Source: Pedobacter sp. MC2016-15 (GTDB lineage: Bacteria > Bacteroidota > Bacteroidia > Sphingobacteriales > Sphingobacteriaceae). From it: DNA of 64,000 nt. A model generated the notes under the pieces. That model saw nothing but the letters and a program-made list of their open reading frames with translations, ran no database searches and was not told where the DNA came from. This document shows positions 1-64,000 of the stretch, piece after piece; within the stretch, counting starts at the first letter, position 1, and each line of letters begins with the position of its first letter. The position numbers and the translations under genes are program-made. The stretch spans positions 124,001 to 188,000 of the forward strand of contig NZ_JAPIVS010000005.1 of the NCBI RefSeq assembly GCF_026239695.1, read 5' to 3'.

Positions 1-1
1 A

Positions 2-256
2 TATAGGTTGATCAAACGATACTGGGGTAAGGGTTACGCTACGGAATCTGCTAAAGCAGCTATTGAATATGGATTTAGTAAAATAAATCTCTCAGAAATT
101 TATGCGATTGCTGATATCAATAACTTGCAGTCCAAAAAGGTCCTAGAGAAATGTGGGTTCATATGTGCCGATGTCTTTGATTATGAAGCCCTGCCACATT
201 ATTGGTTTGAGTTAAAGAAGCGATTTCAAACTCTCCATAATTTCTCTTATTTTTAA
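2..256 (+). CDS. GNAT acetyltransferase, C-terminal part (cut by window edge)
   Basis: The open frame runs in from the left edge, so only the last ~84 residues are visible. They contain RYWGKGYATE, the acetyl-CoA pyrophosphate-binding signature (Q/RxxGxG/A) of RimJ/RimL-type GNAT enzymes. The following SKINLSEIYAIADINNLQSKKVLEKCGF is split by a typical N-S-K-V-L-E-K-x-G-F block that marks the end of this fold. The family transfers acetyl from acetyl-CoA to protein N-termini or small amines; the substrate here cannot be told. The real start is upstream of the window. Confidence 0.85.
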   Translation, partial: YRLIKRYWGKGYATESAKAAIEYGFSKINLSEIYAIADINNLQSKKVLEKCGFICADVFDYEALPHYWFELKKRFQTLHNFSYF

Positions 257-275
257 TACTAATTTACGAGTTCAA

Positions 276-746
276 ATGACACTTAAATCCCTGGTACGCA
301 ACCGATCTGTCTTTCTGTATGGAGCATCATTGGCTGTTCTGCTGATGTTTTTGAAAGTGCTGGAATGGCGGATGCTCCTGATCAGCCATGCCTATGAATT
401 ATATGCCGGGGCAATTGCCATACTTTTCACAGGCCTGGGAATGTGGTTAGCTCATAAATTGACACACCCTAGGCCCAAAACCGTAATAATAGAAAAAGAA
501 ATTTTTGTTAAAACCGATTATTTTGTATTTAATCACGCCGAAGTTGCCCGACTTCGTCTCAGTAATCGCGAACTGGAAGTGTTGCAATTAATGGGAGATG
601 GATTGAGTAACCTCCAGATTGCCGATCGGCTATTCTTATCACTGAATACGATCAAAACACATTCATCAAAAATATTTGGAAAGCTCGAAGTGCAGCGACG
701 AACACAGGCGGTTGAAAAAGCACGAAAACTAAGTATCATTCTTTAG
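276..746 (+). CDS. Membrane-anchored LuxR-type transcriptional regulator
   Basis: This 156-residue protein starts with two hydrophobic segments (about residues 13-35 and 40-60), followed by a short linker and a C-terminal LuxR helix-turn-helix (about 92-150). That domain carries LSNRELEVLQLMGDGLSN and the recognition-helix region LSLNTIKTHSSKIFGKL. There is no receiver domain, so it is not a classical response regulator; signal input would have to come through the membrane segments or a partner. It lies 95 bases before a DUF4199 membrane gene on the same strand, a pairing I recall from Bacteroidota genomes. The target genes are unknown. Confidence 0.8.
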   Translation: MTLKSLVRNRSVFLYGASLAVLLMFLKVLEWRMLLISHAYELYAGAIAILFTGLGMWLAHKLTHPRPKTVIIEKEIFVKTDYFVFNHAEVARLRLSNRELEVLQLMGDGLSNLQIADRLFLSLNTIKTHSSKIFGKLEVQRRTQAVEKARKLSIIL

Positions 747-840
747 CATTATAGGGCTTTTTTTAAAAATCACCCTAAAGTATGAGCCGGGTTATCTGCT
801 TATCACTCAAATTTGTCCTCTGGATTTAAACAAAGAACTT

Positions 841-1359
841 ATGAAAAAACTTGTAATCGTCTACGGCTTGATATCTGGTATATGTGTAGCCAGCTTCATG
901 TCTTTCTCAATCGCATTCTGCTACTCCAAAAACTCGTTTGATGGAAGTATGTTCCTGGGCTACACCGCGATGCTGCTGTCGTTCTCAATCATCTTTGTAG
1001 GTGTAAAAAATTACCGCGACAAACATAACAATGGCGTCATTAGTTTCGGGAGAGCATTTCTAATGTCATTGTATATGGCACTGATCGCGTCAACGCTCTA
1101 TGTTGCGGGATGGATGATCGCTTACTACAACTTCTTTCCTGATTTCATAGAAAAGTTAGCAGCTTATCAATTAAGTCCCTCCAGGATCAGTCAGATGCGC
1201 CCCGCTGAAGTCGCTGCTATCCGCGGGCAAATGGAAACTTTCAAAGACTGGTACTCTTCACCCGTTGGCGTAGCAGGGGCGACATATATGGAAATTTTGC
1301 CCGTAGGAATTCTTGTGTCATTGATAACTGCCCTGATACTGAAGAAACGCGCTTCTTAA
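841..1359 (+). CDS. DUF4199 family membrane protein
   Basis: This 172-residue protein has four hydrophobic segments (about 4-28, 36-58, 77-98 and 148-168). A polar stretch between the third and fourth contains FPDFIEKLAAYQL. The hairpin of helices and the motif NGVISFGRAFLMSLYMALIAS match the DUF4199 family of Bacteroidota. The family is about this length and has no established function. The gene follows a membrane-tethered LuxR regulator, so the two may form a unit, but the 95-base gap could also hold its own promoter. Confidence 0.75.
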   Translation: MKKLVIVYGLISGICVASFMSFSIAFCYSKNSFDGSMFLGYTAMLLSFSIIFVGVKNYRDKHNNGVISFGRAFLMSLYMALIASTLYVAGWMIAYYNFFPDFIEKLAAYQLSPSRISQMRPAEVAAIRGQMETFKDWYSSPVGVAGATYMEILPVGILVSLITALILKKRAS

Positions 1360-1407
1360 TTAGTGCTGTAGTTTCAGGCATCTTTGACTGGTATTACAGA
1401 AACACTC

Positions 1408-1436
1408 GTCCGACAGTAGTCCGACTTTAGTCCGAC
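1408..1436. repeat. Three GTCCGAC direct repeats, period 11 bp
   Basis: The heptamer GTCCGAC recurs at 1408, 1419 and 1430, separated by AGTA, TTTA and then ATTT. A spacing of about one helical turn places the copies on the same face of DNA, as in an array of binding sites. No factor can be named from the sequence. Confidence 0.55.
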
Positions 1437-1653
1437 ATTTTGCTATAAATCTCGGACTTTTCACGTATCAATAATTTTTACCTCATGTACTCATCCAGAC
1501 CCAACATACCATAAGGCCCGATCAACATAAATGACACCGCAAAATCACACTAAGCCGATCAGCTTTTTAAATTTTCATCGGAAATAAGCCCATTGTAATC
1601 CAACATATAAATGTGATTTTTCATTTTGAGATAAATATCCTTTTTATCATGAT

Positions 1654-1661
1654 TATCTTTG
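1654..1661 (+). promoter_or_regulatory. Putative -7 box (TATCTTTG) of the 1684 gene
   Basis: TATCTTTG is an exact match to the Bacteroidota sigma-A -7 consensus TAnnTTTG and lies 22 bases upstream of the ATG. A TTTTG near 1624-1628 could act as the -33 element, but the spacing (about 25) is longer than usual, so this is tentative. Confidence 0.35.
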
Positions 1662-1683
1662 TATACACTTAAAAATCAGTATT

Positions 1684-2475
1684 ATGGCCAGAAGAGAAGG
1701 TAATTTTTTAAAAGGCGTAGTAGGTAAAGTAGTATTAAAGGTGGTAAGAGGTAAGCAACATGTTGTGCCAAAGCCTGAACGCGGAGCAGTGAAGCAGACT
1801 GTGGCAACAAAAGCTGCGGCGACAGTCTTTGGCAAAGCTTCATCATTGGGAGCCGGCATACGGGAAATTTTTGAAATTAATAATGGATCATATTTTGATT
1901 CTACGGTTAATTCAAGACTGGTCAGCGTCATTCGCGATATCCTGACCAAGTGTGAGAACCCTGTAACCAAAGCAATGAAGTTCACAACCACGAATTTCAA
2001 AAGTTTGTCAGGCTTCGATTTCAATAAGGAGGCGCTGATGGAAAAACACCTGAGGTTTAAGCCAGGGGTAAAGACGAAAGACGGCGTGATGCAAGTCGCC
2101 TTTGACAATTTATCTGTCGGCAGTCAGTTTAAGTTTCCGGCAAAAACGTTCAAATGTGTTGTGAGTTTAAGCCTGGCAGTTTTTAATCTCAAGGAAGGAT
2201 TGTTATTTAATCAGGTCAGCACACAGCACTTCGAGGTCGACAAAAACATGAAAACTGTACCCGCACAAACTTTCAGTTTTGACCTCCCGGCAGGTTGTCT
2301 CTGTTTGGTGAGAATGTCACTTGAATTTTTTGTAGCAGGAAAATCAACCTGGAAACACGTCACTGCTGCAAATGCAAACCCATCCACGATCTGTGCAGCC
2401 GTCATTACTCCCGGAGTATTGAAGAAAGCTGAACCCCGGTACTGGCTTTCCAGAGAAAATTTCAAAATGGCGTAA
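1684..2475 (+). CDS. Uncharacterised 263-residue protein, possibly DUF6266-like
   Basis: I do not firmly recognise this protein. It is basic at the N-terminus (MARREGNFLKGVVGKVVLK) and lacks a signal peptide or membrane helix. The middle and C-terminus alternate hydrophobic and polar residues, as in beta-sandwich folds. The opening pattern of small and glycine residues followed by a proline-containing basic stretch, and the overall size, recall DUF6266 proteins of Bacteroidota; that is a weak impression. A -7-like box and a strong hairpin at 2478-2509 bracket it as a single-gene unit. Confidence 0.6.
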   Translation: MARREGNFLKGVVGKVVLKVVRGKQHVVPKPERGAVKQTVATKAAATVFGKASSLGAGIREIFEINNGSYFDSTVNSRLVSVIRDILTKCENPVTKAMKFTTTNFKSLSGFDFNKEALMEKHLRFKPGVKTKDGVMQVAFDNLSVGSQFKFPAKTFKCVVSLSLAVFNLKEGLLFNQVSTQHFEVDKNMKTVPAQTFSFDLPAGCLCLVRMSLEFFVAGKSTWKHVTAANANPSTICAAVITPGVLKKAEPRYWLSRENFKMA

Positions 2476-2477
2476 TG

Positions 2478-2509
2478 ATGCAGGGTGCCAGCCAAATGGC
2501 ACCCTGTAT
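2478..2509 (+). terminator. Hairpin after the 1684 gene
   Basis: CAGGGTGCCA (2481-2490), loop GCCAAA and TGGCACCCTG form a perfect 10-bp stem, extended by three weaker pairs. It starts two bases after the stop codon. There is no T-run, so it may be a transcript-stabilising hairpin or an atypical terminator. Confidence 0.55.
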
Positions 2510-2606
2510 GCCAATATCCCACAACTGAGGGGAATAATGCGCCAAATGTCCCTGTTTATCAGTTGCGTAACACTTATATTTATGCTGCTACTATCTACCT
2601 GACAGC

Positions 2607-4331
2607 ATGGATCTACTTAACGACTCTCTCTTCAAAGCCCTGTTTGATACAGCCGTTCCCCGTGTGATTTTAAAAGCTGATGTGCCCAACTTCACCATTC
2701 TGGCCTACAATAAAGCTTATGAGCTGGCTACATATAACAACGGAAATGATATCAGAGGCAAGACCTTGTGGGAAGTTTATGATCCTGAACTTGCCGTAGG
2801 TGAAGGCGCTGTCAAGCTACCCGAGGCACTCACACGCGCAGTGATCAACCGGGAAACGGTATATATGCCACCGTTCCACTACAACATCCCTTCGGCGGAG
2901 CCCGGACAGATGGAAACCTCCTGGTGGGAACTGGAGATCATCTATATTCCGGCTTCCGGCAACGCAGAAGCATGTCTGCTTACCACCACCTATAACATCA
3001 CTGAAAGAATTGTCAGCAGACAGAATGAGAGCAATGCCCTCGAACGTGAAATGGAGATGGGTAAGGAACTCGCTGTCATTAACGAAGAACTTTCCGCTGC
3101 CAATGAAGAGCTCAATTCTGCAAACGAGGAGATCACGGTGGCCAATGAGGAACTGTCCAACACCATTGCAGAGCTAGCCTTTCTCAACGATGAACTGGGG
3201 ATGATGAACGAAGAACTCATGCATACCCAGCTCAACCTCAAAACACTCTATTCAGAGCTGGAGCAACGGGTGGAAGAACGCACGCATGAACTTGCGGAGA
3301 GTGAACAGCAGTTCAGGCAGCTTGCAGACTCCATCATACAGATGGTCTGGATAACGGACGAAAATGGAATCCCGATTTACTATAACCAGCGGTGGGAAGA
3401 TTTTGCAGGTCATCTGGATCCTGAACAGGGTGAAGCCGACTGGTACCGGGTTTTTCATCCCGATGATGCGGACAGGGTCAGGGAGGTCTGGCTGCGCTCT
3501 CTGGAAACAGGTGATCCTTATGAGCTGGAATACAGGCTGAAAAATCTTAAGGGAGAGTTTATCTGGATCCTCGGTCGTGCGGCACCCTTCCGGGATAAAG
3601 ATGGTAAGATCATCCGCTGGTTTGGCACCTGTACAGATATCCAGGAAATGAAAATGGCAGAAGCTAAAAAGGACGACTTCATCAGTATCGCCAGTCATGA
3701 GCTCAAAACTCCTGTAACAAGTCTCAAAGCGTCACTGCAACTGCTCAATAAGTATAAGAATAGCGACGAGAAAAAGATCATACCTGCACTGGTAGATCAG
3801 GCCTGCAGAAGTTCTGACAGGGTAAGCCGCCTGATTGACGACCTCCTCAATGTGGGTAAGCTTAACCAGGGGCAGCTGAACCTCAGTAAAAAATGGTTTA
3901 AACTATCGGGGCTCATTGAAGAATGCTGCGGTTATGTGCAGCTTGCTGGTGAGAACAAAATCTCCATCAGTGGCCATACAGAAGTAGAGGTTTTTGCCGA
4001 TGCGGGACGTATCGATCAGGTACTGGTAAATTTCATCAATAACGCCGTAAAATATTCAGGTACCTGCCAGGATATCCAGGTAATGATAGAAAAACAAGAG
4101 CATACCGTGCGGGTTTCTGTAGTTGATCAGGGGCAGGGGATACCCAAAGAAAAATTGCCACATCTGTTCGACCGCTATTATAAAGTTGATGAAGCGGGGG
4201 CACAGTATTCCGGTCTAGGACTGGGCCTTTATATCAGTGCTGAAATCATCAGGAAACATGAGGGTGAGATCGGTGTGAGCAGTGAACTGGATAAGGGCAG
4301 TACTTTCTGGTTTACCCTACCGATCCAATAG
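2607..4331 (+). CDS. PAS-domain sensor histidine kinase with central coiled coil
   Basis: This 574-residue kinase has no membrane segment. An N-terminal PAS-like module (about 5-130) is followed by a coiled coil (130-225) with seven-residue repeats built on NEEL/ANEE. A second PAS plus PAC region (about 229-350; WFGTCTDIQEMK ends it) leads to HisKA, with the phospho-acceptor H364 in SHELKTPVTS. The HATPase_c domain has an N-box (FINNAVKY) and G-boxes (DQGQGIP, GLGLGLYIS). Input is likely cytoplasmic and small-molecule or redox based. No response regulator is adjacent. Its kinase core closely resembles that of the Kai-operon kinase at 39201, so the two are paralogues. Confidence 0.9.
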   Translation: MDLLNDSLFKALFDTAVPRVILKADVPNFTILAYNKAYELATYNNGNDIRGKTLWEVYDPELAVGEGAVKLPEALTRAVINRETVYMPPFHYNIPSAEPGQMETSWWELEIIYIPASGNAEACLLTTTYNITERIVSRQNESNALEREMEMGKELAVINEELSAANEELNSANEEITVANEELSNTIAELAFLNDELGMMNEELMHTQLNLKTLYSELEQRVEERTHELAESEQQFRQLADSIIQMVWITDENGIPIYYNQRWEDFAGHLDPEQGEADWYRVFHPDDADRVREVWLRSLETGDPYELEYRLKNLKGEFIWILGRAAPFRDKDGKIIRWFGTCTDIQEMKMAEAKKDDFISIASHELKTPVTSLKASLQLLNKYKNSDEKKIIPALVDQACRSSDRVSRLIDDLLNVGKLNQGQLNLSKKWFKLSGLIEECCGYVQLAGENKISISGHTEVEVFADAGRIDQVLVNFINNAVKYSGTCQDIQVMIEKQEHTVRVSVVDQGQGIPKEKLPHLFDRYYKVDEAGAQYSGLGLGLYISAEIIRKHEGEIGVSSELDKGSTFWFTLPIQ

Positions 4332-4475
4332 GTCATTTCAACATATAATCTTCTGGTTTTAACGATTAAAAAGTTATTCTTCCAAACTAGGATATAGCTT
4401 TATATCACCATCAGGTTTACTCCTTTTGGCTCTGGATATATTGTGCTTAATGTTCACTAACAAAACCTCTAAAAA

Positions 4476-5471
4476 ATGGAAACTACAACAATTGATGCAG
4501 GTTACCAAGTACAGAATTATGCCACGGACGACCATCTGTCGCCTCAGGTACGTGAATTTCTCAAAGGATTAAATTCCGGTGGCCCCACGGTCGAGTCGCT
4601 GCCCCCGCTCGAAGCGCGGAAGGTATTGGAAGGTGCACAGGCCAGTGTTACGTTCGACTATTCCGCAGTAACAGAATCTGAAAAAACGATTACTGCCGAT
4701 GGCTTCGATATCGTGCTGAATATCATGCGCCCTAAAGATGCGAAGGGCGTATTGCCTGTCTTCATCTTTATTCATGGCGGCGGCTGGATCCTCGGTGATT
4801 ACCCTACACACAGGCGAATGGTGCTTGATCTGGTCAATAACTCAGGCCTCTGCGGTGTCTTTATTAATTACACCCGTACTCCCGATGCGGCTTTCCCGAG
4901 AGCAATTGAGGAAATTTATGCTGCTACAAAATGGGTAGCAGAGCATGGTGCTGAGATTGAGGTAGATGGCTCACGTCTCGGCGTAATCGGTAACAGTGTA
5001 GGGGGGAACATGACGGCGGTAACCTGCCTGAAGGCGAAGGAGAAAGGTGGACCGGACATCAAAGCTGCAGTAATGATGTGGCCGATTGTGGATGCTGATT
5101 TTACTACAGCGTCGTACCAGAAATATGGTGCCGACAGGTTCCTGACTACCCCGCTGATGAAATGGATGTATGATATGTATATCCCGGAACCACAAAATCG
5201 TTCCGATATCTATGCCTCTCCGTTACAAGCTACTGTTGAACAGCTCAAAGGTCTGCCGCCAACGCTGATCCAGGTGGCTGAGAACGACGTGCTCTGCGAT
5301 GAAGGTGAAGCCTACGGCCGGAAGCTGCTGGAGGCGGGGGTTGAAGCTACTACAGTCCGCTACAATGGTGTGATCCATGATTTTGGCCTGCTCAACGGTC
5401 TTGCCCATATCCCGCAAACCAAAGATCTGTTTATACAGGCAGCAGCACAACTATCTAAGTACCTCAAATAG
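4476..5471 (+). CDS. Alpha/beta hydrolase, HSL-type esterase
   Basis: This 331-residue enzyme carries the hormone-sensitive-lipase oxyanion motif HGGGW (100-104). The nucleophile elbow is GNSVGG with Ser174; the family usually has GDSAGG. Asp271 (AENDVLCDEG) and His301 (VIHDFG) complete the triad. The N-terminal ~90 residues form the cap. No signal peptide is present, so it is probably cytoplasmic, hydrolysing short acyl esters. It is transcribed alone and faces the DUF418 gene, with a shared terminator between them. Confidence 0.88.
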   Translation: METTTIDAGYQVQNYATDDHLSPQVREFLKGLNSGGPTVESLPPLEARKVLEGAQASVTFDYSAVTESEKTITADGFDIVLNIMRPKDAKGVLPVFIFIHGGGWILGDYPTHRRMVLDLVNNSGLCGVFINYTRTPDAAFPRAIEEIYAATKWVAEHGAEIEVDGSRLGVIGNSVGGNMTAVTCLKAKEKGGPDIKAAVMMWPIVDADFTTASYQKYGADRFLTTPLMKWMYDMYIPEPQNRSDIYASPLQATVEQLKGLPPTLIQVAENDVLCDEGEAYGRKLLEAGVEATTVRYNGVIHDFGLLNGLAHIPQTKDLFIQAAAQLSKYLK

Positions 5472-5496
5472 GTTAGTATAAAAACAGGTGTGTTTT

Positions 5497-5530
5497 AAAT
5501 GCCCTCATCAAAAATGATTGAGGGCATTTT
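5497..5530. terminator. Bidirectional terminator between esterase and DUF418 genes
   Basis: AAATGCCCTCA pairs with TGAGGGCATTT across an A-rich loop. T-rich sequence follows on the plus strand, and the A-rich left flank gives U-rich RNA on the minus strand. It sits between two convergent genes. Confidence 0.85.
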
Positions 5531-5550
5531 TATGTTTTAAAAGCTTAAAT

Positions 5551-6861
5551 CTACTTTTTGAAAGGCTGTATTTTTGACCATGTTAAACTGTGCAATAACC
5601 ATTCAAAGGGACCTGATTTGAAATGCCGGAGCCATATCGTGCTAAAAAGCAGCTGAAAGATCCAGATAAAAACAAGTACTTCATAAATCTGGTACCGTTC
5701 AATATTGCCAAACCATCCAAAGGCAAGAAATATCCCCGGTGTAATCAGGCCCTGCAGGAGATAGGTACTCAATGACATTTTTCCCAGTGGGATGAAGAGA
5801 TCAAAAAGCGCTGTCAGTGATGGTATCTTGTAGAGCAATAGAAGCAGACTCAGATAAGCCATCGTTTGCGCAATGCGTCTGATCTGGTAGAGATCTGCAA
5901 AGCTTCCTTTGGCAATCTCAATTTCGTTGAACCTGGATACATATCTCAGATTCAAATCGAAAAATGCAATCAGCAATGCAATCGTAAGACCTGCTACAGC
6001 AATGGTCACATATATTCGGGTGGGGGCAAGTCCCAGTATAAAACCATTTTTGCAGAGGGCCATGCCGATCAGGAAGAGTGGTAGGATATCCCACCATGCA
6101 TAATAGCCACTTATAGGATAGTCCCTTTCAAACTCCCAGCAGTAAGCCACCAGCGCAGGGTAGCTGGCCTGTGTGAGAAATTCGACTTCCTTTTTTGCAT
6201 CGCTGGCTATAGTTCTTTCATCATGCTGTTCCCGGAACTGTAACCAGATATCCAGATCTTTTTTTTGCGTTATGCTGAGCGCTTTTCCTGCACTGTACTG
6301 ACGTTCGAGCTGTTCTCCCTTGCTGATGAACTCCTTCTTTTGACGGAGAATTGATGTTTCGTGAAAAACTCCGTAAAGTAGCATCAGGGAAGCCGCAAAA
6401 ATTAAAATCCTGGCAGAAAGATTCCGTATGGGATAGAGTACCAGAGCGAAGAGGGCATAGGCACAGAGAATATCTCCCGGCCACAGGAAGACGTAAGCGT
6501 TGATAAACCCAAATACAAACAACCAAAACAATCGCTTGTAATAAATCAGGGCGGGGTTTTGTACATTGTTCCGGCTCGAAAAACGTTGCATGAACAGCAG
6601 GAAGCTGGCACCAAAAACTAAAGAAAGCAAGCCGCGCATGGGCCCCTCAAACAAGCCCATCTCTACTACCCAGCTCAGCAGGTTTGCTCCTGTGATGGAT
6701 TGTTCCAGATTCATACTTTTCCAGTAAACCGTTGGCTGCGCCTGGCTCAGTACATTGGTGATGGTAATCCCAAGAACTGCCATGCCTCTTAAGACATCGA
6801 TGAAATTTATTCTGTTTCCGGATGATGCAACTGGCGGATAGGGTAAATTTGTAGCTGACAT
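5551..6861 (-). CDS. DUF418 family membrane protein (YeiB-like)
   Basis: This 436-residue integral membrane protein has roughly ten hydrophobic segments. It opens with NRINFIDVLRGMAVLGITITNVLS, the hallmark start of the DUF418/YeiB family. The C-terminal portion SLSTYLLQGLITPGIFLAFGWFG is the DUF418 domain proper. The family is related to membrane acyltransferases and heparan-alpha-glucosaminide N-acetyltransferase-like proteins, but its substrate is not established. The gene is single, divergent from the LuxR gene at 7069. Confidence 0.88.
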   Translation of the reverse strand: MSATNLPYPPVASSGNRINFIDVLRGMAVLGITITNVLSQAQPTVYWKSMNLEQSITGANLLSWVVEMGLFEGPMRGLLSLVFGASFLLFMQRFSSRNNVQNPALIYYKRLFWLFVFGFINAYVFLWPGDILCAYALFALVLYPIRNLSARILIFAASLMLLYGVFHETSILRQKKEFISKGEQLERQYSAGKALSITQKKDLDIWLQFREQHDERTIASDAKKEVEFLTQASYPALVAYCWEFERDYPISGYYAWWDILPLFLIGMALCKNGFILGLAPTRIYVTIAVAGLTIALLIAFFDLNLRYVSRFNEIEIAKGSFADLYQIRRIAQTMAYLSLLLLLYKIPSLTALFDLFIPLGKMSLSTYLLQGLITPGIFLAFGWFGNIERYQIYEVLVFIWIFQLLFSTIWLRHFKSGPFEWLLHSLTWSKIQPFKK

Positions 6862-7068
6862 TTTCTATGCTGTGTATAAAGCAAATGTAGAGGGCAGAAA
6901 CATGGTTCTAAATCCCCTTTATCGGTGAAAATATTCTGGATGCATAGATATCAGTATATATCAATATCAGTAGCTTTTCTGCTAAAAGGAAACAGCATCC
7001 AATTTTATTTTTTTTATTCTTTTATAAAAAATAAAGCAGAAATTCGAATCAATAATGCATTGATAATC

Positions 7069-7869
7069 ATGCTGAAATCGCTCCCGAAAAGAAAGACTAC
7101 ATGGCTGAATTATCTGGATAAGTTAAAGGATAATCCGGGCCAGGAACTGAAAATGCAGCTCATCCATTTTCAGGGATTCTTCAGGATCAACCGCTTCGCT
7201 AATTCGTTTTTCAAACACTGTACGCCTTTTGTATATCTGCTGGATTACAGGAGGAGCGAATACATCAGGATGTCTGAAAGTTTTGCAGGTTATCCCTCAA
7301 AAGCTTTTGTCAATGGCGGTATCGGACATATGCTCGATATCTATCATCCGGACCATCTCAAATTATTTGATGAAGACATTTTTCCGGAGAGACTGCGTAT
7401 TTTATCAGCTATCTCAGCAGCTGATCACAGCAATTATCTTTTTACGTATAACCTGTGCCTGCGCAATGATAAAGGGAAGTACGAGAATTTCCTGCAGCGC
7501 AATTGCTTCTTTTCGGATTCTCTGGGCAACCCGCTGCTGAGCATGGGCATACTCACACCCCTGAATGATCACAGGGTAGGAACAAGGATCGTACAGACGG
7601 TAGACCGTATCAGCATGAACGGGTTGGTAGAACAACGGGTGATCGACCGGGCTGTCTTTCACCTGAATGATGAAGATAAGCTATTCTCCAAGCGGGAGAA
7701 GGAGATTCTTCAGTGGATGGCTGACGGCTTCAGCAGCAAGATGATCGCCGGAAAGCTCCACATCAGTGAACATACGGTCAACAATCACCGGCGGAGTATG
7801 CAGGACAAAAGTAATATGCCAAATGCAATTGCTCTGGTCAGTTTTGCGATCAGAAAAGAGATTATTTAA
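7069..7869 (+). CDS. LuxR-type regulator with N-terminal PAS-like sensor
   Basis: The C-terminal HTH (about 205-262) is typical: FSKREKEILQWMADGFSS then ISEHTVNNHRRSMQDK. The N-terminal ~190 residues look like a PAS-type sensory region (FVYLLDYRRSEYIRMSESFAGYPSK), as found in Bacteroidota LuxR regulators. I prefer the ATG at 7069 (MLKSLPKRK). An upstream in-frame ATG at 6925 would add 48 residues of AT-rich, low-quality sequence and leave only 63 bases for the divergent promoter region. It may be read together with the CHASE2-like gene 52 bases downstream. Confidence 0.82.
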   Translation: MLKSLPKRKTTWLNYLDKLKDNPGQELKMQLIHFQGFFRINRFANSFFKHCTPFVYLLDYRRSEYIRMSESFAGYPSKAFVNGGIGHMLDIYHPDHLKLFDEDIFPERLRILSAISAADHSNYLFTYNLCLRNDKGKYENFLQRNCFFSDSLGNPLLSMGILTPLNDHRVGTRIVQTVDRISMNGLVEQRVIDRAVFHLNDEDKLFSKREKEILQWMADGFSSKMIAGKLHISEHTVNNHRRSMQDKSNMPNAIALVSFAIRKEII

Positions 7870-7921
7870 TAGCAAAAGATATATAAAGTAATTTTCTAAT
7901 TTCTAGGATTATAGACATTTC

Positions 7922-9265
7922 ATGACTATTTTAGACGCTATAAATCACCCTAACCGTTTTCTGCTATTGCGCTCCATTTTATCCGTCATATACAAGCATT
8001 TAAGATTTTTCGAGGAGTTGCTAAATTCCCTTTCTGTTGCCGTACTGCTGCTTGTAATCATGTATTTCTGGTCTAACCTGCCATTGAACTTTATCATGGA
8101 GGAAACCTTCACGAAGTTCACCGTGAAAGTTGCCGATAAACTCGACCGACGCTCTTCAGCACCATATGGAATGGATGATGTGATGTTTATCAATGTGTCG
8201 CACAGCAGTGCCATTGTAGATGACCCGGAAGGTACACATGTGATTGCCGACAGGCGAAAGCTGGATACGCTGATGCAGGTTCTGCACAGGTACAGCAGCC
8301 CGGAACAGATCATTGTGTGCGACCTGTATTTTGATATCCCATCGGCAAATGATTATAAACTGCAGTCCTCAATGTCGCAGTTGCCCAATCTGCTTTCGGC
8401 CGTAAAAACAAATTGGTATGGCGAAATCACCCCTAACATCCTTCGTGCAGGCACCAGTGGTACCACTGGTTTCAGACCCCCGCGGGTACCATTTATGATC
8501 TTTTCCAACTCGATGGTGAAGTTCCACCTCACGGACCACAATTGTGTGAAGACTATTCCTGTGCAGATGTATGAGCGGGTAAACAAACAAAAGGCCTCAT
8601 GTCTTGGAGATGCTTTGCAGATTGGGGGCGACTGGTTTTTTAATACGATTCTGATCAATGAAGAACTCAGCCGCGGCATACCCAAAGCTGTATATGAAGA
8701 TCAGGTGGTAACGATACAAAATGTGATTAATGGGGTCAGGGAAAACAACGAAGAGTATGTTTCGCATCTTAAAAAGAGCAAATTTATTATGATCGGCAGT
8801 TATGACACTGATATCCATCATACCACCTTTGGGGATAAGCCGGGTACAATGATACTTTTTGATATCTTTTTATCATTGCAGCAAAAGGAAAATGCCATCA
8901 CTGCGGGCTGGTTGCTGCTCACAGTAACCTTCCTCACCATGCTGATCTATAACCGTTATTACCACTTCAATTTCCTGAAAAAATATATGATCTGGCTGGA
9001 TGAAAGAACTACCGTCCTGGGCTTCAAAGCCCTGCCGGCGATCGACTGGATTCTTTTTTACCTGATGATCTTGTGTTCCGCGGTGTTCTTCCATGTCTAT
9101 CTCGAAGCCGTTGCCGGGATTTTTTTCCTCGCCGTATTTGCATGGACACGTATTTACATGAAAGCACGTTATGTGAAGCTGCAGCAATTCAAAAGAAGTG
9201 GCAGAAGATGGAGTGCGAGGGCACTGTTCAGTTTTCTGTTTATTAAACCCGGATTTAAGAACTAA
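7922..9265 (+). CDS. CHASE2-like extracellular sensor protein without output domain
   Basis: This 447-residue membrane protein has one N-terminal helix (about 35-53), a ~270-residue extracytoplasmic region and three C-terminal helices (about 325-345, 372-392 and 393-411). The outer domain resembles CHASE2: VMFINVSHSSAIVDDPEG, then RRKLDTLMQVLHRY, IIVCDLYFDIPS and MSQLPNLLSAVK. CHASE2 normally feeds a kinase or cyclase through three membrane helices, but here the protein ends in a short basic tail. Signalling would have to pass to another protein; the hybrid kinase at 9618 and the LuxR regulator at 7069 are nearby candidates by inference only. Confidence 0.65.
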   Translation: MTILDAINHPNRFLLLRSILSVIYKHLRFFEELLNSLSVAVLLLVIMYFWSNLPLNFIMEETFTKFTVKVADKLDRRSSAPYGMDDVMFINVSHSSAIVDDPEGTHVIADRRKLDTLMQVLHRYSSPEQIIVCDLYFDIPSANDYKLQSSMSQLPNLLSAVKTNWYGEITPNILRAGTSGTTGFRPPRVPFMIFSNSMVKFHLTDHNCVKTIPVQMYERVNKQKASCLGDALQIGGDWFFNTILINEELSRGIPKAVYEDQVVTIQNVINGVRENNEEYVSHLKKSKFIMIGSYDTDIHHTTFGDKPGTMILFDIFLSLQQKENAITAGWLLLTVTFLTMLIYNRYYHFNFLKKYMIWLDERTTVLGFKALPAIDWILFYLMILCSAVFFHVYLEAVAGIFFLAVFAWTRIYMKARYVKLQQFKRSGRRWSARALFSFLFIKPGFKN

Positions 9266-9617
9266 AAGCGATAACATTTATAGATGTAGCAGAGGGTTTC
9301 TGATCTTTGGATCATAAATGTTTGAGAAAAAGCAAACAAATGGAGAATAATCCTTGTTTACAGTTTTAGTTTAACCATTAGACAAGGCTCCTCCAGTTTG
9401 ATTGCTAGTTTACAGCTAGTTCAAGATCTTTTTACGCTCTCATTCCTATATGTATTCGTGATTTCTCCCGCGGCATTAAGCATTTATTTCGCGTAAATGG
9501 GTTTTGCAACAAAGATGCAGAAGTTGTACTGGCATCCTCCTTGTCAACCCTGAATGGTGAAACACGCAAAATAAATCGTTTTCCGTTTAAATTTTGCAAT
9601 AAAATATCGCTGCTCTT
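9266..9617. other. 352-base intergenic region, no gene seen
   Basis: I find no coding frame, RNA gene or clear terminator. The sequence is AT-rich and contains a weak inverted repeat (CATTTA, 7-base spacer, TAAATG near 9480-9500) and two near-copies of GTTTACAG. It probably holds the promoter of the hybrid kinase. Confidence 0.4.
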
Positions 9618-11792
9618 ATGATTACCAAGGTTAGAAAAATTCCGATACTCAGATATGCTTTGATAGTTTCCCTGATAGTGGTACTATTTATCAGCGCTTT
9701 CTACCTGTATATTTATTACAGAAGGGCTGAGAACGTTCGGTACAATGTCCATCAGATGATTTTGGCACGTGAAAGTGCCTCTATGATTGACAATTGCCTG
9801 ATCAGTCTGTACAGCGCGGAAAATAACAGCAGGCTCTATAGTCTCACTTCAGATATCAAATATTTCAATCAGTTTTCTGCGGATATCAAATTTGTAGACC
9901 AGATCATCATCCAACTGAACCTGAAAGGTCAGCCCGTACAGGCCGACAGTAACCTCAAACATCTCATCATTGAGAAAACGGAGAAAACAACTGATTATAC
10001 AAAACTCAAGTTATTATCTGATAGTCTGCTGGGCTCTGCCGGAAAGCTCAATATCATCATGGATCAGGCAGCAGCGGTTCCGGTGAAAGTTCCGGTGGTA
10101 AGAAAATATGTGAGCACGGTAAAGATTGATACCATCAAATCAAAGCCCAAACCCAAAAAGAAGTTCTTTAAACGTTTGCTTGATTCCTTCTCTTCAAAAA
10201 AATCCGATGAGGAATCACAGCAGGCACAGTTGCGTTCGCGTACTATCGTCAGGAAGAGAATAGCTACCAAGGTGGAGAGCACGACGATCATTCCCCGGGA
10301 GGCTACCGCTGCACGCAGACATTTCCAGGAAATTTCTGAGGCAAACAATCAGCTCAAAGACTCGGAAAAAGAAATTTTAAAGATCAATACGAGCCTGATC
10401 AACCAGATTATCAGTCACCTTAAAGCCTACAAACTCGCTGAAGAACAGTATATCGCCGATGGCAAAACCGAACTGAACAACAGTCTGCGTGATGTGATTT
10501 TCAGATTTAAAAGTTTATCAGGGGTCACCTTCATCTGTCTGATCGCGATGGTGATTGTGATCTTATATAATATCTGGAAGATCTTCAGAAATGAAGAGGA
10601 AATTATCAGTTACAGCCAGGATGCCGAACAATATGCGCAGTCTAAAAGTGCCTTCCTCGCAAGCATGAGTCACGAAATCCGCACACCGCTCAACTCAGTA
10701 ATCGGCTTTTCCGAACAACTGGGCCAGAGTCAGCTCAATGAAACACAGCGGGAGCAACTTCAGGCCATCAGCAGTTCTTCACGCCTGCTGCTGGATGTGG
10801 TAAACGAAATCCTGGATTTCTCCAAATTCGAAACGGGGAAGATGAGTTTTGACAGTGCAGCATTCATGCCTCAGCACACGCTGGAAGAGGTATTTATCAG
10901 CTTGAGACCTCAGGCGGAAAGCAAAGGCATAAAAATAGAAAAAGAGCTGGACCTCGATGTGGATACTTGTTTCACGGGTGATGCTTTCAGGCTGAAACAG
11001 GTGGTACTTAACCTGATGAGTAATGCCATTAAGTTTACCACTGATGGAAAGGTTACGCTCAGAGCCCATGTCAGCAAAGGTCAGCAAGGTATGAAAGTGC
11101 TGCATGTTTCTGTTAAAGATAGCGGCCTGGGTATCAGCAAGGAGAATATTCCCTTAATTTTCGGAGAGTTTGCACAGATTGATTCTGCCCAGAAGCAGGC
11201 TTCACAGAAAGGTACCGGACTGGGGCTGGCGATCTCCAAAAAAATTGTCGAGCTGCAGGGTGGTTCCATTTCGGTGACGAGTGAGCTGAAGAAAGGTTCG
11301 GTTTTTAGTTTTCAGATTCCTTTTGAAACGGCAGACTTGTCCGCCTGCAAGAAAAAGAGCATACCGGACAACTTCCTGGCAGAGGAAATTTTACTGGGCA
11401 AACATATCCTGGTGGCTGAAGACAACCGCCTAAATGTATTGCTGTTAAGTACGATCCTGAAAAAATGGAAGGTTACCTACGATATCGCTGAAGATGGTGT
11501 ACAGGCTTTATCGCTCTTTGCATCCCGCGACTATGACCTGGTGCTTACCGATATTGAAATGCCGGAAATGGGTGGGGTAGAGCTGGCCCGTAAAATCAGG
11601 AATTACGACCACATCGGCAAATCTCTGACACCTGTACTGGCACTGACAGCGAATGCTTTGAAAGAAGACCGCGACAATTACATGAAAGCAGGGATGAATG
11701 GTGTGATCCTGAAACCCTTTTCGGAACAGAATCTTCTGGATACGATTACTGATGCATTGAAAGATCCCTTGCTGGAAACGGAAAAGCTGTAA
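9618..11792 (+). CDS. Hybrid sensor histidine kinase with receiver domain
   Basis: This 724-residue protein has membrane helices at about 10-32 and 297-317. They enclose a ~265-residue extracytoplasmic domain with coiled-coil character and a basic, proline/lysine-rich insert around 170-215. HisKA carries H352 in SHEIRTPLNS. HATPase_c has NLMSNAIKFT, DSGLGIS and GTGLGLAIS. A C-terminal receiver has Asp645 in LTDIEMPEMGG and KPF near the end. There is no Hpt or output domain, so phosphate must be passed on elsewhere. The sensory region resembles the CHASE3 style of four-helix domains but is not firmly assigned. Confidence 0.9.
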   Translation: MITKVRKIPILRYALIVSLIVVLFISAFYLYIYYRRAENVRYNVHQMILARESASMIDNCLISLYSAENNSRLYSLTSDIKYFNQFSADIKFVDQIIIQLNLKGQPVQADSNLKHLIIEKTEKTTDYTKLKLLSDSLLGSAGKLNIIMDQAAAVPVKVPVVRKYVSTVKIDTIKSKPKPKKKFFKRLLDSFSSKKSDEESQQAQLRSRTIVRKRIATKVESTTIIPREATAARRHFQEISEANNQLKDSEKEILKINTSLINQIISHLKAYKLAEEQYIADGKTELNNSLRDVIFRFKSLSGVTFICLIAMVIVILYNIWKIFRNEEEIISYSQDAEQYAQSKSAFLASMSHEIRTPLNSVIGFSEQLGQSQLNETQREQLQAISSSSRLLLDVVNEILDFSKFETGKMSFDSAAFMPQHTLEEVFISLRPQAESKGIKIEKELDLDVDTCFTGDAFRLKQVVLNLMSNAIKFTTDGKVTLRAHVSKGQQGMKVLHVSVKDSGLGISKENIPLIFGEFAQIDSAQKQASQKGTGLGLAISKKIVELQGGSISVTSELKKGSVFSFQIPFETADLSACKKKSIPDNFLAEEILLGKHILVAEDNRLNVLLLSTILKKWKVTYDIAEDGVQALSLFASRDYDLVLTDIEMPEMGGVELARKIRNYDHIGKSLTPVLALTANALKEDRDNYMKAGMNGVILKPFSEQNLLDTITDALKDPLLETEKL

Positions 11793-11843
11793 AGACAAAA
11801 ACCTTTTCTGGCTTTCAGGGCTTTATTAGATAAATCTTTCATC

Positions 11844-14570
11844 ATGAGTTTATCAAAGTATAATGCCAAGCGCGATTTTAATAAAACGGCAGAACCCAAA
11901 GCCGGAAAAAGCAAGGACAAAAATTCTTTGCTCTTTGTGATCCAAAAGCACGATGCCTCACGTTTACATTACGATTTCAGACTGGAGATGGATGGCGTGC
12001 TCAAAAGCTGGGCCGTGCCAAAAGGGCCTTCTACAGATCCGAAGATGAAGCGACTGGCCATGATGGTGGAGGATCATCCCTATGACTACCGTAGTTTTGA
12101 AGGCATTATTCCCAAAGGGGAATATGGTGGGGGCACAGTGATCGTCTGGGATGAAGGAACATACGAGCCTTTAGAAGAAATCAAGGGGAAGAAAGCCCAG
12201 GAAAAACATCTGCTGAAGCAGCTGGAATCAGGTTCGCTGAAGATTAAACTTCATGGCAAAAAGCTCGAAGGGGAGTTTGCCTTTGTCAAAACAAAGGGGA
12301 TGGGCGAAAATGCCTGGCTGCTGATCAAGCATAATGATGAGTTTGCATCAAAGAAAGATATCACTAAACAGGGAGATTCCGTATTAACGGGGAAAACAAT
12401 AGAAGAGGTGGAGAAGAGCAGTAATGCAGTCTGGAAAGACGGGCATGAGGAGAAAATCAATAAAAAGACAGCACCCGCTGCTGCAAAGAAGAAAGCGGCT
12501 CCGGCAAAAAAAAAAGCAGTATCGAAAAAAAATCCTGATGCTGAACAGCCTGCAGATACTGCTGCAGCATTAAAGAAAATAAAAAAATCCAATATCCCGA
12601 TAGGCATGAAGCCGATGCTGGCCACGCTTGCCTCTGAGCCATTTGATGACCCGGGCTGGACCTACGAAGTGAAATGGGACGGTTATCGTGCGCTGGCCTT
12701 TGTGAAAAAAGGCGATGTACAGTTATTGTCGCGCAACAACAAGAGTTTTAATGATAAATTTTACCCGATTTATGACCTGCTGAAAACCTGGAAGCTCAAC
12801 GCCGTGTTTGACGGAGAGATCCTGGTGCTGAATGAAAAGGGGATTTCCAACTTCGGCGATCTCCAGAACTGGCGCAGTGAGGCGGATGGCGACCTGGTGT
12901 TTTATGTGTTCGACCTGCTCTGGTATGAAGGCAAAAGCCTGATGGAGCTGCCTTTGTCGCAACGTCAATCCATACTGAAAGAGGTACTTCCGATTGATGA
13001 TGACAGCGTCCGGCTGAGTAAGGTTTTTGAAGCCAGTGGTATAGAGTTTTTCGAAGCCGCAAAAAAAATGGGACTTGAGGGGATCATGGCTAAGAAAACT
13101 GACAGTCTTTATGCTGCCGATTCACGTTCCAGGGAATGGCTGAAGATAAAAATTAATAAACGCCAGGAAGTGGTTATCGCAGGTTTTACAAAAAATGAAG
13201 ATACTTCTAAAAAGTTCAGTTCATTGCTGCTGGGGGTATACGAAAAGGGTAAGCTGCAATATGTGGGAAAGGTAGGAACTGGCTTTTCTGATGCACTGCA
13301 AAAAGAAATGATCGCACAGTTTAAGCCGCTGATTGTAGATAAGAGTCCTTTTGAAACGCTGCCTGATGTAAACAAACCTTCAAGATTCCGTCCCAACCCT
13401 CCAAAGGCGCAGGCCACATGGCTGAAGCCAGAACTGGTATGTGAGGTTGCTTACACAGAAATAACCAGTGATGGTGTGTTCCGCCATCCTTCATTTCAGG
13501 GTATGAGGATCGACAAAAATCCCAAAGAAGTGACCAGGGAAAAGGCGGTCCCTACAGTTGAAGTGGTTGAGGAAGTGGAGGCAGGATTTGAAGATGCTGC
13601 AGATGATATGGTAAAGCCTGCAAAAGATAAGAATAAGAAAACGCTGCTCAATCCCACAGATGAAACCCAGGTGAGGAAGGTAAAGGGACATGAGCTCAAG
13701 TTTACACATCTGAGCAAAATCTACTGGCCGGAAGATAAGGTGTCCAAGCGTGATATGTTCAATTACTATTATCAGATCGCTGAATATATGATTCCATATA
13801 TCAAAGACCGGCCGATGTCACTGAACCGCTTTCCCAATGGCATCCATGGGGCTAGCTTTTATCAGAAAGATGTGAAAGGTAAGGCGCCCGACTGGGCAAA
13901 GACTTTTCCCTATACCAATGGGGAGGGAGAAAAGAAAGAGTATCTGGTGGGGACGGATGAGGCAAGCCTGCTCTGGATGGCCTCTTTGGGCTGTATAGAG
14001 ATGAACCCCTGGTTCAGCCGCGTGCAATCAGAAGACAACCCGGATTACTGCGTGATTGATCTTGATCCTGATAAAAACACTTTTGATGAGGTGATAGTAG
14101 CAGCCCTTGAAGTAAAGAAAGTGCTGGATGCATTGGATGTGCCCAGCTTTTGCAAAACCTCGGGCTCCACGGGAATGCATATCTATATTCCGATGGGAGC
14201 TAAGTACAATTATGATCAGTCACAGTTGTTTGCCAAAATCATTGTGAATCTCGTGCATGAGCAGTTACCGGATTTTACAACACTGGAACGGACAATTGCA
14301 AACCGGCATGGAAAAATGTACCTGGATTTCCTGCAAAACCGCCCCGGGGCTACTATCGCCGGCCCTTACTCCTTACGCCCGAAAGTTGGTGCCACGGTAT
14401 CGATGCCACTGCATTGGGATGAAGTTAAAAAGGGATTGAAAATGAAAGATTTTACGATACACAACGCTGTGGAGCGGGTAAGAGCCGAAGGGGATCTTTT
14501 TAAAGGGGTATTGGGAAAAGGAATTGATCTGGAGAAAACGATCAAAAAGTCTAAAAGTATCTTTGGATAA
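11844..14570 (+). CDS. ligD: DNA ligase D (phosphoesterase-ligase-polymerase)
   Basis: This 908-residue multifunctional end-joining enzyme has an N-terminal 3'-phosphoesterase with HDASRLHYDFRLE (His36, His42, Asp44). A Lys/Ala-rich linker (about 208-245) leads to the ATP-dependent ligase, whose adenylated lysine is K277 in EVKWDGYRA. The C-terminal primase-polymerase (about 620-900) has catalytic VIDLDPD (Asp739, Asp741). The PE-Lig-Pol order is the Bacteroidota type; Mycobacterium has Pol first. LigD acts with Ku in non-homologous end joining, but no ku gene is in this window. It is transcribed alone, with a strong terminator after the stop. Confidence 0.97.
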   Translation: MSLSKYNAKRDFNKTAEPKAGKSKDKNSLLFVIQKHDASRLHYDFRLEMDGVLKSWAVPKGPSTDPKMKRLAMMVEDHPYDYRSFEGIIPKGEYGGGTVIVWDEGTYEPLEEIKGKKAQEKHLLKQLESGSLKIKLHGKKLEGEFAFVKTKGMGENAWLLIKHNDEFASKKDITKQGDSVLTGKTIEEVEKSSNAVWKDGHEEKINKKTAPAAAKKKAAPAKKKAVSKKNPDAEQPADTAAALKKIKKSNIPIGMKPMLATLASEPFDDPGWTYEVKWDGYRALAFVKKGDVQLLSRNNKSFNDKFYPIYDLLKTWKLNAVFDGEILVLNEKGISNFGDLQNWRSEADGDLVFYVFDLLWYEGKSLMELPLSQRQSILKEVLPIDDDSVRLSKVFEASGIEFFEAAKKMGLEGIMAKKTDSLYAADSRSREWLKIKINKRQEVVIAGFTKNEDTSKKFSSLLLGVYEKGKLQYVGKVGTGFSDALQKEMIAQFKPLIVDKSPFETLPDVNKPSRFRPNPPKAQATWLKPELVCEVAYTEITSDGVFRHPSFQGMRIDKNPKEVTREKAVPTVEVVEEVEAGFEDAADDMVKPAKDKNKKTLLNPTDETQVRKVKGHELKFTHLSKIYWPEDKVSKRDMFNYYYQIAEYMIPYIKDRPMSLNRFPNGIHGASFYQKDVKGKAPDWAKTFPYTNGEGEKKEYLVGTDEASLLWMASLGCIEMNPWFSRVQSEDNPDYCVIDLDPDKNTFDEVIVAALEVKKVLDALDVPSFCKTSGSTGMHIYIPMGAKYNYDQSQLFAKIIVNLVHEQLPDFTTLERTIANRHGKMYLDFLQNRPGATIAGPYSLRPKVGATVSMPLHWDEVKKGLKMKDFTIHNAVERVRAEGDLFKGVLGKGIDLEKTIKKSKSIFG

Positions 14571-14588
14571 ATGATAATTTTGATAAAA

Positions 14589-14633
14589 AAATGTCTGACC
14601 TGAATATCAAAAGATATTGAGGTCAGACATTTT
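14589..14633. terminator. Long bidirectional terminator after ligD
   Basis: AAATGTCTGACCT pairs with AGGTCAGACATTT over 13 bp. After a G/G mismatch, AATATC-AAAA-GATATT extends the stem. A-tract and T-tract flanks serve both strands between ligD and the convergent small gene. Confidence 0.9.
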
Positions 14634-14644
14634 CGTAAGCCTCA

Positions 14645-14839
14645 CTAATAAGTAGGCTCGTCATAAATCCTTCTTTCTGCAATGAAATCGTCCTTCATGC
14701 GTTTGGCTTCATCAGCCCATTTAGGCGCATTTTCCTTCAGATCATCAACAAGTGATTTGCCATTGATATCCTTTTTGGTAACGTACTTAATTGCGCCATA
14801 AACTGCTGCGCCAATTATTGCTGTCTTTAACAATCCCAT
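14645..14839 (-). CDS. Small YtxH-like protein, 64 residues
   Basis: This small protein begins with a glycine/alanine-rich hydrophobic segment (LLKTAIIGAAVYGAIKYV). A charged, helical tail follows (DDLKENAPKWADEAKRMKDDF). That layout is like YtxH-domain stress proteins, which have one N-terminal membrane segment and an amphipathic helix. The function is unknown. It is probably envelope-associated. It ends against the ligD terminator. Confidence 0.6.
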   Translation of the reverse strand: MGLLKTAIIGAAVYGAIKYVTKKDINGKSLVDDLKENAPKWADEAKRMKDDFIAERRIYDEPTY

Positions 14840-14894
14840 AGTTATATCGTTTTGTGATTTAGTGAATAACAGTATAACGCTGAAAATGTTCAGT

Positions 14895-15452
14895 TTATTT
14901 CTTTAACTTCTTTACAAGCATGTTAAAGTCGTATCCAAACACAGGAACGCGCTTCCACTTTCCTTCTTTAAATTCATAGGAGCCGCCATTGAAAACTCCA
15001 ATGGCAAAACCCGGGTTAGGGCCGCTCAGGGTTTCCAACCATTCTATCGTCACCAGCAGATCTTTTTTAACCTCGATATGAAAAGGTTCAAGATCTACGC
15101 TCACGCGGTTTTTACCTGTTGGTATTGCACCGATAATATCCTTTTTTACATAATTTTCACCAGAGAGGATACCATTAAATTCATATACATTTACCTTGAA
15201 TTTCAGACTTTCTTTACTCCTGTTATCAACTCCAAAAGAAAGGTTAATTAATTCTACAGGTTTGCTTCCGGCGCTCATTTTGATTCCCAGCTGATTGCCC
15301 TTGATCACACTGATAGTACTATTGGAAGAGCCGTTTCTCGCCTTATTGCCAATGACTTTGGTTTTTTCCTGAGCATGGAGGACACCGGCAGAGAGGAATA
15401 GAATTAAGAAAGAACAGAAGAGTGGTTTTAATACTGAGTTAGTTTTGATCAT
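14895..15452 (-). CDS. Secreted protein of unknown function, 185 residues
   Basis: A clear signal peptide (about 1-28, PLFCSFLILFLSAGVLHAQ) precedes a ~155-residue domain. That domain consists of alternating hydrophobic and charged strands, consistent with a beta-sandwich in the periplasm or outside the cell. Conserved-looking pieces are LINLSFGVDNRSKESLKFKVNVY and DLLVTIEWLE, separated by loops. I do not recognise the family with certainty; similar short secreted proteins occur in Bacteroidota. It is 55 bases upstream, in reading direction, of the YtxH-like gene. Confidence 0.65.
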   Translation of the reverse strand: MIKTNSVLKPLFCSFLILFLSAGVLHAQEKTKVIGNKARNGSSNSTISVIKGNQLGIKMSAGSKPVELINLSFGVDNRSKESLKFKVNVYEFNGILSGENYVKKDIIGAIPTGKNRVSVDLEPFHIEVKKDLLVTIEWLETLSGPNPGFAIGVFNGGSYEFKEGKWKRVPVFGYDFNMLVKKLKK

Positions 15453-15550
15453 TTGGTTTGAGCTTTATGTTGAGTTTTGTTAAGATGACGATATCATGTG
15501 GATAAAGGTTGCAAAGAAATTACGAAATGTCAATACTAAATCACTTAATA

Positions 15551-15562
15551 ACGATATATCGT
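15551..15562. promoter_or_regulatory. Perfect 12-bp palindrome ACGATATATCGT
   Basis: ACGATATATCGT is self-complementary. It lies between the divergent 15452 (minus) and 15659 (plus) genes, about 97 bases before the LytTR start. The position and symmetry fit a dimeric regulator site, but the factor is unknown. Confidence 0.35.
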
Positions 15563-15658
15563 GAGATAATGTGACATGTTACCGGCGTAATCAATTGATA
15601 ATTAGTTGATTAATGATATGGCACAAAACTTGTCTTTAGAGTTATCAAATTATATCTT

Positions 15659-16354
15659 ATGAATTGCCTCATCGTTGACGATAACCCCATTGCCAGGGCA
15701 ACCTTGTGCGAACTGGCTTCACAATTGCAAACCATCAGCATCTGTGCCGAGTGCGCCAATGCGATGGATGCTTTCAATTACCTGCAGGAAAAACCAGTCG
15801 ACCTGATCTTTCTGGACATTGAAATGCCTGGTATGAGCGGACTGGAATTGATCCGCAACCTTGGTCAGCTTCAGCCTGTCATCATCTTCACAACTTCCAA
15901 GAAAGATTATGCCGTTGAAGCTTTTGAACTCGATGTTGCCGACTACCTCGTGAAGCCATTGCGACCGGCGAGGTTTATCCAGGCCATCAACAGGGCAAAT
16001 GAGATTCTGGCTTCCAAAAAAATGGAATCCAGACCCGGCAGCGATGAATATATTTTTATCAGAGATACCAATGTAGTGAGGCGATTGAAACTGGATGATA
16101 TACTTTTTGCAGAAGCTATGGGCGACTATGTGAAATTATATACACAGGAGAAGCTGTATGCCATTCACACCAAACTTAAAACCGTTGAAGAGCGATTGCC
16201 CTCCTGTAACTTCCTGAGAGTGCACCGTTCCTATATCGTTGCACTTAATAAGATCGATGCTTTCCAGGACGGGGCCTTAAAAATTGGCAGTAAATTTCTG
16301 CCCGTGACGGACACCTACAGAAAGATATTAAATGAGCGTATGAATATACTTTAA
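15659..16354 (+). CDS. LytTR-family response regulator
   Basis: This 231-residue protein has a receiver domain (1-120) with acidic pair VDDN, phospho-acceptor D53 in FLDIEMPGMSG, and YLVKPL. A LytTR DNA-binding domain follows (about 132-230; ILFAEAMGDYVKLYT and FLRVHRSYIVALNKID). Such regulators bind paired direct repeats about two helical turns apart. The partner is most likely the hybrid kinase 12 bases downstream. A repeat pair of the right geometry lies at 18247-18277, before the DUF3347 gene. Confidence 0.95.
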   Translation: MNCLIVDDNPIARATLCELASQLQTISICAECANAMDAFNYLQEKPVDLIFLDIEMPGMSGLELIRNLGQLQPVIIFTTSKKDYAVEAFELDVADYLVKPLRPARFIQAINRANEILASKKMESRPGSDEYIFIRDTNVVRRLKLDDILFAEAMGDYVKLYTQEKLYAIHTKLKTVEERLPSCNFLRVHRSYIVALNKIDAFQDGALKIGSKFLPVTDTYRKILNERMNIL

Positions 16355-16366
16355 CTTTTCCCCTGT

Positions 16367-18133
16367 ATGACCAAGTACCTGGATAAAATGAACCTTAAAC
16401 AGTTTATTGCACTGATCACCATCCTGTTTGTGACAGTTATAATATTACTTGCCCTGGTTCAGTACCAATCATCCGCCAACATCTTAATTCTTCTGCTTAT
16501 CATGCTGATCAGCGCTACCCAGTACTGGTTAACTATTGTCCGTCTCAAGCGAAAAAACAAATTGATAGCATTGCTGGATGCCTCGGAGAAGAAGTCGATC
16601 AAGGCCGCTTTGATCAAGGAGAACTTTATGGCCAACATGAGCCACGAAATCCGTACGCCCCTAAACGCGATCCTCGGTTTTACCAATCTGCTCAGCATGC
16701 GCAAGCTGGAAGCCGAACCTAAAGAATTTGTACATTCTATCCAGAAGGCGGGAGAAAACCTGCTGGCTATTATCAATGATATCCTGGACCTCTCCAAAAT
16801 TGAGGCAGGCATGATGCGTATAGAAAAAACTCCCTTTAGTGTGAGGGGGCTCTTTCATTCCGTAAAAACGTTGTTTTGCGAACGCATCAGGGAAAAGCGG
16901 CTGGAAATTAAACTGGAGATTGATGAAGATGTGCCGGATACGCTGATCGGGGATGCTACACGGCTTACACAGATCCTGGTCAACCTGATCGGCAATGCCG
17001 TAAAGTTCACAGAAAAGGGCTTTGTATTGGTCAGGGTATATAACCTGAAGATTAATCAGGACCGAATTGAACTGGGATGTTCGGTCTGCGATACAGGCAT
17101 CGGTATATCAAAAGATAAGATAGGAGGGATATTCGAACGCTTTCACCAGGCAGAAGAATCTACCACACGCAATTATGGTGGCACCGGCCTCGGACTGGCG
17201 ATCGTCAAGGACCTGCTGTTGTTATTAAATGGCAGTATAGAGGTGGAGAGTGCCCCCGGAAAAGGAACCGCCTTTCATTTCTCCATTCCCTATGTCGTGT
17301 CATCATCACAGGTAAACGAGACTGAACCTGCAGCAGAATTTGTACTGGAAAGTTATCCTACAGGCATCATCAATCTGCTGGTGGTTGATGATAATCAGAT
17401 GAACCAGAATCTGATGAGATATCTGCTGAAAGGCTGGAACTTATCTTTTGATATTGCAGGAAATGGCTTGCAGGCACTGGCATTGTTAAATGAGAAGAAG
17501 TACGATGTAGTATTAATGGATATCCAGATGCCCGGCATGGATGGTTATGCCACTACCCAGCGTATCCGGACGCAGCTCAGGCTGGATGTTCCGATTATTG
17601 CCATGACTGCTCATGCATTGGCCGGGGAGCGCGAAAAATGCCTGAGCTTTGGAATGAACGACTACCTGTCGAAACCGATCAATGAGCGGCAGTTGTACAG
17701 TTATATTTCAAAATTTGCGGCATTGCATCAGGAAAATAAAATTGTTGATCCCGTTCAGGCAGCGCCGGAGGTGGTTTATGCGTATATCGATCTGAGCTAC
17801 ATGAAAGAGATCAGCAAAGGAAACATTCAGTATGAACTACAGGTGACGGCCCAGTTCCTGGAACTGATACCAAAAGCTATTGCAGGTATTGATGAAGCAG
17901 TGCTGAATCATCATCCCGCTGCAATCAGAGCGATTGCCCATGAGCTGAAAACCAGTATTTCCATTATGGGCATGACCGATGAGATGGAGCTGATCCTGGA
18001 TCAGCTGGAGTACAGCGAGGGGGAGCAGCAAATGGTGATGAACATCAGCCTGCTCAAAAAGTACTGTAGCCTGGCTCTGAAAGAAGCAGCGCATTATTAC
18101 GATTTGTTAAAACATAAAAACTCTGAATTATGA
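16367..18133 (+). CDS. Hybrid histidine kinase with receiver and Hpt domains
   Basis: This 588-residue protein has two hydrophobic segments close together (about 12-29 and 33-52) with almost no outer loop, so it likely senses within the membrane. HisKA H93 is in SHEIRTPLNA. HATPase_c has NLIGNAVKFT, DTGIGIS and GTGLGLAIV. The receiver has Asp385 in LMDIQMPGMDG. The C-terminal Hpt helix has His525 in AHELKTSISIMG. This gives a complete His-Asp-His relay to the LytTR regulator upstream. The stop codon overlaps the ATG of the next small ORF (ATGA). Confidence 0.93.
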   Translation: MTKYLDKMNLKQFIALITILFVTVIILLALVQYQSSANILILLLIMLISATQYWLTIVRLKRKNKLIALLDASEKKSIKAALIKENFMANMSHEIRTPLNAILGFTNLLSMRKLEAEPKEFVHSIQKAGENLLAIINDILDLSKIEAGMMRIEKTPFSVRGLFHSVKTLFCERIREKRLEIKLEIDEDVPDTLIGDATRLTQILVNLIGNAVKFTEKGFVLVRVYNLKINQDRIELGCSVCDTGIGISKDKIGGIFERFHQAEESTTRNYGGTGLGLAIVKDLLLLLNGSIEVESAPGKGTAFHFSIPYVVSSSQVNETEPAAEFVLESYPTGIINLLVVDDNQMNQNLMRYLLKGWNLSFDIAGNGLQALALLNEKKYDVVLMDIQMPGMDGYATTQRIRTQLRLDVPIIAMTAHALAGEREKCLSFGMNDYLSKPINERQLYSYISKFAALHQENKIVDPVQAAPEVVYAYIDLSYMKEISKGNIQYELQVTAQFLELIPKAIAGIDEAVLNHHPAAIRAIAHELKTSISIMGMTDEMELILDQLEYSEGEQQMVMNISLLKKYCSLALKEAAHYYDLLKHKNSEL

Positions 18134-18243
18134 TCGTTACCCCAAAAAAACACAGAAGCCCGGAGCAGCGTGTCACGCTGATCACGATGTGGCTTGCAGC
18201 TGCCGGCGCGGTAATTCTGCAGCTCTTCAGTTTGATGTACTAA
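18130..18243 (+). CDS. 37-residue single-helix membrane ORF, coupled to the kinase
   Basis: The ATG overlaps the kinase stop as ATGA, the classic arrangement for translational coupling. The peptide has a basic N-terminus (PKKHRSPEQR) and one hydrophobic helix (about 15-36, VTLITMWLAAAGAVILQLFS). It is then ended by TAA. It resembles small membrane proteins that modulate sensor kinases. I do not recognise a family, and chance cannot be excluded for so short a frame. Confidence 0.45.
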   Translation: MIVTPKKHRSPEQRVTLITMWLAAAGAVILQLFSLMY

Positions 18244-18246
18244 GTA

Positions 18247-18277
18247 AATTATGTAAAAACTGATCATAATTATGTAA
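18247..18277 (+). promoter_or_regulatory. Paired direct repeats AATTATGTAA, 21 bp apart
   Basis: AATTATGTAA occurs at 18247-18256 and again at 18268-18277, a 21-bp period (two turns). That matches the geometry of LytTR binding sites. The pair sits about 50 bases before the DUF3347 gene and downstream of the LytTR regulator. The link to that regulator is inference. Confidence 0.45.
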
Positions 18278-18325
18278 TCTGAACAGCAGCTCAACGCGTA
18301 TTTTTGCTGTATCAATTAGATCATT

Positions 18326-18781
18326 ATGAAAATATTAGTTTTAGCATTGGCCCTTGTAACGGGCATATTTACACAAACTGTATCCGCACAGGAAAACCAT
18401 AAAGAATCACTGCTCAGCGCATATTATGGTATCAAGAACGCATTGGTGAACGCTGATTCAGCTTCCGCATCTGCAAAAGCCGGAGAATTGATGAGTCAGC
18501 TTAAAGCTGCAGAAATCAGGGAAAATAAAGAAAATCTGCTTTCAGCTGCGGCTAAGATTGCCGAAAATAAGGATCTTGTGAAGCAAAGAGAGGCTTTCGC
18601 AGGTCTGTCTGCAGACTTTTTTAAACTCGCACAGACCGCAAAACTATCAGCACAACCTGTCTACTATCAATATTGCCCGATGAAGAAAAGCTACTGGCTT
18701 TCAGCAAGCAAGGATATCAAAAATCCATATTATGGCAAGCAGATGCTGACCTGCGGCAGGGTAGAAGAGACGATCGAATAA
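18326..18781 (+). CDS. DUF3347 secreted protein, likely copper/metal related
   Basis: This 151-residue protein has a signal peptide ending near SAQ (residue 21). A helical region (ESLLSAYYGIKNALVNADSASASAKA) is followed by YYQYCPMKKSYWLSASKDIKNPYYGKQMLTCG, broken into the C-P-M...C motif of the DUF3347/CusB-like heavy-metal-associated family. The Cys and Met residues could bind copper. The family is often found beside metal efflux genes. Here it follows the LytTR/hybrid-kinase pair and precedes the TetR-RND operon. Confidence 0.8.
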   Translation: MKILVLALALVTGIFTQTVSAQENHKESLLSAYYGIKNALVNADSASASAKAGELMSQLKAAEIRENKENLLSAAAKIAENKDLVKQREAFAGLSADFFKLAQTAKLSAQPVYYQYCPMKKSYWLSASKDIKNPYYGKQMLTCGRVEETIE

Positions 18782-18827
18782 GCATTCCAGCAGATTCAAA
18801 AATAAAATTAAAAAAAAATAGTTATTT

Positions 18828-18844
18828 TCTGAACACCATTCAGT
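18828..18844. promoter_or_regulatory. Operator 1 of the TetR regulator, in its own promoter
   Basis: TCTGAACACCATTCAGT is an imperfect 17-bp palindrome. It matches the two copies before the efflux operon (ACTRAACAnTGTTYAGT). It ends where the -7-like box TATGTTTG (18844-18851) begins, so a bound repressor would block tetR transcription. Confidence 0.75.
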
Positions 18845-18851
18845 ATGTTTG
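18844..18851 (+). promoter_or_regulatory. Putative -7 box (TATGTTTG) of tetR
   Basis: This is an exact match to TAnnTTTG, directly adjoining the TetR operator and 39 bases before the preferred ATG at 18891. Confidence 0.55.
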
Positions 18852-18890
18852 CACTGTACATTTTCATATAGGGATTTGCTGCAAACATAC

Positions 18891-19499
18891 ATGGGAATAT
18901 CTGAAAGAAAAGAACGCGAAAAACTGGACAAGAAACAGCTGATCAGATCTGCTGCCATGAAGATGTTCCTGGAGGATGGGTATGCAAAAACTTCCATCCG
19001 TAAAATCGCTGATGCTATTGAATACAGTCCGGGTACCATCTATTTGTATTACAAAGACAAGGATGAGTTACTTTATGATGTGCAGCATGATGCCTTCAAT
19101 CAACTGCTCGAAGCTTTCAAAACCAAGGCTAAACACAAGGATCCTGTGAAAAGGCTGATGCAGATCGGACAGACCTACGTGTCTTTCGGGCTGCAGAACC
19201 CTGAACTGTACGACCTCATGTTTATCATCCGCGCACCTACCAATGTAGATGAGGAATTGCATAAAGATAATGGAGAGCCTACCTTTGATTATCTGGTAGA
19301 CTGTCTGAAAGAGTGTATCGATAAGGATCTGCTAAGGATGAATGATGTGCAGTTATGTGCATTGCAAACCTGGTCGGTGGCTCATGGACTGGTTTCGCTC
19401 GATCTCCGCTGCCGCCTGAAAGTGATGTCTGCCGATATAGATAAATCCAAAGTATTAAACAGTGCGATTGAATCTTACGTAAAACTATTGATAAAATAG
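18891..19499 (+). CDS. TetR/AcrR-family repressor of the RND efflux operon
   Basis: This 202-residue regulator has an N-terminal TetR HTH (about 12-58; IRSAAMKMFLEDGYAKTSIRKIADAIEYSPGTIYLYYKDK, shown only in part by its core GTIYLYY). A helical ligand-binding domain follows. I chose the ATG at 18891 (MGISERKEREK); the upstream in-frame ATG at 18849 lies on the promoter's -7 box. It is likely autoregulated through the operator at 18828. It probably represses the TolC/adaptor/permease genes through the matching operators at 19516 and 19596. Confidence 0.92.
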   Translation: MGISERKEREKLDKKQLIRSAAMKMFLEDGYAKTSIRKIADAIEYSPGTIYLYYKDKDELLYDVQHDAFNQLLEAFKTKAKHKDPVKRLMQIGQTYVSFGLQNPELYDLMFIIRAPTNVDEELHKDNGEPTFDYLVDCLKECIDKDLLRMNDVQLCALQTWSVAHGLVSLDLRCRLKVMSADIDKSKVLNSAIESYVKLLIK

Positions 19500-19515
19500 T
19501 TTTTTTTGTAACATT

Positions 19516-19532
19516 ACTGAACACTGTTTAGT
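19516..19532. promoter_or_regulatory. Operator 2, upstream of the efflux operon
   Basis: ACTGAACACTGTTTAGT is a 17-bp near-perfect palindrome about C19524. TTTG at 19505-19508 could be the -33 element, so the operator would cover the promoter spacer. Confidence 0.75.
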
Positions 19533-19595
19533 CTATATACAGAGTTAATAAAAATCAATGAAAATAGAAGAAATTACCCCTTTTTTTGCCTTAAT

Positions 19596-19612
19596 ACTAA
19601 ACACTGTTTATT
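19596..19612. promoter_or_regulatory. Operator 3, abutting the tolC start codon
   Basis: ACTAAACACTGTTTATT matches operator 2 at 15 of 17 positions and ends at the base before the ATG (19613). It would act as a roadblock to transcription. Its sequence also occupies the place of the ribosome-binding site. Confidence 0.7.
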
Positions 19613-20989
19613 ATGTACACATCATTTATTAAAGTATCCCTGTTGCTGCTTGGCATCTCCGGCCTTGCTGCCCCCGCTGCCTCGGGGCAGTCGGCCCCCG
19701 GCCAGCTGGACGGCTACATCGCCACTGCTTTTGCCAGCAACCAGGGATTAAAACAGCAGCAGTTTGATCTGGATAAGTCGCTGGCTGCATTGAAAGAGGC
19801 CCAGGCCATGTATCTGCCCACCGTAAGTGTACTGGGCAGCTATACAAAATCTTCGGGCGGACGAACCATTGACGTGCCCCTTGGAGATCTGCTCAACCCT
19901 GCCTACACGGCACTGAACCAGCTGACGGGAGCTAGCTTTCCACAGCTGCAGAATGAAGCTTTCCTGCTGAATCCCGACAATTTCTATGACGCGAAAGTGC
20001 GTACCTCATTGCCACTGATCAATGCAGAGATCCGGTACAACAAGCTCATTAAACAGGAGATGATCAGCAGTCAGCAGGCCGCAGTAAATGTCTACAAGAG
20101 GGCATTGGTTAAGGACATCAAAACTGCCTACTACCGCTATTACCAGGCACTGCAGGGAGTAGGGGTGTACAACAGTGCCCTGCTGCTGATCAAAGAAAAT
20201 ATCCGCGTCAACGAAAGCATGCTGCGTAATGGATTGCGTAACGGAACTGCCCTGCTGCGCTCACAAACAGAGCAGGAAAAAACTACTGCTGCACTCGTAC
20301 AGGCACAGCGTAACACACAAAACGCGCGTTCCTATTTCAATTTCCTTCTCAACCGCCCCTTAACTGATACGATCTATACGGAGAACGTTGTGAAAGATGT
20401 CCTGCTAAACGATCCTGATACTTTGGCAGGAGTGAAGGGACGTGAAGAGCTCAAACAGCTGGAAAGCATCAGGCAGGTGTATACCCTGAATGAGAAGATG
20501 CAGAAATCCGGGTTTATCCCAAAACTAAACACCTTCATCGATCTGGGCTCACAGGGTTTCGACTGGAATGTGAACAGCAAAACCCGCTACTACCTCTGGG
20601 GTGTCAACCTGCAATGGGATGTATTTACCGGAGGACAACGCAAGTACCGCGCACAGCAGTCGCGCGCCAATGTAAATGCCGCTGCGGCACAGCTCGACCA
20701 GACCCAGCAGTCGCTGCTACTGCAACTGGAGCAGTCGTACAACAACTACCAGTCGGCCAGAGTGGCCTACAAAAGCGCTGGTTCTCAACTCAGCTTCGCC
20801 CTCAAATATTACAACGACCAGCTCAAGGCTTACCGCGCCGGGCAGCTGCTGTACCTGGAACTGATTGACGCCGAGAATCAGCTCACCGGGGCAAGGCTCC
20901 AGCTGGCAGATGCCCAGGCAAACCTGCAAATCACTTTAGCCGAGCTGGAACGCGGTCAGGCTACTTATCCAATCCATAACCCAAACTAA
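19613..20989 (+). CDS. TolC-type outer membrane efflux protein
   Basis: This 458-residue protein has a signal peptide ending near AASGQ (residue 26). Two outer-membrane-efflux repeats follow: long alpha-helical regions such as GLKQQQFDLDKSLAALKEAQ and, in the second half, ARLQLADAQANLQITLAELERG, joined by beta segments. It forms the trimeric exit duct for the adaptor and permease encoded next. It is the first gene of the operon, directly behind the TetR operator. Confidence 0.94.
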   Translation: MYTSFIKVSLLLLGISGLAAPAASGQSAPGQLDGYIATAFASNQGLKQQQFDLDKSLAALKEAQAMYLPTVSVLGSYTKSSGGRTIDVPLGDLLNPAYTALNQLTGASFPQLQNEAFLLNPDNFYDAKVRTSLPLINAEIRYNKLIKQEMISSQQAAVNVYKRALVKDIKTAYYRYYQALQGVGVYNSALLLIKENIRVNESMLRNGLRNGTALLRSQTEQEKTTAALVQAQRNTQNARSYFNFLLNRPLTDTIYTENVVKDVLLNDPDTLAGVKGREELKQLESIRQVYTLNEKMQKSGFIPKLNTFIDLGSQGFDWNVNSKTRYYLWGVNLQWDVFTGGQRKYRAQQSRANVNAAAAQLDQTQQSLLLQLEQSYNNYQSARVAYKSAGSQLSFALKYYNDQLKAYRAGQLLYLELIDAENQLTGARLQLADAQANLQITLAELERGQATYPIHNPN

Positions 20990-20996
20990 TATTCTT

Positions 20997-22067
20997 ATGA
21001 AAAATCTGATATACTTAAGCCTTGCGCTGTGCCTGCCACTGCTCAATTCCTGCAGCGGTCCTGCAGAGTCTGCAAACACCATCTCCGATACTATTCCTGT
21101 ACAGGTAATGGTGCTGCAGCAACAAAATAACCGCAGTTCTATGGCTGTCTCCGGACAGTTTACTACTGATGATGAGGTCATGCTTTCCTTTAAAACAGGT
21201 GGCATCATCAGCAGCCTGCATGTGAAAGAAGGCGACCGTGTTAAGAAGGGGCAGTTGCTGGCAACGCTCAATCCTACAGAGATCAATGCGCAGGTTCAGC
21301 AGGCAAAACTTTCTGTTGAGAAAGCACAACGCGATTATCAGCGCAGCCAGAACCTGTACAAAGATAGCGTAGCTACGCTGGAACAATTGCAGAACAGCAA
21401 GACCATGCTGCAGCAAAGTCAGGAGCAACTGCGGATGGCTACTTTTAACCGTCAGTACTCAGAGATCCATGCGCCGGAGGATGGCTTTATCCTGAGTAAA
21501 CTTGCCAATGCCGGACAACAGGTTACTGCCGGCACACCGATCCTGAAGACCAATGGTGCAGCCTCGGGAAAATGGATGCTGAGAGTAGGGATCAGCGACT
21601 ATGAATGGGCTACGCTGCAGCTGAACGATAAAGCGGAGATCCAGACTTCTTCCTTACCGGGCCAAATCTTTGAAGGGCGCCTCAGCAGGAAATCGGAGGG
21701 TGTTGATGCTGCTACAGGAACCTTTTCTGCCGATATTGTTTTCAGTGGTAAAAAACCTGATGCGATCGCTGCCGGGATGTTCGGAAAAGCCATCATCAAA
21801 CCCTCAGCACTGAGCACAGGCAGCAGCAGCTGGCAAATTCCTTACGAAGCCCTGCTGGACGGAAATGGTAGCAACGGGTATGTATTTGTGACGAACGACC
21901 GCAAAACTGCGAAAAAGCTCAAAGTGACAATAGGTGCTATTGATAAAAACACCGTCACCATCACGCATGGTCTCGAAGATGCCACTGCATTAATTATTTC
22001 CGGATCAGCTTACCTGACCGATCAAAGTCCCATTACTGTCAAATCATCTAAAACTGCTGCCCAATGA
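20997..22067 (+). CDS. RND efflux periplasmic adaptor lipoprotein
   Basis: This 356-residue membrane-fusion protein has a lipoprotein signal (LCLPLLNSCSG, lipid Cys near 19). The barrel-sandwich half-motif GGIISSLHVKEGDRVKKGQLLATLNP is followed by a coiled-coil hairpin (QQAKLSVEKAQRDYQRSQNLYKD...) and beta-barrel domains, ending with a short membrane-proximal region. It links the inner-membrane permease to TolC. The stop overlaps the permease start by four bases, so the two are probably translationally coupled. Confidence 0.94.
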   Translation: MKNLIYLSLALCLPLLNSCSGPAESANTISDTIPVQVMVLQQQNNRSSMAVSGQFTTDDEVMLSFKTGGIISSLHVKEGDRVKKGQLLATLNPTEINAQVQQAKLSVEKAQRDYQRSQNLYKDSVATLEQLQNSKTMLQQSQEQLRMATFNRQYSEIHAPEDGFILSKLANAGQQVTAGTPILKTNGAASGKWMLRVGISDYEWATLQLNDKAEIQTSSLPGQIFEGRLSRKSEGVDAATGTFSADIVFSGKKPDAIAAGMFGKAIIKPSALSTGSSSWQIPYEALLDGNGSNGYVFVTNDRKTAKKLKVTIGAIDKNTVTITHGLEDATALIISGSAYLTDQSPITVKSSKTAAQ

Positions 22068-25000
22068 AGATCTCAGATTACGCCGTAAAAAACGGCCAGT
22101 TTACCCTGGTGATTTTTGTGATGATCATCGTATTGGGGATCACCACCATGCTCAATATCCCGCGCTCAGAAGACCCGGAGATGCATGCCCCGTTCTTCTC
22201 GGTAATCATCAGCTATCCCGGCACCAGTCCCAGGGATATTGAAGACCGTGTGGTTACACCGCTGGAGAAAACCATATCCGGTTTAGATGACGTGAAGAGG
22301 CTGCGTACCAATATAGCCAATGGTGTAGCCGTAATCCGTGTGGAATATGATTACAGCAGTAACGTAGATTCCAAATACCAGGAGATCGTCCGTGAGGTAA
22401 ACAGCAAGCGGCCGGAGCTGCCTGCAGATATTGCCGCTATAGAAATCCAGAAGCAGCAGCCTTCAGATGTGAATGTGATGCAGGTGGCACTGGTGTCAGA
22501 AAATGCGGCACGCAGCAAGCTGCAGCATTACGCGGAAAGGCTGCAGGATGAGCTCGAAAAAGTTCCTTCACTGAAGCAGGTCAACATTTTTGGGTTACCC
22601 GGGCAGCAGGTACGGGTAGAGCTTGACCTGGAGAAAATGGCACAGATGCACCTGCCGGTGAGTGCCATCGTCAACAGTCTGCAAAGCGAGATGGCCAGCA
22701 TCCCTGGAGGAAGTATTGATGCCGGTAAAAAGACCTTCAATGTGAAGTCGAACGATTACAGAACGCTGGATGCCGTAAATAATACCATCGTTTATTCTGC
22801 CGGTGGTAAGAATATAGCGCTGAAAAACATTGCCCGTGTATATTATGGCTATGGTGAGGAGCAGTATATCGCCCGCCTGAACGGCCACCGCTGCGTATTT
22901 GTGGTGGCTGCCCAGAAGGAAAAAGAGAACATCAGCAAAACACAGCTGGCCTACAAGGAGGTGCTGGCAAAATTTAAAAAGCAGCTGCCTTCAAATATCG
23001 AACTGACACAGAATTTTGATCAGGCAGATAATGTGAACAGGCGACTGACGGGTCTGGGCCATGATTTTATCATCGCTATCCTGCTGGTGGCTGTTACACT
23101 GCTTCCGCTGGGTTTCCGTCCGGCACTGATCGTGATGATATCTATCCCACTGTCGCTGGCCATCGGCATCGTCTTACTGCAGTTGTTTGGCTTTAACCTG
23201 AACCAGCTGAGCATCGTCGGACTGGTCGTAGCACTCGGCTTGCTGGTAGATGACAGCATTGTGGTGGTGGAGAATATCGAGCGCTGGATGCTCGAAGGGC
23301 ATAGCAGGCTGGAGGCCACCCTCAAAGCCACCAAACAGATCGGTATGGCCGTTGTGGGCTGTACAGTGGTGCTGATCATCGCCTTTATGCCGCTGGTATT
23401 TTTACCTGAAGGTTCAGGAGATTTTATCAGATGTTTGCCGCTGGCAGTAATTTTCTGCGTGCTGGCTTCGATGTTTGTCTCCCTGACCATCATTCCATTT
23501 TTATCCAGTCGCCTTCTGAAGAACCATGTTGGCAACCCTGAGGGTAATTTCCTGATGAGGGGATTAAAAAGGATGATCCATGGCAGCTATGCGCAATTAC
23601 TCGATAAAGCACTGAAAAGGCCATGGCTGACAATTGGTGTTGCGGCAGTACTTTTTTCAGGATCAATTTATCTCTTTGGAGTAATCGGGTTCAGCTTGTT
23701 CCCCGCTTCAGAGAAACCACAGTTCCTGATCAATATCACCACTCCCAGCCAGTCGAACCTGCCATATACGGATACCATCACGAGGGCGATAGAGAAGGAG
23801 CTGAAAAAGGAGCCTCTGATCAAATATTATGCAGCCAACGTAGGAAAAGGAAACCCGCGTATCTACTATAATGTCATCCCTGAGAATAACCGCGACGATT
23901 TTGCACAGCTCTTTGTGCAGCTCGATGAAGATACCAAACCGGATGAAAAACTGGCGCTGATCCAGAAACTGCAGCATCGCTGGGCGCACTATCCCGGGGC
24001 AAAAGTAGAAGTGAAGAACTTTGAACAGGGACCTCCGGTAATTGCTCCGGTAGAAGTACGGCTGTTTGGCGAAAACCTGGATACCTTGCGTACGCTGTCG
24101 CTAAAGGTAGAGCAGATGCTCCAGAAAACTCCCGGGACGATGTATATCAACAACCCCGTGAAGCTGCTCAAAAGCGATATCCGCATTGCAGTAAATAAGG
24201 ATAAAGCACAGCAATTGGGTGTTTCCTCGGTGAATATCGACCAGATTGCAAGGCTTGCTGTAGTGGGACTCAATATGGGAACGTATTACAACAATGATAA
24301 TAAATATGGATATACGGTGCTGCTCACGCGAATGAAGGAAGGGCGACCAAACCTGGATGCTTTTCGCAACCTCTATGTAAATAATGCGCAGGGGAATGCC
24401 CTGCCACTGAGCCAGCTGGCAGAGCTGAAGCTGGAAGCCTCACCTGCGCTCATCAACCACCAGGAGAAAAAACGCGTGGTATCTGTACAGGCCAATCTGC
24501 GTGAAGGGTACCTGGCCAGCCGTGTGATTCCGGATGTGATCAGTAAAATGGATAAAATGAAGCTGCCTGACGGCTATAGCTATGAAATGGGCGGAGAACT
24601 GGAATCTCAAAACAATTCCTTTGGCGGTTTCATGAGCATTATCCTGGTGACGGTATTTATGTTTATCGCTGTCCTTGTGCTGCTGTTCAAGACTTTCAAA
24701 AGTACGCTGATCATTCTGTCTGTGATACCTTTAGGTATTGTAGGCGCTGCAGTAGCACTTTGGATCACAGGAAACTCACTATCGTTTATTGCTGTCGTGG
24801 GACTGATTGCGCTGGCAGGGATAGAGGTGAAGAACACGATTTTGCTTGTAGATTTTACCAACCAGCTGCGTAAACAGGGCATGAGCCTGCAGGATGCGAT
24901 CCGAGAAGCTGGGGAAGTGAGGTTTTTACCCATTGTACTTACTTCGCTGACAGCAATCGGAGGATTGATTCCCATCGCAGTATCTACCAACCCGCTCATC

Positions 25001-25114
25001 GCCCCGCTGGCCATCGTACTGATCGGCGGCCTGATTAGTTCTACCTTGTTATCAAGGATTGTGACACCGATTATTTATGAGCTGATACCGCCTGCGGTAA
25101 CGCCTGATGAATAG
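22064..25114 (+). CDS. RND efflux permease (AcrB/HAE1-like)
   Basis: This 1016-residue inner-membrane proton-driven pump has about 12 transmembrane helices and two large periplasmic loops. The conserved TM4 segment GLLVDDSIVVVENIER carries the paired aspartates of the proton relay. The N-terminus (IPRSEDPEM, then YPGTSPRDIEDRVVTPLE) is typical of the hydrophobe/amphiphile type, not the CusA metal type. It starts by ATGA overlap with the adaptor gene and ends at a strong terminator. Substrates are unknown; TetR control suggests induction by a toxic small molecule. Confidence 0.95.
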   Translation: MKISDYAVKNGQFTLVIFVMIIVLGITTMLNIPRSEDPEMHAPFFSVIISYPGTSPRDIEDRVVTPLEKTISGLDDVKRLRTNIANGVAVIRVEYDYSSNVDSKYQEIVREVNSKRPELPADIAAIEIQKQQPSDVNVMQVALVSENAARSKLQHYAERLQDELEKVPSLKQVNIFGLPGQQVRVELDLEKMAQMHLPVSAIVNSLQSEMASIPGGSIDAGKKTFNVKSNDYRTLDAVNNTIVYSAGGKNIALKNIARVYYGYGEEQYIARLNGHRCVFVVAAQKEKENISKTQLAYKEVLAKFKKQLPSNIELTQNFDQADNVNRRLTGLGHDFIIAILLVAVTLLPLGFRPALIVMISIPLSLAIGIVLLQLFGFNLNQLSIVGLVVALGLLVDDSIVVVENIERWMLEGHSRLEATLKATKQIGMAVVGCTVVLIIAFMPLVFLPEGSGDFIRCLPLAVIFCVLASMFVSLTIIPFLSSRLLKNHVGNPEGNFLMRGLKRMIHGSYAQLLDKALKRPWLTIGVAAVLFSGSIYLFGVIGFSLFPASEKPQFLINITTPSQSNLPYTDTITRAIEKELKKEPLIKYYAANVGKGNPRIYYNVIPENNRDDFAQLFVQLDEDTKPDEKLALIQKLQHRWAHYPGAKVEVKNFEQGPPVIAPVEVRLFGENLDTLRTLSLKVEQMLQKTPGTMYINNPVKLLKSDIRIAVNKDKAQQLGVSSVNIDQIARLAVVGLNMGTYYNNDNKYGYTVLLTRMKEGRPNLDAFRNLYVNNAQGNALPLSQLAELKLEASPALINHQEKKRVVSVQANLREGYLASRVIPDVISKMDKMKLPDGYSYEMGGELESQNNSFGGFMSIILVTVFMFIAVLVLLFKTFKSTLIILSVIPLGIVGAAVALWITGNSLSFIAVVGLIALAGIEVKNTILLVDFTNQLRKQGMSLQDAIREAGEVRFLPIVLTSLTAIGGLIPIAVSTNPLIAPLAIVLIGGLISSTLLSRIVTPIIYELIPPAVTPDE

Positions 25115-25118
25115 CTGC

Positions 25119-25150
25119 TTAACCGCCCGGATAGAAGTCCGGGCGGTTAA
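25119..25150. terminator. Bidirectional terminator after the efflux operon
   Basis: TTAACCGCCCGG and CCGGGCGGTTAA form a perfect 12-bp stem around an 8-base loop, between the permease stop and the convergent GAF gene. Confidence 0.88.
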
Positions 25151-25151
25151 A

Positions 25152-25754
25152 TTATGATTGCTGACTTTGAGTCGACTGGCGTAAAACATCTTCTGCTTTT
25201 CTGAGATTGATGCGCATTTCTATGTTATCCATCACGATATGGGCCATATGTTGCAGCATATCCTTTTCTTTATCCGTAAATTTTCTCTTTTCGAAGCCCA
25301 TTACGCAGATTGTGCCAATGCAAAATCCGTCGTGGGTAATGAGCGGGGCGCCTGCATAGAATTTAAACCCAATTTCTGCTGCAAGCATTGAATTGGAAAG
25401 GAAACAGGGATCTGCACATGGCAGGGTTTCAAATACGGTAACCTCTTTACTCAGGATCGCCAGGGAGCATAAACTGGAACCTCGCGGTGTGAAACTCTGG
25501 GCACCCTCGATGTCCATACTGGTTTTAACGAATACCTCTTCGGTATCTACGAAGTTGATGAGCGCAATCGGAACATTAAAAAAAAGGGCAGCCAGATTGG
25601 AAATATTATCAAAAGATTTTTCAGGAGCAGTACCTATAATATGATAACGTCTCAGCGCTTCTACACGCTGCTGGTCATTTTCAGGAATTGTCATGTTTCC
25701 GAGATTTGTTTCCATGGAACTCAGTTTGCATTTCAGCTGGATTGCTGATTTCAT
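25152..25754 (-). CDS. Stand-alone GAF domain protein
   Basis: This 200-residue protein is essentially one GAF domain (about 30-185; FDNISNLAALFFNVPIALINFVD, then GFKFYAGAPLITHDGFCIGTICV). GAF domains bind cyclic nucleotides, haem or other small ligands, but no output domain is present. It is closely related to the N-terminal GAF of the next gene (25834), indicating local duplication. The start may lie at Met14 or Met21 of the frame given. It probably acts by partnering a kinase, perhaps the GAF kinase at 27333. Confidence 0.85.
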   Translation of the reverse strand: MKSAIQLKCKLSSMETNLGNMTIPENDQQRVEALRRYHIIGTAPEKSFDNISNLAALFFNVPIALINFVDTEEVFVKTSMDIEGAQSFTPRGSSLCSLAILSKEVTVFETLPCADPCFLSNSMLAAEIGFKFYAGAPLITHDGFCIGTICVMGFEKRKFTDKEKDMLQHMAHIVMDNIEMRINLRKAEDVLRQSTQSQQS

Positions 25755-25833
25755 ATATGTGTGTCAACATATATACGGGAAAACTACACAAACCAGATGA
25801 AAACCATAACAATCATTTCATTCATTCTGATTA

Positions 25834-27174
25834 TCAATATCTTCCCTCAATATTATGAGTAATGTCATTGATTGAAGCCATTATCTGGTGTACTTCGTTG
25901 TTATCATCAAAAATTGGCACATAGCTGATATTCAGGATCATGTCTCGGGAGCCTGAGATACTGTTCACGGTGATTTTGATTTCTGATAAGGTTGCCGTTT
26001 TGCGTGTATCAAAAATCTGGCGCAGGACATCGGTAGATGCGATCGAGTCAAAGTCAGGATAGAGATCAAATAAGGATTTTCCAAGGACTTCAGCGGCTGT
26101 TTTGCCCATGATCTCGCACATGGGCTGGTTCACTGTTTCTACAATGAGTTCCCTGCCGCCATAGATTGCCATTCCCGTTGCAGAGTTCATCACCATAGTT
26201 TCCAGTTGCAATTTGTGATTCTGTAAGACCTGGCGTGCCTTCATTTCCTCTGTCACTTCGGTTGCCACGATCATAATACTGCTGGTCATACCCTCGTCAT
26301 CCTGCAGGGGTTGATAAACAAAGTTAAAGTACACATCTTCCAGATGACCATTGCGGATCAGCAACACGCATACTTCTTCCCCGTAATAAGGGACACTGGT
26401 AGTGAAAACCTGATCCAGTATCTGCAAAAATGCCTGTCCCTCCAGTTCCGGCAAAGCCTCCTTCAGCGGTTTACCTATCACTGCTTCACTTTTTCCCCAC
26501 ACTTCAAGAATCCTTGGGTTGGCCAGTTCTACAATGAGTTCTCTGCCTCGCAGAATGCCAATCGCCATAGGTGCATTGGCAATGAGAGATTCGTTATTAA
26601 AATTCTGCTGAGCAATACGTGCCGCATCCAATACCTTCTTTTCGGCGTCAAATATTCCGCGCAGCCGCAGCTCGATCTCGTCCATCACGATCCTTGCGAG
26701 TCCCTTGAGCATCAAGGTTTCCTTTTCGGTAAAGGTTCTGGCGTCGCGGCCGATTACGCAGATGGTACCTATCGTAAATCCATCATAGGTGATTAGCGGA
26801 GCGCCGGCATAAAATTTAAATCCCATCTCTGCCACAAGAAGTGGGTCGGCCAGCAGATGCTGATCCATCTTTGGAATATCCTCAACAACAGTAACTTCGT
26901 CCTTACCCAGCGCCATGGCACAAATACTATTGCTCCGTGGACTGTTGCGAATCTCCTCAACACCCATATTGGATTTCAAAAAGACGTTTTCTGTATCAAT
27001 AAAAGAAATCAGAGATACCGGAAGATCAAATATTTGAGTAGCTAATCTGGCGATGTTATCAAATGATTGCTCGGGAGGAGTATTGAGAATCTGATAACGT
27101 TTTAGTGCCTCAACACGACGATTATCGTCTGCTGAAAGATTACCTGCTGCCAACTTATTTTCCATTTGTCTCAT
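25834..27174 (-). CDS. GAF-PAS-PAS sensory protein without kinase domain
   Basis: This 446-residue soluble protein has an N-terminal GAF (about 18-175) with RRVEALKRYQILNTPPEQSFDNIA and GFKFYAGAPLITYDG. Two PAS domains follow (about 195-310 and 320-440), each with the pattern of Met/Ile-GI-GRELIVE and a closing ITE/VTE-like stretch. It ends after the second PAS with no HisKA, GGDEF or DNA-binding part. The family often heads full kinases; here it would signal through a partner. The N-terminus is a paralogue of the neighbouring 200-residue GAF protein. Confidence 0.85.
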   Translation of the reverse strand: MRQMENKLAAGNLSADDNRRVEALKRYQILNTPPEQSFDNIARLATQIFDLPVSLISFIDTENVFLKSNMGVEEIRNSPRSNSICAMALGKDEVTVVEDIPKMDQHLLADPLLVAEMGFKFYAGAPLITYDGFTIGTICVIGRDARTFTEKETLMLKGLARIVMDEIELRLRGIFDAEKKVLDAARIAQQNFNNESLIANAPMAIGILRGRELIVELANPRILEVWGKSEAVIGKPLKEALPELEGQAFLQILDQVFTTSVPYYGEEVCVLLIRNGHLEDVYFNFVYQPLQDDEGMTSSIMIVATEVTEEMKARQVLQNHKLQLETMVMNSATGMAIYGGRELIVETVNQPMCEIMGKTAAEVLGKSLFDLYPDFDSIASTDVLRQIFDTRKTATLSEIKITVNSISGSRDMILNISYVPIFDDNNEVHQIMASINDITHNIEGRY

Positions 27175-27332
27175 TTAGAAGCATCGGCTCTACAACCAAT
27201 AGCTATTGTGCGGGGAATAAGATAGTTAATAATATTTCTGAATATTCAGACGTAACCAAATTAAAACGCTTTTTTTAACTAAAAGGCTGGAATTGTAATC
27301 TTGGGATGAATAAATTTCGGTCCATACAGGTC

Positions 27333-28517
27333 TTAACTGTCGATAGTGAGGGTAAAACAGGTCTGCTCATCGGTAGAAGTTACACTCAATTCTCCATGAT
27401 GGGCACGGGCGATTTCTGAAGCAATGTACAGCCCCAGTCCGAGTCCGTCCTTACTGTTTTCTTCAGGTCCCCGGGAGAAGGGCTGAAACAGACGGGCCAT
27501 TTTGGTATCGGGGATTTTCTCACCACAGTTGGCTACAGAAAGATTAAGTTTGCCATTCTGGCTCAGCAGTTTCACCGTCACCGGTTCATCGGCTTTGCCA
27601 TAAGTAAGTGCATTCCCGAGGATATTTGAAAACAGCTGAGCAATCCGTACGGCATCACATTTTACTGGTTCCCTGAGTTTAAATTCGATGTCAATGCTGC
27701 GGTTTGGCCATATTGCTTTGAGCTCAGTAATCACCTGTGCCAGGGTAGCCTCCAGGGCTGCGTTTTCTTTGATATTCAGCGTAATGCCTTCTCCAAGGCG
27801 TCCACGGGCGAAATCCAGTACATTTTCAATCAGTCCTGTGATACGGAAAGAACTGTCCTGAATGATATTTGCCAGTCGCAATGCACGGTCGTCCAGCGGC
27901 ATCCTTAACAGCAACTGAGCGCTATTCCTTATGGCACCAACAGGGTTGCGAAGATCATGACCAAGGATAGCAATAAACTGATCTCTCAGTTCAGAAGTTT
28001 TTTGCTCTTCAATCAGATCAATGGTAGTCAGTTCAATCTGTTCCAGGGCATTGAGGTGAAAGGCGATCAGATCCGCAAATAATTTGAACATCCCCAGAGT
28101 TTCGGGAGTATTGAGTAAGGCAGGGTTAGGATCTATTGCGCAAAGCGTACCAAAGAACCGGTTGCCGCTGAGGGTAATTGGTGTAGAGATATAACTTTGA
28201 AAACCATAGAGCAGGGGAGTATGATGATGCGCATATACTTTGTCAGTTGCCACATGATCAATCACTACTGTTTGCTTATTCTGCTCAATTTCCTGGCAGA
28301 TGGTGGTACTGATATCAAGTTCACCACCTGGAATTAGTCCGAAGTTGATGTTGTCTTTTACCGCACATGCCACCCACCTTTTTTCAGTGACCCGGGCTAC
28401 CGCTGCAAAGCCCATACCGGTAATCCGGCAGATCACTTCCAGGATGCTATCCACTGCGGGAATCTTTTTAAACACTTCTACTTCTGCCTGCAAAGTGGCT
28501 TCGGCATTATCTAACAT
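27333..28517 (-). CDS. GAF-domain sensor histidine kinase
   Basis: This 394-residue soluble kinase has a GAF domain (about 20-155; SYISTPITLSGNRFFGTLCAIDP), HisKA with H187 in ILGHDLRNPVGA, and HATPase_c with LGNALTYG and GLGLGLYIASEIARAH. The GHDLRNPL-type H-box is common in phytochrome-like and GAF kinases. No membrane helix and no receiver are present. It begins a run of minus-strand sensory genes. The REC protein at 29367 is a possible, unproven partner. Confidence 0.92.
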   Translation of the reverse strand: MLDNAEATLQAEVEVFKKIPAVDSILEVICRITGMGFAAVARVTEKRWVACAVKDNINFGLIPGGELDISTTICQEIEQNKQTVVIDHVATDKVYAHHHTPLLYGFQSYISTPITLSGNRFFGTLCAIDPNPALLNTPETLGMFKLFADLIAFHLNALEQIELTTIDLIEEQKTSELRDQFIAILGHDLRNPVGAIRNSAQLLLRMPLDDRALRLANIIQDSSFRITGLIENVLDFARGRLGEGITLNIKENAALEATLAQVITELKAIWPNRSIDIEFKLREPVKCDAVRIAQLFSNILGNALTYGKADEPVTVKLLSQNGKLNLSVANCGEKIPDTKMARLFQPFSRGPEENSKDGLGLGLYIASEIARAHHGELSVTSTDEQTCFTLTIDS

Positions 28518-28661
28518 GTATTGTCCTCTAAAATATTTACTGCAATTTAATCATAATAGTACCTTAAACAAGAAATAAAGTTCATTACACAGTCATAACA
28601 ATGTACGTAAATCCGATTAGCTCAGTTCTGCGTAAGTAGTATGAATATCTACTATCTGTTT

Positions 28662-28985
28662 ATGAGCATTGGAAAAGAAAAAGTGAAATTAGAAAAGCTA
28701 TTGGTCTCAGTAGCGAGTGTAAAAAACATAGATGAACTTAACCTGGAAATTGTCAATGAAGGATACCGTGAATATGCGGTCATCATCAAAAATTTATACA
28801 ACAAGCAACCTAATATTTTTGGGAACCTTTACAATTACGATTTGAAGGAAATCAAAGAGAATAAAAAGTTTACGAAAGAAAGTTACACGGCTAAAGCTAA
28901 ACAAACCAACTTTACGGCATATCGCGACTCAGTGGTGGAGGCTATTGAGAGAACCATGGAATATATTACCAGTTACGTTCAGTAA
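28662..28985 (+). CDS. Unknown helical protein, paralogue of the 29017 gene
   Basis: This 107-residue protein starts at the ATG giving MSIGKEKVKLEK, chosen because it lines up with the paralogue MASSKEKIKLTR without gaps; an ATG 21 bases earlier is less likely. The two proteins share about 45% identity by hand count. The best-conserved segment is NLYNYDLxEI, with IVNEG and EYIT also shared. There is no signal peptide or membrane helix; it is charged and predicted mostly helical. I do not recognise the family. It faces its paralogue tail to tail, 31 bases apart. Confidence 0.7.
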   Translation: MSIGKEKVKLEKLLVSVASVKNIDELNLEIVNEGYREYAVIIKNLYNKQPNIFGNLYNYDLKEIKENKKFTKESYTAKAKQTNFTAYRDSVVEAIERTMEYITSYVQ

Positions 28986-29016
28986 CCATAATGTAGCAGC
29001 TGTAATCAGCTGTATT

Positions 29017-29343
29017 TTATAATAGAATATAGTCAGTAATATATTCTATCGCACTTTCGATGGCATGATGAAGCGCATCTTTGTACGCCTCAAAATGTAC
29101 TTTTTGTGCTTCATCTGCAAAATCTTCCGTCACATTTTTCTTATTACTCCTGATTTCAGCAAGATCATAATTGTACAGGTTAGCAAACACATTAGGATTA
29201 TTTTTGAATAAAACCCTGATGACTTTGGTATACTCGATAAAACCTTCATTTACGATCAGGAGATTCGCTTCATTAAAGCTATCAATTTCTGATAATGAGG
29301 ATAAAATCCTGGTCAGTTTAATTTTTTCTTTACTTGATGCCAT
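29017..29343 (-). CDS. Unknown helical protein, paralogue of the 28662 gene
   Basis: This 108-residue protein contains NLYNYDLAEI, IVNEGFIEY and AIEYITDY, which match its convergent paralogue. It follows a single-domain response regulator (29367) by 23 bases on the same strand, so the two are likely co-transcribed. A role in that phospho-signalling pathway is possible. The family is unrecognised. The pair was probably produced by an inverted duplication. Confidence 0.75.
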   Translation of the reverse strand: MASSKEKIKLTRILSSLSEIDSFNEANLLIVNEGFIEYTKVIRVLFKNNPNVFANLYNYDLAEIRSNKKNVTEDFADEAQKVHFEAYKDALHHAIESAIEYITDYILL

Positions 29344-29366
29344 AGATGAATCTAATGTAATACAAT

Positions 29367-29729
29367 TTACTGAATTTTTTGCCAGCGGTTAACCAACTCA
29401 TTGAGTTCATCGCGGTCAAAAGGTTTCCTGAGATAGCCATCGGCACCTGCTTCTGCGGCTTTACTCTCAATTCCCAGCAGTGCAGACATCATCACAATCG
29501 GGATGTGAGAAGTTTCTTTTTTTGCTTTCAGCATTTTGCAGGCATCACTACCTTTTTCGTTGCCGAGCAATTCATCCAGCAGAATTAAATCGGGTTGAAG
29601 AGTGACTATATCTTTAGTAATTTCCAAATCCGATGCATGGATAACTTCATGACCTTCTTCGGTTAACAGGAGATAGACAATGTATAAAATTTCTGCATCG
29701 TCTTCAATCACCACTATTTTTAATCCCAT
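29367..29729 (-). CDS. Single-domain response regulator (REC only)
   Basis: This 120-residue receiver has acidic residues ED-D at 9-11, phospho-acceptor D52 in LILLDELLG, the Ser of MMSA and Lys in YLRKPFD. There is no output domain, so it works by protein contact or as a phosphate carrier, like CheY or Spo0F. It sits among orphan sensor proteins and is followed by the unknown 108-residue gene. Its kinase is not identifiable from position alone. Confidence 0.92.
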   Translation of the reverse strand: MGLKIVVIEDDAEILYIVYLLLTEEGHEVIHASDLEITKDIVTLQPDLILLDELLGNEKGSDACKMLKAKKETSHIPIVMMSALLGIESKAAEAGADGYLRKPFDRDELNELVNRWQKIQ

Positions 29730-29819
29730 AATTTAAATTTGGTTAATGACACCTTAGTGTTTAAACAACAATAACACCTTTGAAAAAGTTCCGCATTTTT
29801 ATACTTATTTGTGTAACGG

Positions 29820-30467
29820 TCATTTTTCTGTGGTTTTCTTCTGGTATTTCTTTAGTCTCAGTGCTTTCAATTCTTCCAGATCTTTACTGAGATCAGTGAT
29901 CAGATCTTTCAGCAAGGCTACATTGTGATCGTCCTGGTTTAGCAACCGGAGCGACTCTGCTCCAGGGAGGTCAAACTGTCGTTTCAGGATCAGGGGTATT
30001 TTAAAACTTTTTGCAGTAAAAGCACAGGCATAAGAGTATAGGCAGGAGATATATTCGCTGAGCGCACGTTCGTAGTATGCTGTCAGCCTTTTATAACTTT
30101 TAGATTTTTTAAATAGCAGAAGGTATGGCCGGAATCGCGTTGACTGAGCAACGATATAGGGATCAGCCAGTTCCTCCTCTTCATCGATTCCCCATCTCAG
30201 GGAAAGTTCACGTTTAGCGTTGATCAGTTTCAGAGTCGCACTGTAAAGGTTAAGCACAAAGGGGTCGCCGGTTTCCAAAAAAAAGTCCAGGTTATCGATA
30301 TGTGGTGCCCAGGCGTCACTGAATTCTTTCTGATGCGATTTCATTGAACGCTTAAATGTCAGGTAATACATATACTCATACAGGTCTGAGTGCATATAAG
30401 TGATGATTACACCCAAACCCCTGATAGAAAGATTTAAGTCGAAGGGATCATTCCTGGAAACTTTCAT
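29820..30467 (-). CDS. Unknown 215-residue protein
   Basis: I do not recognise this protein. It has no signal peptide; it is rich in aromatic and charged residues (YMYYLTFKRSMKSHQKEF) and looks helical throughout. It ends in a lysine-rich amphipathic helix (DLEELKALRLKKYQKKTTEK). It lies 90 bases upstream, in reading direction, of the single-domain response regulator, and may belong to the same transcription unit. Confidence 0.6.
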   Translation of the reverse strand: MKVSRNDPFDLNLSIRGLGVIITYMHSDLYEYMYYLTFKRSMKSHQKEFSDAWAPHIDNLDFFLETGDPFVLNLYSATLKLINAKRELSLRWGIDEEEELADPYIVAQSTRFRPYLLLFKKSKSYKRLTAYYERALSEYISCLYSYACAFTAKSFKIPLILKRQFDLPGAESLRLLNQDDHNVALLKDLITDLSKDLEELKALRLKKYQKKTTEK

Positions 30468-30595
30468 ACGATCATAATTAGTAGCTGGTGTTGTGTCTAT
30501 TAGTTAAATATAGTGCTAGGTAATGAAACAAATAGTTCGACATTAAAGTTATCCAATTTAATAATTCAATAAAATTAAATTTTACCTTTTATCAG

Positions 30596-31177
30596 ATGAA
30601 CGAAGCGCTTACGCCCCTTTCCGATCTTAAACTTTATATGTTATTACTGGGGTCTAAAGCCCCGCAGAGAAATGTTGAACAGCATGACTATTACTTCGGC
30701 ATTGCGCGCTCATTAAAAGAGCTTGTTCCGGAAATTAAGGCCTTCTGGCCCGAAGCAGGAAACAGCATTCATATCGATGGATGGCGCGAAGTGAATAGTG
30801 TAGAAGGATATCAGATCAAGGCAGTACTCCGGGAAAACGAAGACGATGCCACAGGAAAAAGTCTGTTTTTTATCAACCTGGGTGGTTATCAGCAGAACAT
30901 CCTGGAGGAGCAGCATTATATCGTACTAACGGTGCAGGACGACCGTGCGCAGGCTACACAACACGCGAAGAAAACTGTGTTTTTTAAAACCAATAGTATC
31001 AAAGGCGCAAATTCACATATCGATGAAAAGTATGGCGTGGATGTAGATGATATCTATAAAATCGAAGAAATCCTGAGTGCTTCGCAAAAGGCAAGGTTTC
31101 AGCTGACGATCAGTCCGGCGGCCGACTTGCCTGCAGACGCGGTCCACCTGGGATATTTTAAGCTGGATAAGTTGTAA
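30596..31177 (+). CDS. DUF1543 domain protein
   Basis: This 193-residue protein has the DUF1543 signature near the N-terminus: MLLLGSKAPQRNVEQHDYYFG, then LKELVPEIKAFWPEAGNSIHID. The second half resembles a repeat of the same fold. The family is small, cytoplasmic and of unknown function. It starts a plus-strand pair with the FAD/NAD(P)-binding protein 73 bases downstream. Confidence 0.8.
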   Translation: MNEALTPLSDLKLYMLLLGSKAPQRNVEQHDYYFGIARSLKELVPEIKAFWPEAGNSIHIDGWREVNSVEGYQIKAVLRENEDDATGKSLFFINLGGYQQNILEEQHYIVLTVQDDRAQATQHAKKTVFFKTNSIKGANSHIDEKYGVDVDDIYKIEEILSASQKARFQLTISPAADLPADAVHLGYFKLDKL

Positions 31178-31250
31178 GTTTTGGGCAAAACCAAATACAT
31201 TATCAGTTGTTACAGCCTGCAATTACACACTCATCATTATTTTACATCCA

Positions 31251-32993
31251 TTGAAAAACAAAATTCGGATAGCAATTCTTGGCGGTGGTCCAAGTGGATT
31301 GTTTATGTTTAAAAGATTCGTAGACGCAAATAGTACCGATTATGCAATAGACATTTTCGAAAGGAAAAACAATCTCGGTGCTGGCATGCCCTATAGCCTT
31401 GAGGGGGCCAATGACGAACATATCACCAATGTATCAGGCAATGAAATACCTGAACTCGTAACCAGTATTGCCGAATGGATCAAAACTGTACATCCGGATA
31501 CGCTGAGACATTTTCATATCGATCCGCATGATTTTAACGATTATAAGGTTCTTCCACGATTGCTCTTTGGTCAGTATTTGACGTCACAGTTCAACCTGTT
31601 AAAGCAAAAAGCTGCAAAGGCAGGTATAGCTACCCATATACATTTCAATAGTCCGGTGACAGATATCATTGATCATCCACAACGGGGAAAGGTAGCGGTG
31701 GAGATCGCCGGACAGGAACGATTTGAATACGATCATGTGATCGTGTGTACAGGGCACAACTGGCCGGTCCATCATGAAGGTAAGGTCTCCGGATATTTTG
31801 ATTCGCCTTATCCGCCCTCCAAATTAGCTTTCCATGTCAATCATCCTGTAGCCATCAAAGGATCGTCGCTTACCGCAATAGATGCCATCAGGACATTGAC
31901 GCGCTATAACGGATCATTTCGCAGGAACGATGAAGGTTTACTTTCCTATCATGTTGCTGATGACAGCAGTGGTTTCAAACTGGTGATGCATTCCAGAAAT
32001 GGGATGCTGCCGGCGGTGAGGTTTCATCTGGAAGACTCCCATCTGGGGAAAGAAACCGTTTTGAGCAAAGAAGAGGTAGACAAACAGCGCGAAGCTAATG
32101 ATGGATTTCTGTCATTGGATTACGTTTTTGAGAAGAACTTTAAGGATCACCTGATCGATAAAGAGCCTGAATTTTATGCCAGGATAAAGGATATGAAGAT
32201 GGAGGCTTTTGTGGAGCTGATGATGGACCTTCGTGAACGCCTCGATCCTTTCCAGCTGTTGCGGGCGGAGTATGCAGAAGCTGAAAAGTCTATCAAAAGA
32301 AAAGAGTCGGTCTACTGGAAGGAGATGCTGGGCGTATTGAGTTTTGCGATGAATTACCCGGCAAAGTATTTTTCAGCTGAAGATATGCAAAGATTGCAGA
32401 AGGTGCTGATGCCACTGATCTCCATCGTGATTGCTTTTGCACCGCAAAGTTCTGTGGAACAATTGCTCGCTTTGCATGCCGCAGGCGTATTGGAGATGGT
32501 ATCTGTGGGAGATGACAGCCATATCGAAGTCAATCCTGAGGGCGGAATTGTTTATCATTATACCGATGAAAATGGCGCAAGCCATGCGGATGCTTACCAG
32601 ACTTTTGTCGATGCCGTTGGTCAGCCACACCTTTCATTTCAGGAGCTCCCATATGAGGGCTTGCTTGCAGGAAAGACGGTTAGCCCGGCGCGGTTGCTGT
32701 TTCAGGATCCTTTACAGGGAGAGAAAGCGCTGGAGAATGGTGATGAGCATGTGGAGCGCGATCAGAAGGGTAACTATTACCTGAAAGTTTCAGGAATAAG
32801 TATCAATGATCATTTCCAGGCCCTGGATGAATACAATGCACTGAATGAAAGGATTTATGTCATGGCTGTTCCGTATATAGGAGGTTTTAATCCGGATTAC
32901 TCGGGATTGGATTTTTGTGAAGCGGCTTCTGCAACGATTATTAAAAGTATACTCCAAACCACGGTATACAGTAGGGTAGCGGGTAGGTTGTAG
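31251..32993 (+). CDS. FAD/NAD(P)-binding protein
   Basis: This 580-residue protein begins with a dinucleotide-binding Rossmann motif (IAILGGGPSGLFMFKRF, GxGxxG at about 10-15). The acidic end of beta2 is in IDIFERKNNLGAGMPYS, characteristic of the NAD_binding_9 (PF13454) family. A second nucleotide motif is in DHVIVCTGHNWP. It probably carries FAD and oxidises an unknown substrate, as related proteins do in small-molecule pathways. The start codon is TTG, because no ATG lies in frame before the GxGxxG motif; a rare but supported choice. The middle is family-specific. Confidence 0.82.
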   Translation: MKNKIRIAILGGGPSGLFMFKRFVDANSTDYAIDIFERKNNLGAGMPYSLEGANDEHITNVSGNEIPELVTSIAEWIKTVHPDTLRHFHIDPHDFNDYKVLPRLLFGQYLTSQFNLLKQKAAKAGIATHIHFNSPVTDIIDHPQRGKVAVEIAGQERFEYDHVIVCTGHNWPVHHEGKVSGYFDSPYPPSKLAFHVNHPVAIKGSSLTAIDAIRTLTRYNGSFRRNDEGLLSYHVADDSSGFKLVMHSRNGMLPAVRFHLEDSHLGKETVLSKEEVDKQREANDGFLSLDYVFEKNFKDHLIDKEPEFYARIKDMKMEAFVELMMDLRERLDPFQLLRAEYAEAEKSIKRKESVYWKEMLGVLSFAMNYPAKYFSAEDMQRLQKVLMPLISIVIAFAPQSSVEQLLALHAAGVLEMVSVGDDSHIEVNPEGGIVYHYTDENGASHADAYQTFVDAVGQPHLSFQELPYEGLLAGKTVSPARLLFQDPLQGEKALENGDEHVERDQKGNYYLKVSGISINDHFQALDEYNALNERIYVMAVPYIGGFNPDYSGLDFCEAASATIIKSILQTTVYSRVAGRL

Positions 32994-33156
32994 TAAAAAG
33001 TATACACTTTTATTCACGCGCACCGGATTTTCTAATTGTCATAAAATGCTGTCTCAATGCTGATAAACAATGTTCAGACTGAAATTTATACCCCTAATGG
33101 TTGTGTGGCTTTATTATTACTCATGGTGTGTATCTATCAATTATAAAACAAAACAA

Positions 33157-34485
33157 ATGAGAGCTACAATTACAAAATCGGCATTGGTACTATCCCTGGT
33201 AGGGTTATCAACGTCATTATTTGCTCAGGATATGAATTCTGACACCACTAAACGTTTCGATAAAAAAGAATTCCGTACCTGGTCGATCGGACTGAACGGC
33301 GGTATGTTAACACACTATACACCTTTCAATGGGAGCAGCAACGGAGATTTCCGCACACCACAGGAGAGCTGGGGTTACGGCGGTTATATCAAGAAACAAA
33401 TCCTTCCGGGATTTGGTATCCAGGCAGACTTCCTTGCAGGTAAGGTAAAAGGCTTCAGAGCTAATTCATTGCCTTCACCAACACCAGCACAAGAGGCCAG
33501 CAGCTTCGAAACAAAAATCGACTGGTCGGCAGCAGTAAGTGCAAATTTCACTATCGCTAATCTGAGCTTAAACCAGAAACGTAACTTCCTTTCACCGTAC
33601 GTAACTGCCGGTGCGGGTTACATGTCGTCCAGCGCCAATGTACAAAACACACCAGCGGGAGCAAGTACAGGATATAACGAAAACTGGTTTATTCCAGTTG
33701 GAGCAGGTTTCAAACTGGGTGTATCCAAAGGTGTAAACATCGATTTAGGATATACAGTGAACTTCATGAGAACAAACAACTTTGACGGTGTTCGCAGCGC
33801 AGCAAATGATAAGTTTTCTTATGCACACGCTGGTGTGGAGATCGCCCTGGGTAAAAAAGGAACTTCACAGTTACAGAACTATAGCGCTGTTGCCGCTATC
33901 CGCGAGGAAAGTGCAGCTGAAAGTGCTGAGTTAAGAAGAGCATTGTCAACTTCTGAGCAGAACAGACTGAGAGATCAGGAACAATATGCTAAAGATATGG
34001 GCGATGACGATATGGACGGTGTAGCTAACAAATTCGACAAATGCCCTGGCACTCCTGCAAATACAGTTGTTGATGGAGCAGGTTGTCCTCTGGTAGCGCC
34101 TAAACCTGTGATCAGGGAAAAAGTGATCATCACAGAATCGGATCGTAAAGTAGTAAGCGAAGCGATCAAAAACCTGGAGTTCGACCTGGGTAAATCTACG
34201 ATCAAAGCGAGTTCATACACTACATTAAACAGAGTTGCCGCTTTATTGGTGGAGAAAAACTTCAGCCTGAAATTAGCAGGACACACAGATAATACTGGTT
34301 CTATGGCCTTAAACTTAAGCTTATCAAAAGACAGAGCTGAAGCGGTTAAATCTTACCTGGTTTCTCAGGGAGCTAACGCCTCACGTGTTGAAGCTACAGG
34401 TTACGGACCAAACCAGCCGATTGCTACCAACAAAACAGCAGCCGGACGTCAGAAAAACAGAAGGGTAGAATTTACGCTTTATTAA
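33157..34485 (+). CDS. OmpA-family outer membrane protein
   Basis: This 442-residue protein has a signal peptide ending in LFAQ (start at MRATITKSALVL; an earlier in-frame ATG at 33070 gives an unlikely N-terminus). An eight-stranded-type beta-barrel (about 45-255) leads to a thrombospondin type-3 like calcium segment (DDDMDGVANKFDKCPGT). The C-terminal OmpA domain has LEFDLGKSTIKASSY and LAGHTDNTGSMALNLSLSKDRA, split here by motif, ending RRVEFTLY. It anchors the outer membrane to peptidoglycan. A strong terminator follows, fitting high expression. Confidence 0.93.
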   Translation: MRATITKSALVLSLVGLSTSLFAQDMNSDTTKRFDKKEFRTWSIGLNGGMLTHYTPFNGSSNGDFRTPQESWGYGGYIKKQILPGFGIQADFLAGKVKGFRANSLPSPTPAQEASSFETKIDWSAAVSANFTIANLSLNQKRNFLSPYVTAGAGYMSSSANVQNTPAGASTGYNENWFIPVGAGFKLGVSKGVNIDLGYTVNFMRTNNFDGVRSAANDKFSYAHAGVEIALGKKGTSQLQNYSAVAAIREESAAESAELRRALSTSEQNRLRDQEQYAKDMGDDDMDGVANKFDKCPGTPANTVVDGAGCPLVAPKPVIREKVIITESDRKVVSEAIKNLEFDLGKSTIKASSYTTLNRVAALLVEKNFSLKLAGHTDNTGSMALNLSLSKDRAEAVKSYLVSQGANASRVEATGYGPNQPIATNKTAAGRQKNRRVEFTLY

Positions 34486-34503
34486 TCAATAACACACACT
34501 ATC

Positions 34504-34534
34504 ATTAAAGCCTGCAAATCCTGCAGGCTTTAAT
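34504..34534 (+). terminator. Rho-independent terminator after ompA-like gene
   Basis: ATTAAAGCCTGCA, loop AATCC and TGCAGGCTTTAAT form a 13-bp perfect stem followed by TTTT. Confidence 0.9.
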
Positions 34535-34576
34535 TTTATACGGCTATATTTATATCTTAATATTATCCTCACGCTC

Positions 34577-35686
34577 ATGGATTTAAAACTACAAAAAAAT
34601 CTGCCCTTTCATCTCAAGCTGTCATCAATCCTGATCAGTCTGGTGATCCTGGTTTACATCACCATCGTTGCCAAAGAGATTCTTTCACCATTGATTTTTT
34701 CCTGTCTATTTTCCATTTTATTGCTGCCTCTGGCTACATTTCTGGAAAACAAATTGAAGCTCCCACGAAGTGCAGCTTCTATGATTTCGATAATCCTGCT
34801 CTTAACCGGGATCGGCCTGGTATTGTATGTAATCGGATCGCAGATGAGCGAACTGGCCAAGGACTGGCCACAGTTTCAGGAGCAATTGCTGAAGACGATC
34901 AATAGCCTGCAGGACTGGATTGCAACTACTTTTCATGTTAATGCGGATAAACAGCTCACCTATGTGCATTCTGCTACCAGCAAGGTCATGGCTTCAGGCA
35001 CTACAGTTCTTGGTGCTACATTATTGTCTTTATCAGGATTGATGTTATTCTTTGTCTTTACTTTTATCTATACCTTCTTTTTCCTGCTTTACCGCAGGCT
35101 GATCATGAAATTCCTGGTTTCGGTATTTCTGGATGAAAATAAAGAAGTGGTACATGAGATTATCGAACGCGTACAGTATATGATCCGGAAATATATCATC
35201 GGATTGCTCATTGAAGCGGCAATTGTATCGCTGGCGGTTTGTTTGGCTTTCTGGGTATTGGGTATCAAATATGCAGTGCTGCTCGGACTCATAACAGGCT
35301 TGTTCAATATTATTCCTTACATCGGTATTTTTTCTGCACTTGTCATCAGCGTTCTGGTTACTTTTGCTACGGCCACAGTGTTCTCTAAGGTGATCCTGGT
35401 GATTGTTGTGCTGATTGTGGTGCATCTGATCGACAGTAATATCTTACTGCCTGTGGTGGTGGGCTCAAAGGTGCGGATCAATGCACTGGTAACTGTACTG
35501 GGAGTAATCATCGGAGAAATGATCTGGGGTATACCGGGGATGTTCCTGTCTATACCTGTGATCGCAGTGCTGAAGATTATTTTCGACAGGGTAGAGGGGC
35601 TCGAAGCCTGGGGAATTATCCTCGGTGATGAGGAGCTGAAACAGAACAAGCTGGCCACAAGACTTACAGCAAAAAGGAAACAATAA
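34577..35686 (+). CDS. AI-2E family transporter (PerM-like)
   Basis: This 369-residue protein has about eight membrane helices, starting with a pair near 14-55 and including the family's long amphipathic stretch (MSELAKDWPQFQEQLLKTINSLQDW). The C-terminal helices carry VGSKVRINALVTVLGVIIGEMIWGIPGMFLSIP, the conserved block of the family. Members export AI-2 or, in some species, act as Na+/H+ antiporters; the cargo cannot be assigned. A Crp-type gene follows 9 bases later, suggesting an operon. Confidence 0.92.
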   Translation: MDLKLQKNLPFHLKLSSILISLVILVYITIVAKEILSPLIFSCLFSILLLPLATFLENKLKLPRSAASMISIILLLTGIGLVLYVIGSQMSELAKDWPQFQEQLLKTINSLQDWIATTFHVNADKQLTYVHSATSKVMASGTTVLGATLLSLSGLMLFFVFTFIYTFFFLLYRRLIMKFLVSVFLDENKEVVHEIIERVQYMIRKYIIGLLIEAAIVSLAVCLAFWVLGIKYAVLLGLITGLFNIIPYIGIFSALVISVLVTFATATVFSKVILVIVVLIVVHLIDSNILLPVVVGSKVRINALVTVLGVIIGEMIWGIPGMFLSIPVIAVLKIIFDRVEGLEAWGIILGDEELKQNKLATRLTAKRKQ

Positions 35687-35695
35687 GGCATATCA

Positions 35696-36256
35696 ATGAA
35701 TTTTAAAGAGATCGTCCAGCATATCGCAGCTGTACCTGAGGCATCATTTAAAGCTTTAGAGAAATTTACGACGCAGGTGACCTTACCAAAAGGTCATCTG
35801 CTGTTTAAAGCGGGGCAGATCAACAACAATATTTACATGATCAGCAGCGGTATCTCCAGGGCTTATGTAGATCTGGAGTCTACAGAGCTCACTTTCGCCT
35901 TCTGGGGACCAGGAAAGGTCTTGCTCTCCATACAAAGTTATGTAGCAGGAACTGCGGGTTATGAGACCATTGAATTGCTGGAAGATTGTGTACTCTATCA
36001 GTTCAAAAAAGCGGACCTCGAAGAATTGTATGCCAAAGATATCCATCTGGCAAACTGGGGCAGGAAGCTCGCAGATCAGTCGTTCGTAGATACGGAGCGG
36101 CAGCTGATTGCCAAACAGTTCAAAACAACAGCAGAGCGGTACGATGATTTTCAGCGGGATTATCCCGAACTGATGAACAGGGTTAAACTGAAACATATTG
36201 CCTCTTACCTGGGCATGACCCAGGTGACGCTGAGCCGCATCAGGGCAAAAAAGTAG
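35696..36256 (+). CDS. Crp/Fnr-family transcription regulator
   Basis: This 186-residue protein has an N-terminal cyclic-nucleotide-binding beta-roll (about 22-115; LPKGHLLFKAGQINNNIYMISSG). A reduced C-terminal helix-turn-helix follows (VKLKHIASYLGMTQVTLSRIRAKK, given by its parts HIASYLG and TLSRIR). This short-HTH subtype is common in Bacteroidota. It has no Fe-S cysteine cluster, so it is unlikely to be a true FNR. It follows the AI-2E transporter and its stop lies inside the terminator shared with the SMR gene. Confidence 0.88.
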   Translation: MNFKEIVQHIAAVPEASFKALEKFTTQVTLPKGHLLFKAGQINNNIYMISSGISRAYVDLESTELTFAFWGPGKVLLSIQSYVAGTAGYETIELLEDCVLYQFKKADLEELYAKDIHLANWGRKLADQSFVDTERQLIAKQFKTTAERYDDFQRDYPELMNRVKLKHIASYLGMTQVTLSRIRAKK

Positions 36257-36281
36257 TATCTGTTATTAAGATACTACTTTT
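36249..36281. terminator. Terminator overlapping both convergent stop codons
   Basis: AAAAGTAGTATCT (36249-36261) and AGATACTACTTTT (36269-36281) form a perfect 13-bp stem. The crp-like stop (36254-36256) is in the left arm and the SMR stop (36266-36268) is at the loop. Confidence 0.88.
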
Positions 36282-36580
36282 AAACCTATTACAGACCCTA
36301 CCAGCGTAGCGATAAAAAACAGGCGCGCCATAGAAAGGGGTTCATTAAAGAAATAAGCACCAACGATTACTGTTCCTGCGGCGCCCAGGCCAGTCCATAC
36401 CGCATAAGCTGTGCCTAAGGGAATGGTTCGTGTCGCCATGTTAATCAGGTAGAAGCTCAGTGAGATACAGGCAATAAAGGCAGCAGTCCATTTATGATTG
36501 GTAAAGTTGTTTGACATCTTCATTGAGGTGGTAAAGCCCACTTCAAACAGGCCGGCGATAATTAAGAAAATCCAGTTCAT
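36266..36580 (-). CDS. SMR-family small exporter, SugE/Gdx-like
   Basis: This 104-residue protein has four membrane helices. The essential Glu13 is in IAGLFEVGFTTSMK. The block MATRTIPLGTAYAVWTGLGAAG is the SMR signature. Position-by-position it resembles SugE (guanidinium exporter, Gdx) more than EmrE, as in GTAYAVWTGLGA. The start at MNWIFL is preferred over a codon 21 bases upstream. No guanidine riboswitch was recognised before it. It acts as a dual-topology dimer exchanging cations for protons. Confidence 0.88.
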   Translation of the reverse strand: MNWIFLIIAGLFEVGFTTSMKMSNNFTNHKWTAAFIACISLSFYLINMATRTIPLGTAYAVWTGLGAAGTVIVGAYFFNEPLSMARLFFIATLVGSVIGLKVVS

Positions 36581-36696
36581 ATCTATTTTATTTGAACACA
36601 AAGGTATCCGGCTGCCGCCTGAAAAAACTTTACCAATGTTAAAAAATAATTGTACTCTGCTGGTGTATTAAATAAGTCAGAAAATGTCAATTCAGA

Positions 36697-36714
36697 ACTA
36701 CCAGAGAAATTTTG
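36697..36714. repeat. Direct repeat copy A upstream of kaiC
   Basis: ACTACCAGAGAAATTTTG matches the copy at 36742-36759 at 16 of 18 positions. The two begin 45 bp apart, within the gap before kaiC. Confidence 0.55.
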
Positions 36715-36741
36715 AGTGAGATTTGCGTTACTAACCGACAG

Positions 36742-36759
36742 ACTATTAGAGAAATTTTG
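36742..36759. repeat. Direct repeat copy B upstream of kaiC
   Basis: ACTATTAGAGAAATTTTG lies 75 bases before the kaiC ATG. Together with copy A it could be a pair of regulator sites for the Kai operon. Confidence 0.55.
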
Positions 36760-36833
36760 CTGCTTAAAGCTGATTTTTTACCTTTCTTTGTGCGGAATAT
36801 ATTACCTTCCTTTCAATATACGCATCATATACT

Positions 36834-38573
36834 ATGTCATCATTGCAAACATCACCAAATAATACAGAAACCCCTTTAAAAACATTACCCAAAACTCCAT
36901 CCGGAATCAATGGTCTTGATCAGATCACGATGGGAGGTTTGCCTACAGGCAGACCGACACTAATCTGTGGTAGCACTGGTTGCGGAAAAACTTTATTTTC
37001 CTTAGAATTTTTGATTAGAGGAGCTCAGGAGTTTGATGAGCCCGGCGTTTTTATGGCTTTTGAAGAGAAGCCACAGGAACTTGCCATGAACGTTGCCTCG
37101 CTCGGTTTTGATCTTGAAAAACTACAGGCTGAGAAAAAGATCAAGGTTGACTATGTACATATTGACCGAAGTGAGATTGAGGAGACAGGGGAGTATGATC
37201 TGGAAGGTTTGTTTATTCGTTTAGGCTATGCAATTGATACTATCGGCGCAAAACGCGTTGTGCTGGATACTATTGAAAATTTATTTGCTGGCTTGACCGA
37301 TGAGGGTATTTTGCGTGCCGAAATTCGCAGACTCTTTGGCTGGTTAAAAGAAAAGGGTGTAACGGCGATCATCACTGGAGAACAGGGAGAAAAAACATTG
37401 ACCAGACAGGGCCTGGAAGAGTATGTTTCTGATTGCGTAATTTTGTTGGATCACCGGATCATTAACCAAATCTCGACACGCCGGTTAAGAATAGTAAAAT
37501 ACCGGGGTACTGTTCATGGCACAAATGAATATCCTTTCCTTATTGATGAGGAGGGGATATCAGTGCTACCGGTAACCTCGCTTCAATTAGATAAGCCTGT
37601 CTCTTCCACAACGATACCTACAGGAATACCAGCACTGAACGAGATGTTCAGTGGAGGCGGATTTTACCGAGGCAGTAGCGTGCTTGTATCCGGCACAGCT
37701 GGCACTGGTAAAACCAGTGTGTCTGCCAGTTTTGTAAACCAAGCCTGTCTGGATGGACACAAATCTTTGTTTTTCGCTTTTGAGGAATCTCCTCAGCAAA
37801 TTATCAGGAATATGCGTTCCATAGGCATGGACCTTCAAAGTCATATCGATGCCGGTTTGCTGCAGTTTTATGCCTCAAGGCCAACACTTTATGGATTGGA
37901 GATGCATCTTGTAGCCATACATAAGGCGATTAAAAAATTTAAGCCGCAGGTGGTTGTACTGGACCCTATTACCAATCTAATCACTATCGGATCAGTAAGT
38001 GAAGTGAAAGCTATGTTGGTACGTTTGATTGACTTCTTACAGGAAGAACAAATAACAGTGATGTTTACTGCATTGACACTTAACAATATTGTTAACGAGC
38101 AAACAGATGAAGGAGTATCTTCACTGGTTGATGCCTGGATACTGATAAAAGATATTGAGATGAACGGCGAACGCAATAAAGGTTTATATGTGATGAAATC
38201 ACGCGGTATGCGCCACTCTAATCAAGTACGTGAGTTTGTGATAGGAGAAGACGGACTTGATCTTCTTGATGTTTATCTTGGACCTGATGGCATTCTTACG
38301 GGATCTGCCAGGGAAGCGCATAAATTGGAAGAGCAAACAGGCGAAATGATCTACACTAGTGCAATTAGCAGGAAGGACCGTGAACTGGAGCGCAAACGGA
38401 AAGTTTTAGAGAGCAAAATTGATAGCTTAAAAGCCGAATTTGAATCAATCGAAGAAGAGCTGAATAAAGTTTACACCGAAGAAGAGATAAAAAGAGATAT
38501 TACCAATCAGACGCGAAAAAAAATTACAAACTTGCGCAGTACCACCACGCCGTCTGCAGGTGAACAATCGTAG
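36834..38573 (+). CDS. kaiC: KaiC-type double RecA-fold ATPase/kinase
   Basis: This 579-residue protein has two tandem KaiC domains. CI has Walker A GSTGCGKT (46-53), catalytic E77/E78 and Walker B RVVLD (141-145). CII has GTAGTGKT (287-294), E317/E318 and VVVLD (373-377). The autophosphorylation region [10 protein letters not shown] gives T424, S429 and S430 at the places of cyanobacterial T426, S431 and T432, so the sites are present as Thr-Ser-Ser. The tail after CII is longer than in Synechococcus KaiC and ends in a charged coiled coil (about 512-555). It leads an operon with two kaiB genes and a kinase; no kaiA is seen. Confidence 0.95.
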
Positions 38574-38580
38574 ACCATAC

Positions 38581-38868
38581 ATGAAAGAACAATACGAACT
38601 CAGATTATATATAGCGGGAAAAACGCAAAAATCAGTTACGGCCCTAAATAACCTAAAGAAATATTGTGAAGAACATTTGCAGGATCAATATGTTATAGAA
38701 GTAATAGACCTTCTGGTAAATCCTCAGCTCGCTGAAGGAGACCAGATTTTTGCAGTGCCTACACTCGTAAAAAAAGTGCCGGAACCAGTTAGAAAGATCA
38801 TTGGCGACTTATCAAATGAAGAGAAAGTACTAGTGGGATTAAACATACGCCCTAAACAAGCACAATAA
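38581..38868 (+). CDS. kaiB: KaiB, first copy
   Basis: This 95-residue thioredoxin-like KaiB has [16 protein letters not shown] at the start. It then has the fold-switch half [24 protein letters not shown], split here by [13 protein letters not shown], and the C-terminal [19 protein letters not shown]. This is very close to cyanobacterial KaiB. The ATG at 38581 (7 bases after the kaiC stop) is preferred to one at 38560 inside kaiC. It should bind the CI ring of KaiC. It is 8 bases from the second kaiB. Confidence 0.93.
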
Positions 38869-38876
38869 GACTTTCA

Positions 38877-39191
38877 ATGAACGATAAGGATCATGACGTA
38901 ACCAACCTGGAGATAGAAGAAAATTCTATTCTTCACTTACAATTATTTGTTGCAGGTACATCGTCTTTGTCGGTCCGCGCAATTAATAATTTAAATGTTA
39001 TTCTCGCCGAAAACCTGGAAGGGCAATATGAACTTGATATCATTGACGTGTATCAGCAGCCACAGATTGCTTTGCAGGAGGATATTACTGCAGTACCCAT
39101 GCTCGTAAAGAAATTTCCATCGCCCAATAGAAAATTGATTGGTGATATGTCAAATAAAGCTAAGGTATTACGTGGTTTGGGAATTAAATAA
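38877..39191 (+). CDS. KaiB, second divergent copy
   Basis: This 104-residue KaiB-family protein has LQLFVAGTSSLSVRAINNLN, IIDVYQQPQIALQEDITAVPMLVKKFP (core ITAVPMLVK) and NRKLIGDMSNKAKVLRGLG. It has an acidic N-terminal extension of about 15 residues absent from the first copy. It lacks the LAE-D-I signature in exact form. It may compete with or replace the first KaiB on KaiC, or contact the downstream kinase. Confidence 0.9.
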   Translation: MNDKDHDVTNLEIEENSILHLQLFVAGTSSLSVRAINNLNVILAENLEGQYELDIIDVYQQPQIALQEDITAVPMLVKKFPSPNRKLIGDMSNKAKVLRGLGIK

Positions 39192-39200
39192 TACTCAGAG

Positions 39201-40925
39201 GTGTTAAACGCAGATAAATCAAAAGAGGAATTGCTGTATTTATTACAGGAGGCAGAATATCGGCTTGAGGAAGCGAATGATACGATAGAAGCTATACGTT
39301 CAGGGGAGATAGATGCGCTGATCGTGAGAAACGATGATGGTCATTCAATTTTTACCTTACAGGCGGCTGATCGATCGTTCAGGATTTTTATTGAGCAGAT
39401 GTCCGAAGGTGCAGTTACACTCAATCATTCAGGTATTATCCTCTACGCCAATTCCAGCTTCGCCGATATTACTGGTCTTGCACTGGAGAAAATTATCGGA
39501 CAACCTTTTCAGCGCTTCATTCCAGACTCAGCGCAGCAGAATTGGCTAATCATAATGAATGATGCATGGGAGCACCATATTAAACTGGAGTTAATTATTT
39601 ATTCAGGCGACAAGAAACAGATACCAGTACTTTTATCACTGAAAAGATTAGAATTGACTGAAGGTTTGTGCATGAGTGTTATCATCACTAATCTTTCAGA
39701 ACAACAGGAAAATCAAAGACTATTACAGGAAAAGAATGATTTACTGATTGAAGCTCAAAATGCCGCCAATCATCTCAATGCTACCCTTGAACGAACTGTA
39801 GAAGAAAGAACCCGGGCATTAACAATAAATATTGCTGAAAAGGTTCAGGTTGAAAAGAACCTCCGGACAAATGAAGAACGGCTGACGCAGATTCTGGAAA
39901 CCATGGCTGAAGGAGTCGTGATTGTTAATCGCGACAGGCAGACTACGTATGCAAATCCGATGGCCAAAAAAATCATGGCAATAAGTATGAATGCGGCCAA
40001 TGAATATGTGCAGGCCCCGTGGAAAATTTGCTGGGTAAATGGCGATGCTCTTCCGGCTGACGAATACCCTACTGTAGTGACTATGCGAACCGGTAGCCCG
40101 GTGTACGATTACGAAATTGCTGTACTGCCCGATGATGCCGAGCGCTTTTACATTTCAATAAATGCGGCACCATTACGGGACTCAGAAGGCAAAATCAGTG
40201 GTGCGATCGCAACTTTCATGGATGTTACTAATCGCAGGAAAGCAATCCAGCAGAAAGATGATTTTATCAGTGTTGCCAGTCATGAACTGAGAACACCAGT
40301 TACTTCATTGCAAGCGTCATTGCAGTTAATGCAGAAAATGCGTGACCGTCTTGATTCACCAATAGTTCCTAAATTGATACAGCAGGCGAATAAAAGTATG
40401 GATAAAATGAGGGCGCTCATCGATGATCTCTTGAATGCTACCAATATGACAGAGGGGCAGCTCCACCTTAAGAGACAGTGGATTAACTTACGCGATTTGA
40501 TAGAGGATTGTTGCCAGGAAATTAGATCTGATGATTCATTTGACATCCAGATCGTGTGCGAACCAGATGTTAAAATTTTTGCTGATGAACACAAAATTGA
40601 GCAAGTATTGGTAAACTTTATCGGTAATGCTGCCAAGTATGCACCTGAGTCAAAAGAAATAAAAATTTGTATTACTCAGGATCCAGAATTAACAAAGGTC
40701 TCTGTTATTGATGAGGGACCGGGCATTCCTCCCGCCAAAATACCGTATCTGTTTGAACGATATTATCGTGTTGATAATGATGGTAGTCAGTATTCTGGAC
40801 TTGGACTAGGTCTCTACATCTGCTCCCAAATTATTTATAAACACGGCGGAGATATTGGTGTAGAAAGCGAACTGGGCAGGGGCAGTACCTTTTGGTTCAG
40901 CCTCCCTGCTGACAAGACTACATAG
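39201..40925 (+). CDS. PAS histidine kinase of the Kai operon
   Basis: This 574-residue soluble kinase has GTG as its start codon, 9 bases after the second kaiB. The N-terminal helix (EEANDTIEAIRSGEIDALIV) and PAS (about 55-165; FRIFIEQMSEGAVTLNHSG) are of the type often found beside bacterial kaiC genes. A coiled coil, a second PAS (about 222-345) and HisKA with H361 in SHELRTPVTS follow. HATPase_c has FIGNAAKYA, DEGPGIPP and GLGLGLYIC. It lacks the KaiB-like N-terminal domain of cyanobacterial SasA, so any coupling to KaiC would be by another route. Confidence 0.92.
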   Translation: MLNADKSKEELLYLLQEAEYRLEEANDTIEAIRSGEIDALIVRNDDGHSIFTLQAADRSFRIFIEQMSEGAVTLNHSGIILYANSSFADITGLALEKIIGQPFQRFIPDSAQQNWLIIMNDAWEHHIKLELIIYSGDKKQIPVLLSLKRLELTEGLCMSVIITNLSEQQENQRLLQEKNDLLIEAQNAANHLNATLERTVEERTRALTINIAEKVQVEKNLRTNEERLTQILETMAEGVVIVNRDRQTTYANPMAKKIMAISMNAANEYVQAPWKICWVNGDALPADEYPTVVTMRTGSPVYDYEIAVLPDDAERFYISINAAPLRDSEGKISGAIATFMDVTNRRKAIQQKDDFISVASHELRTPVTSLQASLQLMQKMRDRLDSPIVPKLIQQANKSMDKMRALIDDLLNATNMTEGQLHLKRQWINLRDLIEDCCQEIRSDDSFDIQIVCEPDVKIFADEHKIEQVLVNFIGNAAKYAPESKEIKICITQDPELTKVSVIDEGPGIPPAKIPYLFERYYRVDNDGSQYSGLGLGLYICSQIIYKHGGDIGVESELGRGSTFWFSLPADKTT

Positions 40926-40929
40926 CTCT

Positions 40930-41277
40930 CTACGGGTTGCCACGGGCCGGCCATTTGCCGCTCACACTGGTATCTGGTTTTTTGCCATCTGCATCTGTTC
41001 CGGGTGATACCATCCTATCTCCGGTGCCTACACTTTTTTCTGGTTCTGAACTTGGCGCATAATTACCTGTGCCGGGTGTACCAGTATTGGTACCGCTTAA
41101 ACTGCCGGTTCCTGAACCTTGTCCATCACCAGTTTGACTTTCTTTCTTTTCTTCCATAATTCTTTCTGAGGTAATTAGGGTGTCATTTTGATTATAGTGC
41201 GCCTTGGGTTTGTCTGAAGAGCAACCCAGCATAATTGCAACTGTCGATATGCTGTAGATTAAGGTTTTTAATGTCAT
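40930..41277 (-). CDS. Gly/Ser/Thr-rich putative lipoprotein
   Basis: This ~115-residue protein has a short signal ending in IMLGCSS (lipid Cys), followed by a low-complexity region rich in G, S, T and P (GTGSLSGTNTGTPGTGN). The region is disordered in appearance. I do not recognise a family. The start used is MTLKTLIYS; one 27 bases upstream is less likely. It ends 4 bases from the Kai kinase stop, convergent. Confidence 0.6.
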   Translation of the reverse strand: MTLKTLIYSISTVAIMLGCSSDKPKAHYNQNDTLITSERIMEEKKESQTGDGQGSGTGSLSGTNTGTPGTGNYAPSSEPEKSVGTGDRMVSPGTDADGKKPDTSVSGKWPARGNP

Positions 41278-41422
41278 ACAATTTGAGTTAATGAACAACA
41301 GCATAACCTAGAATTTCAGAATTTTGTTTGAAGACGTGCAAATTTCATTATTATTGAGAGTAAATAAAATCTCTCAAACAGATAAATTTATGAATACTTT
41401 TACGACTTTAAGGTTTGGGTCC

Positions 41423-41430
41423 TATATTTG
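41423..41430 (+). promoter_or_regulatory. Putative -7 box (TATATTTG) of the 41447 gene
   Basis: This is an exact TAnnTTTG match located 16 bases before the ATG. The T-rich stretch about 20 bases upstream is only a weak -33 element. Confidence 0.4.
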
Positions 41431-41446
41431 AACTAAATTTATAGGT

Positions 41447-41758
41447 ATGCTGACTACTCTAACTATTATCGCCTGCGGCTTTTTTTTAGCCCATCTTGTA
41501 CTACTGCTTTCCTCATTTCCAAAATTTCAGCTTGCGCCAATTAGATATTTCTATTCTCATCTTACCTTATGGATCACGGGCATAATTGTTTTTGCTATGG
41601 CGGTTTCATACAGTGGTGACGGTCAGTCGTCTTTTCTGGATTATTTTGACAGCACATTCAAAAGAGCGATGATTTTAGTTTTTACGGTCGTACTTTCTAC
41701 TCTGGCTCATTTTGTTGTGAAGTTATTAATCGTACCAGCACTCCGCAAAATGAGATAG
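41447..41758 (+). CDS. Small three-helix membrane protein
   Basis: This 103-residue protein has three hydrophobic segments (about 2-24, 38-56 and 72-95). A polar loop SGDGQSSFLDYFDSTFKR lies between the second and third. No family is recognised. A promoter-like box precedes it, and a hairpin with a T-run follows (41790-41814), so it is a monocistronic gene. Confidence 0.65.
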   Translation: MLTTLTIIACGFFLAHLVLLLSSFPKFQLAPIRYFYSHLTLWITGIIVFAMAVSYSGDGQSSFLDYFDSTFKRAMILVFTVVLSTLAHFVVKLLIVPALRKMR

Positions 41759-41789
41759 TATTCGTCGTCATCGAATAGTACACTGTTTC

Positions 41790-41814
41790 AAGCTACCCAA
41801 GGGTGGCTTTTTTT
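41790..41814 (+). terminator. Terminator after the small membrane gene
   Basis: AAGCTACCC and GGGTGGCTT pair (one T-G wobble) across a tight loop, followed by a run of T residues. Confidence 0.8.
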
Positions 41815-41894
41815 ATGCTGTAATGGTTTGCGAATTATAGAACATTTTAAGGATTAACATGTTCTACGGTCACATCTATACAACCATCTACTTT

Positions 41895-43085
41895 ATGATA
41901 ACAAATCTAAACTCAGATCCTGAGCTACGCTTTAGGGAATCAGCGCAGTCTGCTTTGCGATTATCAGTAATTGTGCCTGCAAAAAACGAAGCTGAATATA
42001 TCAGCAGCACGCTGGATGCTTTGCGTCTGCAATGTGATGAACTGGGAAACCCCGTGTCATATGATCTGTATGAGGTCCTCGTACTGGCAAACAACTGTTC
42101 AGATGAAACCTATGAAATCTGTAAGCAGTATCAGATCAAATATCCGCGTTTCAGGATGTATGTCCAATGCATGGAAATTCCACAACCTATTGCTCATATA
42201 GGCACTGTAAGGCGCTTGCTGATGGATGCAGCATATCACCGTTTGGTCAGTGTTGCTGGCGAAAGGGGGATTATTGTCTCTACGGATGCAGACAGTGAAG
42301 TAGATCCATACTGGGTTCATCACATTCTTGCAGAAATGGACAAAGGTGTGGATGTTGTGGGTGGAAGGATTTTGCCGCGCGATACGCCGGCATTATCAAA
42401 AATACATCACCTCCGGGATGTTACCTACAGATTTTTACGCTCCAAACTGGAGTCTGAACTTGATCCATGTGCTTTAAATCCCTGGCCAAGACATTTTCAG
42501 TGTTATGGGCCAAGCCTTGCTGTCACCTGCGAAATGTATGAGAAGGCAGGTAAACTACCCATGATTCCCTTTTTAGAAGATGAAGAGTTTCGAAAAGCAC
42601 TGAAGCGTGTGGATGCAAGAATCAGGCATTCTCCAAAAGTGCGCATCTATACTTCATCAAGGCTGGAGGGCAGAGTTGGATTTGGCTTCTCGGTGCAGCT
42701 GCAGCAATGGAGCGATATGAGTCTCAAAGCAGAACAGCAATGCGTAGAGTCGCTGGAGACAGTTACTTTTCAACTGAGCCTCAAAAATGAGCTGCGTAAA
42801 TTATGGACTGCTGTAAGGGAGGGCAGAGAGGTGATCATAGAGCTAAAATCCATTGCCTTTAAAATTCATTTCAATGCGGATGATTTATATTCGATTATTC
42901 GCCATGGTGTTTATTTTGAACCTGTTTGGGAGCAAATCTATGATAACGTTGTTCAAAAAAGCCCGGCATTACTCCATGTTGAGCCTATCTCCGAGGCAAT
43001 TCAAAGGTTACGTCAGTATTTTTCATTCAGTGGTCATGCGGAAATTCCTGCAGCTTTAGAAAAACAGACTCCAATAGCTGTGTAA
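41895..43085 (+). CDS. Glycosyltransferase family 2 (glycan operon, gene 1)
   Basis: This ~396-residue enzyme has a GT-A fold: RLSVIVPAKNEAEYISSTLDAL at the start, then the nucleotide-sugar/metal motif STDADSEVD and VVGGRILPRD. The C-terminal part (after LEDEEFRKAL) has the acceptor loop of inverting GT2 enzymes. The start at MITNLNSD is preferred over 41859. It opens a six-gene operon and ends one base before the next GT gene. The sugar is unknown. Confidence 0.88.
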   Translation: MITNLNSDPELRFRESAQSALRLSVIVPAKNEAEYISSTLDALRLQCDELGNPVSYDLYEVLVLANNCSDETYEICKQYQIKYPRFRMYVQCMEIPQPIAHIGTVRRLLMDAAYHRLVSVAGERGIIVSTDADSEVDPYWVHHILAEMDKGVDVVGGRILPRDTPALSKIHHLRDVTYRFLRSKLESELDPCALNPWPRHFQCYGPSLAVTCEMYEKAGKLPMIPFLEDEEFRKALKRVDARIRHSPKVRIYTSSRLEGRVGFGFSVQLQQWSDMSLKAEQQCVESLETVTFQLSLKNELRKLWTAVREGREVIIELKSIAFKIHFNADDLYSIIRHGVYFEPVWEQIYDNVVQKSPALLHVEPISEAIQRLRQYFSFSGHAEIPAALEKQTPIAV

Positions 43086-43086
43086 T

Positions 43087-43899
43087 ATGGGCATATCAAT
43101 ATTAACATTAGTGAAGGGGAGGGAGAAAGCAATGGAGAATATGATCAATGGATTGGTCAGAAGCAGCAAATTACCTGACGAACTAATCATCATTCTGATC
43201 AATGAACAACTACGGAGGCTGCCTGAAACCCCTTTCCCGGTAAGGCAGATCATCATGAGTACAAAAATGGATCTACCTCTTGCGGCTGCACGAAACCTGG
43301 CTGCCCGGCATGCTGCGGGATCATTGTTGATCTTCCTTGATGTGGATTGTATTCCTGCTACGGATCTCATTGCCCAATACCATGCGCATCAACAGGAAGG
43401 TATTCTCATCAATGGAGAGGTAAGGTATCTGAGTAAAGACGCTGCTTCGCAACCACAAATGCTGGATGAACTTGATCAGCTGAGTGAGCCCGATCCTGTA
43501 AGATCAGATATGAACCAGCTGCCACATGAACTTTTTTGGTCGCTGAATTTTGCCTGTACTTCTGAAGATTATCATGTGATAGGTGGATTTGATGAAGATT
43601 ACACTGGCTATGGAGCTGAAGATACAGATTTCGCATTTATGGCACGCAAAGCTGAAATTCAGATGTTAAAGATTCCTGCAATAGCTTATCACCAATATCA
43701 TGACAGCTATTCGCCGCCGCTTAACCATTTTAGGGATATCGTGGCTAATGCGCGGACCTTCTTTTCCAAATGGGGAACATGGCCGATGGAGGGTTGGTTG
43801 TATATGTTTGCCGATATGGGACTGATCAGATACGATCATCAGCAACTTGTAATCATACGCGAACCTCAGGAATCTGAGATCCTGCAGGCAAAAAAATAA
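43087..43899 (+). CDS. Glycosyltransferase family 2 (glycan operon, gene 2)
   Basis: This 270-residue GT-A enzyme has ISILTLVKGREKAMENMING, the DxD motif FLDVDCIPA and the galactosyltransferase-like C-terminal motif GGFDEDYTGYGAEDTDFAFM (position about 190-209). It probably transfers a hexose to a sugar or lipid acceptor. It follows the first GT2 by one base and precedes a GT4 by 19 bases. Confidence 0.88.
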   Translation: MGISILTLVKGREKAMENMINGLVRSSKLPDELIIILINEQLRRLPETPFPVRQIIMSTKMDLPLAAARNLAARHAAGSLLIFLDVDCIPATDLIAQYHAHQQEGILINGEVRYLSKDAASQPQMLDELDQLSEPDPVRSDMNQLPHELFWSLNFACTSEDYHVIGGFDEDYTGYGAEDTDFAFMARKAEIQMLKIPAIAYHQYHDSYSPPLNHFRDIVANARTFFSKWGTWPMEGWLYMFADMGLIRYDHQQLVIIREPQESEILQAKK

Positions 43900-43918
43900 T
43901 TTATTAGCACACTACCTT

Positions 43919-45010
43919 ATGAAAATCGGCATCATTGCACACCTGAAACATCCTATAACAGCACCTTTCGCTGGAGGACTTGAGGTTTTTACCTATCAGA
44001 TTACTACTGCTTTGCAGTCGAGAGGGCACGAAGTTATACTTTTTGCCAGTTCGGGCTCGGCACCTCTGCTACCACTACAGCCTATCCTTTCTGACGAAGC
44101 ATACGACAAAAATACTGGCTTCAGAATAAAGAGGAAGGATTTACCCTCAGAATATATCGCAGAACATCATGCCTATTTTGGTTTGATGATGAACATTGAT
44201 GACTACGGGTTAGATGTGATTTTTAATAACAGTCTGCATTATATTCCTATCACCATGGCGGGAACCGTAAACACTCCAATGGTTACAGTGCTGCATACAC
44301 CCCCTTTCTATGAACTGGAAATGGCTATTGCAGCTGCTAAACCAAATCCCCGGATCGACTTTGTAACGGTTTCCGCGAAAAATGCGCAAAACTGGAGTAA
44401 ATACGTTGATGATTGTGCTGTAATCAGCAATGGCATTTCAGTGGCAGAATGGGAGTTTTATGAGGAAAGTACTGAAGAAAGTTATGCCTTCTGGTTTGGC
44501 AGAATCCATCCTGATAAAGGTTTGCACCTGGCAATTGTTGCGGCACGCAAGGCAGGCATCAGGCTCCGCATCGCAGGTGGCATTGCGGATCAAAAGTATT
44601 ATGATAAAGAAATTACTCCGCTTCTGGGAGAAGATACGGAGTTACTTGGCTTGCTGGATCAAAAAGAGCTGAACCGGGAAATTGGGCAGGCCATCGTCTG
44701 CCTGATCACTCCCTGCTGGGAAGAACCATTCGGATTGGTAGTGGCTGAGGCCATGGCATGCGGAACGCCAGTCGCTGGCTTCAGGATAGGTGCTTTACCG
44801 GAGTTGATTACTAATGAAACTGGTATTCTAACAGATTTTGGGGATACCGATGGCCTCGCAGAGGCGATCAAATATGCAACACAACTCAACCGGAAAACAG
44901 TACGGGATTATGCAGATTCTCATTTTAGCGATGAACAAATGATCAGTGCTTACGAACAATTACTGGAAAAATCCAGTTTAAAGAAAAGAACATTTAGATA
45001 CGCCATATGA
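43919..45010 (+). CDS. Glycosyltransferase family 4 (glycan operon, gene 3)
   Basis: This 363-residue GT-B enzyme has an N-terminal glycine-rich acceptor loop GGLEVFTYQI. The donor-site half has AFWFGRIHPDKGL, then the EX7E signature in EEPFGLVVAEAMACGTPV. It is a retaining hexosyltransferase by family. Its stop overlaps the start of the acyl-CoA dehydrogenase-like gene by four bases (ATGA), evidence for translational coupling. Confidence 0.92.
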   Translation: MKIGIIAHLKHPITAPFAGGLEVFTYQITTALQSRGHEVILFASSGSAPLLPLQPILSDEAYDKNTGFRIKRKDLPSEYIAEHHAYFGLMMNIDDYGLDVIFNNSLHYIPITMAGTVNTPMVTVLHTPPFYELEMAIAAAKPNPRIDFVTVSAKNAQNWSKYVDDCAVISNGISVAEWEFYEESTEESYAFWFGRIHPDKGLHLAIVAARKAGIRLRIAGGIADQKYYDKEITPLLGEDTELLGLLDQKELNREIGQAIVCLITPCWEEPFGLVVAEAMACGTPVAGFRIGALPELITNETGILTDFGDTDGLAEAIKYATQLNRKTVRDYADSHFSDEQMISAYEQLLEKSSLKKRTFRYAI

Positions 45011-46161
45011 CGCAACAGACAAACACCATACATCAAAATGAGACATTTAGTCTGGAGCAATTTGAACAGGTACTTCATGATATTGCAGAAAGAGCATCTG
45101 CCTGCGATCAAAGTCCCGATGGCCCGCGCACAGAATTCCGATGGCTGAGGGCATGCGGAGCATTACAGCTGGTACTGCCAGGTAACCTGCTCGACTTTAA
45201 CCATCCCAATACGCCTTTGCTGCTCAAGCTGCTGCGGGATGTTGGAAAAGCGAACCTCAGTGTAGGACGAATTTTTGAGGGACATATTAATACGCTTTAC
45301 CTTATCCATCTCTATGCTACAAAAAGACAGCGCGAACAATGGTACGCCGGGGTCATTGAGCATGGTCATCTTTTTGGTATCTGGAACACTCAGGATCAGG
45401 ATGTGCTGACCTTCGAGGAAAACGAGCATATCATGGAGCTCAAAGGTTCTAAAACATTCTGTTCAGGTGCAACGCTGGTAAACAGGGCGCTCATTACCGG
45501 AAACATTAATAATGATGATCGCCAGGGATGGCAGATGGCAATCATCGATATGGATCATATTTCTCCATCACGTATAGATCTTGAAAGCTGGAAACCGTTG
45601 GGTATGAAAGCATCCGGGAGTTACAAGGTTGATTTCAGCGGTTATCATCCCGATGATGCTGAACTGCTGGGGCAACCGGGAATCTACTTAAACCAGCCTT
45701 ATTTTAATGCCGGTGCAATCCGCTTTGCCGCGGTGCATTTAGGCGGGGCAGAAGCGGTATCGCAGGCTACGCTTGCTTATCTGGCAGAGTTGGGCCGCAC
45801 AGATGACCCCTTCCAAAAGCTGCGGATTTCAGAAATGATGTCGGCTGTTATCAACGGCAGACTCTGGATGGAGCAGGCGGGGAGATATTTTGACTCCTGG
45901 GTTGATGAAGGCGGGCATGATGATGATCTGATCGCATTTGCCAATATGACCCGTGTAAACATAGAAGAGATCTGCCTGAAGGTGATGGATATCAGTAATC
46001 GCTGTGTGGGTGCGAGAGGGCTGATGGAGCAATATGAACTGGGACGTATTTTCCGCGACCTTACCTTTTACCTCCGCCAACCAGCACCAGACGCAACAAG
46101 AATAAAAATAGCCGAATTTTTCATCAGTCAACCCGCTGCCTTCAATGAAAAATCTTTTTGA
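45007..46161 (+). CDS. Acyl-CoA dehydrogenase-like flavoprotein (glycan operon, gene 4)
   Basis: This 384-residue protein has the acyl-CoA dehydrogenase fold: an N-terminal helical domain, a middle beta-domain with LFGIWNTQDQDVL and LKGSKTFCSGA, and a C-terminal helical domain with FAAVHLGGAEAVSQATLAYL and VGARGLMEQYELGRIFRDL. The catalytic Glu is not obvious by eye, so a CoA substrate is uncertain. In a sugar operon it might desaturate or oxidise a lipid or amino-linked group. It overlaps the next gene by 17 bases. Confidence 0.85.
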   Translation: MTQQTNTIHQNETFSLEQFEQVLHDIAERASACDQSPDGPRTEFRWLRACGALQLVLPGNLLDFNHPNTPLLLKLLRDVGKANLSVGRIFEGHINTLYLIHLYATKRQREQWYAGVIEHGHLFGIWNTQDQDVLTFEENEHIMELKGSKTFCSGATLVNRALITGNINNDDRQGWQMAIIDMDHISPSRIDLESWKPLGMKASGSYKVDFSGYHPDDAELLGQPGIYLNQPYFNAGAIRFAAVHLGGAEAVSQATLAYLAELGRTDDPFQKLRISEMMSAVINGRLWMEQAGRYFDSWVDEGGHDDDLIAFANMTRVNIEEICLKVMDISNRCVGARGLMEQYELGRIFRDLTFYLRQPAPDATRIKIAEFFISQPAAFNEKSF

Positions 46162-47473
46162 TAAGAATACGTTCTGGGAGCAGGCTATACCTGCTGATCC
46201 GGATTTTCTCCAGAATGTACGAAGCTGCCTGATTATGGCACCGCATCCTGATGATGAATCGCTGGGATGTGCCGGATTGATTGCTACTTTACAAGCGCAG
46301 GGAACTGCTGTAAATGTTATCCTGACTACTGATGGCAGTCGTTCACATCCTAACTCCTTGAAATTTCCTGCCTCTGTGCTGGCAACGCTTCGCTTATCAG
46401 AAATGAACCAGGCGATGGAACTGCTCGGCTTAGAGACGCAGCATTTGAGATATTACGAAGCACAGGATGCCAGTATGCCTGCCAAAGGGATGCCTGGTTT
46501 TGATGAACTATTGATGCGTTTAACAGAGGATTTGAAAGATCTGCAGCCAGACCTGATACTGGTACCCTATGAGCTTGATCCGCATTGCGATCACAGGGCT
46601 ACATGGCAGCTCCTGATAGCGGCATTGGAAAAAGCTAAAATCCGGCGACCGCGAATATGGGAATACCCGATATGGCTCTATGAACATGCGGCAGCAGAGG
46701 ATATTCCGGAACTGGAAACAGGAGAACTGCTGGTGCTTGATATCAGTGAATATGCGAGCTTAAAGGAAGAGTGTATCCATGCCCATCAATCGCAAACCAC
46801 CCGTTTGATAGACGATGATCCCAAAGGGTTTATCCTCCTGCCGCAGGTCATTTCCAACTTCACCAAAGGCAGGGAATACTTTATGGAAAGGAAACGGATC
46901 AATCCTTCGGATACGCTGCATCAACAGTATTTTGAAAACATGTATCATGACAATAAGGACCCATGGGGTTTTGAAACCAGCAGTTATGAGCGGGAAAAAT
47001 ATACAGCTACAATAGGGGCTATCCCTGCCGGACAATATGCCCGTGCTTTGGAACTGGGTTGCTCCATAGGAGTTTTAACTGCGATGCTTGCCGAACGATG
47101 TGAACATTTATTGTCGATGGATATCAGCGAAACTGCACTCGCACAGGCTCGGCAGCGTTTGTCGGGCAGCTCAAATGTAGAGTTCTTACATGGGGGTATT
47201 CCAGGTGATTTTCCTGCGGGCAACTTTGATCTGATCATCATGAGTGAAGTAGGATATTACCTTTCTTCAGGCGATTTGAAACGCACGAGAGACCTGATCC
47301 TGCAGGCACTGGCTCCGAAAGGGCTACTTATTCTGGTGCACTGGACACATTTTGTCGCCGATTATCCGCTGACCGGTGATGAAGTGCATGAACTATTTAG
47401 TACAATTGGTCTGACCAACATACATGCAAACCGTACGGCCGACTACCGTATCGATGTTTACCAAAATTCCTGA
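46145..47473 (+). CDS. PIG-L deacetylase fused to NodS-like methyltransferase (glycan operon, gene 5)
   Basis: This 442-residue fusion has an N-terminal PIG-L domain (about 20-235) with zinc motif MAPHPDDESLGC and HCDHRATW. It should remove an N-acetyl group from a GlcNAc-like sugar. A C-terminal SAM-dependent methyltransferase (about 255-440) opens with YFENMYHDNKDPWGFE and has the SAM loop LELGCSIGVLT. This is the NodS type, which N-methylates the freed amine in rhizobial Nod factors. Together the two halves could deacetylate then methylate the same nitrogen; that is inference. Confidence 0.93.
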   Translation: MKNLFDKNTFWEQAIPADPDFLQNVRSCLIMAPHPDDESLGCAGLIATLQAQGTAVNVILTTDGSRSHPNSLKFPASVLATLRLSEMNQAMELLGLETQHLRYYEAQDASMPAKGMPGFDELLMRLTEDLKDLQPDLILVPYELDPHCDHRATWQLLIAALEKAKIRRPRIWEYPIWLYEHAAAEDIPELETGELLVLDISEYASLKEECIHAHQSQTTRLIDDDPKGFILLPQVISNFTKGREYFMERKRINPSDTLHQQYFENMYHDNKDPWGFETSSYEREKYTATIGAIPAGQYARALELGCSIGVLTAMLAERCEHLLSMDISETALAQARQRLSGSSNVEFLHGGIPGDFPAGNFDLIIMSEVGYYLSSGDLKRTRDLILQALAPKGLLILVHWTHFVADYPLTGDEVHELFSTIGLTNIHANRTADYRIDVYQNS

Positions 47474-47474
47474 T

Positions 47475-48527
47475 ATGTCATTTACCATTGCTTTTTATGT
47501 GCATCATCACGGATCAGGTCATCTCATGCGCTGTCTGCAAATTGCGTCTGCCTTAAAAGGCTATCGGATTATCTTTATGGGGACTGGATTGCAGCACGTT
47601 GATCCTTCCATTGAGGTGATCGATCTTCCCTCAGACCTTCCTGAGGGTAATGAGCAGGATGATATCAGTAGCATGCTGCCTGATTCTTTTCATTATGCAC
47701 CTACCGGACTCAAAGGCATCAGAGACCGTACAGTAATCATGACTTCAGTGTTTCAACGTTCGTACCCGATGTTGCTGATAGTGGATGTATCTGTGGAAGT
47801 GACTTTGCTGGCGCGTTTGTGCGGTATCCCAACTATCGTGATGAGGCAACATGGTATTCGTACAGACCTGCCTCATCTGCTGGCCTACCAGAGTGCAGAG
47901 CTGTTGCTTGCACCTTTTTCAGATAGTTTGTATCGCGGAGCAAAAGACTGGGCTTATAAGAAAACGCTGTTTTCCGGTGGCTTTTCAAGACTTGACGGTC
48001 TTTCGGGATCTGGTGAAGAGCGTAGGGGGCATGTTGGGATTTTAATTGGAGCGGGAGGTACGTCAATCGATATTCAACTAATTGAAAAAATAGCAGTTCA
48101 GGCTGAGGGATATACATTTCATGTTCTGGGTTGTAGGGCAGAACACTCTTCGGTTGCCAATATACACTGGCATGGTAAAGTGGAAAACCCGTTGACGATA
48201 CTCAGTGATTGCGGGCTGCTTTTAGGAAACACGGGGCATAATACCGTGATGGAGGTGGCCGCACTGAATAAGCGCTTTATCGGGATACCCGAAGAAAGAT
48301 CCTTTGCTGAACAGGAGGAAAAAGCTGCGGCGATTGCTGAGCGCTCAGGTATAAGGATCATTCAGCCCGAAGATTTGGCTGGGCAGGACTGGAAAAACGT
48401 TTTTGATGAACTTTCTGCTGAACAAGCGGACTGGAATGGCGTAATTGATGAAGACGCTTTATCCAATATCGCGCAGGCGATTATCAAAACAGGAACCACA
48501 CTGTTCAATAATCAGCTGCTGCGATAG
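47475..48527 (+). CDS. GT28/MurG-like glycosyltransferase (glycan operon, gene 6)
   Basis: This 350-residue GT-B protein begins FYVHHHGSGHLMRC, with the HGxGH acceptor motif found in MurG, MGD synthase and related GT28 proteins. The donor half has LLLGNTGHNTVMEVAALNKRFIGIPEERSF, the family's glycine/histidine loop and base-contact region. The ATG at 47475 is preferred (one base after the previous stop). It closes the operon, and an SDR gene faces it 9 bases away. Confidence 0.85.
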   Translation: MSFTIAFYVHHHGSGHLMRCLQIASALKGYRIIFMGTGLQHVDPSIEVIDLPSDLPEGNEQDDISSMLPDSFHYAPTGLKGIRDRTVIMTSVFQRSYPMLLIVDVSVEVTLLARLCGIPTIVMRQHGIRTDLPHLLAYQSAELLLAPFSDSLYRGAKDWAYKKTLFSGGFSRLDGLSGSGEERRGHVGILIGAGGTSIDIQLIEKIAVQAEGYTFHVLGCRAEHSSVANIHWHGKVENPLTILSDCGLLLGNTGHNTVMEVAALNKRFIGIPEERSFAEQEEKAAAIAERSGIRIIQPEDLAGQDWKNVFDELSAEQADWNGVIDEDALSNIAQAIIKTGTTLFNNQLLR

Positions 48528-48535
48528 GAATTATT

Positions 48536-49381
48536 TTAACCGTTAACTACCTCGCCACCATTAACATGGATGACTTGTCCAGTGATAAAAGATGAATCCT
48601 CTGATGCCAGGAATACATATGCGGGTCCGAGTTCTGATGGCTGCCCGGCACGTTTCATGGCAGTTTCAGTTCCAAATTCCTTGATCTTTTTCTCATCAAA
48701 TGTTGCTACAATCAGCGGTGTCCATACCGGTCCGGGAGCTACAGCATTGACACGTATTTTTTTTTCCGCCAGGTTGGTAGCCAATGAGCGTGTGAAACTG
48801 GTGATCGCTCCTTTGGTTGATGAATAATCGATGAGGTTTGGTGAGGAGCGGTAAGCTGTCACCGATGTGGAGTTAATGATCGTATCTCCCTCGCCCATAT
48901 GTTCCAGTGCCTCGTTGGCAAAATGGAAATAGGCAAATATATTGGTGCGGAAGGTGAGATCCAGCTGTTTCTCATCGATAGCCTTAGGATCCTTTTGCGG
49001 GAACTGCATACCGGCATTATTGACAAGTATGTTGAGCTTTCCAAATTTCTTTACGGTACCGGCTACTGCTTTTTTACAGAATGCAGCCTTGCTGACATCA
49101 CCTTTGATCAGGAGGCATGCTCGGCCTTCAGCCTCAATCAGCCTTTTTGTTTCTTCAGCATCCACATCTTCATTGAGGTAGACAATTGCTACATCGGCTC
49201 CCTCACGGGCAAAATGAATACTTGCGGCACGGCCGATACCAGAATCACCTCCGGTTACCAGGGCAACCTTGCCGGCTAGTTTCTCAGCACCCTTATAGCT
49301 GCTTTTGATATACTCCGGTGCGGGATTCATTTCCGCTTCTATCCCTGGTTGCTTGTTCTGTTTTGCTGGGGTTTTTGCCAT
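48536..49381 (-). CDS. SDR-family oxidoreductase (YghA/GsbB-like)
   Basis: This 281-residue classical short-chain dehydrogenase has the cofactor motif GGDSGIGRAAS (TGxxxGxG variant). It has NNAGMQ, catalytic Ser-Tyr-Lys in the S-T-S...YSSTKGA region, and the C-terminal VNGGEVVNG. The N-terminal extension AKTPAKQNKQPG is typical of general-stress SDRs such as YghA. It uses NAD(P)H; the substrate is unknown. It is convergent with the glycan operon and divergent from GH130. Confidence 0.9.
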   Translation of the reverse strand: MAKTPAKQNKQPGIEAEMNPAPEYIKSSYKGAEKLAGKVALVTGGDSGIGRAASIHFAREGADVAIVYLNEDVDAEETKRLIEAEGRACLLIKGDVSKAAFCKKAVAGTVKKFGKLNILVNNAGMQFPQKDPKAIDEKQLDLTFRTNIFAYFHFANEALEHMGEGDTIINSTSVTAYRSSPNLIDYSSTKGAITSFTRSLATNLAEKKIRVNAVAPGPVWTPLIVATFDEKKIKEFGTETAMKRAGQPSELGPAYVFLASEDSSFITGQVIHVNGGEVVNG

Positions 49382-49521
49382 GATATTCTGTTTTTATAGG
49401 TTTGATTGGTATAACCCTGCTGAAATGATATTGTTTATAGTTATTTGATCCGCTGTTCCGGGCTTCTCCGAAACATTACAAATTGCGAAACGTTATTAAG
49501 TACATAACCAAACCAGATACG

Positions 49522-50586
49522 ATGAAAGATCTCGCTAGCCGTTTCCCGCAAAATCCTCTGCTATTACCAAAAGATGTGAGCCCCAGTGCTGAAGGTTTAC
49601 AGGTGATCTGTCTGCTCAATCCCGGAGTATTCCGCTTTGAAGGAAAAACCTGGTTACTGGTGCGTGTTGCTGAAAGTGTGAAACAGGTTGAGGATTGGGC
49701 TTTTATACCCACATTGAATGACGAGGGGAAACTGGAAATTCTCGAAGTACCTTTGAATGACCCGGATTTAATCGCGACAGATCCGCGTATTTTTAATTAT
49801 AAAGGACTGGATTATCTGAGCACTGTGTCGCATCTGCGACTGATGAGCAGTAAGGACGGCGTCAACTTTACAGAGGAAGAGGAGTACCCGGGCTTGTTTG
49901 GAACAGGTAAACTGGAGCGTTACGGGATTGAAGATTGCCGGGTTACTTTCCTCGAAGAGCAGTACTTGCTGACATATACTGCGGTGTCTGACAGCGGGGT
50001 CGCAGTAGGCTTACGGACAACGCGCGACTGGAAGATCTTTGAGCGCAAAGGTCTGATGCTGCCACCTCACAACAAAGATGTCTGCATCTTTGAGGAGAAG
50101 ATCAACGGCAAATACTATGCGTTGCACCGTCCAAGTAGTAAGGATCTGGGAGGGAATTACATCTGGCTTGCAGAATCGCCTGATCTGTTGCATTGGGGTA
50201 ATCATAAATGTATCGTAAAAACCAGGGCCGGCTTGTGGGACAGTGCCAGGGTTGGAGCAGGTGCGGCTCCCATTAAAACTGAGCAAGGCTGGCTGGAGAT
50301 CTATCACGGTGCTACAGCAGAAAACAGGTACTGCCTTGGTGCCTTTCTCATGGATCTTGATAATCCTTCAATAGTAAAAGCGCGAACGGTTGAACCTATT
50401 ATGGTGCCCACAGAAACGTATGAGCTGAGTGGTTTCTTTGGTTTTGTAGTCTTCACCAATGGACATATTGTCGATGGTGATCAGCTGACCATATACTACG
50501 GTGCGGCGGATGAATTTGTCTGTGGGGCGACCTTTTCAATCAGCGAAATCATGTCGACGCTGGATTATACAAGCTCCAACTTATAG
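49522..50586 (+). CDS. GH130 mannoside phosphorylase-like enzyme
   Basis: This 354-residue protein has a five-bladed propeller family profile: LNPGVFRFEGKTWLLVRV near the start, the proton-donor motif IEDCR (IEDPR in most relatives) and HRPSSKD. It then has SARVGAGAAPIKTEQGWLEIYHG. GH130 enzymes phosphorolyse or hydrolyse beta-mannosides. The start at MKDLASRF is preferred over a TTG 39 bases earlier. It may act on glycans linked to the upstream operon or on dietary mannans. Confidence 0.88.
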   Translation: MKDLASRFPQNPLLLPKDVSPSAEGLQVICLLNPGVFRFEGKTWLLVRVAESVKQVEDWAFIPTLNDEGKLEILEVPLNDPDLIATDPRIFNYKGLDYLSTVSHLRLMSSKDGVNFTEEEEYPGLFGTGKLERYGIEDCRVTFLEEQYLLTYTAVSDSGVAVGLRTTRDWKIFERKGLMLPPHNKDVCIFEEKINGKYYALHRPSSKDLGGNYIWLAESPDLLHWGNHKCIVKTRAGLWDSARVGAGAAPIKTEQGWLEIYHGATAENRYCLGAFLMDLDNPSIVKARTVEPIMVPTETYELSGFFGFVVFTNGHIVDGDQLTIYYGAADEFVCGATFSISEIMSTLDYTSSNL

Positions 50587-50675
50587 TCCTCAAAGTTCTA
50601 CAAAAATTTATTTTATAAAAAACAATCAGGTAGGGCTGATGTTGTTACCGTACAAAACCTATAAAGAAAAACATT

Positions 50676-51125
50676 ATGGCAACTACAGGAACCGGAGTAT
50701 TAAACGACCTAATTGAAATTAACAACGACAGAGTAGCTGGATTTGAAAAAGCTATTGCTGATATCAAAGATGAGAACATTGATCTGAAAACTTTATTTCA
50801 GGGATACGCAGAACAAAGCCGTAAAAACGGACAGGAACTGGCAGCACTTGTTGGTGCAGTAGACGAAGTTGAAACTGGAAACAGTGTTAGCGGAACTTTA
50901 CACCGTGCATGGATTGATGTGAAAGCATTATTTGGCGGAAGCGACCGCGCAAGCATCTTATCAGAAGCTGAGCGTGGCGAGGATGCCATCAAAAAAGCAT
51001 ACAAAGATGCTTTGGCAAGCGGAGAACTAGCTCCAAATGCTGTGGATACCGTAAGTAGCCAGGCATCAGAGATTAATGCTGCGCATGATCAGATCAAAGC
51101 TTTGCGCGATACTGCAAAAGCATAA
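50676..51125 (+). CDS. PA2169-type four-helix-bundle protein (DUF2383)
   Basis: This 149-residue protein has a repeated helical pattern: LNDLIEINNDRVAGFEKAI, LKTLFQGYAEQSRKNGQEL and LHRAWIDVKALFGGSDRASILSEAERGEDAI. That matches the DUF2383 ferritin-like family of stress-inducible proteins. No signal peptide is seen. It is next to a Dps gene and ends at a clean terminator, suggesting a stress locus. Confidence 0.9.
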   Translation: MATTGTGVLNDLIEINNDRVAGFEKAIADIKDENIDLKTLFQGYAEQSRKNGQELAALVGAVDEVETGNSVSGTLHRAWIDVKALFGGSDRASILSEAERGEDAIKKAYKDALASGELAPNAVDTVSSQASEINAAHDQIKALRDTAKA

Positions 51126-51144
51126 TACAAAACACACCGTTTGG

Positions 51145-51172
51145 AAGGCCGCAATGTGCGGCCTTTTTTTTT
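51145..51172 (+). terminator. Rho-independent terminator after the PA2169 gene
   Basis: AAGGCCGCA, ATG loop and TGCGGCCTT form a 9-bp stem followed by an eight-base T-run. Confidence 0.93.
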
Positions 51173-51334
51173 GGAATAACTTTTTCCTGATTTGGTTAAA
51201 TATCCTTCTTTTCGCGAATTTACGATATATTGTGGAATAAGAAGATGGAGTTTTGTTGTAAGGTGCTGTAAATTAGTGATATGTGGGTTGGTGTGCTTTT
51301 TGAAAGCTGGGACCTAATCTTAAAATCATAAATT

Positions 51335-51808
51335 ATGGAAGCCAAAATTGGAATCAATGCAGAAAACCTTGCTGCGGTAGCACATTCATTAAGTACAATC
51401 CTCGCAGACGAGTATGTCTTGTATACAAAAACCAGAAAAGCACACTGGAATGTCGAAGGACCATACTTTTATAACAAACACAAATTCTTTGAGGAGCAAT
51501 ATACCAAGCTTGAAGAGATTGTCGACGAGGTGGCAGAGCGTATCCGCAAACTTGGCCATTATGCTCCGGCATCGCTGAAGCAATTCCTGGAGCTGACGCA
51601 TTTAACCGAAGATGACCGTGGTAAAAATGACGCCCTGACTTACATTGAAATATTGCTGGCAGACCACGAAAGTATTCTGATCCACCTCAGAGAAAACATC
51701 AATAATTATGTGTCTGCTCTCAAAGACGCCGGAACCAGCGATTACATCACAGGCCTGATGGAAAAACATGAGACAATGGCCTGGATGTTAAGGGCGCATT
51801 TATCATAA
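51335..51808 (+). CDS. dps: Dps ferritin-like DNA-protection protein
   Basis: This 157-residue protein has the Dps ferroxidase motif KAHWNVEGPYFYNKHKFFEEQY (His, Asp and Glu ligands), AERIRKLG and the C-terminal EKHETMAWMLRAHLS. It should assemble as a dodecamer that oxidises iron with peroxide and shields DNA. It is transcribed from its own promoter region (209-base gap). The N-terminus lacks the long lysine tail of E. coli Dps, so DNA binding may be weak. Confidence 0.95.
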   Translation: MEAKIGINAENLAAVAHSLSTILADEYVLYTKTRKAHWNVEGPYFYNKHKFFEEQYTKLEEIVDEVAERIRKLGHYAPASLKQFLELTHLTEDDRGKNDALTYIEILLADHESILIHLRENINNYVSALKDAGTSDYITGLMEKHETMAWMLRAHLS

Positions 51809-51884
51809 AACATTTATAGCGGCAGCTTTGGTATTGAAAAATAAAATAACTTTACGGAAGCCGCCGCCTTAAATCTTATCTTTT

Positions 51885-53306
51885 ATGATCAAAAAAATAG
51901 TCAGTCCAAAAAATGTATTACTGCTAACTATCCTGATATGCTCATCACTCCTGAGCAGCGCCCAGTCGGGCACTACTGACAAAGCCACAAAACTAAATGA
52001 ACTGCAGCAGAAATTTGTGGATCTGCGATTCGGCATGTTTATTCACTACAATATCCCTACCTATGCGAATGCCGACTGGCCTGATCCGGATGCATCTCCA
52101 AAATTATTCAACCCCAAAAAACTAAATGCTGATCAATGGGCAAAGGCAGCTAAATCTGCCAACATGAGCTACGGCTGCCTCACCACAAAACACCATAGCG
52201 GTTTCTGCATCTGGGATACCAAAAGCACTGACTACAATGTGATGAACAGCTCCTATGGCAAAGATATAGTCAAGCAGTTTACGGACGCTTTTCGTGCCAA
52301 TGGTTTGAAAGTTATGCTCTATTATTCCATCCTGGATACCCATCACAAGCTAAGGCCCAACCAGATTACCCCCAAACATATTGATATGATCAGGCAGCAG
52401 ATTACCGAACTTTTAACCCGGTATGGCAAAATTGAAGCCCTGATTATTGATGGTTGGGATGCTCCCTGGTCGAGGATTTCTTATGATGATGTGCCATTTG
52501 AAGATATTTACACCCTGATTAAAACGTTGCAGCCCGATTGTCTGGTGATGGACCTGAACGGCGCAAAGTATCCCGCTGAAGGACTGTATTACACTGACAT
52601 CAAGACCTATGAGATGGGCGCCGGACAAAGGATGAGCAAAGATAGTAAGGTGATGCCTTCGCTTGCCTGTTTACCCATTAATACCTCCTGGTTCTGGAAA
52701 ACCGATTTCCCTGAAGTACCTGTCAGAAAACCCCAGGAAATTGTAGAAAACCTGATCAAACCCTTAAATGTCGCCAGCTGCAATTTTATTTTAAATGTAG
52801 CACCCAACCGCGATGGTTTGATTGATGATAATGCTGTCCAATCACTGAAAGAAGTGGGTAAACTATGGAAGAATGAGGGGCCGGTAGCTATTTTGCCTCC
52901 TTTGGCTTTACCTGTCATCTCCAGTAATCTGGCGATCAATCAGGCCGCTAATTCCAGCTGGAGCGATGATATGGATATTATGGATTTTGCCAACGATGAT
53001 AACTATAAATCTTCCTGGAAATCAAGTAAGTCTGTTGAGGAGCCATGGTATGAGGTAGATTTTGTCAAAGAAAAAGATATCAATATGATTGTCGTGGCCG
53101 AACAGAAATCTAACATTGATACTTACGTACTGGAGTATTGGAATGGTGCGGCCTGGAAAAAGGTATTTGAAGGGACAAATGAAGACCGGATAAAAATCCA
53201 CCGCTTTGACCGCATCTGGACGAGTAAAGTGCGCATGAGAATCAGCCATTCCAAAGAGGTGGCTTCCATTGCTGAATTTCAGGTTTTCAATGAACGAAGG
53301 TCATAA
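51885..53306 (+). CDS. GH29 alpha-L-fucosidase with C-terminal discoidin-like domain
   Basis: This 473-residue protein has a signal peptide ending at SSAQ (about 27). The catalytic (beta/alpha)8 domain begins FVDLRFGMFIHYNIPTYA, and the nucleophile Asp is in LIIDGWDAPW. A C-terminal F5/8-type-C-like region (about 350-473) has NLAINQAANSSWS, WYEVDF and VRMRISHSKEVASIAEFQVF. It should release L-fucose from exported or imported glycans in the periplasm. It is monocistronic. Confidence 0.93.
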   Translation: MIKKIVSPKNVLLLTILICSSLLSSAQSGTTDKATKLNELQQKFVDLRFGMFIHYNIPTYANADWPDPDASPKLFNPKKLNADQWAKAAKSANMSYGCLTTKHHSGFCIWDTKSTDYNVMNSSYGKDIVKQFTDAFRANGLKVMLYYSILDTHHKLRPNQITPKHIDMIRQQITELLTRYGKIEALIIDGWDAPWSRISYDDVPFEDIYTLIKTLQPDCLVMDLNGAKYPAEGLYYTDIKTYEMGAGQRMSKDSKVMPSLACLPINTSWFWKTDFPEVPVRKPQEIVENLIKPLNVASCNFILNVAPNRDGLIDDNAVQSLKEVGKLWKNEGPVAILPPLALPVISSNLAINQAANSSWSDDMDIMDFANDDNYKSSWKSSKSVEEPWYEVDFVKEKDINMIVVAEQKSNIDTYVLEYWNGAAWKKVFEGTNEDRIKIHRFDRIWTSKVRMRISHSKEVASIAEFQVFNERRS

Positions 53307-53416
53307 GTTGAGTATGTTAAATTTTTAAATTCATCGCTCAATACATAGCAGTCTTTTAAATATATCAGTAAATCTGGTAGATGAAACCGTATTTTGTATC
53401 AATAAATAAATCTAAG

Positions 53417-53872
53417 ATGTCTAAACTCAAGTATCTCAATTGGGCACTGGGGCTCATTTTAATGATGGCTACTGAAAGTATCAGTGCACAAAGTAAAAGC
53501 TTAAAAAGTGCTGCTGAGAAACCTGTACCGCCTCGCGCATCCCCGGATATGATCGTGCGTATTTCGGAGATTGAAATAGTCGCTGAACATCTTCAAGAAT
53601 ACAAGGCTATCCTGAAAGAAGAATCAGCAGAATCAATGAAAATTGAACCCGGAGTAATCTCCTTATTTGCAATGTATCAGAAAGAAAACCCTCTTCAAGT
53701 TAGAATATTGGAGATCTACGCCAACAAGGAGGCTTACCAGTCGCACTTGAAAACACCACATTTCCTGCATTATAAAACAGCTACACAGAAAATGGTCAAA
53801 TCTCTCAAGCTGGTAGATATGACGGGCTTTGATACGAATACAATGCCGGGTATCTTTAAGAAACTAAATTGA
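53417..53872 (+). CDS. Exported antibiotic-biosynthesis-monooxygenase domain protein
   Basis: This ~151-residue protein (start at MSKLKYLNW) has a signal peptide ending in SISAQ. An ABM-fold domain follows with IVRISEIEIVAEHLQEYKAILKEE, then EPGVISLFAMYQKENPLQVRILEIYANKEAYQSHLKTPHFLHYK. ABM proteins form ferredoxin-like dimers that degrade haem or modify quinones. An exported form is seen in Bacteroidota. The true substrate is unknown. Confidence 0.88.
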   Translation: MSKLKYLNWALGLILMMATESISAQSKSLKSAAEKPVPPRASPDMIVRISEIEIVAEHLQEYKAILKEESAESMKIEPGVISLFAMYQKENPLQVRILEIYANKEAYQSHLKTPHFLHYKTATQKMVKSLKLVDMTGFDTNTMPGIFKKLN

Positions 53873-53881
53873 AATCCAAGA

Positions 53882-54772
53882 TTAGCCTGCAGCTGCTAAT
53901 TTTTGCGCAGGCTGCCTTACCGAAAAGATAGTCTGTAAGGCAACTGAGGCCATTACAAACAGCAATCCGATGTAAAAGGAAATGTTAAGCTCCTTGCTTT
54001 CATTGAAAAACAAAAAGGCAAGGATGATAGAATATACAGGTTCAAGATTGAAACTTAAGTTGACTGTAAAAGCTGGTATTCGCTTTAAAGATTCAGCAAA
54101 AAGAACATATAAGCCAACAGTACAAACTGAAGCGAGGACAATCAGAGAAATGATATCTTTAACACCAGGAATAACGGTGCTCACAGGAAAATAGTGAAGG
54201 TATAGCGGAAGAAATAATCCTAAAACCACCGTGCCCGCAATCATCTGATAATAATTGATGAGCCTGCTGTCATATTTCTTCACCAGGCGCTCATTATAGA
54301 TAGTGTATAGCGCAGCAAAGACAGACGAAATCATGCCTAATGTAATACCCAGCTGATAGGAGGAATCAAAATGAAAGATCAACGCAATTCCAAAAAGGGT
54401 TAAACAGCTGAGCAGAAGCTCTGTAACATTAAACTTCCGCCGGTTGATCAGCGGACTAAAAATGGCAGTAAAGAAACTGGTCAGGCAGTAGCAGACCACA
54501 CCGATCGAGATATTTGAATACTTGATGCTGGCATAAAAGAAAAGCCAGTGAATGGTGATAAAAAGACCCACCTTGCCGATGTTAAACTTCTCCTTTGACG
54601 GAATATTAGTGCTGACTTTAAATACTTTTAATACCAGCAACAACATGAGTGAAGAGAAAAGCACCCTGTACCAAACCAAAAGTCCTTCGTTCAGGGATAT
54701 GAGCTTGCCAAAGATGCCAGTGAACCCAGCGATAATAACCGCGACATGTAATAATAAATATGATCTTTTCAT
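53882..54772 (-). CDS. EamA/DMT-family transporter
   Basis: This 296-residue protein has ten predicted helices in two EamA repeats. The first ends near ALIFHFDSSYQLG and the second carries AFTVNLSFNLEPVYSIILAFLFF. Such DMT proteins export amino acids or metabolites. The start MKRSYLLL is preferred. It faces the ABM gene with almost no gap and diverges from the methyltransferase at 54860. Confidence 0.9.
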   Translation of the reverse strand: MKRSYLLLHVAVIIAGFTGIFGKLISLNEGLLVWYRVLFSSLMLLLVLKVFKVSTNIPSKEKFNIGKVGLFITIHWLFFYASIKYSNISIGVVCYCLTSFFTAIFSPLINRRKFNVTELLLSCLTLFGIALIFHFDSSYQLGITLGMISSVFAALYTIYNERLVKKYDSRLINYYQMIAGTVVLGLFLPLYLHYFPVSTVIPGVKDIISLIVLASVCTVGLYVLFAESLKRIPAFTVNLSFNLEPVYSIILAFLFFNESKELNISFYIGLLFVMASVALQTIFSVRQPAQKLAAAG

Positions 54773-54859
54773 GGAAATCACAAACATAATAATTACAAGT
54801 AAGCTACTGGGTTTTCTGACTCATTTATTTGTAATATTGTTGGATAGAAGAATTTTACG

Positions 54860-55582
54860 ATGAACAGATCCGATACACCAAAAGCAACTAATGAAGAAAT
54901 CCGGGACAGGTTTGATAATGATGTTGAGCGCTTCTCCAACCTTGAAACCGGTCAGCTAACCACCATTGATGCTCAGGTAACGATGGAGTTATGTACTGAG
55001 GCAGCTAAATTTGCCAATCCGGATGCCAAAAATCTCCTGGATATTGGATGTGGTGCGGGTAATTACACGCTCAAAATGCTCAGTAAGATACCCAATCTCA
55101 ATTGTACCTTAAATGATTTGAGCGCGCCAATGCTGGAACGGGCAAAGGAGAGGGTTTCTTCTGCGACCCAAGGCGAAATTATAACTATACATGATGATAT
55201 GCGTAATCTCGATCTCCGGGATCATCATTATGACATCGTTCTGGCTGCTGCTACTTTTCATCATCTACGCACTGATGCCGACTGGGACCATATGTTTGCC
55301 AAGGTTTACAAAGCGTTAAAACCTGGGGGCAGCATTTGGATTTCAGACCTGATTACCCATGAATCTGAAATTGTGAACTCTCTGTTCCATGAAAAATATG
55401 GAGCATACCTTGAAACCCTTGGCGGCAAAGAGTATAGTCAGAAAGTGTTCGACTATATTGAATATGAGGATACTCCACGATCCATAAATTATCAGCTGGA
55501 TCTCTTAAAGAAAGTAGGATTCAGTGCTACCGATATCCTTCATAAAAATTCATACTTTGCTGCTTTTGGTGCGATAAAATAG
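54860..55582 (+). CDS. SAM-dependent methyltransferase
   Basis: This 240-residue class I methyltransferase has the SAM loop LLDIGCGAGNYTLKML (about 55-70). The acidic LNDLSAPML follows, then HDDMRNLDLRDHHYDIVLAAATFHHL and the post-III KPGGSIWISD. It resembles Methyltransf_25/11 small-molecule enzymes. No signal peptide. It is convergent with the M14-like gene 2 bases later. Confidence 0.9.
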   Translation: MNRSDTPKATNEEIRDRFDNDVERFSNLETGQLTTIDAQVTMELCTEAAKFANPDAKNLLDIGCGAGNYTLKMLSKIPNLNCTLNDLSAPMLERAKERVSSATQGEIITIHDDMRNLDLRDHHYDIVLAAATFHHLRTDADWDHMFAKVYKALKPGGSIWISDLITHESEIVNSLFHEKYGAYLETLGGKEYSQKVFDYIEYEDTPRSINYQLDLLKKVGFSATDILHKNSYFAAFGAIK

Positions 55583-55584
55583 TG

Positions 55585-56640
55585 CTATAGAGTGCCTAAA
55601 ACAACTACATCCTCGTCCTTGTTGATCGCCGGAGTTCCGATGATTAACAGGATCAGGCCATCTTCCTGCGCATAAAACTTTTCCACGGTTTCACCAAAGT
55701 AATTTGTGGTGTAGCCGAGTTGCATTCCTTTTTTTACATGCTCACGAGCTTTTTTTAGCGCGTAGAATATGCCGGTTTGTTTGGAGCTGTAATACATTCT
55801 TCCTTTAATCATAACGGGTGCTTGTTGTTGCACCTCAGCATGCTCATCTGGCATAAACTTCAGGTGCTTCAGCATGTTCAAAACACTGCTTTCTACTTTT
55901 TTCACCGGTGCTTCTTCCACCATTCCCAATCGTCCGCATTCTATATCTGCAGCGGGAATCCCCCGTTTGAAGGCTTCGGCTGTGCAGTATAAAGCTGGTT
56001 CATTTTTGTTCATGTAGTTTTTGCCGTCTGTATCGAAAGTCACTACATAGTCGAATCCCATGGACACGGCCATCTCTTTTCCGGTCTTGGAAATCGCAGG
56101 CATTGAGCTATTTGAATAGTAAGCGCCATAGGCTGTTAAATCCTCAGGTGCATCTCCCGAATGCGTATCAAGGAAATAGTCAGATTTGACAATGATATTT
56201 TTTGTGATATAATCAGCTACGCGTTCAGTGATCGTGCCGTTCGCTGATCCTGGAAATACTCTGTTCAGGTTTTTACGGTCTGCCGGACTGATATAAGGTG
56301 ATCTTCCTCTAAAGCTTTCCATGTTTGCGATCTGAACCAAAATGATTACACCGCTCAGGTTCTTCGGATCAATGGAGCTGATCAACTTTTGCGCAGCTAA
56401 AATAGGAGCGTATTCATATCCATGGACACCGGCAGTAATTCCTAATGTTTTTCCTTTCTTCAGGCCATTGAAAACCGTTACAGGGATGATAGTTGTATCC
56501 TTTCCGGAAACAATTGGAATGGTAAAATGCTGTTTAGTGCCCGGTTTGATTTGCCTACCATCAAATTGATAACTGGATTGAGCGAAGGTATTTTGTAAAG
56601 AACAAATCAGGAGCAGTAGAGGGCACAGAATTTTTAGCAT
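55585..56640 (-). CDS. AspA/AstE-family (M14) deacylase, exported
   Basis: This 351-residue protein has a signal peptide ending in TFAQ (about 21). Zinc ligands are in GVHGYEYAP (His, Glu) and a second His is in FLDTHSGD. The C-terminal half is the barrel domain. The family includes succinylglutamate desuccinylase and aspartoacylase, but exported members likely act on other acyl-amino acids. It is monocistronic on this strand. Confidence 0.88.
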   Translation of the reverse strand: MLKILCPLLLLICSLQNTFAQSSYQFDGRQIKPGTKQHFTIPIVSGKDTTIIPVTVFNGLKKGKTLGITAGVHGYEYAPILAAQKLISSIDPKNLSGVIILVQIANMESFRGRSPYISPADRKNLNRVFPGSANGTITERVADYITKNIIVKSDYFLDTHSGDAPEDLTAYGAYYSNSSMPAISKTGKEMAVSMGFDYVVTFDTDGKNYMNKNEPALYCTAEAFKRGIPAADIECGRLGMVEEAPVKKVESSVLNMLKHLKFMPDEHAEVQQQAPVMIKGRMYYSSKQTGIFYALKKAREHVKKGMQLGYTTNYFGETVEKFYAQEDGLILLIIGTPAINKDEDVVVLGTL

Positions 56641-56812
56641 TTTGAAAAATTTATGAGCGCAAAACTAGTATTTCAGAATACTGCGGCAGTTTATAAAATT
56701 GGAAATGGCATTTCTGTGGCATTATGAGGAGTTTGTTCATAAACCTTTGTATATGGCACTTTGTTGATAAAAGAGATGTAATAGCAGGTTACATTTACAC
56801 CTAAAATTGTAT

Positions 56813-57865
56813 ATGGCTGATTTAAAAACAATTCTTCATATAGATTACCCGATAGTGCAGGCGCCAATGCTGGGAGTGACTACACCTGCAATGGTGGCAG
56901 CAGTATCCAACGCAGGTGCCCTTGGTTCATTGCCCCTTGGGGGCTTATCAAGTGATAAAGCACGAGAACTGATCAGACAGACAAAAGCGCTGACAGATCG
57001 TCCATTTGCAGTCAATCTCTTTGCGCATGCTCCTGCTAAAGAAGTAAACAGGGGTGACATTGCCATAATGCAGGAATTTCTTCAGGAGCTTTGCCTGGAA
57101 TTTAATTTCCCATTCGAGGCTCAAAACCCTGACACCTTCCAATTCCATTACTATCAGGAATTGATTGATGTGCTTTTGGAAGAGAATGTGCCTATAGTCA
57201 GCTCCACTTTTGGCGTTTTAAATGAAGGAATAACCGCTGCATTTAAACAAAAGGGAGTGGTCTTAATTGGTACAGCTACATCTGTCGCGGAGGCCAAAGT
57301 ATTGGAGCAAGCCGGAGCAGATATCATCACCGTGCAGGGCATCGAGGCAGGTGGACACAGAGGAAGCTTTCTATCAGAAGATACTACACCGCAGGTCGGG
57401 CTTTTTTCGCTTTTACCACAAGTTGCCGATGCAGTAGACTTACCACTACTTGCTGCGGGTGGGATTTATGATTCGCGAACTGTAAAATCAGCATTTGCGC
57501 TGGGAGCTGCAGGTATACAGGTAGGAAGTATGTTTATTGCTGCAGATGAAAGCGCAGCAAGTAATGCTTATAAAGAAGCTGTGTTAAATGCTCATGATAC
57601 CTCGACAGTGCTTACGCAAGCCTTTTCCGGAAGATGGGCACGCGGTATTGAAAATGAATTTATGCGAAGAATGGACGCAAAAGGTATTACAATCCCTTAC
57701 TACACCATTCAAAATCAACTCATGAGTTCGATAAGAGCCTATGCACAAAAAAACAACCTGCCTGATTTTGTAGCCATGTGGGCAGGTCAGTCTGCGGGCA
57801 AAAGTGCCCGCGCGAGCAGCCGGGATATTACAACCAAATTGATAAGAATGTTGCCGCCTAACTGA
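56813..57865 (+). CDS. Nitronate monooxygenase / 2-nitropropane dioxygenase family
   Basis: This ~350-residue FMN TIM-barrel protein has YPIVQAPMLGVTTPAMVAAVSNAGALGSLPLGG at the N-terminus. The catalytic-region GIEAGGHRG and FMN-phosphate loop AAGGIYDSRTVKSAFALGAAGIQVGSMF are also present, written here in pieces. It oxidises toxic nitronates with FMN. The ATG at 56813 is used rather than the TTG six bases earlier. Confidence 0.93.
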   Translation: MADLKTILHIDYPIVQAPMLGVTTPAMVAAVSNAGALGSLPLGGLSSDKARELIRQTKALTDRPFAVNLFAHAPAKEVNRGDIAIMQEFLQELCLEFNFPFEAQNPDTFQFHYYQELIDVLLEENVPIVSSTFGVLNEGITAAFKQKGVVLIGTATSVAEAKVLEQAGADIITVQGIEAGGHRGSFLSEDTTPQVGLFSLLPQVADAVDLPLLAAGGIYDSRTVKSAFALGAAGIQVGSMFIAADESAASNAYKEAVLNAHDTSTVLTQAFSGRWARGIENEFMRRMDAKGITIPYYTIQNQLMSSIRAYAQKNNLPDFVAMWAGQSAGKSARASSRDITTKLIRMLPPN

Positions 57866-57944
57866 TAAAAGCTATCAGCTAAGTTATAAATGATAATCTC
57901 TGATAATTAATAAATTGTATACAAATTATAGATATGAACCCGAC

Positions 57945-57992
57945 ATCATTCAAATAATGATTATGCCTGGAGGCAATAATTATTTGAATGAT
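57945..57992. repeat. Long hairpin (14-bp perfect outer stem) before the GAPDH gene
   Basis: ATCATTCAAATAAT (57945-57958) pairs exactly with ATTATTTGAATGAT (57979-57992). An inner TTAT-GCC/GGC-AATAA pairing with a TGGA loop nearly doubles the stem. It lies 42 bases before the start codon and has no T-run. Confidence 0.7.
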
Positions 57993-58033
57993 CAAAGGCT
58001 CCATCTGACAACTAAAAATCAATAAATAAATAG

Positions 58034-59035
58034 ATGAACAAGATAGCAATTTACGGTTTTGGCCGCATCGGCCGACAGTTATTAAGAATCGCACTTGACA
58101 AAGGATTATTTACTCCGGAGGCTGTGGCTGATGTGAAGGATCTGAAGACACTCGCCGCTCTGTTTTCTGTAGACACTAATTATGGGCGCTGGCCCGGAAG
58201 CGTTGATACATCTACATCGGGTTTTGTTCTCAATGGGAATGAGATCGCTTATGTAGATTCCTCAAAAGGTATACCTGACTGGGGTAAAATGGGGGTAGAT
58301 CTTGTTGTCGATTGCTCAGGAAGGGCGACAAAACGCGAAGGCGCACAGGCCCATATTGATCAGGGTGCCAGCTATGTGCTGGTGAGTGCTCCAAGTAAAT
58401 CGCTGAACGATTGTGATGCGGTACTACTGAAAGGAATTAATCTGGAGCAATTTGACGCCTCCTCACATCACATCATCAGTATGGGGAGTTGCACTACCAA
58501 TGCGCTGGCTGTACCGATCAAGGTGATCAGAGAGGAATTCGGGATAGAATACGGGCTTTTTTCAACAGTTCACTCTTACACGAACTCACAATCGCTGACA
58601 GATCAGCCGATGGGGGATATTCGGGACTCCTGGGCAGCAGCAGAAAACATCATCCCTTCATCATCTGGCGCCGCAAAAGCATTACAATTTATCTGGAGCG
58701 ATCTGAAAGTGACCGGCAAAGCGTACCGGGTGCCTACAAGGACTGGAAGTATCGCTGAGCTAAACCTCATCACTACCAAACCCTGTACAGTAGAGGAAGT
58801 CAACAATGCCTTCAGGAAAGCTGCTTCAGACTCAGCATTAGCAGGGGTTATAGATGTTCTGGAAGACCAGTGGACATCGGCCAGGATTGTTGCCGACCCG
58901 CATTCATCAATAATCGATCTCAACCTTACAGCCAAACAAGGGGATCTATTGTCTATCGCCACTTGGTATGATAATGAGTGGGGCTTTAGTAACCGTCTGG
59001 CTGAGGTCGCGCAATATATTGCCTCAAGAATTTAA
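58034..59035 (+). CDS. Glyceraldehyde-3-phosphate dehydrogenase-like enzyme
   Basis: This 333-residue protein has the NAD motif IYGFGRIGR, the catalytic Cys153 in SMGSCTTNAL and His180 in FSTVHSYTNSQ. It also has NIIPSSSGAAKAL and NEWGFSNRL. These differ a little from canonical GAPDH (SNASCTTN, NIIPTSTGAA), and RDSWAAAENI replaces the usual RRARAAA, so it may be a paralogue, for instance of erythrose-4-phosphate or a less common aldehyde. It oxidises an aldehyde with NAD(P). Confidence 0.9.
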   Translation: MNKIAIYGFGRIGRQLLRIALDKGLFTPEAVADVKDLKTLAALFSVDTNYGRWPGSVDTSTSGFVLNGNEIAYVDSSKGIPDWGKMGVDLVVDCSGRATKREGAQAHIDQGASYVLVSAPSKSLNDCDAVLLKGINLEQFDASSHHIISMGSCTTNALAVPIKVIREEFGIEYGLFSTVHSYTNSQSLTDQPMGDIRDSWAAAENIIPSSSGAAKALQFIWSDLKVTGKAYRVPTRTGSIAELNLITTKPCTVEEVNNAFRKAASDSALAGVIDVLEDQWTSARIVADPHSSIIDLNLTAKQGDLLSIATWYDNEWGFSNRLAEVAQYIASRI

Positions 59036-59041
59036 CTTTTC

Positions 59042-59069
59042 AAGGTCAGCGGGATGTCCGTTGACCTTT
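59042..59069 (+). terminator. Terminator after the GAPDH-like gene
   Basis: AAGGTCAGCGG and CCGTTGACCTT form an 11-bp stem (one G-U) around GATGT, with a short T-run. Confidence 0.7.
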
Positions 59070-59246
59070 CCTGCTCATTGGGAGTTTTTACAACATGAAA
59101 CTAAAGAACCTTATTTTACGATCACAGCGCAACTAGGGAATCCTGATAGATTGTGATTAAGAGATTGTCGATTGCTAATGCCTTTTGGACGATTTGTGCT
59201 TTTAATACCAGATTGGAAAGTTATACTTGCTTTCTAGATCACAGAG

Positions 59247-60374
59247 ATGAAAAATATTTTTAATCCATCACGACGAAAATTTATCAGCACCATGGCATTA
59301 GCAGGAGCAAGCACTGCGCTTCTAACTCATCCCTTAGCTGCCTGGACATTTGAAGATATAGACCCACGAGTTGCCGGTATTGTTGCGAACACATTCGGTA
59401 TTGACACGCATAATCACATTGATGTTCCTCTGGTAAAGTCTGAGGTACCCGGTCAGGATATCAAACTTGCTGAGGCAATGAAAACATCCGGCCTATCTGC
59501 TATTTGTATGACCTTTGCTGTCGACTATCAACGTCTGGATACACCTGGACAGGCTTACGAAAGGTTTTTGAACGGACTGACGTCCATGGACCAGCAATTG
59601 AAAAACAGTGGAATCCACCGTACCTTAAACATGAAGGAAATGCTTGCAGCTCATCGAAAACATCAGCCGACAGTAATACAGGCTGTTGAAGGTGCTCATT
59701 TTCTGGAAGGAAACCTGGATCGTATGCAGGTGGCCTATGACCGTGGCTTAAGGGTACTGACCTTATTACATGATAGTGATGCTTCTGTACCATTGGGGGA
59801 TGTATTTACCAATCCGGTTCGCTATAATGGTTTGACTGAATTTGGTGCAGAAGTGATCAGGGAATGCAACAGACTTGGAATTGTTGTAGACCTGTCACAT
59901 GGCAATGAAGATATGGTAAGCGCTGCGCTCAAAATTGCAACGAAGCCAGTGCTGGTCTCTCATACAGGATTAAACTCCCGTACCGTTAACAATCCGATGA
60001 TGGCGAAGATGATGGCCCCGCGATTAATCAGTAAGCAACATGCGCAATTTGTCGCCAGCACCGGTGGTGTAATTGGTGTCTGGACACATTTGGCAGATTC
60101 AGCACTTGCATATGCTGAGAATATCCGGGCGATGGTGGATGCAGTGGGAATCGACCATGTGTGCATAGGAACGGATACGAAGCTCACCAGATCTTCCGGC
60201 AGGCCGGGGGAAAAAGGTTCCAATCAGCAATGGCCGGAGCAAAAATCAGGGTTTTATTACACAGTAGTGGAAGCGATGCTCAAAACCGGCTTCAATGCAG
60301 AAGAAATAGGGAAAGTAGGAGGTGGCAATTTCTGCCGGGTTTTTAAAGAGGCAACTGCTGCATCCAAAAGTTAA
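59247..60374 (+). CDS. Tat-exported membrane dipeptidase (M19)
   Basis: This 375-residue protein has a twin-arginine signal NPSRRKFISTMALAG (about 7-21). The M19 zinc motif IDTHNHID follows, with VEGAHFL, VDLSHGNEDMV and VLVSHTGLN giving further metal ligands. It should cleave dipeptides, possibly peptidoglycan-derived, in the periplasm after folding in the cytoplasm. Its own promoter likely lies in the 178 bases after the GAPDH terminator. Confidence 0.92.
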   Translation: MKNIFNPSRRKFISTMALAGASTALLTHPLAAWTFEDIDPRVAGIVANTFGIDTHNHIDVPLVKSEVPGQDIKLAEAMKTSGLSAICMTFAVDYQRLDTPGQAYERFLNGLTSMDQQLKNSGIHRTLNMKEMLAAHRKHQPTVIQAVEGAHFLEGNLDRMQVAYDRGLRVLTLLHDSDASVPLGDVFTNPVRYNGLTEFGAEVIRECNRLGIVVDLSHGNEDMVSAALKIATKPVLVSHTGLNSRTVNNPMMAKMMAPRLISKQHAQFVASTGGVIGVWTHLADSALAYAENIRAMVDAVGIDHVCIGTDTKLTRSSGRPGEKGSNQQWPEQKSGFYYTVVEAMLKTGFNAEEIGKVGGGNFCRVFKEATAASKS

Positions 60375-60398
60375 AATAAATTGATCCTATATATTTCA

Positions 60399-60406
60399 TA
60401 GTTTTG
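60399..60406 (+). promoter_or_regulatory. Possible -7 box (TAGTTTTG) of the LOG gene
   Basis: This matches TAnnTTTG, 56 bases before the ATG. The TTG at 60381-60383 gives a shorter than usual spacing. Confidence 0.3.
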
Positions 60407-60461
60407 CGGAAATATTGATGGTTTACTGATGATATGGTGGATCATTTTATAAGATCAATTA

Positions 60462-61043
60462 ATGAAAAGAATAACTGTATTTTGTGGTTCCAGCTTTGGA
60501 ACTGAAAAGGAATATGAAGCTCAGGCTTATTTATTGGGAAAAACGTTTGCAGAAAAAGGAATTACCCTTATTTATGGTGGTGCCAATGTTGGTTTGATGG
60601 GGGCTGTTGCAAATGGCACTCTGGAAAATAATGGTGAAGTTATTGGTGTGTTACCACATTTTCTCCAGAACAAAGAAATCGCCCATCAGGGATTATCAGA
60701 GTTAATTCTGGTTGAGACCATGCATGAGCGTAAAACAAAAATGAATGATCTGACGGATGGCGTGATTACCTTGCCTGGAGGTTTCGGAACTTTAGAAGAA
60801 TTTTTTGAAATGCTTACCTGGGCGCAACTTGGTTTACACAAGAAGCCAATCGGGATTTTAAACATCAATGGTTTTTATGATGAGTTGATTGCTTTGGTAG
60901 AGACCATGGTGAAAAAAGGATTTCTCAAAGCCGTAAACCAGAGTATGTTGCTGGTGAGTGACAACATCGATGATTTACTTTCAAAGATGGCAAGCTACGA
61001 AGCCCCGGCTGTTGGTAAATGGATAAATAAGGACGAAGTATAA
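60462..61043 (+). CDS. LOG-family cytokinin-riboside phosphoribohydrolase
   Basis: This 193-residue Rossmann-fold protein has FCGSSFGTEKEYEAQAY near the start, GGANVGLMGAVA and the active-site PGGFGTLEEFFEMLTWAQLG (catalytic PGGxGTxxE). The family hydrolyses nucleoside monophosphates to base and ribose 5-phosphate. A degenerate copy of the start and end of this gene lies at 62365-62605. It is followed by a bidirectional terminator. Confidence 0.93.
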   Translation: MKRITVFCGSSFGTEKEYEAQAYLLGKTFAEKGITLIYGGANVGLMGAVANGTLENNGEVIGVLPHFLQNKEIAHQGLSELILVETMHERKTKMNDLTDGVITLPGGFGTLEEFFEMLTWAQLGLHKKPIGILNINGFYDELIALVETMVKKGFLKAVNQSMLLVSDNIDDLLSKMASYEAPAVGKWINKDEV

Positions 61044-61097
61044 GCTAGAATCTAGCTTCCGGCTGTAGGTTCTTGATTAAACTGAATCTTAAAGTAC

Positions 61098-61127
61098 AAA
61101 AGAGCTGTCAATATGTACAGCTCTTTT
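61098..61127. terminator. Bidirectional terminator between LOG and sigma-like genes
   Basis: AAAAGAGCTGT (61098-61108) and ACAGCTCTTTT (61117-61127) form an 11-bp stem with A- and T-rich flanks. It ends both convergent genes. Confidence 0.88.
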
Positions 61128-61142
61128 GCTTTTATTATAGCG

Positions 61143-61409
61143 CTAGATCTCTTCGGACAGAATAATTTGTTCTGCTATTTTGAGTAAATAAACGCTGAGG
61201 TCCGTTTCTGATACAGGTTCCCGACTGATCCATAACTCTACGAAGACTTGCTGCACAATCGACTCTGTCATTGTGATTGACAAAGTACATTCATAAACTA
61301 CATTATAAAGCATCTTCCAGTTTTTAATGTAGATGAAGTCGAAAGCTGAACGGTCATTTTGTCTGACGGCACAAATCAGCTCGAGGTCGGTCATATCAGA
61401 GTTGTACAT
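61143..61409 (-). CDS. ECF sigma region-2-like protein without region 4
   Basis: This 88-residue protein resembles region 2 of a Bacteroidota ECF sigma factor: DLELICAVRQNDRSAFDFIYIKNWKMLYNVV, written here in pieces, then IVQQVFVELWISREPVSETDLSVYLLKIAEQIIL. It stops where the linker to region 4 would begin, and the terminator follows directly, with no region-4 remnant between. It could be a truncated relic or an anti-sigma-like decoy that binds core RNA polymerase. MTDLEL, five codons in, is an alternative start. Confidence 0.65.
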   Translation of the reverse strand: MYNSDMTDLELICAVRQNDRSAFDFIYIKNWKMLYNVVYECTLSITMTESIVQQVFVELWISREPVSETDLSVYLLKIAEQIILSEEI

Positions 61410-61466
61410 ATGATTAAATTTATAAATAAATCAATGACTGTATAGGACTAGTAAAGTGGAACAAAA

Positions 61467-62261
61467 TTATAAGGTAAAACTTACTTTGACCTGTACATTA
61501 TTTACAGGAATTTTTTCTTTACCAAAACTCATCCCCGTATTATCCTGCGCTTCATAATTGCTTTTAACATTTCCGGATATATGGTCGATTGACAATCCAA
61601 TTGCTTTTCTTCGGACCGTCAGCCCAAAAGATTTTTGAAATCCAAAAGCAATTCTATTTTTGACAGATTCTGCATCAAAGCTGTCGTCCCCGCTGGTCTC
61701 ATTTGTAAATGAAAAGGATCTGCTTGTTCCATTATTAGTATTTTCAGCATAGCTAAAGTCAAAGTATCTCGCCGTCGGAGCAATTTGCGCTCTCAAGTCA
61801 ATCACTAATTTTTCAATCGGATTGACAGATAAGACTGGTCCAAGTTTGCCAGAAATCGCAGCTGCGATTTTTGTTCCATCAATGGAAAATTCCGGAGATC
61901 CCGTAGCATTCTTACCATACGTTGTCCATTTGTCCATTTTGTTGTAAGTTAAGGAGATGTACGTCCAGTCAAGCCCAAAATTAACAAGTTTTTTGGTGTC
62001 CTTTTTCATAAAATAAAATACTCGTCCGGATTCGAAAACAAAACCAGAGCCTGCGCCATAGTTTCCTTTGAAAATGTTTTCTTTAGGAGATAGTGATTGG
62101 TTTAGCTCATTTCCAAGTCTGTTTATTCCCAGCCGGAAATAACCAGAACGAAAGGTCTTTAGGTCCTGAGCTTTTGATGAAATTGTAAACAGGGAAAGGG
62201 TAATGAACAAGATTACATTAATCTGAATTTTGAGGGCAGTAATTTCTTTTGAAGATTGCAT
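61467..62261 (-). CDS. Putative outer-membrane beta-barrel protein
   Basis: This 264-residue protein has a signal peptide ending in SKAQ (about 32). Many alternating hydrophobic strands follow, such as YFRLGINRLG and LVNFGLDWTYISLTY, ending VNNVQVKVSFTL with a C-terminal aromatic/hydrophobic pattern typical of outer-membrane barrels. I recognise no family. It lies 57 bases upstream, in reading direction, of the sigma-like gene. Confidence 0.65.
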   Translation of the reverse strand: MQSSKEITALKIQINVILFITLSLFTISSKAQDLKTFRSGYFRLGINRLGNELNQSLSPKENIFKGNYGAGSGFVFESGRVFYFMKKDTKKLVNFGLDWTYISLTYNKMDKWTTYGKNATGSPEFSIDGTKIAAAISGKLGPVLSVNPIEKLVIDLRAQIAPTARYFDFSYAENTNNGTSRSFSFTNETSGDDSFDAESVKNRIAFGFQKSFGLTVRRKAIGLSIDHISGNVKSNYEAQDNTGMSFGKEKIPVNNVQVKVSFTL

Positions 62262-62614
62262 TGTTTTGAGAGTTTGTTTTATGGAAATATATTTGGTGGT
62301 TGGTTTTATACACTTAACTAGTCCGATATTATTGGGTTATTTGTTATAAGAAAAATAGACGTTTATGACGAAACGAATAATTATATGTAATTCAGTTAGT
62401 TATAAACTAAATCGATTAATTTAGGTCGGGAATTTGACCGGAGATTTTAGAAAGGCAGCATCTGTATTCTAAACTTATAATGTAGAAACCCTATCCTTTC
62501 ATGGATTTCTGGAAATACAGATAGGTTGCTCATTGTATTTCAAACATTAGGGCAAGCTACAAAGGATGAGCTGTAGGTAGATAGATAAGAAAGGACGAAG
62601 TATAAAACTATTGT
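62262..62614. other. 353-base gap holding the LOG relic
   Basis: This AT-rich region between two minus-strand genes has no intact gene. Its right two thirds (62365-62605) are explained by the decayed LOG copy. The left part probably carries the promoter of the outer-membrane gene, with a -7-like TATATTTC read on the minus strand near 62285. Confidence 0.5.
62365..62605 (+). pseudogene. Decayed second copy of the LOG gene
   Basis: A relic of the LOG gene at 60462 is visible at both ends. ATG ACG AAA CGA ATA... (MTKRIII-CNS) matches MKRITVFCGS of the intact copy. The last part, from GGCAAGCTAC (near 62551) to the stop AAGGACGAAGTATAA, matches the intact 3' end at about 80% by hand count. GTAGAAACC...GGATTTCT (62482-62510) also keeps exact spacing. 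The middle is deleted and stops interrupt it. Nothing suggests it is translated. Confidence 0.6.
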
Positions 62615-63142
62615 TTAGCTCGTCATGTATTTTGATGAAATGAGTAATAATAAAGTTCGGTCAGATTTTGCCTCAATGTAATTTTCCTCCAGCAACTTGC
62701 TAACCTGCGAATTTTTAATTTTAACAGCGGCCATCTGGAGAATCTGAAAAGAAGCCATTTCCACACTTTCAATATTTTGCAAATAAAAGATGATGGATAA
62801 ATCCTGAAGTTCCGGTTCACCAGACTGTTCTTCAATCGCTTCGTAAGCGTCATTGATGAGACCTGTCAGGCCATGTATACTTCCTGTGTTAACTTCGGCA
62901 TCCAACAGTGTATAGATCATTTGCATCCTTGCAATCTGCTTCTGGATATTCTCTGTCGTTTCTGCAATTGCGTTTTTCAGATCCGGAAATTCTGCCTGAA
63001 ATACCATTGAAGGGAGTTTTGAAAGGAGGTGCATCTTGGCAGCATAAATGCGGTCGAGATGTGTCACAAAGAATTTTTGCAGCCCTTCTGAACTTAAATT
63101 GATACGATCCCACGAATTTGGTCTGCCAGTTTTTTCAGCCAT
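62615..63142 (-). CDS. Unknown 175-residue protein after a response regulator
   Basis: This cytoplasmic-looking, mostly helical protein has no recognised family. A block such as AKMHLLSKLPSMVFQAEFPDLKNAIAETTENIQKQIARM, noted in part, recalls ferritin-like YciE/DUF892 bundles (helix pairs with LxxAFxxxLxxH/N), a weak impression. It starts 4 bases after the single-domain response regulator and so is likely co-transcribed with it. Confidence 0.65.
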   Translation of the reverse strand: MAEKTGRPNSWDRINLSSEGLQKFFVTHLDRIYAAKMHLLSKLPSMVFQAEFPDLKNAIAETTENIQKQIARMQMIYTLLDAEVNTGSIHGLTGLINDAYEAIEEQSGEPELQDLSIIFYLQNIESVEMASFQILQMAAVKIKNSQVSKLLEENYIEAKSDRTLLLLISSKYMTS

Positions 63143-63146
63143 AATA

Positions 63147-63518
63147 TTAATTTGTTGAATGTAGCAATTTGTTTACTCTATTTACAAGTGTTCCAATATC
63201 AAATGGCTTGTTTATGAAATCATCCGCTTTACATTCACTTGCAATCATCGCCAGATCGTATTCTGCTGATAACAGCACTACTGGGATTTGTCCTGTCTCT
63301 GAATCTGCTTTGAGCTCCCGACAAATTTCTGCACCGCTTTTCGGTGATCCCACGATTCTGATGTCCATAAGAATCAAATCTGGATGTATTATATTTACCT
63401 CATCAAGTGTTGTGCCTGTTGAGTTTATTACTGTCTGAAATCCCTCGTCGGTCAAAATGATCTTAAGAATGGCCAGGATGTTTGGATCGTCTTCAATAAT
63501 TAAGATCTTTTTTGTCAT
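63147..63518 (-). CDS. Single-domain response regulator (REC only)
   Basis: This 123-residue receiver has the acidic pair ED-D at 9-11, D52 in LILMDIRIVG, Ser of LLSA and Lys in FINKPFD. It has no output domain. It is similar in layout to the REC at 29367, which is also followed by a small unknown gene. It lies between an AraC-type gene and the 175-residue unknown, all on the minus strand. Confidence 0.92.
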   Translation of the reverse strand: MTKKILIIEDDPNILAILKIILTDEGFQTVINSTGTTLDEVNIIHPDLILMDIRIVGSPKSGAEICRELKADSETGQIPVVLLSAEYDLAMIASECKADDFINKPFDIGTLVNRVNKLLHSTN

Positions 63519-63569
63519 AGGTTATTTTTTAATAAATCATGTGATCATGATCTACAGTTTTTTATGTTT

Positions 63570-64000
63570 TCATAACAACTCTGAAATATCGATGCCGTAG
63601 ACCTGATGAAACAGTGTTTTAAAATGGGCGGTAGAAGTATATCCTGCAATAGCGGCAATCTCACTGATTGTCCGGTATTTACCATATGAAATAGCTTCCC
63701 ATGCTAAATGCAGGCGTATAGTTCTTACCAGTTTATTAGGCGTTGTTCCAAGAATCCTTTGTACCTGTCTGAACAATTGTCGTTGACTACAAGCCATATC
63801 TGAACTTAACTTCTTCAGGCTGATATCCTGGACTGCGGCATATTGTCGTACCAGCATCTCAAATCTATTTAACCAAAGCTGGTCCTTTTGATCTACGGCT
63901 GAACTAGAGCCAATCCACTTCAGATTAGAGTCGTCTGGACTGAGTACAGGTAAGATGATATCGATATCTGCAGCAAACATTTTCATCTGCTCGGTATTGA
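63570..64000 (-). CDS. AraC-type DNA-binding protein, C-terminal part (cut by window edge)
   Basis: The frame is open to the right edge, so the protein may extend beyond the Met at 63986. The C-terminal AraC domain (two HTHs) has LKKLSSDMACSQRQLFRQVQ and ISEIAAIAGYTSTAHFKTLFHQVYG, given in parts. The upstream linker, with LNRFEMLVRQYA, is the type that follows receiver or sensor modules in Bacteroidota hybrid proteins, so a longer regulator is likely. Confidence 0.88.
   Translation of the reverse strand, partial: NTEQMKMFAADIDIILPVLSPDDSNLKWIGSSSAVDQKDQLWLNRFEMLVRQYAAVQDISLKKLSSDMACSQRQLFRQVQRILGTTPNKLVRTIRLHLAWEAISYGKYRTISEIAAIAGYTSTAHFKTLFHQVYGIDISELL

Follow-up and report, generated by a model that had tools for sequence, protein, structure and literature searches.

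A KaiA-less kaiC-kaiB-kaiB-kinase operon in Pedobacter and its conserved kinase segment as a candidate timer read-out

The closest characterised relative of the system described here is the KaiBC hourglass of R. sphaeroides, which is reported to work without KaiA and is represented by the structures 8dba, 8fwi, and 8fwj (PMC10076222). The gene order kaiC-kaiB-kaiB-regulator is also already published, namely as kaiC1-kaiB2-kaiB1-kaiR1 of M. extorquens AM1 (PMC8069551). In the cyanobacterial KaiABC-SasA-RpaA system, the kinase SasA carries a fused KaiB-like N-terminal domain, and how KaiBC systems lacking both KaiA and SasA transmit their state is an open question (Schmelling et al.). An N-terminal histidine kinase part proposed to interact with KaiC is described for Nt_HK, which adjoins kaiC in Ramlibacter and relatives; its RtaNt domain is reported to occur in the absence of kaiB and to resemble receiver, SasA, and KaiB domains weakly (PMC3164672).

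The operon analysed here lies within a window of 64,000 nucleotides from Pedobacter sp. MC2016-15. It consists of four genes in a row, separated by 7, 8, and 9 bases, with the following features.

36834..38573, + strand: kaiC, double-domain KaiC of the R. sphaeroides (KaiC2) type, 579 aa
38118..38123, + strand: codons of S429 and S430, equivalents of R. sphaeroides S413/S414 as aligned with 8dba
38313..38570, + strand: KaiC C-terminal tail, 86 aa after LTGSAR, including a 26-letter stretch that is coiled-coil-like by eye
38581..38868, + strand: kaiB-1, 95 aa from ATG, putatively of the metamorphic (fold-switching) type, hydrophobic at 68 and 83
38877..39191, + strand: kaiB-2, second KaiB, 104 aa, predicted fold-switched (thioredoxin-like)
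39201..40925, + strand: histidine kinase gene, PAS-PAS-HisKA-HATPase_c, 574 aa, GTG start
39216..39398, + strand: conserved N-terminal kinase segment preceding PAS, candidate Kai-docking module
40251..40451, + strand: HisKA domain of the kinase, SHELRTP box at residue 360
40584..40913, + strand: HATPase_c domain of the kinase (Pfam)

An alternative GTG start of kaiB-1 at 38560 would overlap kaiC. The first-pass annotation had described a Kai-type operon of one double-domain KaiC, two KaiB proteins, and a PAS kinase with short gaps, to which the open reading frames and the Pfam domains conform. Its claim that KaiA is absent is borne out as well: the genome, which is 99.93% complete, yielded no match to PF07688, and the same search recovered the Synechococcus control. 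The KaiA component of the cyanobacterial clock is thus lacking. The genome holds two KaiB proteins, both within this operon, and one double-domain KaiC, the sole further match being partial (33%, E 5e-4). At 78 of 80 related loci kaiC is followed by exactly two kaiB (one at L053, three at L071); hence, the kaiC-kaiB-kaiB arrangement exceeds chance. Promoter and terminator scans of the operon gave fewer matches than shuffled sequence, and a Bacteroidetes-type promoter pattern had no exact match there; a promoter is therefore not claimed. No response regulator was found next to the operon, nor was a receiver domain found among the downstream neighbours scanned.

KaiC matches Pfam KaiC/ATPase in two stretches (368 bits), and the Walker-A Lys/Thr and the Glu-Glu pairs are intact in both domains, as in the KaiC2 or R. 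sphaeroides type, to which the protein belongs. Among PDB entries it matches 8dba, the KaiC of R. sphaeroides, best (E 4e-195, residues 18–551, tail included); the comparison with Synechococcus KaiC gives an E of about 1e-99. The timer core is therefore already known, its KaiC being nearest to a solved structure. In an alignment of 81 sequences (80 loci and the window), S430 is conserved in 81, S429 in 79, and T424 in 61. Of the earlier statement that nucleotide-binding and catalytic residues and phosphosites are kept, the part on Walker A, the glutamate pairs, and S429/S430 stands, but T424, although present here, is not generally conserved. Judged by the alignment, S429 and S430 would be the two serines at the phosphorylation sites of the KaiC2 type. 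The 86-residue tail likewise corresponds, by alignment with 8dba up to residue 551, to the C-terminal extension of about 50 residues expected of that type; it measures 67–95 aa in all 81 sequences, compared with 89 in R. sphaeroides and 1 in Aquisphaera. Because such a tail replaces KaiA in R. sphaeroides, this KaiC may work without KaiA. The tail was missed in the first-pass annotation, though it could account for KaiA-less function.

Both small proteins belong to the KaiB family according to Pfam PF07689 (KaiB-1 93.9 bits and KaiB-2 77.5 bits, cut-off 27), and neither reaches the NCBIfam KaiB equivalog cut-offs of 110 and 145 bits. Residues were counted over 79 sequences, that is, 78 loci and the window. 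KaiB-1 is hydrophobic at 68 and at 83 and carries each of the three fold-switch prolines in 79/79, with a polar residue in 0/79 at both positions, a pattern that marks it as a probable metamorphic KaiB. KaiB-2 is polar at 68 in 65/79 and at 83 in 74/79 (N and R in the window) and, by these residues, appears to depart from the hydrophobic pair of ground-state KaiB. I68R and V83D are two of the exchanges in a triple mutant of R. sphaeroides KaiB that is reported to flip into the fold-switched state (PMC10808063). Unlike fold-switch-stabilised KaiB, however, KaiB-2 retains the three prolines of switching KaiB (79, 79, and 72 of 79), which counts against a locked fold-switched state. A structure predicted for KaiB-2 only shows the fold-switched order β-α-β-α-β-β-α with a pLDDT of 84, to be read with the caveat that whole-family KaiB alignments by themselves give fold-switched contacts. 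Its structure matches are, best first, 4kun, 8fwj, and 5jwr, then the SasA N-domain 1t4y and 6x61. Herein, the model superposes on the fold-switch-stabilised Legionella Lpp1115 (4kun) with an rmsd of 1.0 at 40% identity, and 4kun scores 86.7 bits with the KaiB-2 profile versus 68.2 with that of KaiB-1; the fold-switch-stable KaiB-TV4 (8ubh), in contrast, gives similar scores with the two profiles (69.3 bits for KaiB-2 versus 70.4 for KaiB-1). The KaiB-2 profile reaches SasA (E 7.5e-5), and the matched KaiB-1 profile does not. KaiB-2 is thus predicted to adopt the fold-switched, SasA-like fold. The residues at 68 and 83 were rejected as a general mark of KaiB-2 outside Bacteroidota, since 9 of 10 KaiB proteins adjoining the segment in a second phylum are non-polar at both.

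The kinase contains PAS, HisKA (47.9 bits), and HATPase_c (99.7 bits) domains and no KaiB domain by Pfam. A SasA-like kinase, with a KaiB-like N-terminal domain fused to it, was therefore rejected. The first-pass annotation was right that this domain is not part of the kinase; to call it a missing part goes too far, since KaiB-2 may supply it separately. What that annotation missed is the N-terminal segment, which spans about 60 residues and has no Pfam match. Across 74 proteins its mean pairwise identity is 0.61, compared with 0.40 for PAS and 0.36 for the kinase core. It is predicted as a helix plus a hairpin, the hairpin at low confidence (pLDDT 52–60). This predicted architecture and the position beside kaiB set it apart from RtaNt as the latter is described (PMC3164672). 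The 50 listed fold matches of the first PAS cover a wide variety of PAS proteins, including heme and LOV types; light sensing was hence dropped, and no chromophore is claimed.

The R. sphaeroides operon resembles this one in its double-domain KaiC, Ser-Ser sites, and long C-terminal tail, in the order kaiC-kaiB-PAS kinase with the same N-terminal kinase segment, and in having, as reported, no KaiA (PMC10076222). It differs by its one KaiB, as opposed to two here, and by an HWE kinase core in place of HisKA. By its published gene order, the M. extorquens AM1 locus is alike in placing kaiC and two kaiB before a signalling gene (PMC8069551). Common to the cyanobacterial system are the KaiB and KaiC homology and the combination of a KaiB-fold protein with a histidine kinase; here, however, KaiA and the fused domain are lacking, and the KaiB-like reader would exist as a protein of its own.

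A profile of the segment, A1, has one match in its own genome, which is this kinase. Across 395 Bacteroidota genomes, this one among them, there are 28 strong matches (E <= 1e-18), and all 28 adjoin KaiB with KaiC upstream. In a second phylum, 14 matches were found in 11 of 246 genomes, each of them no more than 2.5 kb from a KaiB that exceeds the cut-off. With kinase residues 1–78 as the query, 15 matches were obtained among 72,556 plasmid records, 13 of them on kaiC-kaiB plasmids. A1 was built from kai-linked rows, so that diverged relatives elsewhere may escape it. The outputs behind the segment comprise HisKA, HWE (in R. sphaeroides), HisKA_2, HisKA plus receiver, and HD-GYP. KaiC ends before the long tail at 3 of 27 Bacteroidota segment loci examined (L109, L114, and L118); segment and tail are therefore not strictly coupled, and the idea that the tail always accompanies the segment was rejected.

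Over 74 operons, the partial distance correlation with the segment is 0.42 for KaiB-2 and 0.10 for KaiB-1, and the difference is positive in 300/300 bootstraps. The PAS behind the segment shows the same pattern (0.42 and 0.16), so that co-variation with KaiB-2 is not specific to the segment. Neighbouring genes may have been transferred together. The contrast between KaiB-1 and KaiB-2 in their correlation with KaiC was not robust (48/300 bootstraps <= zero) and was dropped. One natural fusion, in L192, combines KaiB, a degenerate segment, PAS, and HisKA in one protein; its KaiB domain adjoins Bacteroidota KaiB-2 in the tree (SH-aLRT 75), and it is the only one among 150 genomes of its order. 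No KaiB–kinase fusion was found in the 395 Bacteroidota genomes, where open frames around KaiB matches over the cut-off reach at most 199 aa, and a putative fusion on Cereibacter plasmid CP047034 was rejected because kaiB is annotated there at normal length.

The explanation that we tentatively favour, at slightly less than an even chance, is a "split SasA": a KaiBC hourglass driven by ATP/ADP whose state is read out by KaiB-2 together with the kinase segment. The operon would encode a KaiA-independent timer like that of R. sphaeroides and, in addition, a reader of its own. At high ATP/ADP, KaiC would autophosphorylate on S429/S430, and by homology its tail would join two hexamers and substitute for KaiA. 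KaiB-1, as a metamorphic protein, would slowly switch its fold, bind the CI ring once ATP is hydrolysed, and drive dephosphorylation. KaiB-2, as a diverged KaiB predicted to reside mainly in the fold-switched, SasA-like state, would couple the state of KaiC to the kinase, which would receive it via the helix-hairpin segment; this coupling is suggested by location, co-variation, and the one natural fusion. The kinase would then phosphorylate a response regulator encoded away from the operon. SasA, a KaiB-like domain plus a kinase, would in effect be split into two proteins, and what the timer reports would probably be the energy state or the number of hours elapsed, not a free-running 24-h time. 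The data of this analysis concern genes, motifs, conservation, association, and phylogeny; all binding, phosphorylation, and timing are inferred.

A real but lesser possibility is that the segment has KaiC as its docking partner, either alone or together with any bound KaiB, the kinase reading KaiC directly and KaiB-2 merely tuning KaiC as a competitor or period modulator. The segment occurs with a single KaiB at 8 of 28 Bacteroidota loci (L156–L162 and L165; six of family f18, plus G130 and G234) and in R. sphaeroides, from which it follows that KaiB-2 is not required for it, and with both KaiB removed KaiC still correlates with the segment (0.30) and more so with PAS (0.46). Against this, KaiB-2 tracks the segment more strongly, a domain of its type is fused once to such a kinase, and it does not share the near-invariance of KaiB-1 (10 versus 42 invariant columns of 89). 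We regard as equally conceivable, though again rather doubtful, a stress regulator of the ordinary KaiC-linked kind that has no timing role and acts as a static switch under UV, temperature, or energy stress. The M. extorquens locus of the same order has reported UV/temperature phenotypes (PMC8069551), a stress role is described for Legionella Kai homologs (PMC11372060), the operon is patchy in the genus (30 of 119 genomes), and for the ten flanking window proteins the matches were confined to one AI-2E and one Crp, at just 2 of 80 loci. A purely static switch fits poorly with the catalytic residues, S429/S430, and the tail of the R. sphaeroides phosphorylation cycle being kept in 79–81 of 81 sequences; the stress-switch and timer readings are, however, mutually compatible. 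A self-sustained circadian oscillator in this heterotroph is very improbable: KaiC and KaiB are complete and two KaiB copies could supply delayed feedback, but the genome has no KaiA, and the closest characterised relative is reported to need an external ATP/ADP change (PMC10076222). The earlier suggestion of a timer or stress switch, not a true circadian clock, is in keeping with that hourglass and with the M. extorquens phenotypes as published, and as a whole it is partly supported.

New here is the conserved kinase segment tied to kai loci, which together with KaiB-2 looks like a candidate timer read-out. If the two form the link, the output of such systems can be tested directly in heterotrophs that are easy to grow, and the segment can serve to search different phyla for Kai outputs, apparent c-di-GMP enzymes included. 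In a wider reading, which we put forward as possible but well short of probable, the module of about 60 residues would serve KaiBC timers in general as an output adaptor. Restricted to kai loci of several phyla, it would dock a KaiB (the fold-switched KaiB-2 in two-KaiB systems) and plug the timer into interchangeable HisKA, HWE, HisKA_2, and HD-GYP c-di-GMP outputs. In that case the system would mostly be split, with SasA as its fused version. The plasmid operon of Pararhizobium qamdonense (L096) likewise holds kaiC, two kaiB, and a kinase with the segment, and in the tree its two KaiB proteins are divided between the KaiB-1 side and the KaiB-2 side; it differs in that its kinase is of the HisKA plus receiver type.

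The window holds the following features.

36834-40925, the kai operon: kaiC, two kaiB genes, and a PAS histidine kinase gene
2607-4331, a histidine kinase with PAS that by eye is similar to the operon kinase in its HisKA region but is devoid of the N-terminal segment described below
41859-47473, a downstream cluster of three glycosyltransferase-type genes, an acyl-CoA dehydrogenase-like gene, and a PIG-L deacetylase–methyltransferase fusion

The four operon genes lie where the first-pass annotation had placed them, spaced by 7, 8, and 9 bases, and Pfam recovers the content it had claimed: KaiC, two KaiB proteins (KaiB-1 and KaiB-2, in gene order), and a PAS–HisKA–HATPase_c kinase devoid of a KaiB domain. 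Its claim that KaiA is absent holds for the genome (99.93% complete), which contains neither a KaiA match, nor a KaiB beyond the operon pair, nor a second double-domain KaiC. No receiver domain was found in any downstream neighbor scanned in the window. Among the KaiC matches listed, Pedobacter westerhofensis is the nearest named relative, with a KaiC that is 88% identical. According to passages of the cited papers, Bacteroidetes encode solely KaiB2/KaiC2-like proteins (published in 2017, PMC5520375), and Methylobacterium extorquens carries kaiC1–kaiB2–kaiB1–kaiR1 (PMC8069551). Together with the Rhodobacter sphaeroides system, these make the operon one of an already known type; passages on kaiC–kaiB–PAS kinase operons are also found in PMC4794148, PMC3164672, PMC10931921, and PMC6627678.

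Exactly two kaiB genes follow kaiC in 78 of 80 related loci, with one in L053 and three in L071; these loci are the best KaiC matches listed and hence no random sample. A downstream ORF is callable in 77 of them and lies within 50 bases in 76. In an even sample of Bacteroidota, KaiB exceeds the cut-off in 37 of 395 genomes, and in the genus of the window it does so in 30 of 119. Matches to the ten flanking window proteins turn up in the vicinity of just 2 of the 80 loci, within up to 8 kb to either side; therefore, the kai cassette seems to move as one unit. In L053 (Arcticibacter svalbardensis), the sole KaiB is of the KaiB-2 type and the downstream kinase frame is shortened to 312 aa.

The most conserved part of the downstream proteins is the stretch of ~60 residues preceding the PAS domain, termed segment here, the kinase core being less so. 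It is recognizable by eye in 77/77 aligned downstream proteins; the L071 row of that alignment is shortened by its start codon, the protein itself being complete. Averaged over all pairs of 74 proteins, identity is 0.61 in the final 48 residues of the segment and drops to 0.40 in PAS and 0.36 in the C-terminal 230 residues. Pfam returned nothing better than E 0.025 on four example segments, and in open-licence PubMed Central passages neither the segment, nor its confinement to kai loci, nor a link between KaiB-2 and the kinase was found. The segment profile A1, built from 28 rows that are all kai-linked, has one match in its own genome, the operon kinase. Over the 395 Bacteroidota genomes it yields 32 matches, comprising 28 strong ones (E ≤ 1e-18, window included), each adjoining a KaiB with KaiC upstream, and four weak ones (E 2e-4 to 1e-3), all from genomes that lack a KaiB match; two of the weak loci were fetched and show no Kai gene within about 3 kb. 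The segment is present in 28 of the 37 KaiB-positive genomes. In the phylum of the L071 genome (the second phylum; 246 genomes, 16 with KaiB over the cut-off), A1 has 14 matches in 11 genomes, all ≤2.5 kb from such a KaiB. Being built from kai-linked rows, A1 favors kai-linked finds; the main argument against this bias explaining the linkage is the empty range between E 1e-18 and 2e-4 in Bacteroidota. A tblastn search of 72,556 plasmids with window kinase residues 1–78 (E ≤ 10) matched 15 records, 13 of which are kaiC–kaiB plasmids (nine of Cereibacter, and those of Pararhizobium, Sinorhizobium, Rhizobium BG4, and Falsirhodobacter), three at E 1e-4 or better and ten at 0.05–0.1; the remaining two belong to Rhizobium indicum (E 3 and 9). 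Searching with A1 confirms three of these segments (R. sphaeroides, Pararhizobium, Sinorhizobium), none at an E value above 3e-22; all three are among the rows of the profile. L193, L196, and L199 each encode a second segment-bearing protein within their kai locus; in L199 the two are in tandem, and in L193 and L196 the second lies on the other strand.

The catalytic parts behind the segment vary. Scanning of the 28 Bacteroidota segment proteins gave HATPase_c in 21, HisKA in 19, HD_5 in six (each with an HD-GYP motif), and a receiver in one; HisKA_2 occurs in 3 of 12 second-phylum proteins scanned. The R. sphaeroides segment protein is an HWE kinase, whereas that of the window is of the HisKA type and that of Pararhizobium combines HisKA with a receiver. 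Because the segment is constant at kai genes while the catalytic part swaps, it looks, judging from sequence, like an input adaptor of interchangeable outputs. AlphaFold2 predicts the kinase N terminus as a 31-residue helix, a low-confidence hairpin (pLDDT 52–60), and a helix running into a confident PAS domain; the fold matches listed for this model are PAS proteins. In six loci of one Bacteroidota family (f18; L125, L126, L129, L130, L132, and L133), the segment precedes an HD-GYP domain (c-di-GMP phosphodiesterase type) beside a single KaiB, and the Kai timer is apparently wired to c-di-GMP.

The best solved relatives of the window KaiC are the R. sphaeroides structures 8dba (E 4e-195) and 8fwi (E 6e-194), aligned over residues 18–551, with Synechococcus KaiC far behind (E about 1e-99). 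Across 81 sequences (80 loci and the window), the Walker-A lysines and Glu-Glu pairs are invariant, which bears out the retention of nucleotide-binding and catalytic residues noted at first pass. The phosphosites, likewise thought to be kept, are so at S429 (79/81) and S430 (81/81), but T424 is conserved merely in 61/81. All 81 sequences continue after LTGSAR with a tail of 67–95 residues; it measures 86 residues in the window and 89 in R. sphaeroides, as opposed to 1 in Aquisphaera. Its conserved pattern RKDREI-RKRKvLE-EFES has, by eye, the look of a putative coiled coil. For R. sphaeroides, passages of PMC10076222 describe two KaiC hexamers joined by the C-terminal tail, an exposed A loop permitting phosphorylation without KaiA, and a phosphorylation state set by the ATP/ADP ratio. 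The long tail is not universal outside the 81 sequences, as KaiC ends short of it in L109, L114, and L118, three of the 27 Bacteroidota loci with a segment that were fetched from the phylum sample; L109 and L114 combine the tail-less KaiC with a single KaiB.

KaiB-1 and KaiB-2 of Bacteroidota loci split in the tree (branch support up to 100/96). The segment-adjoining KaiB of other phyla group with KaiB-2 at modest support (SH-aLRT 71–84) in a quick-method tree of 81 chosen sequences. KaiB-1 is nearly frozen, with 42 of 89 columns invariant, compared with 10 of 89 in KaiB-2. Three changes, among them I68R and V83D, flip R. sphaeroides KaiB to the fold-switched state, as stated in passages of PMC10808063. 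KaiB-1 is hydrophobic at both positions in 79/79; KaiB-2 is polar at 68 in 65/79, at 83 in 74/79, and at both in 60/79. AlphaFold2, given 15 close relatives, predicts the fold-switched state for KaiB-2 (pLDDT 84), and the structures closest to this model are fold-switched KaiB (4kun, 8fwj, and 5jwr) followed by SasA N-domains. Of two profiles built from the same 15 loci, that of KaiB-2 reaches SasA (E 7.5e-5 and 1.7e-4) and scores 86.7 bits with Legionella KaiB; that of KaiB-1 does not detect SasA up to E 0.01 and gives 68.2 bits with the Legionella protein. However, the fold-switch-stable 8ubh is matched alike by the KaiB-2 and KaiB-1 profiles (69.3 and 70.4 bits), non-polar residues at 68 and 83 are kept in 9/10 segment-adjoining KaiB of the second phylum, and KaiB-2 retains the three fold-switch prolines (79, 79, and 72 of 79), whose isomerization sets the switching rate of KaiB according to passages of PMC11551320.

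In 74 operons (those of the window and of 73 loci), distance correlations connect KaiB-2 with the segment at a partial r of 0.42 (KaiC and KaiB-1 removed), compared with 0.10 for KaiB-1 (KaiC and KaiB-2 removed). The difference is positive in 300/300 bootstraps and in 299/300 without the 15 operons of L065–L080. KaiB-1 and KaiB-2, likewise neighbors, show no correlation (0.11), so adjacency by itself is not the source of such a signal, although co-transfer of kaiB-2 with the kinase gene may be. PAS shows a like pattern (KaiB-2 0.42, KaiB-1 0.16), and KaiC correlates with the segment at 0.30 and with PAS at 0.46; hence, the signal implicates the sensory half of the kinase, not just the segment. 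Correlations of the kinase core are all weak (0.18, 0.13, and -0.02). One natural fusion is encoded in L192 (4574-6601), where one 676-aa frame comprises a KaiB domain (47–127) with E68 and R83, a degenerate segment recognized by eye and not matched by A1, PAS, HisKA, and HATPase_c. The tree places its KaiB domain beside KaiB-2 of Bacteroidota (SH-aLRT 75). In the 150 genomes from its order, of which 23 have matches, no other span of KaiB and kinase is free of stops, and the 10 kb fetched around the fusion contain no KaiC. The same genome also holds a kaiC–kaiB–kaiB–segment locus, L191.

The best account, held at slightly less than even confidence, is an R. sphaeroides-type KaiBC hourglass with KaiB-2 as readout to the kinase. 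Herein, KaiB-1 would reset KaiC, and KaiB-2 would carry the state of KaiC to the kinase via the kinase N-terminal part. Alternatively, the kinase would read KaiC directly. In contrast to the window with its two KaiB, R. sphaeroides and 8 of the 28 Bacteroidota loci with a segment (six that have HD-GYP outputs and those of genomes G130 and G234) combine the segment with one KaiB; a single KaiB can thus suffice, which makes direct KaiC reading a serious rival. This count and the PAS result lower the confidence in KaiB-2 readout and raise that in direct reading, which is nevertheless considered the less likely of the two. That the segment is a general output adaptor of KaiBC timers across phyla, docking a KaiB and serving interchangeable outputs, is a tentative proposal, less probable than the KaiB-2 readout itself and likewise rated slightly lower in view of that count and the PAS result.

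Other arrangements of KaiB were also seen. In L131 and L137, KaiB is flanked on both sides by histidine kinase matches, and the 10 kb fetched yield no match to KaiC. L100 (a Hymenobacter plasmid) and L121 carry KaiB without an adjoining kaiC; the KaiB of L100 groups with KaiB-2 and has a MobV relaxase nearby.
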